This document shows positions 1 through 64,000 of a stretch of 64,000 bases of DNA, piece by piece. The first letter of the stretch is position 1, and every line of letters starts with the position of its first letter. This stretch comes from Anadara kagoshimensis (lineage: Eukaryota > Mollusca > Bivalvia > Arcoida > Arcidae). The stretch is taken from contig CM037874.1 of assembly GCA_021292105.1 (NCBI GenBank), forward strand, positions 25,284,583 through 25,348,582, read 5' to 3'. Under the pieces are notes generated by a model. The model was not told where the DNA came from. It ran no database searches and saw nothing but the letters and a program-made list of their open reading frames with translations. Made by a program: the position numbers and the translations under genes.

Positions 1-304
1 ACAACTAGATTTAATTTGCTGGTATGTCACTGTTGTTTTGGGAATTTTAATGATCAAATTAGGAAAATTTAGTCATTTTTCTCCAGATGGAAACGACTTT
101 GTTCGGTAGTAATTTTAGGCAAAAAAAAATCAATACAACCATAATATGCCACACCATATGGACAGGAGATGGACAGACAGACATATTGTATGTATGATGG
201 TCATATAAAATACTATTAGTTAATTTTAGACAGATGTTTGGTTTACAATTAGGTTTTAGTGTTGACAATTTCATATCATTTTGTGGCATCATATCTGATA
301 TCTA

Positions 305-910
305 CAGTACAGACCTGCCGAAAGTTTAACACCGGAAAGGATTGAGTCTAAGCTTGGCCGTCGTATGGCTGAGATATGGATAGCTCAGTGGCCTAAAACA
401 TAGAGTGTAGATAGCCACTGTCAAAAAATATAGTGAGATAAAGCAAACAAAGGCTTTAAGATGAGCTGTTGATTGGTTGGTTAGTTGAATATTGCTTAAC
501 GTCACATCAGCAAATTTTCAGCTATTCGCGACGAGAACTATTTTATTAATCTCTATGGATTAATCTATGAACAAGTGTATATATGCATGTGAAGTGCGAG
601 TATGTTTTGTACTTAGTGACAGCGCACTCAGGACGACTTTAATGTGCTAGCTCACAGAGTCTGTATGTCTCAGACAAGCGTACCACTCCCCAAGTCACAT
701 TATACTGATAAAAGGTGAACCAGTAAAGGCCAATGGCAAGGAAAATTCACTTTCCCACATGTGGTCTGTGTGGGGCTCAAACTCACAGCAGTGAGAGACC
801 CTGGATTTGTAGACTAACGTCTTATCCATATGGCCACCGTGGCCTTTAACATTGTTGGATTCAGTGCCAATGTGTTAGTGTAGTGTTAAAATTTTGACAG
901 ACCTGTACTG
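305..910. mobile_element. TA-flanked DNA transposon remnant, family with CAGTACAG termini
   Basis: The left end starts CAGTACAGACCTGCCGAAAG and the right end is its imperfect inverse, ending GACAGACCTGTACTG. Both are flanked by TA at 303-304 and 911-912, as expected for Tc1/mariner-type insertion. No transposase is visible; the interior holds a SINE-like element (about 480-845). A second member lies at 21305-22177. Confidence 0.7.
480..845 (-). mobile_element. tRNA-derived SINE-like element inside the 305-910 transposon
   Basis: Read on the minus strand, a tRNA-like head near 845-770 has A- and B-box-like blocks (GTGGCCATATGGATAAG, GAGTTTGAGCCCC). The element ends in a GTGACGTTAA-type tail near 500, similar to other SINEs in the window. 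Confidence 0.6.
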
Positions 911-1211
911 TATATCAAATAAAGAAATATATGACGTTTTTATTAACACTTTAATTGATTTTTTTGTAATCCTTGCTATCATCTGTCTGGGCACAAACAC
1001 CTGCTCCTCAACCTATTAGGTATTTTTTATGTTCAAGCAGCCATACCATATCAGAGACAAATGAAATTGCTTTTTTAAAAGAGCAAATAAATCAATCACC
1101 TTGTTACAGCTGATTATCAATTTGTAATCCAATCACTATTTAACATAAAAAGGTCTGTCAGACTAACAGGAAACCTGATCTGATTATGTCAACAAACAGG
1201 TATACCGTAGT

Positions 1212-1411
1212 CAAATAACATTGACCTGTCAGCTTGACCTTTAGTTTAAAATTTTATTATGGACCTGTACATTCTGCCTACATTAATTCAAAGAGTAAAC
1301 ATGTGTAGTGTGTATATATTGACTGCGATTCCTAACATTATACATGTTTTGAGTGGACCCTCCTACATGAATGTTCCTAATAAAAGACAAGTGGATATGT
1401 CGATGTTGTTT
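1212..1411. mobile_element. Foldback MITE, family 'TGACCTGTC' copy 1
   Basis: About 55-bp arms in inverted orientation: the left arm contains ATTGACCTGTCAGCTTGACC, and the right arm is its inverse with AAAGACAAGTGGATATGTCG. The same arms recur at 8140-8662 (interrupted), 9691-9911, 10172-10416 and 34618-34865. Confidence 0.75.
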
Positions 1412-1552
1412 GTCTATAGCATAAATAACTACTTGTGGTCAATATTTACATCAATTTTTTATTAATACTCCTATCATTGTTCAGCAAAAACCAATGACAC
1501 CTGCTGCATATATATATATCACATATATCAGTAATGGGTTCTGAAATATTTC

Positions 1553-1685
1553 AAAAGCTGGGTACAGGAAACCTAAGTCACACCAAAGTCTTGAAACTGG
1601 TAGGAAAAAAACTGCAGGTTCAGACTGAGGATTAAACCTATGACGTTCCACACTATAGGCGAGTGCTATACCAGCTGAGGTTCAC
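1553..1685 (-). mobile_element. tRNA-like SINE fragment
   Basis: On the minus strand CAGCTGGTATAGCACTCGCC and the later GGTTTAATCCTC resemble tRNA A and B boxes, followed by a CTGCAG/A-rich tail. It is related to the copies at 1805-1912, 31507-31645, 41650-41752 and 45578-45690. Confidence 0.55.
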
Positions 1686-1804
1686 AAAATACTACATTCC
1701 TCCCCTGTTATTCTTGAGTTTCCCATGGGCATCTCACCCAAATTCCACCTGATGGCCAAACTTGCTAGTCTGCCACTTCTGAGAGCCACACTGGTTACCA
1801 AACT

Positions 1805-1912
1805 GTTACAGGAAAAACAAAAATACAGAGTCGGATGAGGAATTGAACCCCAAACTCCTGCATAATAGCCATTAGGCGAGTGCTCTACCAACTGAGCTAC
1901 CCTAAGACCACT
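1805..1912 (-). mobile_element. tRNA-like SINE
   Basis: The minus strand carries GGTAGCTCAGTTGGTAGAGC and GGGGTTCAATTCC at tRNA A- and B-box spacing, then a tail TTTTTCCTGTAACAG. The conserved boxes explain the open frame here; it is not a tRNA gene because no acceptor-stem pairing or anticodon arm can be completed. Confidence 0.65.
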
Positions 1913-2001
1913 ATATTTAAACACAGAACAGATGAAGAGCTTTCCTTCATGATGTGACATCTGCTTCATGATGTCACAATAAATGACTTAGCTATACAAT
2001 C

Positions 2002-2108
2002 CACAGGGGCCAGTTTCATAAAAAAATTTTTAAAAAATACCCATAAGTATACAAAAAAGAGTACTTATGGGTATTTTTCAAAGTTTTAATATGAAACTGG
2101 CCCCTGTG
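2002..2108. mobile_element. Foldback MITE with GGGGCCAGTTTCAT ends
   Basis: The 107-bp sequence is almost fully self-complementary: CACAGGGGCCAGTTTCAT at the left and its exact inverse at the right, plus an inner pair around TACCCATAAGTA. The termini resemble the longer elements at 20812-21021 and 40986-41270. There is no coding capacity. Confidence 0.75.
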
Positions 2109-2214
2109 ATACAACCTTAACCATCAGAATTCTCACAAAGCCCATTTGACTAACTCCCTTTGATGGTGTTTTATTACAGACAGGTTAGAATGTATTACAA
2201 ACAAAAATACGAAC

Positions 2215-2344
2215 CTCCTCCACTCTGATAGCAGAGATATGGAAACCTCCAGACATTTCCCAATCCGACAGAGTATCCGATCGCAGCGAGGAGAAACTCA
2301 AGTTTCTTACTCCAGTGATCACGTTCTTCTAGAGCCAGCTTCAT
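2215..2344 (-). CDS. SLC6 (family): SLC6-family sodium-dependent transporter, N-terminal exon only
   Basis: Seen: on the minus strand the frame from the ATG at 2344-2342 encodes about 43 residues. They begin with a short charged cytoplasmic start ([14 protein letters not shown]) and continue into [20 protein letters not shown]. Known: this is the hallmark TM1 block of SLC6 transporters for amino acids, GABA, monoamines, creatine and similar solutes. The unwound [10 protein letters not shown] stretch lines the sodium, chloride and substrate sites. The exon closes after GGAG at 2215 with a GT donor at 2214-2213, the usual position after the GGG of TM1. The open frame continues upstream to 2422, but the ATG preceding [10 protein letters not shown] is the natural start. 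An upstream acceptor inside the frame cannot be excluded. Inferred: the remaining exons lie at lower coordinates beyond a long intron or outside the window; I found none in 1-2200. The substrate cannot be called from this exon. Confidence 0.8.
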
Positions 2345-2429
2345 GATGATTTCACGTCCGCAAAGTAAAATATCAGACTCTCTATCTGTACAGAGGCTCT
2401 GTGTCACAAGTGTGTGCAGCAAATCTTTA

Positions 2430-3160
2430 GTCTGTCTTCATAAGAACACTTATTCTAGCTCAGGACGGTGACTTGTTAGCACAATGTAAAATATCTGGAT
2501 ATCCAACAAATCCTTAAAATAGAAAATTTAAATCAATATTTGATTTGTGTTATAAAAATATTTATGTCCTGTTTTTAAACCAAAGTGACTTAAAAACACT
2601 ACAAATTTTAAGAGTACTGTAATGGAACATTTGTTTAAATATTTTCTTAAATATGGCATAATCGTGCAAATAAATATTCATGATGTAAAAATCTTAAAGA
2701 GGTCATCTCATTCATTAAATCAGTCAGTCAGTTGCTTGGAGAATCAGTCAGTTGATCAGTCACTCTGAGTTAGTAGAGTGGCGGGTTTGTTGGTAGGTCA
2801 GATCGGAGTAATCATGTTTTTGCACCCTAATCAAGATGATTTTATATCTAACAATCAGTCCAGGAAACAAAGGTGCCCTGAGAACAAACACCAATCTTCA
2901 ACAAAGCAAACTATTTTACTGACAAACTTTCCCACACTTAAGGATCCGCCTGAGTGTGATTCAATTTCAAACTTAAAGCTACAAGCATGGTGATCATGAA
3001 TTAGACACCATCTTAGGCAGATTATCCAACACTAGGAAGCTAGCAATATATAACATATTTTGTTTACCACACCACCACATTAATCGTCTTAAAAGTTTAT
3101 ATTTTCAAAATATTCACAATATATATTAAACAACTCTCACTAATAATAAAAATATAATAA
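2430..3160. other. Gene-free AT-rich stretch upstream of the SLC6 exon
   Basis: I see no exon, recognised repeat or strong regulatory site. It would hold the promoter or a 5' intron of the SLC6 gene if the exon at 2215-2344 is the first coding exon. Confidence 0.5.
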
Positions 3161-3304
3161 TAATACAGTCAAACTTATCTATTAAGGTCACTCAAGGGAA
3201 CCAGTAAATGTGGTCTTTCTGGGCAAGTGGTCCATATATACAGTTTCAAATAACATGCATAAAGAGCAATTGGAAAAACATGAAGTTAAAAACAGGTGGC
3301 ATTT

Positions 3305-3692
3305 CAGGGTTTGTACAGACATTTGGACTCAAAATTTAAGGACTTTTTAGGGTCTTTTCAAGGTCTCATTTGCAAATTTAAGACCTAATCAGAGGGACAA
3401 TTTTATAAGAAAAACATTGGTGCAAATACAATTAAATCAATCAATCGCTCATTTCAATGTAATTTTATTTATTTATTTATTTATTTATTTTGATCAGTCT
3501 ATTTACAACCATTTCATATCAACACCTAATTGGCAAAATTCAAGGGCTTTTTAGGACCTTCAGGATAAATTCAAGGGCTTTTTAGGACCTTCAGGATAAA
3601 TTCAAGGGCTTTTTAGGGTCAGACTTGTTTTTAGGGTCTTTTTAGGGCAAACCTCAAAATTTAAGGACTTTTCCAGGCCTGTACGGACCCTG
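3305..3692. mobile_element. Nested inverted-repeat element with CAGGGT ends
   Basis: The left end CAGGGTTTGTACAGAC and the inverted right end (…GTACGGACCCTG) enclose paired AAAATTTAAGGACTTTT blocks. The CAGGG start resembles hAT-type MITEs, but I see no clear 8-bp target duplication. It contains a (TTTA)n run near 3460-3490 and a 31-bp tandem repeat at 3541-3620. Confidence 0.6.
3541..3620 (+). repeat. 31-bp tandem repeat, about 2.5 copies
   Basis: CAAGGGCTTTTTAGGACC starts at 3541, 3572 and 3603 with near-identical intervening sequence. Confidence 0.85.
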
Positions 3693-4276
3693 CTATATAC
3701 AGGTTTAAATAACATGACAAAGAGAGCAATCAGGATAAATTTTACTGGCCCTAAAAAGCAGGTAGCCAGTATATATACCGGTACATATAGAGGTGGCCTT
3801 TAAGTCAGGTTCGACTGTAATAATAATAATAATGTGAAGGTGTGAAACATGATAGATAATCATTGCTTCTTATTAAGTCAAAAATAGTTTTGTGGACAAT
3901 TTAGTGTAAAAACAGGTGCTGGGAAAATTAATAATAGCGATAAATTTACAAGTATGAACATTTTATACTTTATACACCTGTCAAATAACAATGCCATTTC
4001 AACGTTCAAAGTCGAATCAATATATCAAATTGTCTTCATTTCTCCATTAATAATATGTATGCTGGATCTCAAGTAGTTTATTCAAGGTGTTCATATGTCA
4101 GGATTTTTAACATCCTTTTAAAAAATTACCAATGGATAAAGAATGCATTTTTGACTTCATTAAAAAAAACATTTCTTTCAGCTGGTTAAATCTTTAGCTT
4201 ACTAAATTCTATCTACAATTTCACAATTTTTTTTTTTTTTACTTAATTGTCATAATCTAATAGCTGCAGCAGCATA

Positions 4277-4422
4277 GAAGTGCCAAATGAAAAATTAAAT
4301 TCATTTGTTGAAAGAATTAGTAAACCATTTGAACAAATTGGCTAAATACTCCGAATGAATTTATTCAATGGTTTGAATGATTTACTCACTTGTGTGAACA
4401 ATTTTTTTTCATTTGGCACTTC
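4277..4422. mobile_element. Short MITE with GAAGTGCCAAATGAAAAA termini
   Basis: An 18-bp terminal inverted repeat (GAAGTGCCAAATGAAAAA and its inverse) bounds 146 bp of AT-rich sequence with further partial self-pairing. No coding capacity. Confidence 0.6.
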
Positions 4423-4755
4423 CACGCCTCCATACTTAGCAAATCACAGCAATGGATTTATCCATTTTAACTAATCTACACAGGTGAAAATTATATTTTG
4501 AAACACTTTTCTTAAACTTTACCTGGAGTTTACATTACTAGACACCTTTAGTAGGCCTTAGGCTTGTAGGGACCCATTTTAATCTTTGCACTGTGGTGCT
4601 AATGCCTGTGAGTCAGAGATCCCAAAAACTAGACAGTATTAATTCAACTTAAAACATTACATTATCTCTCTATTTATTCATCCCATCTTATTAGTTGACA
4701 CGTCACATTTTCATACCTGCCAACCTATGGAGACTCCAAAGAGGGAGATCAAACA

Positions 4756-4804
4756 CCCCCCCCCCCCCCCCCCCCCCTTGACACTGCTGCTCTGGGGGGG
4801 GGGG
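4756..4804. repeat. C22 run followed by G11 run
   Basis: Twenty-two C (4756-4777), 16 bases of spacer and eleven G (4794-4804) form a perfect potential C/G hairpin. The flanking 4423-5440 holds no gene that I can support. Confidence 0.8.
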
Positions 4805-5439
4805 AGCTTTTGCATAACAATATTTATCTGTGTAAAAACTGACTAAAACACAATTCATATCCCTGTATTCAATTGTTGAATCTTCATCAAGGTTCAATAA
4901 TCTGCACAGAGACCCATAGCATAATGTTTCTCAGAGTTTTAAATAATATTTCCAAAATGGTAATAAAATTGAAAAAGTGTATCCACTGTCTGCATGTTTT
5001 TATTTTATTTCACTCTGTGCATAAATACTTTATGATTGAAGCTTCTGATATTTTTATGTCATTGTTGAGCAGGGCATTTTTTGTTCAACTTGCCCTGAAG
5101 TTTATGGTGAACTTAAAATGAACTTGGTAACTTCATGAATCCTAGCAGGTTATCTGATTAATATTAATACTCACAAATAATTTACTTACAGATTTATTAA
5201 TAGAAACAAACTAGATTACTTACAAAACTAAATGTCTATAAATATTCATGAAATACTTTCATAACGGCTGAAAGAAAAATTTAGATATGCAAATGAGCCA
5301 GTTTTTAACAGGAATTAGAAATACATTGACAGAAATATGAAAACAAAACTGATAGCATTCAGAATCCCGGATTACCTGGAAATTAAAATGATCCTAGAAT
5401 TGAACTGAAATTCAGACTGGAAATTTAAATGTATGTTTA

Positions 5440-5778
5440 TAGTTGACTAATGGTGTTTAACATCCTACTTAAAACATTTCACTTATATTGAGATGTCACC
5501 AGCTATAGGCAAAGATGCAGAATTTTTGCCTGTATGTTGTGCTGATGGTATTATACAGCAGGTGCTTTATCATGCCATGCCTGCCATGACACTGAACTTC
5601 GTTTATTTAAAGTTCCCATCGGAAAGAATTATACATTCATTTCATAACGTCGAGTATTTGACGAAAATACAGTCACTACCGACTTTCAAGTCTAGTACGT
5701 TAGACTTAGTCAGGGCTTGAACCCACAACCTTCCATCTATTAAATAAGCTTTTTACCAACTGAGCTACTGCAGTGGTG
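5440..5778 (-). mobile_element. SINE-like element, 'GACGTTAAAC' tail family
   Basis: On the minus strand a tRNA-like head (GTAGCTCAGTTGGTAAAAAGC, B box GGTTCAAGCCC) is followed by the conserved body. The tail is seen here as TGGTGTTTAACATCC on the plus strand. Full-length relatives lie at 19781-20112, 42683-43015 and 44523-44870. Confidence 0.7.
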
Positions 5779-5944
5779 GCATGTATGTACATATAGTATA
5801 CTATTAGTTACCATGGGAATCTACTATACTATTTATTTGGAGGTTTTTGTGACATCATAAAATGAATTTATAATATCATAAAATACCTAACAAATAGTAA
5901 AATAGCTATCCCATAATCTAAAAGGTTGTCAAAACAGAAGGGAA

Positions 5945-6308
5945 GTGAAACTAGAGGCTCCCAGGAGCCTGTATAGCTCACCGAGGTAAAGTTGTTGCAG
6001 AATGAAAATCAACAGATTGTCTAACGTTTGGTTCCAATTGGCTCAGTAGTTTCAGAGAAAAATATCTTTAAACATATTTTTCCATAGGGTCCAATGTTAA
6101 TCTATGGTCCCCGCTGGCGGCCATCTTGGATTAGGTGCGGACATGTCGGACACAATTTTTAAAGTAAACCACCCAAGGACTATTGTGACAAAGTTTGGTT
6201 GCAAATGGCCCAGCGGTTTCTGAGTTGTACTTTAACGACGGACGGACGACGACGGCGGACACAAAGTGATGGCAAAAGCTCACATGGCCTTTTAGGCCAG
6301 GTGAGATA
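5945..6308. mobile_element. Helitron-like repeat, short copy
   Basis: It starts AGGCTCCCAGGAGCC and ends with a small hairpin TGGCCTTTTAGGCCA followed by GGTGAGATAATAAT. Two NGGCGGCCATCTTG-type and 'GACGGACGACGACGG' blocks match the longer element at 15016-16293. The minus-strand frame here is repeat sequence, not a gene. Confidence 0.5.
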
Positions 6309-6343
6309 ATAATATTAAAATTCAAATTTAAATTCAAAATAAG

Positions 6344-6475
6344 AATGTTGAGATTCTCAAAAGTACTATTAGAAGATTATATATACCAATGTTGAGATTC
6401 TCAAAAGTATTATTAGAAGATTATATATACCAATGTTGAGATTCTCAAAAGTACTATTAGAAGATTATATATACA
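6344..6475 (+). repeat. 44-bp tandem repeat, 3 copies
   Basis: AATGTTGAGATTCTCAAAAG starts at 6344, 6388 and 6432; the copies are nearly identical. Confidence 0.9.
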
Positions 6476-6640
6476 TCTTTATAACAAATGACACCTTTCT
6501 AACAAAAATTAAATTCTAGTAAATTTACATTCAAGTAATGTGAAATGATCATCTTCATATTAAAATTATAGGGCAGTAAATACAATATCTTTGAGTTATG
6601 GGAGAAGACCAAACAACAGTCTATAGAGATATAGCTATCA

Positions 6641-6889
6641 AAACGGAAATGGCGATGGATAGGACACACACTGCGAAAAACCAACAAATTCAATCACACA
6701 ACAAGGGCTTCAGTGGAACCCTCATAGGAGAAAAATAGTCAGAAGGCCAAAAAACACCTTGCAGAGAAACTAGCAAACAGAATGACAGAAAGGGCTATAA
6801 ATGGCAAGATCGGGAATAGAACTAGATGGAGAAGTGTTGTCGATGGCCTATGTGCCTGCCTTGTACCACAGGCAAAACAACTGACATAA
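6641..6889 (+). pseudogene. Decayed LINE reverse-transcriptase ORF, C-terminal end
   Basis: The plus frame reads KRKWRWIGHTLRK, then after one internal stop a lysine-rich block, then TRWRSVVDGLCA and a stop. Known: RWxWIGHxLR … RxRWRxxVxGLC is the typical C-terminal pattern of non-LTR retrotransposon ORF2 proteins. Only this last portion is recognisable and it is disrupted, so it is a dead 5'-truncated copy. Confidence 0.6.
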
Positions 6890-6899
6890 CAACAAAAAC

Positions 6900-8130
6900 A
6901 TTAACAAATAAAAAATATCTCAAAGTCTAAAAATAAAATCAGGAGTAAATAGCATATTCTATATACATTGCAAGACAACAGAATTAAGTATATCATACAT
7001 AAACCATAACAATTAGTAGTTTCAATATTTAACAGGAAAGAGGAATTACCTTTAAGAAGTCCACTTCCTCACCAAATGCCGTACTATCAGGATTGAATCT
7101 TGCCCACCCTAGTGAAAAGCAAGTGTTCAGAACCACACGGCTAAATGGTTCAGACCACAAAGTCTGGCAGTAAATCACTATACCGGTATTATACAACACC
7201 ACAACAACGTGACTAGCTCAGCCCTGATACATGTACAAGTAAAAGTCAATCAGCTACCAGTGAAACTCTGAACACTCTGGAGATTTAAAATTTCATATCT
7301 TCTTATTTAGAATTTCACAGATGAACATATTTTGTTATCAATATAAATGAGTTTTGTTTAAAAGAGGTGTTGCGTGGACACATAACCTCTAACAATAGGC
7401 TAAATAATGAAATTCTACGAATTATGATGCATGGATGCATTTGCAAAAAATAGGCAAGTGCAAAGCTAAATTCTGAAATTCTCAGAACATCTGTAATTTA
7501 AAAGATAGTGATACATAAACAAATTTTCAAAATACAGGTAATTATAAGTGCTAAAATATATATACCTGTATAAGCTAAATACTAAAATTCTCAGTACACC
7601 TGTACCTGGAACAACTAATTTGCCAGGTGCTCTTAAATCTACCTTTCTAACTAAGTAGGTTTTAGTATGAAAAAGTCTTCAATTTGTTTAAATAAGACAT
7701 GTACATCTTAAAAATTATTAAATTGCAGGTTTTACAAAGTGAAAATAAATGGCATGTTTACAATTAAAGTGTGAATAATTTGGCAACTCCATCACCTCTA
7801 TCTTACCTGTTGATAATTTCACCTGTCGTAAGAAGTAACACAAACTAAAACTGTTAGCTGTGAGAAATGTGTTACAATATCCTGATCTTGTTAGACTTAA
7901 TAGCTTAGGATATGACAGACTCACTGAATAAGTCCGGATGTCAGAAACCATATAAAATATATAGATAGCATTAAAAGCCGATATCAAATTAGAAAAAAAT
8001 TACTTTGCACTTTTAAATGATATCATGGCCAATAAAAACAGACTTTAGAATTATGATGTAAAAATAATCCATGGAATTTAAAAAAAGATTATGAATGTAA
8101 TAACATTATGTATTGTATTTACCAGTATAG
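6900..8130. other. Gene-free stretch
   Basis: AT-rich sequence with scattered short open frames. I recognise no exon or repeat family. Confidence 0.5.
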
Positions 8131-8139
8131 GCATACCAA

Positions 8140-8662
8140 AACCTGCCCTCTTAACCTTTAACTTAAATATTTATTATGGGCTAGTATATTTATAACCCTC
8201 CTCCCTGCAAACTAGTTTGAAGGGGGTATATAGGAATCACCATGTATGTCTGTCTGTCTATGTAAAATTGTGTCCGGGCCATAACCACATCAATGCTTTG
8301 GATGACTGTCATAAAACATCACATGAATAATCTTCATGGTCCAAAGATGTGTCATGACCTTGAACCAAGGTCATATCAGAAAGGTAAAGTTCGTGGGAAA
8401 ACATTAAATGTTGGGGGCATGGGGGGGGGGGGGGTTATTTCACCTACGTCAAGGGAAACACTAATTCAAACACATATCCATATGTAAAATCAACAGCTGG
8501 GAAACACTAACCTAAAGTTTAGGCACCATGGGGACAAGTTCAATGCATTGTGTCTGCATTCACTGCAAATCCTACCAACAATATTGGACTGATCATCCTA
8601 TATGAAAACCAGTATTCCTAATAAAAGGTCAAGAATACAGGTCAATGTTGTTTGCCTTGACA
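8140..8662. mobile_element. 'TGACCTGTC' foldback MITE copy 5, interrupted
   Basis: The left arm (TTAACCTTTAACTTAAATAT) ends near 8190 and the right arm (TTCCTAATAAAAGGTCAAG … CAGGTCAATGTTGTTTG) ends near 8662. The sequence between is a separate dispersed repeat (8200-8450). Confidence 0.55.
8200..8450 (+). repeat. Dispersed repeat also present inverted at 52795-52945
   Basis: Shared blocks include CATGGTCCAAAGATGTGTCA, TGACCTTGAACCAAGGTCAT and ACATTAAATGTTGGGGGC; the second copy reads the complement. It ends in a G14 run (8421-8434). A TCTGTCTGTCT segment lies near its start. Confidence 0.65.
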
Positions 8663-9185
8663 TAGCTAAATGGTATAGTTTTATATTATCCCTGTAATTC
8701 CCAATATAGCACAGACCAAAATACCATGTAAACCATAAAATTATAGGAATTACAAAATTAAAAAGCTAATTTTGGATACAACAGTATTTTGTAATTAAAC
8801 TACCAGTGTGCCAAACATGTCAACCTCATAAAGTACAGACTATGCACAATGTAACAAAAGAATTTTGTTTTAATACCAAACATTAAAATAAAGTCCTGTT
8901 TTTAATACCAAACATTAAAATAGAATCCTATCATAAAATAAATATGATGACATAACATTACATTAAATGTTACAATGTTAAATATGTATTTAACATTTTA
9001 AACAATTTAAAAAAAATACATGAAGCTATTTGATGAAAAAAATTCCCTCTAATTGCTACTGGTAAAATATAATTAATAGCGTAACAAGAAGGGGATAAAA
9101 GCAAGATTAGGCTGAGGATTGGACACCAGACATTAAGTCGACTACAGTCCAACTACAACATCCATGAGACATTATATCGACAATA

Positions 9186-9366
9186 CAGCCCAACCTGCCT
9201 TAAAAGCCACATCTATATAAGGGCCACCTGCTTATAAAGGCCAGTGGAATTGTATCCTAATTGTTCTTTATTCATATTCTTTGAACCTGTATATAAAGGC
9301 CACCTGTCCATTGAAAGGCCAGATTTACTGGTTCCCTTGGGTGGCTGTTATAGGCAGGTTTGACTG
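9186..9366. mobile_element. TA-flanked MITE, CAGTCAAAC family
   Basis: The ends pair as CAGCCCAACCTGCCTTAAAAG and the inverse GGCAGGTTTGACTG. Inner blocks TATAAAGGCCACCTG repeat in both orientations. The left end is preceded by TA. Confidence 0.65.
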
Positions 9367-9690
9367 CAGTCTGATACTCTACCAACACAGCTACCAAGAC
9401 TTCTTATGAACAGAAAGAGGGAGAGGTAAAGCAATCAACAACACATCTACTCCCACCATCCATCATCTAACCAACTCCACCAAGTAAACAACTACTTGCT
9501 AGATCAATCAATCAATCAATCGATCAACCACAAAAATCAGTTTATATAGGGCTTACTTTGAAACAAATTTATGTCACAAACAAGGTTTAAAAATGGAGAA
9601 TTGATCTTTTAAATAAGAGGAAACAATAAAATCAACCACTCAAAAATTAAAGGTCAATACATACCTTGCTTCTTTTATGTAAAGTTTAGG

Positions 9691-9911
9691 TAAACAGCAT
9701 TGACCTGTCCACTTGACCTTTTGTTTGGAATATTTATATAGGAGAATCCACCCAATACATGGGTAGTGTTAGGATTCAGTTACTGCATACACAATGCATT
9801 TAATGTTTTACTCTTAAAACAGTTATGATGTAATTGTTTTCCTTATATGAAATGCACTGGTCCATCATAAATATTTAAATTAAAGGTCAAGTGGACATAT
9901 CAATGTTTCTG
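9691..9911. mobile_element. 'TGACCTGTC' foldback MITE copy 2
   Basis: The left arm starts TAAACAGCATTGACCTGTCC; the right arm ends AAGGTCAAGTGGACATATCA. It overlaps a perfect palindrome at its right edge (9905-9944). Confidence 0.7.
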
Positions 9912-9944
9912 TTCTATCCGGACAGAACCGGATAGAACAGAAAC
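9905..9944. repeat. Perfect 17-bp-stem palindrome
   Basis: GTTTCTGTTCTATCCGG is followed by a 6-nt loop (ACAGAA) and the exact inverse complement. Confidence 0.9.
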
Positions 9945-10171
9945 TACTTTAAAGTACTTCATTAAAATGGACCAGAGAGGCGAAAAGCCTATAGTGGTTT
10001 CTACAGACAGGTAACAGGTAACAACATTGCTTGTCTATATACTTATGATACATAACTATATTTAATAAACACAAATAAGTACACAATCTACTGTGGTCAT
10101 TATTGGCTAGTTGATAACAAGGTGAAAACTGTTAACACATTTCAGAGACAAATAAAATTAATATGGTATAG

Positions 10172-10416
10172 GTAAACAACATTGACCTGTCCGTTTGACC
10201 TTTCATTAGGAATATTCATATAGGAGGGTCCAACCAATAAATGGGTAGTGTTATGATCCAAGTTAACACATATACAGTGCACAGGTTTACTCTATGAGGC
10301 GAGTATATCTCATGATGTATACAAAATAAACACTTGTGCTCCCTATACATAGATGTAATTGGTCTGTGATAAATATTTAAATGAAAGGTCAAGCAGACAG
10401 GTCAAAGTTGTTTGTA
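10172..10416. mobile_element. 'TGACCTGTC' foldback MITE copy 3
   Basis: The left arm is GTAAACAACATTGACCTGTC; the right arm ends AGACAGGTCAAAGTTGTTTG. The centre retains CCAATAAATGGGTAGTGTTA, shared with copy 2. Confidence 0.75.
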
Positions 10417-10506
10417 ACCTATAAAAAGGTTGATACTTTGTATGTATACATAATTTACCTCCATTTTCCAAGTAAATTAATTTTATTTACAACTAAATGC
10501 CAGTGC

Positions 10507-10860
10507 TCTCTTAGTACCAATAAACCAGCAAAATTAGTCCTTGAAACATTTGAAACCCATTGTAGACCCATTTAGTTAATTAAGTTTACTCAGGATTAAA
10601 ACATAGTAGTCTCTTAGTATCATTAAATCAGCAGAATTAGTCCTTGAAACAACTGAAACCCAACAGAACCCTTAAAGTACTTCAAGCAATATTAGAGCCC
10701 TTACAACTGAAATCCAGTAGGCCAACTACCAAAAGTAGTCCTTAAAACAATTGAAACCCAATGGAACCCCTTAAGAACTAAAAGCAAAATTAGATTCCTT
10801 ACAACTGAAATCAAGTGGACCCTTAGGAGTACAAGCAAAATTGGTCCTCACACATAAAGA
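10507..10860 (+). repeat. Degenerate tandem repeat, about 130 bp, 2-3 copies
   Basis: The phrase AATTAGTCCTTGAAACA…GAAACCCA recurs near 10535, 10637 and 10740 with similar spacers (TTACAACTGAAATC). Copies are diverged. Confidence 0.6.
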
Positions 10861-10964
10861 GTCCTACTAAATATACAAGCTTTAACCATGAGGATTTTCT
10901 TACAAATGAGACCAATGTCTGCATTGGTAACAAGTCCCGCTATATGTTCTTATATTAAAAAACA

Positions 10965-11105
10965 AACATACAAATCAATTTCCAAACTATAATCCTAAAG
11001 CAAAGTAAAAACTTTAAAACTGTAAATTAATTTCAATGTGTGAGCTTCCACCAGGGAAGCGAGACTGGGACTGCTCCAGAAGAAAGAGCACTTCCTGTTT
11101 AGCTA
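10965..11105 (+). repeat. Dispersed repeat 'CAAAGCAAAAACTTTGAA' family, copy 1
   Basis: It shares CCAAAC…AATCC…AAAGCAAAGTAAAAACTTT, then GCTTCCACCAGGGAAGCGAG and CACTTCCTGTTT, with copies at 13640-13775, 20505-20642 and 56122-56240. It resembles the end of the minisatellite at 59770-60420. Confidence 0.6.
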
Positions 11106-13200
11106 GCTATAAATGAGATCAATTCCTTGTTATAAAACAGAATACACAAATTAGACCTATATTACAAGGTGTTGACTTTTATGGATCAACATTTAAACAG
11201 TACAATGTACCAAAAACATTATACCGAGACCTATATCTTTATTTGAACTAAAAGTTATTTTAATAAAGTTCTTAGTTTAGATGCAATTCACTGCTAACCC
11301 ATACCAACCCTTGCCTCTGGCATTAAAAACATTAAAATATTGAACCTAAGAATAGATTGGTTGATTGATTGATTGTATGGGTTTAAGCCCCAGAATATTT
11401 CACTGAACCCAAGAAAGGATTAGTTTAAAAGGTTATGCGGTTATGACATAAATATACCTAACCAGTTGGTAACCTTATGACATATAATCTGTACAAATTG
11501 ATCTGTAAAAAGTCCAGGTCATCTATTAAGCCTCTTTCTGGGATTAATTCCACTACTTATATATATATATATATATACCTGGTGGTGGTTGAAATGATTT
11601 TCTTCAGTGTTCAGTCCAAGGAAAAAAAGGCATAAAGATATGTACCAAAGTGTGCAACATTGCAAAAACAAACAAAAATAAATAAATAATTATTATTGAA
11701 CACTCATATTATATCATTTTTGGAAAGACTTCCATATGCACCCTCTAATAAATTTTAATTTCAACTGAAAAAGCCTAAAAGGTAAAAATCAAGCCATTTT
11801 AAATATTTCTGTTTAATTTTTTTTAATTTTACAAAGAATTTCACAGAATAAGAAGTCTTTACCATCTTCCCCATTTTTCACAAGTACAAAGGTACAAAGC
11901 AAAAAAAATGTATCATGTTAAGGTCAACCAGATTCACAAAGGTGGTGCAACTTCATGTCCTGATGCAATATATAACGGTTCAAGCATCTAGACCGTTTGG
12001 TTCATGTCAAAAGGCTGTTTTGTACCACTTTATTTATTTCATGCATTAGTGTGCATGTTTTTAAATAAATGCCTCAATTGAATATATAAAATCATGGTTG
12101 TGTGAATGGACTATGCATTTAATATGATTGGTACAATGAATGTAAATTTGATATAAAAATGTCGTGTAATCAGCTGGTAAATGAACACTCAAGGCAGAGT
12201 ATGAGAATTAAGTCCGGGGGCTGTATAACATGATAATTGAAGGCTCATGCTTTTTAAGGAGTCTGGGATATTTTCTAGATCAGATTCATGTAAAAGAATG
12301 GCACAACAATCCTACATGCTGGTCATTCTGAATCATAAACAACGCATACAGATATTATAATCAGGGCGTATGTCCCTTCCCTGCTCAATTGTAATTGCCA
12401 TGTCTTGTAACTGGAGTGCCCAAGCACCCCTCTTCAAGTATAATACATGATTCTATCTTACTAGTCTTCCATGGGCCTACATGGTCCAAGTGCATGCGAA
12501 GACAATAGGCTAAAGTAGCTTATATGATCCGTGATTTTTGCATAGTTGTATATTGCTTCCGGTTTCAGATCAACGAAATGAAAGTCTCTCGCACTCTGAT
12601 GATCTTGACAGGTCATTGCCCTTTTTAACTTATTTACTTATTTCGGGTGTCGTAAAATGAATTTACTTCTCAACTATGCCCTTTAGCAGTTTTCAGTTGC
12701 ATAGACATCAACTTTTGTAAATGAAATAATTTAAACAGTAATTGTGCACGGTTTGAACCCGGAATGACGATACAGCTTATTTGGTTTTAAATTAGATCTT
12801 TAAATGCGGCAGCCAATAAATTAACTTTAATTCATCTATTTCGATTGCAAGCTGTTGACTGGAAATAACGCCATAAATGCATATTTTTGTGCAAATTACA
12901 TCACCTGTAATAGAATATCTAAAGTTTGCCGTTCGTATTAGAAGAAGTCCCATCGGTATGTTGAGGAACGTGTAGGTAATTTTAACCTTGTTTTCAGACA
13001 AATATATGAAGTTGTTTCAATAGTTACCTTGTCTACTTCCAAGACATAGATTACTATTCCCTTAAATAACTTTCAAACTGTACGGACTCTTGATGTATAT
13101 AATTACAAAACATTAAGCAGTGTTTGGTTCTTAACAGTAGTTAAATCATATAACACTTTTTAATGTATTTCATGATTAAATTTTTAAAAAATGTGGTATA
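11106..13200. other. Gene-free stretch
   Basis: AT-rich, with a (TA)n run near 11561-11577. No exon or repeat family recognised. Confidence 0.5.
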
Positions 13201-13202
13201 TG

Positions 13203-13335
13203 AGTTGAGTTGAGTAATGGTGTTCAACGTCCCAGTCAAGAATATTTCACTTATATCGTGACGTCGCATAGGCGAAGGTGCAGAAATTTTGCCTGTGCCT
13301 TGAGCTGATTGCATTATACGGCAGTGTTAGTGAAA
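13203..13335 (-). mobile_element. Truncated SINE tail ('GACGTTAAAC' family)
   Basis: GGTGTTCAACGTCCCAGTCA and the following CACTTATATCG … CATAGGCGAAGG match the 3' body of the full copies. The tRNA head is missing. Confidence 0.7.
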
Positions 13336-13639
13336 GTCTTTTTGTTGCAGCATTTCCATTTATTTATTTTACAACTAGCCATCCGGTTAAATTTAAATTA
13401 CGTTAACAATCTGAAGTTACCAAACAGAATCCCTTAACTATATATACAATCTATAGATATAATCCAAAGGCCCTTTTTTATAGAAGCAATGCGTCCATTA
13501 TCTAAAGTAATGGACGTTTTGATATAGGATAGATCAAGCTTAATTATCTGTAAGTAATGTGCTGTAAAGTGCTTCTACTGAATTATCATTGCAATTAAGA
13601 TCATTATTCAGATTAAAGTCTGCTTGATTTACTTTTCAT

Positions 13640-13775
13640 AAAAAAACAAACATACTAATCCATGTCCAAACCACAATCCAAAAGCAAAGCAAAAACTTTG
13701 AAGCTAGCAAATTTGGCTAAACACGCGAACTTCCATCTAATGAAGCCGGTTGTTCAGGAAGGGTAAGCCCCTCCT
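13640..13775 (+). repeat. Dispersed repeat 'CAAAGCAAAAACTTTGAA' family, copy 2
   Basis: Contains ACATACTAATCCATGTCC, AAAGCAAAGCAAAAACTTTG, ACACGCGAACTTCCA and CCCTCCTGTTT. It is followed by (TA)n at 13787-13816. Confidence 0.6.
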
Positions 13776-13782
13776 GTTTATA

Positions 13783-13817
<35 letters not shown>

Positions 13818-14214
13818 CTATTTTGATTTTAATTCAAAAGTATTAAGGGCTAATGTTAAATGTATTGACGACACGTTACAAGGTTTTCAAAAAGGACCAA
13901 AACTTACCAAAGCCCATTTTGGTAATCATATAATTTAGTATTCTTCTTAATGTCCTTGAAATAATATCCCGCTAAGTAAATGTTTTTACAACAAACCAAT
14001 TTATACATACATTATAACATACATTACATTGTACATACATGTTTTAATTGGACTGTTATACCTGAGGCACATTAACCGAATTTTACGATCATTATTCATT
14101 TACTTCTTCGTTTTATCTTTTTGTTAAATTACAGTAAAAAGTCAGATGTATCATTTGTATAAATGTACAAAGTCATGTATCATTTTGTATTTAAATGTAC
14201 AAATGCATTAGTAA

Positions 14215-14577
14215 CGGACGCAGGAATTTCGATACCGGTATGCTGAAGATGAGTTAGGTGATTTCGGGTTAAGCATTTGTAAAGTGGAACAAAATCCTGC
14301 AATCTGGACGCAGGAATTTCGATACCGGTATGCTGAAGATGAGTTAGGTGATTTCGGGTTAAGCATTTGTAAAGTGGAACAAAATCCTGCAATCTGGACG
14401 CAGGAATTTCGATACCGGTATGCTGAAGATGAGTTAGGTGATTTCGGGTTAAGCATTTGTAAAGTGGAACAAAATCCTGCAATCTGGACGCAGGAATTTC
14501 GATACCGGTATGCTGAAGATGAGTTAGGTGGTTTCGGGTTAAGCATTTGAAAAGTGGAACAAAATCCTGCAATCTGA
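14215..14577 (+). repeat. 90-bp minisatellite, 4 copies
   Basis: CAGGAATTTCGATACCGGTA starts at 14221, 14311, 14401 and 14491. The first three units are nearly identical and the fourth has two changes. Because 90 is a multiple of three, long open frames appear on both strands; I take them as by-products. Confidence 0.95.
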
Positions 14578-15015
14578 GTATTGATATACGAATACTTAAT
14601 ATCATAGACAAAAATAAACGCGGGATGCGGCTCCTGGACCCTCCCGTGACGATGGCTGTCAACAGCGTTGCACACAGTTAATGCTCAGTAACATTAATTC
14701 TGATCCAACATGACCTCCATAAGAACTTGATCTTGATTATGTAAAGAGAATCTTTAATGTGGAGTGGACAAAAATATAACCACTAGTTTCAAATATTGCC
14801 AAGAAACGTACTTTCACACAAAACATGATCCATACACACTTGCCACATTCGAGATGATGGTTCTGACAGTCTACTTTTTGACAACATTGCAATGCCACAT
14901 ACATACGAAATGAACTTGGCATTTTTCCATTGTTATTATGAAGATTAATGCGTTATTTTCAAAACATACTAAAACATATATAGACAGTCGTGCAAAACCT
15001 GGCCATTTCTTATTT

Positions 15016-16293
15016 AACAAGAGGCCCATGGGCCTTAACGCTCACCTGTGACCTTAACCTTTGAACCCATAACCCGCATTCATATATCAAAATGATCATT
15101 AGGCCAATACCTACAATATTCTAGCATATATGCCTATACAAAATATTTATAGTTTTCAAGATAATTAACCAATTCAGTATTAATTTGCATCTGTGACCTT
15201 GACCTTTGAACTCATGACCTTTATTCATATATCAAAATTATCATTAGACCAATACTTACAATATTCCAATATATATGCCTACACAAGGAGTTTATAGTTT
15301 TTGAGATAATCAACCATTTCAGTACTTGCTTGCATTTGTGACCTTGACCTTTGACCCCATGACCTTCATTCATATATCAAAATGACTGTTAGGCCAATAC
15401 CTACAATATTCTAATATGTACATGCCTATACAAAAAGTTTATAGTTTTTTAGATAATTTACCATTTCTGTACTTGTTTGCATCTGTGACCTTGACTTTTG
15501 AAACCATGACCTTTATTAATATATCAAAATGACCATTGTGCCATTACCTACAATATTCTAATATGTATGCATATACAAAAAGTTAATAGTTTTGCAGATA
15601 ATCAACTATAACGGTAATAGTTGTGCATGTTTGACCTTGACCTTTGAACCCATGACCTTGATCTATGTATCAAAATGATCGTCATGTCAATACCTACAAT
15701 TAACTGAAAATCCCATGCCATTATCACCTGAAATGTTTAAAAAATAGCATTTTTTATCAAAGGTCAAAAACAGGGACCTTGACCTTTGACCTTGACATCG
15801 TTTGGAAGAAAATAGCAAGACAAGATCAACCCTGAAAACTCCATACAATTATCTTCAGCCGTTATTGAGTTATAACAATAAAAGTCTCATTTTTTATCAA
15901 ATTACATAATTTTATGCAAAAAACGCGTAACCTATTTTTCGTTTAATTTTCATGAAAAACACAATTTTAATGATCCCAGGTATGCTGAATCTAAATATCC
16001 AATCAAAATTTGCCTGCACCTTTTAGTTTCAGAGAAGAAGATTTTTTTGTCTTTTTGCTATTTTTAGTAACGGCGGCCATCTTGTTGAGCGTGGCCAAAC
16101 CCCGAACACAACTTTGTAAGGCTGTTACCCAGGCATGATAATCGCCAAGTTTCATCAAATTTGGCCCAGTAGTTTTGGAGGAGAAGATTAAAATGTAAAG
16201 TTTACACACGACGCACGACACACGACGCACGACGGACGACGGACGGTGATAGATTGCAATATCTCATCTGAGCCTTTGGCTCAGGTGAGCTAA
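15016..16293. mobile_element. Helitron-like element with internal 145-bp repeats
   Basis: It starts AACAAGAGGCCCATGGGCC and ends in a hairpin CTGAGCCTTTGGCTCAG followed by GTGAGCTAA. A hairpin close to a CTRR end is the Helitron hallmark; this assignment is inference. Four to five internal units of about 145 bp start at 15048, 15193, 15338, 15485 and about 15630, each opening with GTGACCTTGACCTTTGA. Near the 3' end are GGCGGCCATCTTG and runs of ACGCACGACGGACGAC. The minus-strand frame at 16003-16230 belongs to this repeat. Confidence 0.6.
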
Positions 16294-16727
16294 AAATTAC
16301 CGTAGAATAATTTGCAAGTAGTTGACTGGTAACTCATCAAATTACATTTAATCAAAGCCGATGATTACAGATTGACGTATTTTCTTTCTTTTTTCATGAT
16401 TCCTACACCGAACGTTCAAGGGGAACACAATGTTTACTTTAAAATGTCGAGGAAAAAAACGAAATTCTACAAATCCAAACCGTGGCAATTTCCCCATGAA
16501 TTTTAAAGAGGTGAAAAATATAAAACAACCGGGCAATGACTTTTCAAGGTTTACTTTTATCTACTCCATCAAAACCATAAAAGAGAGATAAGAGATTACA
16601 TCAACAAAGGTGTTTTTCACCAACATGTCACAGAATAAGATAAAATATCTAGCTAAAGAATTTAGCATTTATAGATAGTTTCTCTTAAATGCACATATAC
16701 AACTTAAATACATCTTTTCTACTTACT
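16294..16727. other. Gene-free stretch
   Basis: I see nothing I can support here. Confidence 0.5.
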
Positions 16728-17030
16728 ATGACGTAAGTGAGAGATCGTGGGTTCGAACCCCGACCGTGTCTGACCCAACACTTGAAAGTGGGTAATGACT
16801 GTTCTTTCGCCAAGCACTCGGTATTACGAAATGAAAGTCGCGGTTCTTTCGGATGGGGACTTAAAATAAACGAGTTCCCGTGTCATGGTGGGGTTGGCAC
16901 GCTAATGAACCATGCTGTATAATGCCATCAGCGCAACACAGGCAAAATTTCTGCACTTTCGCCTGTAGCTGGCGACGTCTCGATGTAAGTGAAATATTCT
17001 TGACTGGGACGTTAAACACAATTACTCAAC
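16728..17030 (+). mobile_element. SINE-like element, 'GACGTTAAAC' tail family
   Basis: It begins with a B-box-like GGGTTCGAACCCC, continues through the conserved body (CTTTCGCCAAGCACTCGG, GGCACGCTAATGAACC) and ends TTGACTGGGACGTTAAACAC. The A-box half of the tRNA head is eroded. Confidence 0.8.
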
Positions 17031-17292
17031 TCAGCTCTTCTAACTATGACCTTGTCTAACGACCATGGATTTGTCCACAGAGCTTACACATGTCTAGTGA
17101 TCTTGACCATGTCTACTCGACTTTTACCGTTTTGAACTGCGCTTGAACTCAAAGTTCACACTTGCTTATAGTCGCGTGGAACGAGGTTTGGCAGTGTAAC
17201 CCGTTGGTCATTACCGCTTGAAGTTTGTTCGGAACGATTTAGGAAAAAATAACATCAATCAATTCCAGAAGTCGCTTTTATTAATTTTTCCC

Positions 17293-17395
17293 TCTTTATT
17301 TTATTTTATTTTATTTTATTTTATTATTTTATTTTATTTTATTTTATTTTATTTTATTTTATTTTATTTTTTATTATTTTATTTTATTTTATTTA
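17293..17395 (+). repeat. (TTTTA)n microsatellite
   Basis: About 100 bp of TTTTA repeats with a few 1-base slips. It makes an open frame that is not coding. Confidence 0.95.
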
Positions 17396-17399
17396 CAGA

Positions 17400-18050
17400 A
17401 AACGGCAATTTCCTATTTTGATATCAAGTGGTACGCTGGTGAATGTAAATTGCAGAATCGCTACTATGTTCATAACCAAATCATAGAACATGAAAAACAT
17501 AGGCCTACAGAGAAAATTGTTTAAAAAATAATACTCATGAAACTAAACATGTCTCTCAACGATAGTTTAGAGTACCTGTTATGATGAGACTAAAGAATAT
17601 GAGCAGCAGCCAGTAATAGATACAGTATGAACACGCTCGTAAATTGTATGATAAAATTGAAACTCCTGACTAAAGACTATAAGTGGTTGAAATCTCATTT
17701 TTCATCCACTTGTTAATGATTTACGATATTTAATCTGACAAATGCCTTTTATTTAACACTTCTGTTACACAAATAATATAATGACCCAAATACACAATGA
17801 AACTCAACAACTTCTCCATATGCTCATTCTTTGTATTACGACTGAGTTCTCACAATCAATAATCAAGGTCTTTGGTCTTTTGTGAAGAAAAAGGTTCTTA
17901 ATTACGGGTATTCTGAATATCTTTATCAAGGTGCTTTTCTAGTGCACTACTCTGGTTGTTTAAAAGTTTTTAAAAAAAATGTGACTAAATCCATGCGGCG
18001 TATTAACCTTAGCGAAAGAAAATTTACCATTTATATATATGCACATATCG
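17400..18050. other. Gene-free stretch
   Basis: No exon or repeat family recognised between the TTTTA tract and the TGACCTTGTC array. Confidence 0.5.
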
Positions 18051-18059
18051 TAGTTTACT

Positions 18060-18630
18060 ACAACTTTTCTACTAACCATGAATTTGTCCACTGACCTTGA
18101 ACTTTTCTACTGATCTTGACCTTGTCTACAGGCCATGACCTTGTCTACCGACAATGACCTTGCCTAACGACTATGACGGTCTACAGACCATGAAGTTGTC
18201 TACTGACAATGTACTGATCTTGACCTTGTCTACTGAAAATGACCTTGCCTAACGACTTTGACTTGGTCTACAGACAATGACCTTGCCTAACGACTGTGAC
18301 TCGGTCTAGAGACCATGACCTTGTCTGCTGACCATGTACTTCTCAAATGACATTGACTTGTTCACTTACCACGACCTTGTCCACAGACCCTGACCTTATC
18401 TACCATGACCTTGTCTACCGACCATGATCTTATCTACTGACCCTGACCTTATCTACTGACCCTGACCTTATCGACCATGACCTTGTCCACCGACCATGAC
18501 CTTATCGACCATAACCTTGTCTACGGACCATGACCTTATCTACTGACCATAACCTTATCGACCATGACCTTATCTACTGGCCATGACCTTATGTTCTGAC
18601 CATGACCTTGTCTACAGACCATATACTTGA
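18060..18630 (+). repeat. Degenerate minisatellite of 'GACCATGACCTTGTCTACT' units
   Basis: About 25-30 units of 16-30 bp alternate GACCATGACCTTGTCTACTG and GACCTTATCTACTGACC variants. Each contains a TGACCTT word. Confidence 0.85.
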
Positions 18631-19159
18631 AAGTTGTGCATAATTTAAACGATGCCTGAAAGATTTTTTTGAACAATTACAGGTAAATATTACGTTGAAA
18701 ACAATTTTATACATTCAGTACGTTTGCGTTAAAATTCTAAGTGTACAAACTAACTAAAGAAAAAAAAACATTAATCGCACGACCGATTTTTAAAACCGAA
18801 AAAAATACCAAACAAGATGGTCAGATGTACTGTAAGATAATACATATCCGTGTCAAATGGAAAAAAAAATAATTTTAAGGTAAAGGTATTTTTTAAAGTC
18901 TATGCGTATCAATGTTTAAGCATACATAGTGACTGACAGTCAACTGTGTCTAAATAAATTATAAGTAATGCTTAACAGGAATTGCAGTACAGCTACGGGG
19001 AAAAAGGTTAAATACGCAATGCTAAAGAGACTCGACTTGACAGGGATAAACACTCTGTATTCATTCACAGGTACTCACTAGCTACTACAACACTTTTCTC
19101 ACTCCTTCCATCAGCTCTATATTGGATATGAAAAAGGCAGTAGCCTTCAAATGAATGTT

Positions 19160-19300
19160 CTAACGAGGAAGGCTCTCCATATATGAGAGGTCGCAAGTTC
19201 GAACACCGGCCGAGTTTTGCCAAGACTTGAAAATAGGTAGTGACTTTTCTTTAGCCCAGGACTTGGCGTTAAGAAATGAAAGTCACGGGGTCCTTCCTTT
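19160..19300 (+). mobile_element. 5' portion of a SINE-like element
   Basis: Matches the head side of the family (AAGTTCGAACACCGGCC, GACTTGAAAATAGGTAGTGA, AAATGAAAGTCACGGGG) and stops after the body start. Confidence 0.65.
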
Positions 19301-19658
19301 ATTTTCTGTTTTCTAGCGTTACAAAATGAACAGCAACGTTGAATTTCGATAGATAAGGGGATACAACGGAATGCACTATGATCTTTGAGAACCACGTGTG
19401 AATATCAGGCCTGTAGCAGCAAATTTAAAAGTGGAGGGGCCAAAATTAAAATACACAAAAATTATGAAAAAAAGAAAGAAAGAAAGTAGAGAAGACATGA
19501 ACAGCTTTATGCAGTACAAAGAAAGTAAGGATCTATGAAATGGAATTCTGAACAGATCTACTACCACTTTAAGCAAATCAAATCAATTGGTTACCATCTA
19601 ACGTTTGACTGGAGATGTTCATCTAGTCAGTTCCTTTCAGTTTGAATCTTGAATGTTG

Positions 19659-19775
19659 AGTTGTGTAGGGTTTTACGTCCCAGTCAAGAATATTTCACTT
19701 ATATCGAGACCTCAGCAATTCTAGGTGAATGTACAGCAATTTATACCTGTGCAGTGCGCTTATGGCATGTTCAGT
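19659..19775 (-). mobile_element. SINE tail fragment
   Basis: TTTTACGTCCCAGTCAAGAA and CACTTATATCGAGACCTCAG correspond to the 3' end of the family; it lies directly before a full copy. Confidence 0.65.
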
Positions 19776-19780
19776 GAGGA

Positions 19781-20112
19781 GTTGAGCAATGGTGTTTAAC
19801 GTCCCAGTCATGAATATTTCACTTATATCGAGACGTCGCCAGCTATAGGCGAAAAAATTTTGCCTGTGCGTTGCGCTGATGGCATTATACAGCAGGGTTC
19901 TTTAGCGTGCCAAGCCCATCGTGACACGGGACCTCGTTTATTTTAAGTTCCCATCCGAAAGAACCGTGACTTTCATTTCGTAATGCCGAGTGCTTGGCGA
20001 AAGAACAGTCACTACCCACTTTCAAGTCTTGGGTCAGACTCCGCCGGGGTTCGAACCCACGACCTTCCACTTACGGAGCGAGCAATCTACCAAATGAGCT
20101 ACCGCAGTGGTT
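19781..20112 (-). mobile_element. Near full-length SINE-like element
   Basis: From the tail (TGTTTAACGTCCCAGTCA) through GTCGCCAGCTATAGGCG, CATCGTGACACGGGACC and GGGGTTCGAACCC to the A box (GGTAGCTCATTTGG on the minus strand) at about 20105. Confidence 0.85.
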
Positions 20113-20325
20113 CATTGGGGTTTTTTTATCGTGCCGCGCCTACCGTGACATGGGGCCTTGATTTTTAAGATCTCATTCGAAAGACCCGTGACTTTCACTT
20201 CCTATTGCTAAACGTTTAGCGAAGGCACAATCACTACCTATTTTCAAATCTAAGGTTTTTCCCGGCCGGGGTTCGAACCCACCGCCTCCCACTTATGGAA
20301 CGAACGCTCTACCAACTGAGCGTTT
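20113..20325 (-). mobile_element. 5' half of a second SINE abutting the first
   Basis: Head-side body plus GGGGTTCGAACCCACCGCC and GCTCTACCAACTGAGCG; it lacks the tail. The two copies are head to tail. Confidence 0.75.
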
Positions 20326-20504
20326 CCATCCAAAATAGATACGGTTGGAGATAACAGGAAACCTAAAAATGTGACACTAAATTAATACCAATTAAAAGAA
20401 TTAAATCCGCAACACACAAATACTCTTGAAACAAATGAAGACAATACTTACGGCAATGCAACAGTGCAGGAACATTGTCAATTGTTTAATGTTCAAAATT
20501 ATTT

Positions 20505-20642
20505 CTTTCTAAAACCTTTCCATTTCCTATATTTAATTCCAAACCATATTTCCAACGCAAATTAAAAACTTTGAAAACTGGAAAATTCCTGGTCTTCCAC
20601 TAGGGAAGTGAGGCCGGGTGCTCCTGAATGGTAAGCACCTTA
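20505..20642 (+). repeat. Dispersed repeat 'CAAAGCAAAAACTTTGAA' family, copy 3
   Basis: Shares AAATTAAAAACTTTGAAAAC, CTTCCACTAGGGAAGTGAGG and GGTAAGCACCTT with the other copies. Confidence 0.55.
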
Positions 20643-20811
20643 CGAGAAACACAATGCATGGGACACATTAGTCCTTAAAAGTCCTTACTTGGTTTGAGAC
20701 ACAAAAGTCCCTACTTGGTTTAAGATAAAAAAGTCCCTTAAAGTCCCTACTTGATTTGACAACGACGAGCTGTACGACGTTTAACAATTCCCTTTCAAAT
20801 TATATCGTACT

Positions 20812-21021
20812 GGCCTCAGTTTCACAATTAATCCTTATCTAAGGTTTTGCTTAACTTAAATCTAGTAAATTTAAAATTTTACTAATTGTCAGGATAATAA
20901 AGAATTTAATGTGTCAATTTGAAGATGATTTCTATAGCTTAAAACATTTCTATTTAGTTTTGTCCAGAATATTTAAGTTAAGGAAAATCTTAGTTAAGAA
21001 ATGATTGTGAAAACCGGGGCT
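20812..21021. mobile_element. MITE with 'GCCxCGGTTTTCACAATCA' type termini
   Basis: The left end GGCCTCAGTTTCACAATTAA pairs with the right end AATGATTGTGAAAACCGGGGC in inverse orientation. Inner TAAGTTAAGGAAAATCTTAG pairs with CTAAGGTTTTGCTTAACTTA. It is related to 40986-41270. Confidence 0.65.
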
Positions 21022-21069
21022 TGGTTATAAAAGTGTTTTACAATATGAATTTACATACCTTAGAATTTA

Positions 21070-21175
21070 AATTGTTTTTTATCCTACCTCCACCTTCAAT
21101 AACGTCACTATGATAAAGACAGAGTTATCCTACCTCCACCTTCAATAACGTCACTATTATAAAGACACAGTTTTT
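21070..21175 (+). repeat. Tandem duplication of about 51 bp
   Basis: ATCCTACCTCCACCTTCAAT…CGTCACTAT…ATAAAGACA occurs twice back to back. Confidence 0.85.
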
Positions 21176-21440
21176 ATAATTGTTACTTGGATGAATGACA
21201 TGCTCTATATACAGATGCAACTGGTTGCCTTTACTTTTAAATAATAAAAACACACCAAAAGTTATAATACAATAACAGACCTTTAAAAGTATTTTGTTTT
21301 ACTACAGTACAGACCTGTCGAGAGTTTAACACTTACCTAACGAAAAGGTGTTTTATGCTGGTACCCGCAAAGATGCAGATTGATAGATAGCAGCTGTCAA
21401 CAAGCTGTCGAGATATGGGGGGGGGGGGTACAGATGAGCT

Positions 21441-21514
21441 GCCGATTCGGCACCAGTAGAGGTCGCCAGCGTACAGTGCCGATTCGGCACCAGTAGAGGT
21501 CGCCAGCGTACAGT
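21441..21514 (+). repeat. 37-bp perfect tandem duplication
   Basis: GCCGATTCGGCACCAGTAGA…CGTACAGT is present twice without change, pointing to a recent event. Confidence 0.9.
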
Positions 21515-21528
21515 CACTAAACTTCATT

Positions 21529-21730
21529 AAATGGGGTCCGTCGTTGTACCACGTGATCAATACCTCTTAACGTTTGTGTGGAACTTTTTGGAAAACGGAA
21601 ACGTCACAGATTCCCGAAATGACGTTGCTTTCGCGGGAAAACGTCACTTCATGTGATTCCGTATCCATTGGAAATAAGTGTTCCGCAGAAACATTAGAGG
21701 GTATTAGGTGGTATAGCGGCAAACCATATT
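21529..21730. mobile_element. MITE, 'GGGGTTCGCCGCTGTACC' family copy a
   Basis: About 50-bp inverted ends: ATGGGGTCCGTCGTTGTACC and the inverse TGGTATAGCGGCAAACC. The middle carries AACGTCAC…GACGTT…AACGTCAC. The same structure is at 23423-23649 and 43452-43652. Confidence 0.7.
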
Positions 21731-22199
21731 TATTCATTCAATAAAGAAATACATTTAGTAAACGTGATCTTTTGTATATCTATAACGCGAGTATGATATG
21801 GAATCGCGAAAGATGACGTTTCTCGTGAAAATTACGTCATTTCGAGATTTTGTGACGCTAACGTTTTCTAAAATGTTCCGCACAAACATCGAGGTATTGA
21901 TCACGTGGTATAGCGCCGCAAACTCCAATATGGACCTGATCGTGCTACTGATGCAGATCAAGGCCCCATACCGTTTGTGTGGAACATTTTGGAAAACGTT
22001 TTCATGGTGAAATTTTCCGAGTATCGTTAATTTAAATCTAACGAGAAAACGTGAACTGACGCGACTCAATCTCCCATGGACATAACTGTTCTGCAGAAAG
22101 GTAAGGGGTATCAAATAGTACACTAACAAAGCAAATTCGTTATCTTGTGTTAAACTTTCGACAGGCCTGTACTACAGTATATTTCTATTTCCTGTTGAC

Positions 22200-22695
22200 A
22201 ACTGTTATCAGTAGATTATCGAAGATTGTTATTATTTTATGATCCGTGTACAATTTATTGCCATGTACTGAAAAATAGTGCATTCAAAAGTTTTTCATAA
22301 AATTCATAACTACTGGTATTTAGAGCTCCAGATAAGAGGAGTACCTGTGTAAGCACCCTTTAATTTTTTTAAATACTCTCTAAATGTAAACGTAAGGGTA
22401 ACAAACCCCTTTCAAAATCCATATTGCTCTTTACAATTCTTATAACAGTAGAGCCTGCTATTGGGGTTGAACTCCTGATCCAAGGACCAGTAACAATGAA
22501 GATGGTGTTACTGTATTATTGTTAGAAGTTATACGTATTCATATGAATGGCTTTAAAAATTGAATTTTTATGGATCAGTGTCGATACTCTTGATTTTACA
22601 GGATACCCTTCAGAAAAAAGTAGGGGGTAATGACCCTTCATGTCAAATTCACATCTAGAGCTCTTGGTATTATTACAAATATATGCTACTAGTGA
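22200..22695. other. Gene-free stretch
   Basis: No feature recognised. Confidence 0.5.
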
Positions 22696-22699
22696 CATT

Positions 22700-22890
22700 T
22701 TTTAAATGTGCATTTGGGAAATGAAAGTCATGGGTCCTTCGGAAAAGACCGTAAAAATATAACAGTAAGAACTATACTGAGCTTGCAAAGGTCAAAGTTT
22801 TCTACTTCACCTATATTTGTTGGCGTATCGATATAAGTGAAATAGTCTTGACTTACACGTAAAAACTCCATTCATTTAATCAATCAATAC
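22700..22890 (+). mobile_element. Degenerate SINE fragment
   Basis: AAATGAAAGTCATGGGTCCTTC and the tail region TATCGATATAAGTGAAATAG…CTTGACT match the SINE family, with an internal deletion. Confidence 0.6.
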
Positions 22891-23306
22891 TGTTTCGTTA
22901 ACGCTACGTTCGTCAAATAAATTATAAGTGCATGCTATTTTTGGAACATATTCATTTTTAAGATGTGAGGCATGTTAAAGTATGAAGTCTCGTTTTCAAA
23001 CATAAGTCAAGTGTTATTGTAAAAGGTAAGAACAGTGAAACTTTTATCACGGTGGGAATACCAATTTTACGATTTTCGCATCCGTCCAAGCCGGTACGCG
23101 CTATTTGACATTGTTACGGCATCCGTCAAAGTCCAAGTAAAAAAAGTTTAAGTTGATTTCGCGTTGTAAGTTGTATTTGAACGTGTTGAATGTTTTCCCG
23201 GCGTATTTTTCATAGAAATATAAATAGTATCAACATTACTCTGAAATCTGGACGGATACCAAATAGCGCGTATCGGCTCGGATGGATGCGAAAATAGTAA
23301 AATACC

Positions 23307-23325
23307 CCCCCCCCCCCCCCCCCCA
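23307..23325 (+). repeat. Poly-C run
   Basis: About 19 C, inside a stretch that is otherwise without gene. Confidence 0.9.
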
Positions 23326-23422
23326 CTCCTTCGTGTTTATTCAATTTCAAATTTTCAGTTATACGTTTCGACGTTTGTCAAACGAAGAAAGCATTGCAAA
23401 AATTAGACAATCGACATTCACG

Positions 23423-23649
23423 CAATGGGGTTCGCCGCTGTGCCACGTGATACCCTCTAACGTTTGTGCAGAAAACTTATCCAATGAATATGGAATTGCA
23501 TAAGATGACGTTTTCCCGTGAAAACGACGTCATTCCGGAAACAGATCGGGCCTCGATTTCTACGTATGCTGTGACTTTGGCGTTTTCCAAAACGTTCCGC
23601 ACAAACGTTAAGAAGTATTGATCCCGTGGTTTAGCGGTGAACCCCATTA
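23423..23649. mobile_element. MITE, 'GGGGTTCGCCGCTGTACC' family copy d
   Basis: Left end CAATGGGGTTCGCCGCTG; right end TTTAGCGGTGAACCCCATT in inverse. GTTCCGCACAAACGTTA near the right end mirrors AACGTTTGTGCAGAA near the left. Confidence 0.8.
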
Positions 23650-23867
23650 AACGAGTAATTACGTCACATTTATGTGGTCTGTAGCCAACCCTTGACCATT
23701 TGCATTGTACAGTTGACAGAGAAAACCCCTAATAGGGTAAATTAATAACGCCGACATACATAATCTATCATTTCCTTCATATATAAAAGAAAAGCCAGTC
23801 ATTGTAAAAACAAACGATATATTCATGGCGGTTCGATTTACTGACTACCCCCTTCCTCGCATTATGA

Positions 23868-24002
23868 CATCATGCTAAAGATCGAGAACAATGGCTGTGA
23901 CGTAATTTTCATAAACTCATGATGTGACGTAATTTTTCAATTACCTCCGTCAAACCATTGTTCGCGATACATAGAATGACATCAAAAGATAAGTATGGGA
24001 GC
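23868..24002. repeat. Imperfect palindrome around TGACGTAATTTT
   Basis: ATCGAGAACAATGGCTGTGACG near the left pairs with CCATTGTTCGCGATACAT near the right. It contains two TGACGTAATTTT blocks, and the same words recur near 24480 and 25100. Confidence 0.5.
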
Positions 24003-24236
24003 AAGTCGAGTTGTCTGTAGCCTTATACCACAAATGTTTTGTTAATGAGTTTGTAAAAAAAAAATCAAAATTAAAACTGTAGAGGTTTAGTGATGAGCTT
24101 TTATAAGAGCCGAGTTATTATATAGTACAGGTCTATATCAAAGTGGCAGTCCATATCCCGGTCCTCGAACAGTCCACAAATCTTCATATAGTGCCCTGTA
24201 CATGTACATAAGTAACTATTGCTAAAGTAATGGATA

Positions 24237-24390
24237 GCCCTGTCATGTGCTACTTTTGAATTGTATTATTTCATAAAAATGTCAAATCAAAAGTTTTGAA
24301 TTTTTATGAAATAATAATTGTCATGTCGACATGTGGTACTTTTGAATTGTATTATTTCATAAAAATTCAAAGTAGCACATGACAGCCCTG
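24237..24390. mobile_element. Foldback element with CCCTGTCATGTGCTACTTT ends
   Basis: The left end GCCCTGTCATGTGCTACTTT is repeated in inverse at the right (AAAGTAGCACATGACAGCCC). Inner blocks of ATTATTTCATAAAAAT occur in both orientations. A short copy lies at 59256-59311. Confidence 0.75.
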
Positions 24391-24463
24391 CTGTTGTAGT
24401 TTCGCAATAAAATATTTATATTAAAATGACAATACTATTGTAACTTAACTGTTTTTATCTGTA

Positions 24464-25122
24464 GACGTCATGCCATGTATTGCGAACAATTAATGGTTGT
24501 GACGTAATTTCCATAAACTCATTAAATACTTTTATCATACACTTTGTTGTAAATACGTACATGTAGTTTCTGCACGCTAAGATACAGCTAAAATGACGTC
24601 ATCCATATCACCGACCGCACGCGCCCTGTCGAAAAAGCCGTTTCACCGGTCTGATATCGATATCGGACCGGCTACTCAGAACAAATAGATCTAATCACTA
24701 TATTAATTCGATGGCATCCTTACGCCTTATAAATATAGGCTTATAAATAAAGGTCGCCCGCGAAGGAATATTATGCGAATGGGATTATTTGGAGGAATGC
24801 ATTAAAACTAGTCTAAATAGTTTAATTGCCGCCAAGTTGAATTTTGTGTTATATACTTAATAAGTGTCTGTATTTAATACATGTATTTGTTTTTAAATGG
24901 TAAAAAAATTAAGTTTATGATAAACAGAATAAAACATGGTGAAATCCATATCATATACCATATCACACCACGAACAATATCAGACCTCGGTCTGATATGG
25001 GAGGTCTCGGTCAGATATGGCATATGATATGGACTTCACCATGTATTAATTTATTCTATATATATTTGAAAATCAATATTATTAAATGACGGCACACCAT
25101 TGTTCGGATACATTGTATGAGT
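24464..25122. mobile_element. Candidate inverted-repeat element with a nested palindrome
   Basis: ATGTATTGCGAACAATTAATGG near the left and the partly inverse CACCATTGTTCGGATACATTG near the right bound 0.66 kb. Inside, 24926-25057 is a strong foldback (AATAAAACATGGTGAAATCC with its inverse) centred on paired TCAGACCTCGGTCTGATAT. Confidence 0.5.
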
Positions 25123-27501
25123 ATGTGTGCAATTGCAAGTCGAGCTGTCTCGATATAAGCACGCACGTACACTTATTGGCGGTGCGTTTCATACTATATT
25201 ATATGCTTCGTTTCGTGTCCTGAATAACGGATAAGTTTAAGTACATTTGAGGTTAGTGTACTACCTTGCAATCGCCAAGTTCAAATACATTTATTTTGCC
25301 AATTTATGTTTCTACTTATTATTACTTCCCAGAATTATGTTCTGGTATGATGGATAAATTGAACATTGAACAATCATGATTGTTGTCAGTTCTAATTTCA
25401 GTCGGAGCTCAGACTTATGCATCAAGGTAACCGGCTTTACAAGCAAATAATGCGCGATATATTAATAAACAAGCGCTTATAACATGAGCACTAAATACAT
25501 ACCACCACCCCCCAACCCCACCCCCAACTTCCTCACCCCCGCACAGTCAACTTCCTACTTACCAGTTGCATACATGCAGTCTCGTGTGTTATGTAAACAT
25601 GTATTTCACCCACGTGTTTCAGACACTACCGGTAAAGACACAACACAGTCTGATACAAGCGTGTAACCAGTCAGCTAGTTACAAATATGATGATCGTCTT
25701 TCCGCAAAGTTACAAATTTATGGGTCATTCACAAATTGTCACATCTAGTTAAAACTGCATGTTTTCCGTCGGATTTAACCAGTTGATGATATCCACAGCA
25801 GTTATGTAAACACTTGAAACACACGGGAGCACCTGTTGTTCACTAATGGCAAGCAAATGTTAATAATAGATTAAGGCACACAATGCCATTACAAAAAAAA
25901 TAATTGTCAGCAGTAATCTATACTTTTACATACTGTGCTTGCTTTTTGTCCACACTAACCCCGCCCTGACCTAGAAAATCGATAGCTCACCTCCAGCTCA
26001 CTGTGGGAGATGCATCGCTTTTAAGAAATAATCAATTCTCCCTGCATATTTAAGTACATGCATGTTAATATATGGAACATAAACATTAAGTTTGTCCAGA
26101 GGCAACAAATTAGAACATGGGCATTATATAAATCGATAAATAAAAGAACAAAGGCTATATCGTTTAAGATCTGTTAAAGACGCTATTTTATTGCACACTA
26201 GTACAGTGCTGTGACATGGTACATGCAAGATTTAGATTCGCGCTATTAAAAATTCTGTAATACATTATATAGCTTGTATGTGCATTTTGTAACTGTAAAA
26301 GATATACACGTGTTGTATAGTTTGATTAATTGATGATTGTAAAATTAACTAATTAAATTCAGCAATCGCGATAAGACAGGTTTTTTTTTTTAAAAATTTA
26401 ACTGTCTTCGGAGACTAGGCTTATTCAGTTAAAATTTTCGCGAAAAAGGGGCATAACATATTTTTTCGAATAACAGAGAACTTAGGAAGAAATTAAAAAA
26501 AAACTACGAACGATAAGCAAATACACGTTTTACAAAAGTGCCGGAATAAGTAATTGAATTCCCAGTAAACTTTTTTTTTATAAATGTATATAAATGTATA
26601 ATAATTAAAATGTGTATTGAAATAGAGAAAAAAAATTGGGGAAAAACAATGAGATCAAGAATACCTTGAGAATACAAGACAATGAAGGGACCAAAAGGGG
26701 CCACATGTCGGTGAAGTTATAACGGCAAGAGTTCCTTTTCTATCCCCACATCTATTAAATTCTATGTACAATATTTGAAAAAATATTTTTCATAAAAATG
26801 TTCAAAATTTCTTGATCCCGTCATTTTAGGCTTTTTTAGTCAAAATTAAAACTTTAATTAGTGGAGGTACAATGGAACTTTTTTCCGTTATAACACAATC
26901 CGGGAGGGTCCTCATTTAGTATTGAAAAACCCTTTCAATATGATATGGTAGCGCATTGATAACCCTGCGGCGTGAAAGTATATTCTCCTTCTCAGTATAT
27001 TGACTATCTGTCTGGTATGGAACGCCATAACTGTCTTAATTATGTTTAATATAATTGTGTTGTGCAGTCTGTATATTGTTACGTGGTGTTACAACATCAA
27101 TATTCGACGTCGTTAGATCATTATATGTTAAGTTGAAAATTCGTTATCTCATGAGCTTAGGTTAAAACTTTATTATGTTAAGTTTATACATTATTATGTT
27201 GAGCCAGAACTTCAACATGCTGAGTCATCATTTTGTTTTATGGGTTGGAAAATACTTTACAAAGTTAATTTTATTGTAAGATTCAATTTCAAAAACACTG
27301 TTCAAGTGAATAATGTCATACAATTTTAGTGAGACATTTCCTTTAGGGTTTCTAGATCTTGATCACGACTGTACAATGTACGGAATTCATTTTGAAGGCG
27401 TTTATCAGAAGATTTTGTAACGGCCATTGCCCAACTCAATTAAAAAAATGGATGATGCATTGATGGTTTTGAAAAAAGTTAGTTAAAACTTAGAAAGTGC
27501 A

Positions 27502-27515
27502 TCTCTCTCTCTCTC

Positions 27516-27555
<40 letters not shown>
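27502..27555 (+). repeat. (CT)n microsatellite
   Basis: A run of CT repeats with one AG interruption near 27520. Confidence 0.95.
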
Positions 27556-27556
<1 letters not shown>

Positions 27557-28554
27557 AAGAGGGTTATTATCTTTTGCATGTATGTTGTATCATAACAGTA
27601 TTAAATTACTTTCGGGAAAACGGAAGCTAATTCAATTAAACTTTAAAACTCAGTGAACCTTGATGTTTAGTACTTAAGCCATATCTATTTCCTGATCAGG
27701 GGAATTAATCGCGTTATTAATGTTTTCCTGGACTCGGGAACAGTTGGGTTAGGTAAGTCACTATATCATCAGTTTATAATTTGCTTGATTTGTAGCTCTG
27801 TATACCGATTTTTTGAAACATAGTTTTAACACATCAATATGCAAATGGACATTTCATATTTACCAGTATCAAGCGGGTTGTAAATAAACAATTTTACTCT
27901 ATTTTGATACCTGTGTGAACGATCTAGGTTACTCGTTTAAAACGGCGGCATAAGGGAGGCAACTCTACTTGGTTTGTATGTTTTTTCTCAGAAGTGGTCC
28001 AATTCGTACCTATTATTTTAAGGTAAAGGTTTACAAATTCTCTAGATATAAGAATTGGGCTTTAGATATAAAGAGAGAAACATATGCTTTGTAGCTGTTA
28101 CAACATTACACGTGGATTTCAAAAACTAAATTAAAGGACAGACCACAACCGTGAAACTAACAGAAAAAGTGACAAGGTAAATATGTAAGTTGTCGACTAG
28201 CAGACTACACAAACTTAGTAAATATTATGAAAATTTCAATATACGATTTGTAAGGTATGGATCTACCTTCATCTAATAAATTACTAAGAGTCGAAATCAA
28301 ACTGGGGAGTCAAAACCAGTTTCTGAAAGTCATTTGCATGAATTTTAAATCATTGAAAATATAACATAGGCTAACAAAATGAAAGTGAAAGAATATGTTT
28401 TGATGGAAAATAAACTTAGATGATCATGGCACATACGTAATCAATCGAACACATCATCTCCGACTGTTTTTGATTGGAGAATTTCACCTAGTCATTGACT
28501 ATAGGTCCTCACTACGACTTTAAATGTCTTCACCACAAGTTACTAGACACCCCT

Positions 28555-28835
28555 AGCACTCAGTGTAGTCACGCGTCCAATGTGCGAAATATCGACGTCC
28601 AGTGTTAACTCACATCTACTTAAAGTTCATATCCAATGTTAGCTAACATGCAAAAAGTGCCGGGGTCCAATTTTAGCTCGCATACACGAAGAGTCGACGC
28701 CCAATTTTAGCTAACAAGTACGAAAGAGCGTCTATTGTAAGCTGACTTGATGAAGAGTCAGCATTTAGTATTAGCTCACCCACGATACGAATGATCGGTC
28801 GATATTAGCTCACATATTAGATATATATAGAGCTG
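28555..28835 (+). repeat. Degenerate repeats of 'CCAATTTTAGCTCACAT' type
   Basis: About seven spaced copies of CCAATGTTAGCTAACAT or CCAATTTTAGCTCGCAT with GAAGAGTCGACG between them, period about 40-48 bp. Confidence 0.6.
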
Positions 28836-29860
28836 GCTACCTAATGTTTAAAGTTGTAAACAGATCTGTGCAAGTGGGCTATTTGTGTAGTAAACGTCAG
28901 CTTAGTTTAGTTTTTATGAATGTGGCGATTTAAATATCCATTTTAGTGATAGTTAAATTCTGTTAAGAAAAAAATACTCTGAATTATTTGCAGTGTCTTT
29001 TATGATATTCGACATTCATTTTATAATTTCACTGAGCAATATCAATAGAATTAAATTCCATTGATGTGATAATCCCCGGTCATTTCCTTTTCCTGTCTGT
29101 CGTTAATGTATTATAGGAAATTAATTACATGTAACGGATCTCGGGATTATTAGCTAGTATATGTTGTATACAGTTGAAAGGCCAGCTTCCAATATGGCTG
29201 ATTTTTTTTGTATACCAGACTGAGTCGGTGTTCATTTCCCACATTTGGTTAGTTATGGTATAGAAAAATCAAAACTTTAAGGATGTTTTAACAGTTTATC
29301 ACAATTAGATAGGTTAGTTGCATGTTGCTTTACATTGCATCACTTAGTAATTTTTCGCATTTCTCGGCTACGTTCCGTGAGAAACAAGATAGATATAGAT
29401 AAGAGCTAAATAGTATATGATGAAAAAGAAAGACATTTAGCTTCCATTAGCTGTGTAATGTTTTGATGGGAAAGGGATATCGTAGCTTGTACAGTCCGAT
29501 ACCGTTTCAGCTCTTTACAAGACCAGAGGTATATTCAGGTATCCCGGATACAGGTTTCAATCATAAAAAGGGTAGGATGGTAGCCGCTATCAGAAAGAAA
29601 CTTACAATTGTTGAGGCAGATAGTTCATTAAAACAAATCTTCTCATAAATAGATTTAATACTGAAATATGCCGTTTTTGTTGTAGCAATTACATTTACTA
29701 CAACATCACTATTTCCTACGGAGCCGCTTTGGTGCACGACACGAAGAAATATATTTCAAACTCGTGCGCACGACTTATTTAACCGTTGTGTGCACACTAT
29801 AGCCACCAAAGGGGCTCTGTAATTTTTCGACCGCGTGTATGGCCTGGTATTCTATTCGAC

Positions 29861-29877
29861 TTCGTTTTCAATTGCAG
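29861..29877 (+). promoter_or_regulatory. 3' splice acceptor directly before the paralogue A start codon
   Basis: A pyrimidine-rich stretch ending in TTGCAG stops four bases before the ATG of exon 1. This indicates a 5'-UTR intron and a non-coding exon upstream, so the promoter is not immediately in front of the coding start. The upstream exon was not located. Confidence 0.55.
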
Positions 29878-29881
29878 ACAA

Positions 29882-32800
29882 ATGTCCGGTGATGTGGTAT
29901 TGGTGACAGGGGGCAGTGGATTCCTTGGTCAGCATGTCGTCAAACATTTACAAGAACAAGCGGACCATGTGGGAGAAATACGGATATTGGATGTAGAACC
30001 ATTCCAAAAGAAATTAGGTAAATATTTCGTATGTACATGCAGTGGTAAAGTCAAAGGACCACTGTATGATAAGTTCACACGCGGTAGATATAATGGTCTA
30101 GCTAGACAAGAAGTGGTTGTCCTTCCGGTGACCTAATCTCACTTAAATACCTTGTGGAAGTTCATTTTTGCTCAGTGATCGTTCAAAGCTGGAAGTTTGG
30201 AAAGATCAGATAACGTTTATTGTGGCATGTTCTTGGCTCTATAGGCCTACCAGCTGCACATATTTCAGCTACGAACTTAATGGCTACAGTTTTAAATGCC
30301 ACATCATATACAACAGCAGCAAATTAGCATCAAATTCCATACAGTGCAGGCTGAATTGAATGGATTCTTATTGTTGTCATAGTGACATTGCAGTTAAATT
30401 CGCGCCATTTCGATTCATTTTTTGTAAGTTTATGGGCTACACCATCTGTTAAGGATTGTTCACTAGCGGATTAGGCGCGTTATATTTCTATTTTATTACA
30501 TGAATTACAGAGTGGCTTAGACTAGGAAACAATTGCAATGACCATTAGATCATGAAATGAAATTATAATTTATTAGATGCACCGTTTTTGTTGGAGAGGA
30601 GTTTTCCTTAAAACTGGCCGTTTTTTTAATAGATGTCTTGTGTTGTTAATATTACATAGCTTTACTTACACTTTGTATTGCACACATATTCATCAATGCA
30701 AATGTTTGCTTAATTCGTTTCCATGGTGATAGTTTGAATCCCTGTATATGCAGATAGGTAAAGTTGGCTTCTAGGAGCTCATGTATGCACCCTAATCCCT
30801 ATACCAAAAACTCATTTTTCATTTTAAAATCAATTTTTCTCTATTTCTGGACAGATTATGAAGATAACAAGCCTGTAGTTACTTTATTAGGGAGTATAAC
30901 CGATGAAGATATCCTTAAGAAGGCTACAAAGGGAGTTAACTGTGTCATGCACCTGGCAGGGGTTGTCAGTGTGAAGACATTTCCTGATACAGCATTAATG
31001 GAAGAAGTCAACATCAGAGGTAAGGAACCACTTTATTAATAGAATTAGAATATGTTTGTTTCAAAATTTTGTATCCCATCAATTACATCAAGGATTTGTT
31101 TCAAATTGATGGTGGTGGGTTGGGCTGTTATTATACCCCCCACAAACAAGACAGATCCTTTTGTAGATCAGATAGATGCATTTGTGTTTTGATGTGTACC
31201 AATCAATAGAATCTTTGTAAAATAATTACTTCGTTTTTCCATTTTGTCTCACAAAGGGTTTCTGTTAAATCACTTGTACTGTTGTTTATAAATCTAAGAC
31301 AGGACGCATAAATATTAAAATCTTGATTCATGACAACCACTTGTTCATTAAAATTTTGGCATTTATAAACAGGTTTGGTGATAAATAAAGGAGGATTATA
31401 AAGAAAAAAGTAGATAACAATGATTTTGGGACTTAAAAATAGTGTAGTGATAAGCAAGGTTGAAAAGTCATAGAGGGGTATTATAATGAAGTTTTACTGT
31501 ATACATGTAACAGGAACAAGAAAAAAATGCAGGGTCAGATCGAGGATCCAACTCAGGACCTCCCACCCCATAGACAAGTGCTCTACCAACTGAGCTACCT
31601 AGCCACCAATCCCCAGTCCAACCTGCATTTTCTTGTTCCTGTTACACATAGAATTGATAATTCATGTCATACTTTATAATTTATCCAGGCACACAGATGT
31701 TGATACAGGCATGTTTAATACAAAATGTGGATCTCCTAATTCACTGTAGTACAATGGATGTTGTCATTGGATACGACAACATCATCAATGGTACGGAAAC
31801 TACGATTGGTTATCCTGACCAGCACTTGTTTGATGCCTATGCTGTAACAAAGTGTCAAGGTGAAATGGCAGCATTAAAAGCAAATGGAGAAACATTGAGT
31901 AATGGTCAGTACAATTGAAAGTACAGTTAAACCTTTCTATAAAGGTCACCTAATTGAACCGGTAAAAAGGCCTTTATGGGCAGGTGGTCCTTATATACAA
32001 ATTCAAATTCAGTTAACCTGGCTCAAGAGTGATTGGTGTAAAAGTAGACTGTTCTTTAGAAAAGCAGGTGGTCCTCATGATATAGAGGTGGTCACTGTAC
32101 ATAAGAGACATTACTACTGTCTCTGCTGAAGGGGGGTGGTATCTTCTAGGTGAAACAGTATAGCTCCTGCTTTAGAACTGGGCAACCTTGTTTTGATTCC
32201 AGGCATCTTGGGAAGGTTGAATCTTTTTTGTTCACCTGTTCACATAGAAATGCTGAACAGCTTACCTAAGCCTTGACACGAGCAACTGCAGTGTTAATTC
32301 CAGGATTTTTAGAGTGGTCTATTTAAAAAAAGTTTAAAACATCATAATGCCATCAGTATTTTTGCATTCATTTTATGTTAAAATTCAGCCAAATACAGCC
32401 TTAACAAAGGAGATAGGGTGACAGAAAAGGGGTCAATGGCCCCTTCTAAAACGAACACTGAATGAGCAAATGCATCCAATGTTAAATGTTTTGGGGTAAA
32501 GAAGTGTGTTGATAGATAAATGATAAAGAATTGATGTGGTGCAGGTGAGCTATACCTATGCCCTTCTGAAAGGTCTTGTTATTTGATGAAGAATTGATGT
32601 CAATTAGAAATGTGAACATTATTCTAAGCTTTTTATTGTTTTATTTATTTAGGGAATCAGCTACAGACCTTGTCCTTGAGACCAGTTTTAATGTATGGTG
32701 AACTAGATCCACATTTTATAACAAGGGTCCTTAAAACAACAGCTCAATCTGGTGGAAAACTGAGAAAGTTTGGTTCTAACGAATCATATGCACAGTTTGT

Positions 32801-33209
32801 TTATGTCGGTAATGTGGCATGGTCATTTATATGTGCACATAAAGCGATGAGGTCAGATCCCGACTTAGGTGGAGAGGCTTTCTTTATAACTGATGATACA
32901 CCAACAGACAATATTTTCAACTTCAGCAAACCATTTCTGGAAGCAAATGGATTCTGTTTGTCTTCTAACACAATCCCATACTGGCTGATTTATTTCATCA
33001 TTCTTTTCCTAAACTTTGTAGCTTGGGTTATCTCCCCTATTCGACAGATTGACATGCCAGCAACATTGTCTTCTGTAATATCAATGAATATGAAAATAAG
33101 CTTTTCATCGACAGAGGCATATAAAGTCATAAATTACAAACCTCTCTTTGAACCAGATCAAGCACACAATTTGTCCATGTTGTTTTACAGTAAAGTTTTT
33201 AAAAGGTGA
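29882..33209 (+). CDS. HSD3B-like: 3-beta-hydroxysteroid dehydrogenase/isomerase family protein, paralogue A (4 exons)
   Basis: Exons: 29882-30017, 30855-31019, 31689-31904 and 32653-33209, all joined in phase 1 at GT/AG sites; they encode 357 aa. Seen: TGGSGFLG at residues 9-16 is the dinucleotide-binding glycine motif. Asp37 at the end of beta-2 favours NAD over NADP. Ser121/Thr122 precede the catalytic pair Tyr151-x3-Lys155 (YAVTK). LRP then MYGE follow at about residues 181-188. A hydrophobic segment at about 280-302 matches the membrane-associated helix of the family. Known: these extended short-chain dehydrogenases oxidise 3-beta-hydroxysteroids at ER or mitochondrial membranes, and vertebrate enzymes are about 370 aa. 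Sterol 4-alpha-carboxylate dehydrogenase (NSDHL) is the main alternative, so the substrate is uncertain. A strong acceptor ends at 29877, four bases before the ATG, so a non-coding first exon probably lies upstream. Intron 2 holds a tRNA-like element and intron 3 a TA-flanked MITE. No clear poly(A) signal is close; AATAAA at 35245-35250 is a distant candidate. Confidence 0.9.
31507..31645 (-). mobile_element. tRNA-like element flanked by inverted copies of its tail (intron 2 of paralogue A)
   Basis: GTAACAGGAACAAGAAAA at the left and its exact inverse TTTTCTTGTTCCTGTTAC at the right enclose a minus-strand tRNA-like core (GGTAGCTCAGTTGGTAGAGC, GAGTTGGATCC). ACAT is present on both outer sides. 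Related SINEs carry that tail on one side only. Confidence 0.75.
31924..32097. mobile_element. TA-flanked MITE, CAGTCAAAC family (intron 3 of paralogue A)
   Basis: The left end CAGTTAAACCTTTCTATAAA and the right end GATATAGAGGTGGTCACTG are flanked by TA at 31922-31923 and 32098-32099. Its internal open frame is not coding. Confidence 0.65.
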
Positions 33210-34617
33210 TACATGACAAGTCTGAATTTCAGTTTAATTACTCTTATATTTCTATATGTCAAAGGTGCAGCATAATACATACCGTAATTGACTTATCACC
33301 GGCCATGTTCTAACACTGGCCACCATCACGGCACCAAAGCAACGTCATGGCAACTAATGACGCACTAGTGTCATTGATGTCATAAAATGGCACAATTCAG
33401 GCTGAGTTTTCAAATTCTATTTTGTGTGTAATTCAAGCATGCTGGGCCTTTGTCAGAACATTGTGGGCATGGCAGGCAATCCGTCAATTATAATCATTTC
33501 ACAAAAATGCAATATGAATTTCACATTAATGCTTATTTCATATAGATTTGTAGTTAACAAATCTTACTATTAAGGCAATATTTTATTTAGTAAATTCAAA
33601 AAATAATTATCAAACCTGTACATTTATATATTTGTAAGTTAGCAAGTTATTGGTAGCATTGCAAGCAAACTGGTTGATTTTCCCAACTCAAAATTGGGCT
33701 TTTTTGTACAGAAGAATGTGATACATGTACACAATTTCCAAGGTATATTTTATCTGTTTTTTCCTTATTTTTCTTTTAAAAATTTAAATATTCTAAACAT
33801 AAAATCCATTTCTGAAGTTGAGGATATTTACAGCATATGATCATTGTAATCCAGTTAAACTTTCTATTGGACAAATCATTGGAGCTCGCTCACTAATGTT
33901 ATTTCATTGATACACCAACAAAGATTATGATTAAATGAGGATTTAGTTAATAACACATTTACATTTATCACAAATAGCACTGGAGTATAAATTATTAATT
34001 TTTAATACAGACATAAACTTCAATATTTTATATTATGCATCTAACAAAAAAGTAGAGTGGAGTAATGTTACTTTAATTGCAGCAGTCAAATTCACTTATA
34101 TGGAGCCAGTCAGTTCTGGGATGATGGAGGAAACTGGAGTGTCAGATAAAACCAACAAAGGACAAAAGTATATTTATTTATTTGGGATATATATACATAA
34201 ATTTGTATTTGTATGTATATAATATGAATATGGAATCACATATTTTATGGTATTTGTATTTTCTAAGACCATGTATGTATTTTTATATATATATTTTATT
34301 ACACATTTTATTTTAAATTAATATCGTTTAACACATTCACATGACAATACTCATTTTAAAATGGCCTTTAAGCACTAGCACTGTGCTTAGACATGATATA
34401 CTCTGATTTATGTACAGCTATTTAAAAAACAGTGTTGAAAGATTCTTTACCTACCATATTTATTGACTTTGCAATAATTAATTTCAGAAATTCATGATCG
34501 ATCAATTTCACAAGTTCATGAGTTGGTATTCGTTATATTTACATAGCATATTGATGTAAACATTTAAGATTGCATTGCCACTTAAATCTATGTTGTACCA
34601 TCAGTCTTATTCATTTA
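33210..34617. other. 3' flank of paralogue A
   Basis: Probably the 3' UTR plus intergenic DNA. No close AATAAA; ATTAAA near 33930 and AATAAA at 35245-35250 are the candidates noticed. Confidence 0.4.
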
Positions 34618-34865
34618 TAAACATATAACATTGACCTGTCCGCTTGACCTTTAATTTAAATATTTATTATGGACCAGTGCATTTGTGTATAGGGATCATG
34701 CATGCTTATTTTGTATACGCAATGCGAACACTACTCAATTACATGGCATATATATATGATAATTAATTGTAAAACCTGGCACTACCCATGTATTCTGTGG
34801 ACTCTTCTATATGAATATTTCAAATGAAACTTAAAAAGGTCAAGCGGACAGGTCAATGTTTTTTG
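34618..34865. mobile_element. 'TGACCTGTC' foldback MITE copy 4
   Basis: Left arm ATAACATTGACCTGTCCGCT; right arm AAGGTCAAGCGGACAGGTCA in inverse. This is the best-preserved pair of arms. Confidence 0.8.
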
Positions 34866-35529
34866 CTTACACCACTGACCTATGTTTACTGCATGGGATT
34901 TGATGGTGTACCAAATACTGCTGAATGTTTGTATGGAACAATATAAACCTATTTTTACATCAAAATTTCCTGGTATGACATCAAATATTTTACAGGAAAA
35001 AGTCAACTTATTTGATTGCATTCTAAATTTCAGTTGTTCTGCACAAACCTTATGAGGTATTATCCTGGTATGTGTTAGGGTCACAAGTCCAATTGCAGTC
35101 ATTAAAAAAAATCATCAAAGTTTATTTTTTTGACATATCACTTTTTCTATTAATAATTCTTCTATGAATGAGGGTGTTGTTATGCTGTTGTTGTTTAAAA
35201 ATGATATGTTAATTTTTACATTGTACTTATAACTAATGTTTTGGAATAAAATGTTCCTAAAAAAATACATTGTTAGTGATTTATGTGTTTACAAGTGTAA
35301 TATTTAGCAACAAAAGTTGATAAATGCTGTTGGTATAATGAGACAAACTACCATTTCAAGGTTCTTTTTGTGTATGAGCTAGCCAGAAACTTGTAGAAGT
35401 CATCAGATTTCTATCACTCACACTTGAGTCATTTGGATGAGACCTTAAAAATGACTCTCATTGCACATTGTCATAGTGTATTTTGGTTTTGAGTGTATAA
35501 AAGAACTTTAACTTGAACTGCCAAGATAT

Positions 35530-35610
35530 TAATTATTCATCTTCACCTGTATCTGGTGACATCTCAATAGTGAATACAAGTGAAATAATGTTGACTAACA
35601 TTTCAACCAC
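35530..35610 (+). mobile_element. SINE tail fragment
   Basis: TTCACCTGTATCTGGTGACATC and AAGTGAAATAATGTTGACT match the 3' part of the family. Confidence 0.6.
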
Positions 35611-35799
35611 TCTTTTATATAATGCCCATACTTGTGGTTTCATAGACAGGTTTGATTGTACATGTATATTACGATGCTTTATTGTAAAAAGTACATCTTT
35701 TGTCATTTTCCTACACATATTTGAAAATATCCATTCTTTAGATGTTTAGATAAAGTTATTTTTGACTAGTTTTATGCAAAAGTTTATATGGATCAATTG

Positions 35800-36078
35800 A
35801 CTGAATTGAGTTCTAAAGTCACCATTGAAGAATATTCCACTTGTTTCATTCAGGATGTCACAATTGACTAGAAAATTTTACCATTGCAGAGCATTCTGAG
35901 CAACTAGCAAGAAACTGGTTCTTTGGCTTGCCATGCCTACCATGACATGGGGCATCACTTTTTAAGGACTCCTCCAAATGGATTCAGTAATTTTAATTTC
36001 TAAATAAAAGGACAGTCTATACTGATTTTCAAGTCTTGCTCAGACCCATCTGGGGTTTGAACCCTGACATCCATATAG
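35800..36078 (-). mobile_element. Degenerate SINE-like element
   Basis: Tail-like AATATTCCACTTGTTTCATT, body GGCTTGCCATGCCTACCATG and B-box-like TGGGGTTTGAACCC, in minus orientation. Confidence 0.65.
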
Positions 36079-37214
36079 CTTTAAGGACAAAATTAGACTA
36101 GATATACTGACAAGCATACATGACCATCCTTGTGCAAAAAGGGACCATAAGTAAAAATTTCAGAATTCACTTTCTGTAATATTTTTGAAGAACCAACATT
36201 GGATTATAGTCGAGTAGGCATTTTACGAACCTAGAAATGTTCATTCCTATGAAGTTTTGTTTTCCTCATGGGTCCTTGAACAAAACTAACTTAGTTGCCC
36301 TTCGGGCAAATTTGGGCAACTTGAACAATATACATAAATCCAAAATGGCCGCCAAACTTGAAATTGAAGTACATACTGCGATATAAAATATCTTCCAATA
36401 GCTTGTAATATATCTTTTTAGATGTTTTCACGTATCAGAAACCCATTTCTGGTGTTAATTTTTACATACGGAACACTTAACTCGCACAATAAGCTATAAA
36501 TCCAAGATTACCGACGGATGTCATCTTGAAATATTGATTTTATACAAAAAAAATAATAGACTGTAATATACAAAATGTATCTTTGTAGGGATATTTAGGC
36601 ATGGGCAATTCAATTCTGGCATTAGTTTTACATTAAAAATCATCATGTCTATAATGACTGACCATATGTGTCAAATAACTATTCACCCTAGGATAGCCAT
36701 GGGTAATCTCATTTTTGTGTAAAAAATTAAACACTCTCTTTCTCCAAAACAGTTAAAAATATGTACAGGATTTAGTTTTTAAGGCAAGCATGTCCTTGTG
36801 TGTTGCACTTATGATTTTGTGCCTTACATTGACAAAACATGACAAAAAAGTTCTTGTGGCACCAGGTATCCTTTCACTTTAACATGTAATGAGAATCGAT
36901 CTTTGAATTTCAATCCGAAATCTGTTATCATCTCATAATCTTTAGGAGGATCTTGACCGCGGTACCCTTTCACAACATTAACTAAATGTAAGACAGCAGT
37001 AAATGATGTTTGAAACAGATCAGAACTATAAGGCTTTGGTGTTCTTTATGAAGAGCCCGATGAAACGTCACAATCTTTCCTGCTGACTGGCCATACAGAA
37101 AAAGAATGGTTCAGATCCCACCAAGTTATTTGTGATCTTTGTTAACCAGAACATACAGCTAAATGAGGAGAAAAAGAGTTTGTAATTAGGATGCTGTATC
37201 AAAACCACTAGAAA

Positions 37215-37560
37215 TATGCATGCCTGGCAGCTCAAGATATCTCGAACGAAGATCATGCCCCTAAGAGCATGCACGCTTGGTCGTTCAAGACATCTCGAAC
37301 CAAGAACATGACACATAAAATGCATGCCTGGCAGTTCAAGACATCTCGAACCAATACCTTGACACTGAGAGCATGCATGCCTGGCAGTTCAAGATATCTA
37401 GAACCAAGACCATGGCACTTAAAGCATGCATGCCTGGCAGTTCAAGACATCTCAAACCAAGACCATGGCACTTAAAGCATGCATGCCTCGCAGTTCAAGA
37501 CATCTCAAACCAAGACCATGGCACTTAAAGCATGCATGTCTCGCAGTTCAAGACATGGTT
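37215..37560 (+). repeat. 53-bp tandem repeat, about 6.5 copies
   Basis: TGCATGCCTGGCAGTTCAAG recurs every 53 bp (37321, 37374, 37427, 37480 and so on) with AGACATCTCGAACCAAGACC between. Early units are more diverged. Open frames across it are by-products. Confidence 0.9.
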
Positions 37561-37944
37561 TGTTGCATTGATGTTCAAAACTTCTATCCTATCACTCCAT
37601 CTGTACATCACATTGTTTTAATGCTTATACACCAAATACACTAGGAAAACAAAAACATCTGTGTCGTCAATCAGCACACAAATGCTATCATGACCTGTTT
37701 TTGCAGCTGGGAGACATAAACGATACCAGTTATGCCGGATTCATCATGGCCAAATCCACAATCGTATACATATTGCTGTGTTGTTTCCTCTGTCCTGGTC
37801 CTTGGAAGATATGAGGTGGTATTTGTCACAAAAACAAGATTTTCTTTGACGTGTCTGGGTACCAGTATGACCTTTTTTGGATTGATGCAATGAACTCTGA
37901 TGGGTTATCGCCATATGATCAAGGGATGCGGTAGAAAAACTTAA

Positions 37945-38333
37945 TCATGGTGATTGTTTGTGAGTTTTGTGTGAACTAACCCCAAAAACGAATTGACTAT
38001 AGCTGACTTCATGCCTTTCCAATGACAGCCATTTACAACTACTGTCAAAAAGGAACAGAGCCGATATCAAATACAAGCAGAAGCTAAGCTCAAACTGCCC
38101 TTGCTGTCCAAACAACGGTAACCAAAGAAACATGTTTCCAAGATTAACAACTGGCTTTGTTCTTGACAGCTTCGCTTTGAAACGTATTGCCTTTATAGAA
38201 CTAATGATGGCATTGAAAAACTCATCAGGTAGACTGGATTGTACTTGTATTCCATCTACTCATACATTACAATTGAATCCACACATTTGAAGCAATATTG
38301 CGAGCAATTGCCTTATGACCTGTTTTCATTTAG
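37945..38333 (-). pseudogene. Decayed coding-like segment inside the 3.6-kb element
   Basis: The minus strand is open for about 130 codons to a TGA near 37945, for example NMFLWLPLFGQQGQFELSF and ERHEVSYSQFVFG. A neighbouring frame downstream (about 37690-37900) is also open. This looks like a frameshifted transposon gene, but I recognise no family. Confidence 0.3.
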
Positions 38334-39820
38334 ATGGAGTTTGAATAAGCAATAAATTTTGGTCATATATATTCAAGGAACACCGAGGATTGAACTCATT
38401 GAGTTATGGTCCGTATCACACTCAGAATATATTCATTCCAATCGATCAGAGAAGCACCAATCTACCCACTAAAAGGACCAGGCTAAAGAGTCATGCCTTT
38501 AAAGGCTCATTTTTCAAATTTGATAGCAGTTTGTTTGCCAAACTGGTTACCAAAGACAACATCCTAATAATCACCATGGTGTCGACATGCAAGATCTTTG
38601 ACAGGACATGCATGTGTTTATAGCAGACACTGAGAAAGTTTGCCAGCACATTGTACATGTCCAGCATCCAATAAAATTATTTGTTGGGTGTGTTAATCAT
38701 GATACAAATAGTTTTGATGGTAGTGCAGGGGTTTTATTTTCTGTGGTCCAGTATAATTTAAAAGTGAAACAGCATTGTCGGATCTAGATGTTGCTTAATG
38801 GTAACTTGGGTAAGTTGAGACACCAAAAGTAAGCCAAATCTAGACTGTGCACTACCTTTTCACTTATACCACATGGATGAACATGGAAGTCTGCAATTAT
38901 AGTGTGTGTCTTATAGCGGCCATTTGGAGTGGAAATAGTAGATCAAAATATCAAAACTATCATAAAATCAAAAAGATTAGTTTTACTGTTCAACTCAAGC
39001 CAACCAATTTGTGAAAGGTTGCGCATTATCAGTGATAGATTTTGCTGCAGATTAACAAAACCAAAATACTTCATTATATGACGTAATGTATCAATGTTCA
39101 TGTAAAAATCCAATCAATTCACTGCTTCCCGGAAACTTATTATTTAGTTTGATAAAAAGTCCCAGTATTGTTTGGTTTTCATTCGTGGTAATATATATAT
39201 ATGTGACTGGATTAACTATGATAGAAGTAATGTGGCTTTGAAAACTTCTTCGTTGATTACTTGCTTAAAAAGAAACCTTAGCAATTGGAACTAGCCTTTA
39301 CGCTAGATTTAGTAAAGCTGAAATCACTTAGATCATGTTTTAATTTCTTATTAAAAGGAATTGTTGGAACCTCATTTATGCCCTTTAAGTCAAAATGTAT
39401 CAAGATGTATGGTTAAGTTACGCAGCATTGAATGTGATATGCTGAGTTACATCTAATAATAAAAAACCTGTTACTTCTACCCTTGTCTGGTCAAAATTGT
39501 TAATATATACTTTTAAATTGCCCCAAATGTTAAAAACAACAACGGAAATGAGTTCCTCATCCCTGAAAACATACAAAACGGTATATTACAAGCTATTGTA
39601 GAACAATTCTTACGAAAGATAGATTTTCAATATGGCGCCAGGCAGCCATCTTGGATATATGCAAATTATGCAATTTGCCCAATGTTGCCTGTAGGGCAAC
39701 TAACCTAATTTTACTCTAGGTACCCTATAGAATACAAAACAGCAAAAAAACTTCATAGGAAAAAACATTTCTAGGTTCAAGTATTGAGTATACAGGTATA
39801 TGGGAGTGTCAACTCGACTA

Positions 39821-40985
39821 TTACTAGTATGCAAAAGGAATATTAAAAAGTGAAATCACTCAAGTAGTTCTGGTAATTAAAGTGCAACAAACACAAAGTC
39901 ATGTTTTCATAACAGACTTTATTTATTTTGTTAAATGCTGCATTATATTTGGACTGTTCTAATGACCCTTTTTACTAACAGAATGTCAAATGCTTTTCTT
40001 CTGAAGTTCATTTAACCCGATATCTAGCTAAGCTGCCACAGTTTGAATTACAGTCCATTTATACTGTTCATAATTTCACCAGAATCTCAGTTAATTACAT
40101 ATTCACCCAACTAGTTCATATATATAAAATCATTCATTTTCTCATGCACTTACTTTAATCACTCAACATATTTTCCATCCAATCATCAATAAATTTTAAT
40201 ATATGATTTTTTGTCCAACACCTCATGAAAAAGCTTAAGTTGTTTGAATTTTATCTGGAATGAAATGTTGGCAAAATATTGAACGTTTTTGTATTTTTAG
40301 AATGAATTCAGAATTCAGAATTTTCAAACAGAATTTAGAATACAGATAACAGTGCTAAAAAATACAATTTTTGGTGCAAGAAAAATTCAGAATGAATTTA
40401 TATTCAAATTTAAATTTCAGAATTTTTGTTTTTGATGATCTCAAGTCATTATCTTTTCTAATTTTTTATATTATTATTTTGTTTGTTTTTCAGTATTAAC
40501 CTATTTATTTGCACTTAGTCCTTTAATTACTCCATCAACCATTCACTTCCCCATATGTAGCTAATGCAATGTAAGGGAGACAACTTAATTAATTTTTCTT
40601 AATCTGAGTTATCTCCACTTTTGTTTACAAAACAGTCAGCATCATGAAATTAAGATGCACTAAGTGTGATCTCGCCGAAACAAAGACGAAGTGAAGATTT
40701 AATGAAGGTTTGTATAATAATTGTATCCAATATAAGACAATAAATGCAAAAAATTACAGAAACGGATGCCGAAAGCCTACATAGTACTACTGTAAGCCTA
40801 AAACCTGCAAATTATCAACGCAGGTGGTTTTGTGTAGTACTTAATAACTTTAGTTGTACCCAATGTTCTGTTACAAATATAAATTTTTAAGATATGATTA
40901 ACGGGGACCATATTCATTATAAAATTAAATATATTCTATGATAGCTATTCTCTTTTTATTTTATTTTTTTAATTTTATATGATCT
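39821..40985. other. Gene-free stretch
   Basis: AT-rich, with several AATTCAGAATT-like short repeats near 40300-40430. Nothing else recognised. Confidence 0.5.
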
Positions 40986-41270
40986 AGCCCTAGTTTCACA
41001 ATCATTTTTATTTAACTGTTTAAAGTTTTTCTTAATTTGATCATCTTTTTTGGAACCACTTATGACTAATTTTTTAACTACTTAAATAAAAATGTTTTAA
41101 GCTAGAAGTGATCTTCAAAATGACACTTTCAATTCCTGAAATAAATATCTATAAAATTAACTAAATTATTGGATTTGAAAATTTGCCAGATTTAAGTTGA
41201 AAATCTTAATTACTTCATTTTTTTTACTTCAATTAAAAATTCAGTTAAAAATGATGTGAAACTGGTGCCT
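40986..41270. mobile_element. MITE with 'GCCCTAGTTTCACAATCATT' type termini
   Basis: The left end GCCCTAGTTTCACAATCATT pairs with the right end AAAAATGATGTGAAACTGGTGC, and AACTGTTTAAAGTTTTTCTTA has a partial inverse near the right. Same family as 20812-21021. Confidence 0.65.
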
Positions 41271-41649
41271 GGACCTTGTGGTCTTGATTACAATTTAATT
41301 TTTATGCACACATGCCATTCTGTAAATTACCTACTACCCCCAAACAAAGGACTCTAAAATAGAAAAGGGCTGAGAAAAATCCAACATTACCATGATTATA
41401 CATACTTGTACCAAGAAAGCTAATTAGAGTTTTAAAGGTGGGAAATGTTTACACATAAATAGATGACCCAGATATAATATGTCAGATTTGACATAAATCA
41501 ACTTGAATCATAAAATATATGGCCACACCAAATCATTTTATTAGTGGTTTATCAACTAAAAGGGTAAATGCACTCCACTTGATTACAAGGCCAGAATATT
41601 TCTCCAGTGTTAAGAGCAGTAAATTTGAACTTGACCATATTATGCAACA

Positions 41650-41752
41650 GGATGAACAGGAAAAAAAAATGTTGAATTGGACTGGGGATCAAACCCAGGA
41701 CCTCCCACACTAAAGACATATGTTCTACCAACTGAGCAACCCAGACTGCCAA
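41650..41752 (-). mobile_element. tRNA-like SINE
   Basis: Minus strand GGTTGCTCAGTTGGTAGAAC and CTGGGTTTGATCCCC in tRNA-box arrangement, with an A/T-rich tail near 41660. Confidence 0.65.
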
Positions 41753-41861
41753 AGAAGTACAGTTGCAAGTTTACTCATTTTACTAGAAGCCAATACTAGT
41801 ATTATACTAAAAATTTATCCACTTCTGATTAAGCAGGTTTTTTTTTCAAACCCTCTTCTTT

Positions 41862-42128
41862 CAAAGAATAATGGGATATTAAATTTGAGTTTCCATCCTT
41901 CCGTCTGTCTGTCTGCAATTCTTGTCTGTGCTAATTCTCCAAAACTTTGTACATGTAGCACTATTTCACGAAGCATAGCATCCACATAGATAGGAGATGC
42001 ACATATTGTTAACCTGAGTTGGTTTGCTCATATTCCTGGAAGTTATGGCCCTTTGAACATAACTGCAAATCACAAAAAATTACCTGCTGGCAAGGGATCC
42101 TAATTCACTGAATTTGCTTGTTTTTGTA
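41862..42128 (+). repeat. Dispersed repeat, second copy at 61645-61890
   Basis: Shared words include ATTCTTGTCTGTGCTAATTC, TCCAAAACTTTGTA, GTTGGTTTGCTCAT, GAAGTTATGGCCCTTTGAAC and TCACTGAATTTGCTTGTTT, in the same order and orientation. Confidence 0.8.
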
Positions 42129-42682
42129 TAGCTATGGGAGTGTTGAATCAAGTACACATACAAAATAAGTCGCCAATTTTTTAGCACCAAACTTCAATTC
42201 AAGAATCCTGGTTTCGAGCCTTATCAGGGTTGTAGGTCCATGAATACACACTTTAAGACATACCATTTCATAAACAAATGAATTCTGACAGACACCCTAG
42301 CCTAGGGGTTAAGCTTGTGGACAGACATCCCATCACATTTGAGTAATGAGTATATACTAATGAGGCTAGAACTTGTTTAAGGTTGTGGCTCTGGGTAATC
42401 TTGTTTTCTCTGCCATTCCTGAGATGTACACCTTGATGTAAATGATTAGTTCATAACTATCTTGACTAAAGCATATGACACTATTCAAGTCAACTTTCAT
42501 TCATTAAGTAAAGTCATATTAGAGAGCCCTCAAACATCTCACTTTTTATAATTACAATCAGTGGTTTCATAAGCAGACAACACTGTTTATTACAATCAAG
42601 GGTCATAAAATTATGAAAACTGTTAAACCCTCATTTCGTTGCCACTGTATGTTTAGTAAAATTGTGGTGTTACAAAGATTGG

Positions 42683-43015
42683 TTAGTTGGCTGAATGGGG
42701 TTTTTCAAGAATATTTAACTGATATTGAGACATCACCAGCTATAGGTGAAGTGTCAGAAATTTTTATCTTGCTCAGGGCAATGTGCAGGGAGGATTGATT
42801 CTTTAATGTGCCCTTTCTGCAGTGACACGGTGTGTCTGCTTTTAAGGTATCTTTCGAAGGACCCTGTCAGACTTTCATTTCTAAATGCCAAGTGCTTGGC
42901 AAAAGAACAGTCACTACCTATTTTTAAGTATTGGTCAGACCCAGTCAGAGTTCAAACCCACGACCTCATATGACTCATACAAAACAAGCACTCTAATGAT
43001 GAGCTACCATAGTTG
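42683..43015 (-). mobile_element. Near full-length SINE-like element upstream of paralogue B
   Basis: From tail-side TTTTTCAAGAATATTTAACT through CATCACCAGCTATAGGTGA, AAATGCCAAGTGCTTGGC and GAGTTCAAACCCACGACC to ATGAGCTACCAT at the head. Only about 220 bp separate it from the start codon of paralogue B. Confidence 0.75.
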
Positions 43016-43236
43016 TGTGGTGTTACAAATGGGTGTGGCAATAAATCAAGGGAAGCATATCTAGGAAACATGAAAGAAATGGAATTTTGGACTTCAAATT
43101 AGTGTGGTGGTAAGTAAGGTGGCAAGTTATGGAGGGGCATTATAACAAGGTTTAACTCTACTTAATTTTATATATATTTTAAGGGACGGGGCGCCGTAAG
43201 TGATGCTGATTAACAGGGACATGATATAGAGGAAGT

Positions 43237-46200
43237 ATGGTTAAAGATAGTAGAGTTTTGGTGACCGGTGGGAGTGGATTTCTAGGACAACACATTGTAA
43301 AACATTTACAACTTTATTTTGATGATGTGGCAGAAATAAGGGTTCTAGATCTGATACCTTATCAACAGAAATTAGGTAAATACAGAAAAACTTGATATAT
43401 CATCAATATTTGCATAGTCAGATTTGGCATACTTCAAGGAGTTTGCCAATAAATGGGGTTCGCCGCTGTACCACAAGGTCAATACCTCTTAACGTTTGTG
43501 CGGAACATTTTGGAAAATGTCAACGTCACAAATTCCTGGAATAACGTCGTTTTTACGGGAAAACGTCATATTGTGCGATTCCATGTCAATTGGAAACAAG
43601 CGTTTCGCAGACACGTTAGAAGGTATCACGTGGTACAGCAGCGAACCCCATTGAGGGAGAATTATAAAAGGAAACATAAAAGAAAAAACTCTTGGGCTTT
43701 AAAATATGGTGGCAACAAGTGAGATGCTAATACTAACTAGGGGTAGTATATCAAGGCTTTTCTGCATGTGCACTACAACATTGTCAGTATAGTTATAAAA
43801 ATTCTTACTAAATGGTACTGATTCACTACAACATTCTAAAAAATTATAAAATCATATAAAAACTGTTTTGCAGGATAAAAACTTTATTTTGTTTTTTACA
43901 ATAATATTCAAAATGCCTCGATTCCAAAATTTTTTGGCTTTTTTTAGTGGAAAATAAAATTTTAGTGGAGGGTCAAATAGAATGCTGCGCATTTGTAATA
44001 ATCAGTATGGAATTCATGATGTAATAGCGATCGAACAGTAATATTTTTAAGGCCCTTAAATTTGCCATTAACACATTGCATACAGCAGCTTTACCTAGAG
44101 ACATCTTGATATAATCAATCATTCTTGACCAGATTGTTGAATTCCATTCAAAAATTATCACAGTTTTAATTTAACATAGAGACTCTCTCAAAATAATCTA
44201 GATGAAACATTTGTTTCATAAAAATGTTTCATAACTGTTAAAAAAAACAATATCTTAGATTTAGTTTTAAATTTTAAAGATTTTGTAAAAATAATATTTT
44301 CTTAGTTTTATATAGATTTGTTTTAAATTTTACAGATTTTGACACAAAGGTAGAAGTGAAGAGTTACGAGGGCAGTATAACAGATTTAGATGTCGTATGC
44401 AGGGCATGTCGTAAAGTTGATGCCGTTATCCACGCTGCCTCATTAATCGACAGTAGATTTCTGCCAAATATTGAAGCATTGAAAGAAATCAATATCAGAG
44501 GTGAGTAAAATCTGTACATCATTTAGACCACTGTAGCTCAGTTGGTAGAGTATGTGGGAGGTTATGGGTTCAAACCCTGGCAGTTGTCTGACCAAGACTA
44601 GAAAATAGGTAGTGACTCTTCTTTTGCCAAGTACTAGTACTCTGCATTAGAAATGAAAATCATGGGGTCCTTCATAAAAGACTTTAAAAACTGATGCTCC
44701 ATGTCATGGCAAGTGGGGCATGTTAAAGAGCCCTCCATGCACATTGCCCTGAGTGAACTGCAATGGTCAGAATTTCTGCCACTTCACCTCTATCTGGTGA
44801 CATCTCAATATAAGTGAAGTATTCTTGACTTGGTCGTAAAACTCCAATCAATCAATCAATTAATCAATAAATCAGATCAATCAATCAATGTACATTATTT
44901 AGGTATACAATGGTATTAATATCAAACTAACCATCATTAAAGCAGATAGTTTAGCATATACATTATTAGAATATTCTGCTAAATATAGATTGATTGACAG
45001 GTGTGTATATTAATGTGGGTGTTACCTAACAGTGACAATCTATCTTGACATTTCATTACTAGTAAACACACATGTATTTGCATGCATTTTGTGTTGTACA
45101 CATAGTGCTTGGTGTGTGTTTTGTCTAAATTAACCAAAAAAAAAGAAAAGAGAATCAAAATCCTTGTAGTTACTGGTAGTTGTTGGTACAGTCTCCTTGT
45201 GATTGATCCACCAATTATTTTATAATAATTTTATAATTTTATAATTTTATAAACCTTCGATTACAAACTCCTCCGATGGATTCAGTAGAGTTCTTAACAC
45301 AAGTACATGTAGTACATGTATTATAAAAAATTTAAAACATGCAACATTTTGCAAACTGCAGTAGTTGTATCTAGGCATTCTTTTAGTTTTAATGCTTAAA
45401 TGATTAAACAGAACCCACCACAGTGACAGTAGGCAAAGAGCCGTATGTTTGATTATAATCAATTTTTTGTCTTAATAATGAGTTGTTTAAACATCCTCTA
45501 CTTCACATTGTGCTTTTTCAATGAGAACCACTGTCCTTGCACTAATACATTTGTATGTTAATTTATTTGTGTAACAGGAAAGGGTAAAATGTAGTGGCCA
45601 ACTGGAAATTGAACCTGGGACCTTCCCAGTACTATCAGATGCTATAGACTAAGCTACCTGGCCACCCATCAAGTCTGGTCCTCCACAGTTGTTTTTGTTT
45701 TTATAATGTACATGTTTATTTAACTGCATTTCTATAATATTTCTATATATATATTATATATTTCAGTTTTAATTTTACAGCACTAGACGGCCGTTTTGGA
45801 ATACAATTCCTCATGAGTAGTGCTTGGACCAAAATTATGAAACCAAAATAGTTTTCAAGATGTTGAAAAGATACCCAAAGGAAGAAAATATATTTTACCA
45901 AAATTAGCCAAGGAAATATACTTTGCATGAGGGAGTATTCCTTAGCCTTTGAGAAATTTCAAATTTTAACTAGCAGCAAATTTAGTCAATAGTATATTAA
46001 TTTCTGACAATAATACACAATTATAGCCAACTGAGTTTGTGATATCTTTTGTTCTTTATGGATGTATTATTTACAGGTACAGAGACGGTTATAAAAGCAT
46101 GCCTGCAGGAAAATGTGAAATATTTAGTGTATTGTGGATCAATATCTGCTGTTCAGGGTTATGAAGAAGTGGAAAATGGAAATGAATCCACACTTCCAGT

Positions 46201-48422
46201 TCCATCACCACGATTAATGATCAGGGATTATGGTGGAACAAAATACTACGCACAGAGTCTGGTGAAGAATGCTGATGGCAAAGCAACAAAAGATGGTAGG
46301 TTATGGGAGTATGGTTGAAAATTGTTTTTCACTAATGACTGAAGTCAAAGATTTTTCCTTATATTGATAAAGTCAGATTTTGAATGATTGAGTAAATTCA
46401 AATACTTAAAGAAAACCACCAATACTTGACAAGTGAACTGATTACCATTATCTTTGTCACACTGGAATATGCTGGGTCAAAGAGTGACTTGAACATAGAG
46501 GCATTATGATTAATAGGCCAATGTGTTGGCCCAATATCATATGTATTACTGTCATATTGTGTCCTACTAAACAAAACCAAAACAACAAAATTTATTCCTA
46601 TGTAAGACTTAAAATTCCCCCCAAATGAAGTGGGGAAACATATAGCATTTACTCATTTTCTTCTGTCACTTTTCATGAGAAACTATTTAGCTAATCTGTA
46701 GGACACTTCGCAGGAGCGAAATCTGGATGAAGTAGATGTTGCATTGGCTATTTGTAATTTGATCATGCATATGGTTTGAGATTTCCAAGTTGGTATTCAT
46801 TTTGGCAGACACTTTTTAAACAACATTCTATTTCTGTTATAATTTGTTTATTTGATATATTTTGTAGGAACTATCCTTCATACAGTGACCTTACTACCTT
46901 TAACCATGTTTTGTGAACATTTGTATATTTGATATATTTTGTAGGGACTATCCTGCATACAGTGACCTTACTACCTTTAACCATGTTTGATGAACATTTG
47001 TATATTTGATATCTTTTGTAGGGACTATCCTTCATACAGTGACCTTACTACCTTTAACCATGTTTGATGAACATTTGTATATTTGATATATTTTGTAGGG
47101 ACTATCCTGCATACAGTGACCTTACTACCTTTAACCATGTTTGATGAACATTTGTATATTTGATATATTTTGTAGGGACTATCCTGCATACAGTGACCTT
47201 ACTACCTTTAACCATGTTTGATGAACATTTGTATATTTGATATATTTTGTAGGGACTATCCTGCATACAGTGACCTTACTACCTTTAACCATGTTTGATG
47301 AACATTTGTATATTTGATATATTTTGTAGGGACTATCCTGCATACAGTGACCTTACTACCTTTAACCATGTTTGATGAACATTTGTATATTTGATATCTT
47401 TTGTAGGGACTATCCTTCATACAGTGACCTTACTACCTTTAACCATGTTTGATGAACATTTGTATATTTGATATCTTTTGTAGGGACTATCCTTCATACA
47501 GTGACCTTACTACCTTTAACCATGTTTGATGAACATTTGTATATTTGATATCTTTTGTAGGGACTATCCTTCATACAGTGACCTTACTACCTTTAACCAT
47601 GTTTGATGAACATTTGTATATTTGATATCTTTTGTAGGGACTATCCTGCATACAGTGACCTTACTACCTTTAACCATGTTTGATGAACATTTGTATATTT
47701 GATATCTTTTGTAGGGACTATCCTGCATACAGTGACCTTACTACCTTTAACCATGTTTGATGAACATTTGTATATTTGATATATTTTGTAGGGACTATCC
47801 TGCATACAGTGACCTTACTACCTTTAACCATGTTTGGTTAACATTTGTATATTTGATATATTTTGTAGGGACTATTCTTCATACAGTGACCTTACTACCT
47901 TTAACCATGTTTGGTGAACTTGATACTAACCTTATCAGCAAGGCTTTCGGAACAGCTAAAAGTAATAATGGAGTATTACAACGAGTGGGAAATGGAAAAG
48001 CTCTGGCACAGTTTGCCTATGTGGGCAATGTTGCCTTCGCATTTATTTGTGCATTAAAATCTCTTATTGCAGGATCTGATATTGGGGGTCAGTTCTTTTT
48101 TATCTCTGATGACACACCCCCACAAAACACGGCAGAATTTTTACAACCATATCTGAAATTACACAACTATAAAGTCTCTAGAATATCCGTGCCAGCATTT
48201 TTCGTTTATTTTTTTATCGCCCTTATTCAGGTATTTTTATACATTTTGTCACCTGTAAAGCGTGTCAGTATGTCGGTCAGTCTGTCCGCCGTAATTTTTC
48301 TAAATCGGACATTCTATGTTAGTTATGATAAAGCCAGGACATTATTATCATACTTTCCAATTTATACCCCTGTAGAAGCGGAACAAATGTCTTCACGATA
48401 TTACGCAACTTGTAAATTTTAA
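43237..48422 (+). CDS. HSD3B-like: 3-beta-hydroxysteroid dehydrogenase/isomerase family protein, paralogue B (4 exons)
   Basis: Exons: 43237-43375, 44336-44500, 46077-46295 and 47869-48422, all phase 1; they encode 358 aa. Exon lengths of 139/165/219/554 match paralogue A (136/165/216/557), so the two are tandem duplicates. Seen: TGGSGFLG at residues 10-17, Asp38 at the NAD-preference position, Ser123, catalytic Tyr153-x3-Lys157 (YGGTK), MFGELD at about 188-193, and a hydrophobic segment at about 283-303. The LRP of paralogue A is LLP here. Intron 3 ends in fourteen tandem copies of its own acceptor region, and only the last (AG at 47867-47868) opens the full exon 4. The final coding tail is repeated downstream at 48511-48567. 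A TATATATA run at 43169-43176 could be a TATA box or part of a 5'-UTR acceptor. AATAAA at 49131-49136 is a plausible poly(A) signal. Function is inferred as for paralogue A; divergence around the active site may mean a different substrate. Confidence 0.88.
43452..43652. mobile_element. MITE, 'GGGGTTCGCCGCTGTACC' family copy e (intron 1 of paralogue B)
   Basis: AATGGGGTTCGCCGCTGTACC at the left and TGGTACAGCAGCGAACCCCA in inverse at the right, 201 bp overall, with inverted arms of about 50 bp. Open frames on both strands arise from the palindrome. Confidence 0.85.
44523..44870 (+). mobile_element. Full-length SINE-like element (intron 2 of paralogue B)
   Basis: Head GTAGCTCAGTTGGTAGAG with B box GGGTTCAAACCC, body with AAATGAAAATCATGGGGTCC and GACATCTCAATATAAGTGAA, tail CTTGACTTGGTCG, then (AATC)n-type repeats. 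The tRNA-like head starts about 20 bp after the exon 2 donor. Confidence 0.85.
45578..45690 (-). mobile_element. tRNA-like SINE (intron 2 of paralogue B)
   Basis: Minus strand GGTAGCTTAGTCTATAGC and CAGGTTCAATTTCC with the family tail TTACCCTTTCCTGTTA. Confidence 0.6.
46845..47922 (+). repeat. 14 x 77-bp tandem array of the intron 3/exon 4 junction of dehydrogenase paralogue B
   Basis: Each unit contains the intron end (TTTGATATATTTTGTAG or the ATATC variant) and the first ~50 nt of exon 4 (GGACTATCC...ACCATGTTTG). The G of the acceptor AG falls at 46867 and then every 77 bp up to 47868, without a single length slip. The last unit runs into the true exon. Units differ only at a few sites (ATATA/ATATC before the acceptor, CTG/CTT after it), giving blocks of identical neighbours that suggest recent expansion. 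Units 1-12 read into TGA 65 nt after the acceptor, and unit 13 reads TAA earlier. Confidence 0.95.
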
Positions 48423-48424
48423 CT

Positions 48425-48850
48425 GTTGACAATATTATGCAACAAAAATTTGAACCTTCACAATACTACTCGACTTGTAAATTTGAAGTTGTCATCATAT
48501 TATGCAACTTGTTTATACTCCTGCAGAATCTGAACAAATGTCTTCACGATATTACCCAACTTGTTAATTTTAACTGAAAAATATTAAGCAACTTGAAAGT
48601 TCTAACTCTAAACAATATTACACAATTTACAAATTTTAACTCATCATGACTGTATAATGTAACTTAATATTATGCAACTTACAACTTTTAATGCTAAACA
48701 ATATTACACATGTAAACTTTATCTCTTTGCGATATTACACAACTTGTATTTTATAATTCTTCATCATATTAAATTTTAAATCTTCATGATATTATTATGC
48801 AAGTTATGTAAGTTTCAAATCTTCATGATATTACGCAAATTGTTAGTTTT
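48425..48850 (+). repeat. Degenerate repeats derived from the end of dehydrogenase paralogue B exon 4
   Basis: The exon's last codons (…SSRYYATCKF, stop) recur at 48511-48567 as a readable copy, YTPAESEQMSSRYYPTC followed by stop. Another degenerate copy is near 48457. Further units of the type CTTCATGATATTACGCAA continue to about 48850 with decreasing similarity. They lie in the 3' UTR or flank and do not extend the protein. Confidence 0.75.
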
Positions 48851-50575
48851 AACTTTATAAAAGGAATGGCAATATTTTAGAAAGATATTTTTAATCAAAT
48901 TGCCAATTTACAGCAATTTTTTATATATTATGCTATATAAATTTTAAAAATGATGTCTAATCATTAATGTTTTAATGGGATTAATTTTGTTGAGTGTAAT
49001 GATCACTATTAAGCTTACATTGTAACATTACAACGACAAAAACATGAAATTTTGTGAGGAATGTATCATGTCAGTATTACTCTTGGTCAATTTTGTTTCC
49101 CTCAATGATAATCTCATTGAAATAAATATTTCTCTACATTTCTATAGGTAAATAAGTAAACAATTTTCATTGAAAAATGAAACATAGTGTGCCTTTTTCA
49201 CAATCATATATTTTGTAAATTAGATTAGAGCCTGAAATGATATTAGAATTTATTTTCATTCATTATTGTGATAATGCCAAATACTGTAAATATACTTAAT
49301 TTCATGGGTTCAAAAGTTTGTGGTTTTGTAATTTCCTACCTTTTTCACCGGTATTAATATTCATGGATTTATAAAACTGACTATTAGATCTAGAGTATGT
49401 GTTATTTTACACATGGTACAAATTTTCACAGAAAATTTTAAACTGTGAAATATGCGAAAATTAGTTCACCACGGATAAAACTACTGGTACACTTACAGTA
49501 ATGTGATGGATTATGTCTTGTTGCACTTAATTAGATGTCAAAAAAATGTAAACTATCTTTCTTCTAACAAATCAAATAAACTATCTTGAAACTACTGAAA
49601 TCAATAAAAATTCAAAAATGGCTGTGTAAAATGATCAGAAGTATGTTCTTGTGTTTCTAAGGATTTCGTATTTCTTGTTACTTTTTGTCAATTTTTACAC
49701 ATGTGCATGCTTCAAAGAATTGTGATATGACACATGATGTATATACTATACATGCCAAAACTAGATCTGAAAAAGTTCTTTAATATAAAACCTATTTTGT
49801 TAATTTTTGTCCTTAAACAGGACCTGAAATTTGTTGGTAAAATTTGTGAAGACTTTATTTGAGTAATGTGTTACTGTAAATCAGAAAAAAAATTTAGCAT
49901 TTGTCTTATTTTCTTGTAAGTTTGCAAGAGTACAATATGCAGAAATAAAGCTTTTACAAATATTCTATTTTGATATAATTCACTTGCATTTGTACTGACC
50001 ATCATCAGACAACACAAAATTAAAGTACCGGTATGTGAATATCTTGAAATGGCAATTCTCATAAAAATTAACTGACACATGAAAATGTTTCATTTTAGAG
50101 TATGTAGATTTTGAGATTACATTTTTATAAGCATAATTACTCCCTTTTTGTTATGTGACTTTTTTAATATACCGCGTATACAAAATGTGTGGTTGAACCG
50201 TCTTAGAATTTTGAGTTTATTTTGATGTTTACAGAATTTGTTGTTATTTGTTATTTTTTACATGGTTCTTATTGTAACTTTGTGTATTACGTGAAAGTGT
50301 ATATTGTTGAGTAGTGTTGAGATTGTATTAAGAATTAAGTACAGTTTTATGTAAAATTCCATTTGTTGCCATAGTTGAAAAACAGGGTACAGGGTAAAAA
50401 ATGTTTCCTTAAACCAGAGATTTTTTAAAAAAAAAAACATATTTTAAAATTTTTGATATGATTTTCTACATTTTACCTTCATATTGCACGTGTTTTAAAA
50501 ATCAGTATTTATTATCATTGTAGAATTTGTTATATTGTTGATATGATACATGTAATAGAAAAGTGTTTTTTGTTT
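48851..50575. other. 3' flank of paralogue B
   Basis: Probably the end of the 3' UTR then intergenic AT-rich DNA. No exon recognised. Confidence 0.45.
49131..49136 (+). terminator. Candidate poly(A) signal of dehydrogenase paralogue B
   Basis: First AATAAA I noticed downstream of the stop at 48422, about 0.7 kb away. Other AATAAA-like runs occur near 49575 and 49605, so the choice is uncertain. Confidence 0.35.
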
Positions 50576-50579
50576 GGGT

Positions 50580-50945
50580 CCTCTCGTGCCCAGTAATCTA
50601 AAGCACATGCTTACACAGGTTCAAATCTCGCTTAAGGCATATCCAAGTGTGAGAAAGCTTATCAGTTAGCTTGCCAAAGATCCATGGTTTATCTGGGCAC
50701 TCCTGTTTTCTCCACCATCCCTAAACCAACCAACTGGATACAAGTGGAAGAATTATGGGATGTAAATCTCCATTACTTTAAAAGATCTTTGGTTTATCTG
50801 GGCACTCCTGTTTTCTCCACCATCCCTAAACCAACCAACTGGATACAAGTGGAATAATACTGACATGGACATTGCTATACTCCATTATTATTACTCCTGT
50901 CTCGATATAAGTGAAAGAATCTTAACTTAGGTTTAAAACTCTATT
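50580..50945 (+). mobile_element. SINE-like element with internal duplication
   Basis: It has a tRNA-like start (CCAGTAATCTAAAGC, GGTTCAAATCTCGC) and a SINE-type tail (TCTCGATATAAGTGAAAG). The middle TGGTTTATCTGGGCACTCCT block with CCACCATCCCTAAACCAACC is repeated, at about 50685 and 50791. Confidence 0.6.
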
Positions 50946-52790
50946 ACTAAACTCCACTCTCCACAGTCTGCGTCTGCCAGAATGTCCTGTACAGTTCCAG
51001 GAATGAGGGTGTACATATTATACATATATATATATACATACAAATTTTATTTGAATTTGATACAGCTGTTTACATATATATAGACTGTTATTGTTTACAT
51101 TAACCATATCTATTGACATTGTTAATACATGTAAATTTTTACTACGAGTGAGATTGATCAATTTGTATGACACCCTTGTAATTATTAGATAGGGTTTTGT
51201 GCATCTACCATGCAATAGATACATATACGGTAAAACTTCATTTTTATGCCTATGATAACGTTGTTACCTTGCTTATTCCCCTAGTATTGTAAAGCCACAA
51301 AGTCCTTTTTTATGTTTTTCTTTTTTTCTCCCTTAATTATTGTCAAGGCCCTTCATAATGCAAAAATCAGACAGAATAAATTGTAGTTATGAATTGATGT
51401 TTTACCATAGTGTGATAGTGATTAAACATTCATGTTCCATTTTAAAAAAAAACCATTATATATTGATAAAAATAAGTCCTTAGAGTTAGATTCAAACTTA
51501 TAACCATTAATTTCAAAACCCAGTGAAAGTGCCACTTGACCAAGCCAAAATTTATAGGTTTTTTGCACTAAATAATTTTGTTTCAAATACAAGCTTACCC
51601 CTGGTTTTTGTGGACCAATAGGGGACCAAAATGTCATTCAAATCAATATGATATTTATTGATGATTTTATGTTTTATAAACAATGATTCAGCAGGGTCTG
51701 GTTGCTCAAAGTTTCCTTAGCTTCAAAATTTAAATGATGCTGAAAAAACAACAATATATTGATAAAAATAGGTCGTTCACAATCTGATTTAAGTGTTTAC
51801 AATGAGTCTTGTTTTATAAATCTCTTCTTTCAGATTGTGGATGACCTAATATAGTGTTGCTTATTGTTTATGAAAAGTTTTGAGGAAAAATAAAGAAAAA
51901 TGGGGAGCAATACAAAAAATGCAAAATTTTACTAACCATTATGTTAAGGTTATAAAGCTTCAAACAACCATGCCCAGGCATAGAGATTATCTCCACAACG
52001 ACCAATATTTAAATTCTACTTATGTTTACCTTATTGTTGCATAATATCAAGATATTTTACCAAATTATCTGGTTTTTATCTATAAACATAATACTTTTAA
52101 TGAAGTGCAAAAAGATTTTTTTATAGATCATTCATAATAATTTGAAATTCATTATCTTTTAATGTTAAACCTTATTTAACTTACTCATTATAAACTTATA
52201 TACACCATCGTGTTTTACTTGTAAAATGTAAAAAAAAAAGTAAAAATGTTAAATGTAAGTTACATGTATATATATTACTTGCATAATTTTGTTACTTTTG
52301 ATAAGTGTGAATTATTTTAAATTTACAATGGAATCTGTGACAACGAAACCATGTTCATTTTCTGCCATTTACTGCATTCACTTTAATATGAATATCAGAA
52401 TTGTTCTTAAGAAACCGATGTTTAATTGAAAATGAGCTAATAGGTTGCAGGTTTATAAAAATGAAATTACTTCTGTTTTACAGAATTTATTTAAGAAACA
52501 ATACTCTCTTGTTGCATGTTTATTTTTTATTAAGTATACTGTTATATGTTAGTAATTAAATGTTTGTTAATTTTGATATGATATATATGCATGTTGTATA
52601 CTGGGAATAAAATATGTATCTACAATATCTACATTTTATATACGAAAACAATTAGATTTTGAATATAAATATATATCGGCTTACTGCTCCCGACAAACTT
52701 ATAGAATCGCCCCTCAGCTATAATTGCACAGCATTTAGAAGTTGAACTAGGCACGAAACTGCTTTAGTCCTTTTATTTGGAGTCTTTTGA
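50946..52790. other. Gene-free stretch
   Basis: AT-rich intergenic sequence; short frames only. Confidence 0.5.
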
Positions 52791-52794
52791 GAGC

Positions 52795-52945
52795 CAAATA
52801 CCCCCGCCCCCAACATTTAATGTTTTCCCGCGACCTTTACCTTTCCGATATGACCTTGGTTCAAGGCCGTGACACACCTTTGGACCATGGGGATTATTCA
52901 TGTAAAGTTTTATGAAGCATTGGCTCCTTTTCTATAGTGTTAACT
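52795..52945 (-). repeat. Dispersed repeat, inverted copy of 8200-8450
   Basis: CCCCCAACATTTAATGTTTT, ATGACCTTGGTTCAAGGCC and TTTGGACCATGGGGATTATT are the complement of blocks in the first copy. It falls in the presumed 3' UTR of the small membrane-protein gene. Confidence 0.7.
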
Positions 52946-52973
52946 GCTTTTGCTTAGATAGTAAGTTAATCTA

Positions 52974-53396
52974 TCACATTAGCTGTTGCTGTTGTTTCCC
53001 AATGTTTTGTCTAGTTTTTGTTCTCGTTCTCCTTTGCCAACTCCGATGTCTAAAATGTTTCTGAAGTTGCTGCTTGGGTAACTTTGGTTGTTTTCGTGCC
53101 CTTACATGTGCTTTATTTTTTGCTGCTTGTGTTATATCACCGTTGCTGACACTGAACGTTTTGTTTTGTTCTACACTAATGACGTCAAGAACATTAATCT
53201 TCGAAGTCACATTGACGATTGATTCCAGCCTTGAGCTTGGTTCACGCCAGTGCATTGTATAATCAAAGAATTCATGTTGACCGATTTTTCCTATCAAGCA
53301 CCCGATTACCATGGTAACAATAAAAATGCACAACCATGTTACGGATTTCACCTTCAACATATCCACGGCATTTCCCAGAGGAACATGTAGTAAACG
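52974..53396 (-). CDS. Small predicted type II membrane protein, unknown function
   Basis: I do not recognise this protein. The minus-strand frame from ATG 53360-53358 to the stop at 52974 gives 128 aa. Seen: a short basic N-terminus (MLKVKSV), one hydrophobic segment at about residues 7-26, and a lumenal or extracellular part with two N-glycosylation sequons (NVT at 50, NKT at 66). The last 50 residues are very basic and glutamine-rich. A good acceptor (TTCTTACTTTCAG) ends just before 53396, so the exon would start with about 36 nt of 5' UTR. No convincing donor occurs in the frame, and AATAAA on the minus strand at 52777-52772 lies about 200 nt past the stop, which fits a terminal exon. The topology resembles the N-terminal anchor of Golgi glycosyl- or sulfotransferases, but no catalytic domain follows. 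It could also be a decayed gene start or a chance ORF. Confidence 0.4.
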   Translation of the reverse strand, partial: RLLHVPLGNAVDMLKVKSVTWLCIFIVTMVIGCLIGKIGQHEFFDYTMHWREPSSRLESIVNVTSKINVLDVISVEQNKTFSVSNGDITQAAKNKAHVRARKQPKLPKQQLQKHFRHRSWQRRTRTKTRQNIGKQQQQLM

Positions 53397-53460
53397 CTGA
53401 AAGTAAGAATATAGACACTTTACCATGAACATATATTGATCAGAAACATTTAAACATGAC

Positions 53461-54526
53461 TAATTGAAATCTTACAACATAGGGGCCTGTTTTACTTTTG
53501 AACAAATTGCATATCATTTCACCGCATAGCACGAGATATGTTCATCTTGACACCTACAAAAACACACTCCCACTGAATTACCATTTTGTAGTGTAACCGT
53601 CTGAAGTCCAGAGTAGAGTAATGGTGTTTTAGACCAGAGACAAGATGTTTAAACGTATAGAAATGGAGTGCCCGGAGAAAAACGCTGAAGTTTCTCACAC
53701 TAAGATCATGGCGATGAGCGACAAATGACTTTGAGTATGATCACCCGACCTGAGGACCCGTCTAATGTATTTGTGCTTTATCGTATTTCTTATTTAATCC
53801 GTGTTGTTGTGTGTGCTTGAATACTCTGGCTATTTCAATGTCATTATGTTGTTGGTATGGTAAATATAACCAAACATCTTTGTCTGAAAGTTTAAGTTTT
53901 TAAAAACGAAAAAACTCAACATTTGAAGGACACCACATTTAATAGTACCACTTACCTAAACACATTTTCAATGCTAGGAAACTTGTTCTACATGTATGTT
54001 TTCAAACGAAATTATCAGGTACGTCTTAAAATCTCTACAAGATGGGCAAAAATAAAAATATCATTACCTAAAGTCTCCAAAGACGCCGCCCTATTTGGAA
54101 ATTATACACTTAACTTCAAAATAAATTTAACTTCCCGACATTGTAATTGAAATATTTATTATTAAGTCCTTGACACACATGCACAGACATAACAAGTTTA
54201 AATGCTAATTTAAATCTTATAACAGTTTAGGTTCAATTCGCAATGATAATACATAGACATGCTTTTAAACAATACCAATTTTGTCAGTCTTGTTTAAAGA
54301 ATCCGAGTCGAATACACAAACATTTACACTCTCTACAATGCTATCATTTAGACGTCAGGAAAAGACTCGAGTTTATCTAAAAAAAATTTCATTCAATATT
54401 TATTAAATGGCAAATTGAACTTTTTATATCTATACAAAACCGGAGTTTTCATTTTAATTAATTTTTACAGTATACGATATGAGCCATTTCCTGTTGTTAC
54501 TTATTATAATTACCTGTTTCTGCTTA

Positions 54527-54571
<45 letters not shown>

Positions 54572-56720
54572 TTGGCATACACAAAGGGTATTATACCAGC
54601 TATTAAGGATATAGGAATTGGTGGAAGTTGGAATAAAGAAAAAGTTATAAATTCATAATAGAAGAATGAAAATTTTAAAATGAAATAAATGTATGTACTT
54701 GACTACAACCAACGCAACCAAGGACACGACACAATGCAATGATAGGGTACATTATCTGTCGACTGGTGATCAACTACTCTGCCTCACAAGTGAAGTAGGA
54801 GTATTGGTTTTGTTACTTTCTTATCATTCTTTTTTCACTTTTATTTCTTTCGCTCTGGCTCTTTTCCGGAACATTTATCTTCTAGTCGGAGATATTCGAA
54901 GACGATAAGGAATGGTTGCAGTTGACTTTTGCTGTTTTTGTATTTAGACAAGGATCCATTTTGTCTATTTTGGTCCAAGTTTTCAACCCGGTTGGTTTTC
55001 GTTTGGTGAACAAAGTAATGACGGCACACTGTTATATTCATAATGTATTTTGTATAATTGCCATTCAGATTGCGAAGATAAACATGACCACATTCCTGGG
55101 GGTTTGTAGACTTGAGCTACGTTCAGCATATGTTGTAGCTTCATGATTGAAAAATACAGTAAAGTTTAATACATGTACACAGGTAATCTTACGAAAAGTA
55201 GAATCGCGACTGAGAGATGGGAAGGTTTTGGTTGAAAAACTGAAATTATAGTAGCTGTCGAAAAGCTATCTACATATAGCTTACGACTTTGCACAAATTT
55301 GTGAGCTATGGGTTACTTTCGACAGAATGTTACTAACTGTAATTTGTGTATTTCATTTGTTATCAAAGTTAATAATTTTGCAGGAGCTTTATATTCAATT
55401 TGTTTTTGACTTGAATGTAATATGAGAGCCATTGTCTGCTGAATGTTGCGTTAAAAAGTTCATAGTTATTGGTGTTTCAGAAATGTGAACACCACAAAAT
55501 TCTTTTAAGTGAAAGTAAAAACAAAAACTGACAAAGAGGAGTCAGTCCATTACAAGGTCAACTGATATATATCGAACTTATGCAAAGGTTATCATACCAG
55601 TGTCATAAAACATACATATATAGATGGTCATTATTATGTATACATATATACACATTATATATATAGCGTGATATAATGATATACGTCTGTACCTTGTGTT
55701 GGTCACACTTATATCATCTTGCACCAAGTACCACTTTATTTAATTGTGGTGACCTCACGAACGAATTCAATTCTGTTCATCTTGACCACAGAATATTTTA
55801 CGGAAATATTCAGAAATGTATACTTTGTATAAATTATTTTTCTCATGTAGCTGTTTCGCCTTTAACCTCTAACGCAAGGTCTGGTCATTTTCATAATAAC
55901 AAAGTAGTTGCTTTTTGCAATGTACTTTTTTTTAGAAAAAATTATCATTAAATTCTTAAATGCATTCAAATTTGATATAAACATGTATGTATATGACAGT
56001 TTCAATAAAACTGACGGTATTGAACCATTCGAATTACAGGTACATTTAACTTTCAAATTCACATTGCACCATTTTATGTCCTATTGGTTAAGTGTTAAAT
56101 CACTGGCGTATCTTAAGAAATGAAACACAAACATAAAGGTCTATGTCCAAATCACAATGCCATTAGTAAAACAAAAACTTCGAAATGTCAAACACGCGAA
56201 TTTCACCAGGGAAATGAGACCGAGTGTTCCATTTTTGTACCTACATCAGCCACGTGTGAAATCAAAATTTGGAATGAAATACAACTATGGGACGACGGAC
56301 AATAAGTTAGGCCTTCCGAAAAATGAACTCAACAGAACAAAACTATGCATTTTACTAGTTTTTAGTTGTAAGTTATATTGTACTGACAATGTAAAATATT
56401 GTCAAGCTCTGTATCAAATATTTATCTTAACTGAACTTCAAATGATAAATGCGCATTTTCTTAATATTACTAAAAAAAAAAAAAAAAGAAAAATACATTT
56501 TGCCTACTATATGGAGTGTTTTTAGTCTGTTTGTACGTCATATTTACATGGAATATATATTGACATATAACTAGTAATTCTGATTACCATGGCAATAAAA
56601 TCGGACATGTTACACACGTCAATCGACACCTTATTCTATTTAATGCCCAATCCTGACATATAACAGACTTCCATGTATTGGCTATCACCTTGAACCAGAT
56701 CGATACCCAATCATTATTGA
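53461..56720. other. Intergenic region between divergent genes
   Basis: It holds an (AC)n(AG)n microsatellite at about 54528-54570 and the dispersed repeat at 56122-56240. Several short open frames exist (for example 54841-55041 minus) but show no recognisable domain or splice context. As the genes point away from each other, promoters of both may lie here. Confidence 0.45.
56122..56240 (+). repeat. Dispersed repeat 'CAAAGCAAAAACTTTGAA' family, copy 4
   Basis: Contains ACACAAACATAAAGGTC, TGTCCAAATCACAATGCC, AAACAAAAACTTCGAAATG and CACCAGGGAAATGAGACCG. The overlapping 122-codon frame is not convincing as a gene. Confidence 0.55.
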
Positions 56721-56721
56721 T

Positions 56722-56728
56722 TATATAT
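56722..56728 (+). promoter_or_regulatory. Candidate TATA box of the VWA/chitin-binding gene
   Basis: TATATAT sits about 70 bases before the start codon, so transcription would begin near 56750. AT-rich background makes chance occurrence likely; position is the only support. Confidence 0.35.
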
Positions 56729-56796
56729 TTAGATCTGTGTATTGGTATCGATCTACTGGTTATTATTCAGAAACTTTGTGAAAGTGATACACAACA

Positions 56797-56869
56797 ATGT
56801 GGTACGGCGGAACTTTGACTTGTGTCTCTCTTTTCTGTTTTATTTTAGGAGTTCTATCGCAAGGTAACT

Positions 56870-56912
<43 letters not shown>

Positions 56913-59900
56913 TTTTCCAATAGACTTTGCATTTTCTGCCGCTATTTTTTCTTAATCTAAATCTGGCAAAACTTTAAAGTTAGTTTTCAAAGTATTCATG
57001 AACATAAGGTGTCATTTTAAGATCATTCTATGCTGATCACATCTATTTTCAAAATATCACGGTTGATACTGTGTTGCCATAAAATATAACCAAAATTACC
57101 AGAAGTTTTATAAAGTAATATCTTAACGTAGTCTGATGTATATTAACATGTTTATTTAAAAACTTTATTAATAGATATGATGATTTTCAGAACATGTTTT
57201 TTGTCACATTTTGTTATTTTGCTGTTGCATGTTAACAACATAATTTTCCTCTTACATGCATGTGTGAAGCAGTGAAGTAAATATAAACATTTTTCCTTTC
57301 AGTTGTCAAAAATACAAGATGTATATCGAGAGCAAACGTAGTTTATATGATTCCCGGAACAACTGATAACCTATCCTCGGAAACATTTCCAGTGTTAGAA
57401 TCCTTTTTAATTGACCTTACAAACTACTTTGGGATTCAGAAAAATGGGGTTAACATCGGACTCATGATGTATGGGAAAGAACCAGTAGTTACCACGGAAC
57501 TGAAACCATTTAAAACACAGAAACAAATCAACACACGGGTATCCTTAATGTCGAAAAGGAAACAGTATGCGAACCGACTTGATGGTCCGGAAAATTTATC
57601 ACTGGCTATACAGAGAATGGTGAAAATGTTTGACTTGTCCACGCAGAAAGCTCCGGATTTTAACTTCCTGTTGCCAGTTCCGACCTATAACATCGCAGTT
57701 TTGTTCGTGAATGGAAGTAAGAACTTCGACCAATACGCATTACAAGCAGCCACAGAAGCAAAGAATAGAGGGATAGTTATATATGTTATTAGTTATGGTA
57801 AAAATGGTGTAGACATGTTACCTCTAGATCTGGCTACAGACCGGTGTAAAGCATACACTGTTGATGATTATCCTGTTGGCTTATCAAACTTGGTCTCAAA
57901 GATTGGAAACAGCATTTGTGAAGGTACGTTATAAAAAAGGACGGGGAACATTTCAAAATAGGTAAAAGCATGTCACTAATGGAAACCTAGCACATGACAA
58001 GATACATGAATACTTATATGAGTTTCAAATGGTTTTAGGGTGGAAAGAGAATTATTTCATATGAGATAATGACATTTACTTTTCAATGTTTCATCCTGAC
58101 ACATAATCATTTGCACGTCATACAGTTGTAGTTGTTAATAAGGATACATAAAAATGTTTTCAATAGCAAAATGTTCATATGCATATGACTTAAAGGTGGC
58201 TTAAAGACGGAGGCGCTTCAACCTTGAAACCTCCTTTATGCTACAGATGGAATTTCTTCTTTTTGCTTTAATCCACTATAAAACATTAAGAGTTCCATTG
58301 TTAAATATCTCACTTTAAAAAGGCTATATTCAAATGTTATAAACGAATACCATGTTGCAAAATAGACTTAGAAACGTCCCAACCTTACCAGAAATCTTTT
58401 ATACACCTTCAGTCTATAATGACAACAGGCTTCAAACAACAGCACCATTTAGTTGTCCAACATAAGTCGCATTGTACTTACTTGCATCTAAAATATTCAA
58501 GTTGGTTCCGATATATTTCTGTAACCACCTGGTGTTCTTTCGCCCCCTCCCTCATTAAAACGGACTTGTAATGAAGTTTTTTTCTATGGAAAGCGTCGTC
58601 TGATTTTTATTTTTTTGACACATACGATTGCATGTTTTGACATAATATTCAAGTTCGATCTTAGATCAAAATGCAGGCATGTCATGTTTATTATTTCTTA
58701 ATTAATCTATACACGCAATTGCAAGTCATCCAGTGCTTAGTGTGTCAGTAGGGCGAAGTTATTACAATAATCATTATCATTTTATTAGTTATCTGTCATA
58801 ATTATAGGAATCATTACGTGTTAATGTCATGTGGACGTACGCATTGGTAGATAAAATGTTATCACAGTCATTTTTGATGTAATGATTATCGAGATTATAC
58901 CATCAAGTCCAGTGCAATACCAATCTACAATCGTATTTCTGACTTCAGTTATATTTTCTTAATTGTAATTTTGAAGATATAATTACACATTTTCAAAAGA
59001 CAAAGTCACCATTTGCTCATACATTCATTTCTCTGTCACAAAAGAGCCTTGTATTAAAAGCCTAATTGATATAGACTATGGTAATCATTAATATCTCAAA
59101 GTTCGCAAAAATAGTACATGTATATCCATTCCACTTTAGCACAGGGTTTCCCATAAACCTAAATATGTTGCTCTTTTTCTAGTTCATGTTTTTGCAACAA
59201 TGTATTTCTGTTAGTTTCCTCAAATTTAATTTGTAAAATCATCTCGATATCACAGTCATGTGTTACTTTTGATTTTTTTTATGAAATAAAACATTCAAAT
59301 GTAGCACATGCCAATATTAATCTTAATATACACAAGTTTACATTGTTAATTTAGTCTTCTCAATATGTGTCTTGCTTTCTTATTCCTATCGATTGTTATT
59401 CCAACATTGTGATTGGGTTGGTTTTTACTAAGTGCTAGTTATAACCCATTCTAAATTATTCCGTAAGTTTATATTTTGATCTAGCATAAAAAGTCTCTGA
59501 ACATTTTTTGAAAGTATCTTGCTAATATTGTATCGGATATGGGAGTTGGTGGCGTTTCGACGTAAGTGAAATAGTCATTGTTCCTAACGACATACCACGT
59601 GACGTATTGTTTACAGTTTGTTGACAGGTGTTAGGTGGACATGACTAATTACACGTTAAATGAATTAAGACAAATGAAGAAATGATGTACTTTATATAGT
59701 GTTTATAATGAATCACTATGTGAATTAAGATCGGAATGTAAAGGTGTATTTACTCATTTTATTTACTATCAAACATAAACATAACATTCTATGTTCAAAT
59801 CACAAACATACCAGTCCATGTCAAACACATGCATACCGGTCTTTGTCAAACACCAACATACTGGTTCATGTTCAAACCACAAACCTGCCATATCATGTCA

Positions 59901-62295
59901 TTAAAAAACATACCGGTTCATGCTGAACATAAACATTTTGTTTTATGTCAAACACAAACAAACCAGCCTATGTCCATATCACAAACATACCGGTGCATGT
60001 CCAAATCACAGACATACTTGTCCATGTTCAAAACACAATAATCATGTTCATGCAAAGCACAAGCACACTGGTTCATATTAACCACATGCATACCTGCCCA
60101 TGTTAAACACTATACTGGTCCATGTTCAAATTGCTAGTATACCGGTCTATGTCCAAATCACAAACTTATTGATCAATGTTCAAACTTCAAATTACAAACA
60201 TACCGGTCCATGTTCGAACACAAACATACCATTCCATGTTAATATATCAGACATACAAGTCCATGTCCAAATCACAGACATAACAGTTTATGCCAAACAC
60301 AAACACACTGGTTCATGTCAAACACAAACATACTGGTCCATGTTCAAATCACATACATAACGATCCATGTAAACTTCAAACATATCGGTCCATGTTCAAG
60401 CCACAATCCGGAAGCGTGCGCACCTCAAACCTAGCTACACGTAGTTACACCTGTCACATGTGAAATTAAAATTGAAATTAAATTGAGAATGAAAAGGGAC
60501 ATGGAAAATGGGACGCCAAATATATTCGATATTGTGATAATGGCCATAAAACTTTTTGAGGGTTCAACTCGGTTGACATATCTCTGAGCTAGCTATTCGC
60601 TAAAATACACGAACTTTTGTTTGGCCTTCTTTAACGCTAATGCTATCGCGCAAAACCAAATTTCGGAACACCCCTTCGATAAAATGCGCATTTCCATTCT
60701 TTGCACTGCTTCTAACATACTATTTATTCTACCTTAGCGTGAATGTGTACATAATTTAGAAAATTTAGATTATGTTGCTGTTATCCCGTAACATTTAAAG
60801 TTTTCATTTCAAACATATGCATGACCGCTTTGTACATCCTGAAACTTTGCACGTGTCAGAACACAGCATAAAGGAACGCACTTTTAAATATTTTAGTGAG
60901 GAAAAGAACCAGCTAGTCAATTGAGTTATTCCCCTTGGTATATTAATGACCCAACGTAGCTATATAATATATATATAGTTGGAAGAAATATGTGTGAATG
61001 GTTTATATTCTGACATAAAATTTTATCATTACCTTTCCATTGTAGTTACAGATAGACACCTTGAGAACGTTACCAGACCAGACTCCTCTACATGTAATTC
61101 ATGTAAGTAATCAATATAAGATCTTATGCAATGCAACATGTCAATAAGACGCAAAATTAATACCTGTTTAGGACAGCAAATATTACATTATACACATGTA
61201 TTATATAGTTAGATGTTTCCTGCCAACCAATTATTTGTCTGAACCCTTTTTATCAAAATACTAGTTCTTAAAATACGTATTGACTGTTTAGGCTTACTAA
61301 GTGATTTTTACAAACTCGACATTATTCATCTTTCCCTTGCTATTTTTATTTTTACATGTACACCATATTTTTTCTTTGAGATATGCTGCCGTACGCGTGT
61401 TGTCAATTTTTTTAGCAAACCCAATGTTTGCAAAAACTTTTTTTTATAATCTCAATGTCAAATTATTATCGTTTTATTCAGTATTATTATGGCTAAGTCC
61501 TAGGGTTGTAGGGAATTTTTAATCAGAGGTTTCAACAAGAGCTTATATATTGTCTTTTGTTATATTGTCGCGATATGTTCTTTGCTACTCTAAATATTAC
61601 CCTGAATACGTCATTCAACTGCTTGCTTTCCTTATTATACTCCGCCTTTCGAAGAAAGTTGGGGATATTAATTTCGAGTTTCTGTCCCTCCGGAATTCTT
61701 GTCTGCGCTAATTCTCCAAAATTATTAAGCATAATTTCACGAAACTTGGGGCAAAGAATCATGCGCATATCGTTAACCAGGGTTGGTTTGCTCATTTTCC
61801 TGAGAGTTATGACCCTTTGAACACAAATGCAAATAACAAAAAGAACCATTTGGCGGGGGATCCCAATTCACTGAATTTGCTTGTTTCATAGTAATTCTTA
61901 AAGTGATTATGGTTTATTTTTTCATTGTAGTAATAGTTTATGAACCACCTCCATTGGAAAACAACATCGTCTGCAGACGAGAGGAAGAGCTGTTCCCGGA
62001 TGTACACAATTGTGCATATTTTTACAAATGTCATCTTGGAATACCAACCCGACTAAAATGTCAAGTTGGAGATGTATTCGATTCAAGAACTCAAACATGT
62101 AACTATAAAGACGCTGTCTCCTGCTACAGCCAGATCTCGTGCCCGCGAGAAACAGGACTATTTCCGTATCCGGGAGACTGCTTTAAATTTCTGAATTGTT
62201 TCAGAGGAATTTCGTATGTTTTAACATGCCCCAAAGGACTTATGTTTGATAAGGTCTCAAAACGTTGTTTACGTCCCGGCGAAACATTTTGTTGA
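56797..62295 (+). CDS. Secreted VWA-like protein with two chitin-binding type-2 domains (Pif/BMSP-like shell-matrix candidate)
   Basis: Exons: 56797-56863, 57303-57923, 61046-61102 and 61931-62295, all phase 1; they encode 369 aa. Seen: a signal peptide at residues 1 to about 22 (TLTCVSLFCFILGVLSQ), a VWA-like domain at about 34-228, a short linker exon (230-248), then two peritrophin-A/CBM14 domains. Their cysteines are 263, 276, 282, 292, 305, 313 and 319, 332, 338, 348, 361, 369. The VWA metal site looks lost: the DxSxS position reads MIPGTT and the later Asp position reads FVNGS. Known: secreted VWA plus ChtBD2 is the architecture of bivalve nacre and shell-matrix proteins such as Pif97 and BMSP, which bind chitin. 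Pif also has a laminin-G domain and BMSP several VWA copies; neither appears here. TATATAT at 56722-56728 is a possible TATA box and AATAAA at 62320-62325 a near-ideal poly(A) signal. A role in the shell or another chitinous matrix is inference. Confidence 0.88.
56868..56915 (+). repeat. (TTTA)n microsatellite in intron 1 of the VWA gene
   Basis: About twelve TTTA units starting directly after the donor site of exon 1. Confidence 0.95.
57924..59769. other. 5' part of intron 2 of the VWA gene
   Basis: No extra in-phase exon was recognised. A short foldback related to 24237-24390 lies at 59256-59311 and a SINE-tail fragment at about 59545-59580. Confidence 0.5.
59256..59311. repeat. Short foldback, CATGTGCTACTTT family
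   Basis: CATGTGTTACTTTTGATTTT and the inverse AAACATTCAAATGTAGCACATG; related to 24237-24390. Confidence 0.6.
59770..60420 (+). repeat. Degenerate minisatellite 'AAACATACCGGTCCATGTTC' in intron 2 of the VWA gene
   Basis: About 18-20 units of 28-36 bp, each with CAAACATACCGGTCCATGTT or close variants and an AAACACA or AAATCACA spacer. It ends in TTCAAGCCACAATCCGGAAGC, resembling the single-copy dispersed repeats at 13640 and 56122. The open frames across it are not coding. Confidence 0.85.
61645..61890 (+). repeat. Dispersed repeat, second copy of 41862-42128 (intron 3 of the VWA gene)
   Basis: Same ordered words as the first copy. It ends about 40 bp before the acceptor of the chitin-binding exon, so it supplies the sequence just upstream of the branch-point area. 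Confidence 0.75.
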
Positions 62296-62319
62296 CAATG
62301 TTTACTCAAAAAAGTGTAA

Positions 62320-62325
62320 AATAAA
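62320..62325 (+). terminator. Poly(A) signal AATAAA of the VWA/chitin-binding gene
   Basis: A canonical AATAAA lies 25 nt after the stop codon of the last exon, with a T-rich stretch following. The 3' UTR would be very short. Confidence 0.65.
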
Positions 62326-62699
62326 TATTTATTCAATTTTAATATAATTAATCATTGGGCTTTGTATATAATCTTAACGTCATTATTGAAAAGTGTAAAT
62401 ATGTATTCTTTTTAATATAACATAATTATTGCGCTTTGTATATATAGCATAATACTTCATTGTAACATATTTATCATTGAAGCACCTTAATCAGTATTAA
62501 CACGTGACTATATATGAGTACAGACCTTAAGTGTTTGTCGGTGAGAATGTCACAAAATAGGGAGCAATAGTCTCAAAGTTTTTCACATGTAGTGATGGCT
62601 ATTAAATATTAAATTATATTTATATGTATGTAATGACTGTTGTTATGCCTTTTCATTTCAAAATCGCATATTTTCTTTTCGACCACTTGCTAAGTCAGT

Positions 62700-63140
62700 A
62701 ATCATCTCGTCTTGTTGTATTGTTTCTTTGAAATTGAAGTCGCCAATGTCTTGCTCATTTGGCAATCACTTCTTGTTGAGCTGTTTTCAAATCAAATTTG
62801 TCCTTTTTATTATTGTCTTGTTGAGTTTTTTTTAGAAAAAAATCTCGCCGGATTTTGCTATTCGGTAAAACCTCATGGTCTTGTATTACTAAGTATTGTT
62901 TTGTTTGATATCGTAGTCGCCGGTTTTGCTATTGAGTAAAACCTGATGGTCTTGTGTTGTTTTGAAGACGCCGGTTGTTGCCCATTCGATAACCCACCCC
63001 TCTTGTTGTACTGTTTTTGCTCATTCACTAACGCCCTTGCCTTCCATTGTTTTGTTTGAAATCGAAGTTGTCGGTTTCCTGCTCATATTGGTAACCCCTT
63101 ATCTTGTACTGTTTTGTTGGAAGTGTTTTGCTCATTCGTT
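62700..63140 (+). repeat. Degenerate repeat of 'TTGTTTTGTTTGAAATCGAAGTCGCCGG' type
   Basis: About six diverged units of 60-85 bp with TCGCCGGTTTTGCT and TTGCTCATTCGGTAA-like words. Confidence 0.6.
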
Positions 63141-63364
63141 GTAACGCAATGTAATATAATATAGTCCAGGGTTTTTTAATTGATTTGATTTACTACATGG
63201 TGATATCGAATTGAAAACGCCCACCGAAAATTAAGAGACTTTGATAACTTGTAGTGGTTGAAAGACATAAAACGGGTCAAACTTAGCCTCGGAGCAAACA
63301 TTGCTTGACGCCATTTGTCAAATACCGTCATAAAAATGACCATTAGCAATTTCAATATGTAATT

Positions 63365-63512
63365 TGTTTGTTTTTTGTTTATCATTTGAATTGTTTGTCT
63401 GCAATGTTATTTCATTAAGTTACAACATTTAGATTCTATGTTTGTTTATCAGTGTGAATTGTTTGTCTGCAATGCCATTTTATTTAGGCGCAGCATTTAG
63501 ATTCTATTTATA
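63365..63512 (+). repeat. Tandem duplication of about 75 bp
   Basis: GAATTGTTTGTCTGCAATG… and CATTTAGATTCTAT occur twice in the same order. The remainder to 64000 shows no gene. Confidence 0.7.
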
Positions 63513-64000
63513 CAGTTTTAAATATATATAGTTTTTATATATAAATCTACGACGACATTCAGTACAATTCTCTGAACAGTTCAGCATATAAAATTGCCTT
63601 ATAACAATCTAATTTTATCACATGCAAGTTTTTATTATTATTAAAAACCATTTTCTTTACTACTGGTCTATATATACATGTATTTGATGAAGGTAGTGGA
63701 ATACTTATTGGTTGGTTGGTACGAATATTTCCTTTAATATATCAAATACTAAATGTTTGTATTACGTAACTCGTATATCTTACCATAAGTGTATTCAGCT
63801 TATTTTGTGTGTTTTGTGAAATATTTACATTGTGAAATAATAAATAAATTCAAACTCAAAGGTATTTATAACGGGTAGCTTAGTTTGATTTTTTTTATTT
63901 TCTTTCATTGAACGCTTTAATAAACAGATATGCTTGTAGTAGGGTTAAGGAGTAAAACGAATAGAAAGAAAATTACTGTATTTAAATAAAGTGCAACTTT

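Follow-up and report, generated by a model that had tools for sequence, protein, structure and literature searches.

Tandem and alternative 3′ splice sites are known, for example NAGNAG acceptors and duplicated-acceptor test constructs, and a donor-side case is provided by the human IFI6 (6-16) gene, which includes a minisatellite with a 12-bp unit. This minisatellite was described by Turri, Cuin and Porter in 1995 (NAR 23:1854) and, as quoted in a later article, it carries multiple splice donor sites (PMC4526556). It has also been cited as interfering with splicing of the gene (PMC3618361), and the reference appears in PMC2572611 as well. A related process is intron gain by tandem genomic duplication, in which, as reviewed in PMC3443670, a new intron comes from the duplication of an AGGT within an exon. 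Two other candidate precedents were discarded: DDX3Y/MSY2 (PMC3039753), where the minisatellite turned out to belong to a promoter, and PMC11018521, in whose accessible text there was no case of such a kind. The titles and abstract beginnings among the matches listed in the open-access literature included no acceptor-side equivalent of IFI6, a weak form of absence. The original prediction about the locus described below, that it had no described equivalent, was nevertheless too strong, since the donor-side minisatellite of IFI6 is known, as PMC4526556 recounts.

The HSD3B-like gene and its array

The window, a stretch of 64,000 nucleotides of the Anadara kagoshimensis genome, includes on its plus strand a gene of the HSD3B type. 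The coding part of exon 1 (43237..43375) shares 74% identity over 43 amino acids with exon 1 of an upstream paralog and ends at the donor TAG/GTAAAT. Exon 2 (44336..44500, donor GAG/GTGAGT) and exon 3 (46077..46295, donor ATG/GTAGGT), which encodes the sequence YGGTK, were located by tblastn to the paralog and join in frame. The gene model confirmed the donor after 46295, so that 46296 is the first base of intron 3, and placed 572 nt (46296..46867) between this donor and the first copy of the acceptor. Exon 4, the last coding exon, extends from 47869 to 48422 when it is entered through the last unit of the array, unit 14, and ends with the stop codon TAA at 48420-48422. Joined, the four exons can be read without interruption for 358 residues, and the introns between them are of the GT-AG type. 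A nucleotide-binding motif TGGSGFLGQ and a YxxxK sequence are marks of the 3-beta-hydroxysteroid dehydrogenase family; the former is present in the joined protein and the tyrosine of YGGTK is residue 153. The Pfam family 3Beta_HSD (PF01073) matched residues 8-277 (1.8e-58, 198.3 bits against a cut-off of 22), and the best PDB sequence match of the predicted enzyme was sterol-4-alpha-carboxylate 3-dehydrogenase (4.8e-18).

A 77-bp array lies over the junction of intron 3 and exon 4. Tandem Repeats Finder located it at 46842-47919 (plus strand) with a period of 77, 14.0 copies, 98% matches, 0% indels and a score of 2016, the highest among its 43 rows for the window, and an independent repeat search found 14 copies spaced by exactly 77. 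The repeat of 14 units in exact register, claimed at the outset, was therefore reproduced by both searches and by a unit table; the array had been placed at 46845-47922, which gives its extent correctly in a register shifted by 3 nt, an arbitrary choice. Each unit consists of the last 26 nt of intron 3, which end in TTTTGTAG, and the first 51 nt of exon 4, which start with GGACTAT (GAACTAT in unit 1), and this register is kept without indels. The sequence TTTTGTAG followed at the junction by G was present in 14 of the 14 units, so that there is a splice signal inside each one. The 15-mer over the junction, TTTTGTAGGGACTAT, occurred 14 times with at most two mismatches versus 0.31 expected in shuffles. 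Each unit runs into the next, and the rest of exon 4 is reached through unit 14 only. As a head-to-tail series of near-identical units, the array is a minisatellite. Used as a DNA query against the 1.115-Gb assembly (36 contigs), in a search that skips very common words, it matched its own locus only, which ruled out a dispersed repeat, and no known RNA family reached its gathering score within the window.

The upstream paralog (29882..33209, plus strand) has homologous exons and its intron 3 lies at the homologous position, with no tandem array over the exon 4 acceptor. A search of the assembly for exon-4-like matches found at least 5 loci including the array gene, all on contig C18. In the three distant ones (L007-L009) an AG was present at the homologous place before the exon 4 match (3/3), and a tandem array over the exon 4 acceptor was found in none of the four other HSD3B exon 4 loci, the upstream paralog and L007-L009.

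Some other features of these loci were recorded. A 36-bp array of 22.4 copies with 93% matches lies inside intron 3 of the distant paralog L009 (L009:1560-2365, contig C18). The exon 4 products of L007 and L008, about 10.7 Mb apart on C18, are near-identical, while the exon 3 match covers 32 query residues in L008 versus 74 in L007, and in this part L008 may differ or have suffered damage. By eye, stretches resembling tRNA-derived SINEs are present in introns of both HSD3B genes of the window (44530-44610 and 31560-31650); a box-B-like GGTTCAAACCC was noted there, and the opposite strand has a stretch resembling it.

Acceptors, predicted products and splice signals

The gene model agreed with the predicted acceptors at 46868 + 77k and 47869 and with the donor at 46295. 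Unit 1 (46842..46918), the 5′ edge copy, has its first exonic base at 46868 according to the unit table, and its acceptor is the only one with the native intron upstream; all the others are preceded by another unit. Units 2-12 (46919..47765) are homogenised interior copies, in which a TGA stop is supplied by the intron part of the next unit, and unit 13 (47766..47842), the 3′ edge copy, leads to a TAA stop at 47839; all lie on the plus strand. The unit table thus matched the expectation of TGA for units 1-12 and TAA for unit 13. Splicing to 46868 + 77k (k = 0-12) is predicted to yield 195 amino acids ending at TGA from units 1-12 and 190 amino acids ending at TAA from unit 13, and 47869 is the sole route to the whole 358-amino-acid protein. 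The decoy product anticipated in the original prediction, about 195 residues with YGGTK and lacking the C-terminal part, was accordingly obtained from the gene model, with the shorter form for unit 13. The predicted decoy products keep Tyr153 of YGGTK and lose the C-terminal part, and the truncated enzyme is probably inactive.

Removal of such transcripts by nonsense-mediated decay had also been proposed. The decoy stops fall within the last coding exon, and because of this terminal location the classical exon-junction route is not expected, unless there is an intron in the 3′UTR. Classical decay through the decoys was therefore disfavoured; a truncated protein, or decay by the long-3′UTR route, is a more likely consequence of their use. 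Premature polyadenylation inside the array was set aside, as neither AATAAA nor ATTAAA occurs in 46842-47919; past the stop codon, between 48768 and 50019, there are six hexamers of these two types.

The acceptors were scored with a matrix built from 13 non-array HSD3B acceptors of the same genome, including the near-duplicate loci L007 and L008. The array acceptors scored 7.9 (6 units) or 11.0 (8 units, among them the productive one), so that on this small matrix 7 of the 13 decoys equal the productive site and 6 fall below it. The 13 training acceptors, scored on their own matrix, ranged from 4.4 to 16.3; a score of 11.0 beats 3 of them and 7.9 beats 1. In the genome sample described below, a score of 11.0 was reached by 0.3% of the AGs on the strand as given (n = 10,113). 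These scores suggest that the array acceptors are plausible ones at the lower end of the real ones, and that the decoys may be weak. The original prediction held that all 13 decoys present the same acceptor context. The 13 extra acceptors are present, in contexts that are near-identical instead of identical: at -9, six of the 14 units carry C in place of A, and unit 1 departs from the others by a T in place of A at -20 and by GAA, where they read GGA, after the junction. The split between 7.9 and 11.0 is due to one base, the C at -9, and with so small a training set it is not a firm difference in strength.

Compared with U1, the GTs of the array agree at 5 of 9 positions at best, and the three real donors at 7-8. 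Since the array GTs are far below real donors, use of the units as exons is not anticipated, and mini-exons or introns within the array were ruled out for lack of a credible donor. Folding of units 2-13 was unremarkable (z 0.73; 15 of 20 shuffles fold at least as well), leaving no signal of an RNA structure that masks the decoys.

Origin of the array and competing explanations

Five of the 14 units (2, 4-7) are identical to the consensus, eight (3, 8-14) have one to three differences and unit 1 has five. Variants private to one unit are found at sites 7, 28 and 71 of unit 1, site 74 of unit 13 and site 34 of unit 14. Within units 2-12 variation is confined to sites 18 and 37 and forms an ordered mosaic: C18 occurs with T37 in units 3 and 8-10, and alone in units 11-12. 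G72 is common to units 1, 13 and 14 and T37 to units 1 and 14, and from this distribution both are taken as putative older states. Private changes at the edges together with two-site variation in the interior are the usual pattern of growth or turnover from inside, and the array is an ordinary minisatellite seeded on a splice junction, which would have arisen by slippage or unequal exchange. Between units 1 and 14 there are 4 differences in 77 sites. With this divergence as a clock and an indel rate assumed to be one tenth of that of substitutions, an unconstrained gene should have acquired about 3 disabling changes since the first duplication, and the probability of finding none is 0.05 (range 0.44 to <0.001). 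The open frame of 358 codons is thus weak evidence that the gene was under constraint after the first duplication.

The abundance of similar arrays was estimated in 200 kb, consisting of 20 hand-chosen stretches of 10 kb at round coordinates on contigs C1-C14. This sample included 117 arrays, 57 of them with a period of at least 20 and holding 13% of the bases (26,270/200,000). Six arrays had a period of at least 30 and at least 10 copies, and 4 of these 6 reached at least 90% matches, which scales to about 22,000 per genome. An acceptor number typical for animals, assumed here, is 200,000. With this number and a 77-bp unit, about 300 arrays would cover an acceptor by chance, without selection. 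The array itself needs no special explanation. Its unusual position does need one, though chance may account even for this where minisatellites are so abundant. Within the window there are also a 90-bp array of 4 copies (14216-14576, 99% matches), which is open in several frames, as is possible when a repeat unit is a multiple of three, and a 53-bp array of 6.5 copies (37216-37556, 86% matches). Open frames at 2195-2437 (minus strand), 57287-57934 (plus strand) and 61837-62295 (plus strand) resemble by eye an SLC6-type transporter exon, a VWA domain and chitin-binding repeats.

We favor, with a probability of about 0.72, the explanation that the array is a tolerated load on splicing, that is, a junction-straddling minisatellite with mixed use of its acceptors, the last of which supplies enough mRNA. 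In a working gene of the HSD3B type, a 77-bp segment across the boundary between intron 3 and exon 4 would have been duplicated locally in tandem and would have expanded to 14 copies through turnover of the interior units. Every copy would then carry a usable-looking acceptor, with the whole exon only after the last copy, and the gene would persist because enough transcripts use the last acceptor while the others give a truncated, probably inactive enzyme. We infer the mixed use, the inactivity of the truncated form and the tolerance of the load; the array is probably an accident rather than something selected for. The main rival has the same origin and supposes that the decoys are ignored, with definition of the terminal exon and enhancers downstream of unit 14 making 47869 nearly the sole site used; as both readings share this origin, the confidences in them overlap. 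Silence of the decoys is the less probable of the two, though a real possibility. It fits the open state of the gene and the location of the rest of the exon, which follows unit 14 only, as well as the lower scores of 6 of the 13 decoys, a matter of one base on a small matrix. Carranza et al. 2022 (PMC9225289) report that, among competing 3′ splice sites, the upstream one is generally preferred, less so in long introns, and the shortest intron option here is already 572 nt; the proximity figure of that article is for internal exons, so that its transfer to the terminal exon of another animal is an extrapolation. Such silence is harder to reconcile with decoys in each of which both the acceptor and 51 nt of the exon start are preserved, with few variants, and which lie in RNA where no unusual structure was found.

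The general upstream preference reported in PMC9225289 would, if strict, lead to the opposite outcome: mostly truncated transcripts, in a gene that should have decayed. A dying or null allele of the same origin, in which the early acceptors take most transcripts and the enzyme is lost, would agree with unit 1 being transcribed first and being alone with the native intron upstream. The uninterrupted frame of 358 codons and the GT-AG introns argue against it, weakly, given their low statistical force, and we consider such an allele unlikely. Still more doubtful is a regulatory role, in which the count of decoys would determine how much of the enzyme mRNA is productive and selection would act on copy number. 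The locus does have what such a device would need, one productive site among fourteen near-identical acceptors that would compete, and on the small matrix 7 of the 13 decoys equal that site in score. Turnover of the repeat, however, explains the homogeneity of the interior, none of the four other HSD3B exon 4 loci found has an array over the acceptor, and arrays are abundant in the genome sample. It is equally doubtful that the length of the array governs how much of the 3Beta_HSD-like enzyme is full-length rather than truncated, perhaps with differences from one individual to another, as in the idea of the original prediction that copy number could tune enzyme output. Least probable is an assembly artefact with a real copy number of one or a few. 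Tandem arrays can be mis-sized, but this one, at 1,078 bp, is short compared with long reads, and the ordered mosaic of units with private variants at the edges is unlike a mechanical stutter.

Comparison with known systems

The 14 near-identical acceptors of one intron, which differ mainly by their position, amount to a natural experiment on splice choice. They pose the question of whether a 3′ splice site is chosen by proximity, by order of transcription or by exon definition: a win of the distal site would mean that exon context outweighs order, and a win of the proximal one that the gene is crippled. They also illustrate how a widespread kind of repeat growth can burden splicing and yet leave a reading frame intact.

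The array resembles NAGNAG sites and duplicated acceptors in having competing acceptors of one intron, and differs from them and from the test constructs in that its 14 near-identical acceptors are natural, lie 77 nt apart and each have their own upstream tract. As in intron gain by tandem duplication, the duplicated segment carries splice signals within a gene. Unlike in the model of PMC3443670, as far as its accessible text describes it, an old acceptor has been multiplied here, the unit junction is AG/GG or AG/GA, and the duplicate includes no usable donor (at most 5/9 versus 7-8). The closest likeness is to IFI6, where, according to the articles that cite it, a minisatellite at a splice junction also repeats the splice signal and gives competing sites, with alternative transcripts in that gene. 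The donor is repeated in IFI6 and the acceptor here, in a unit of 77 bp; any choice other than the final one truncates the protein here; and use of multiple sites is reported in IFI6 by the same articles, while here it is only predicted from the sequence. By this analogy, the array gene is in form the putative acceptor-side counterpart of IFI6, a known kind of arrangement in a new variant, on the other side of the intron.
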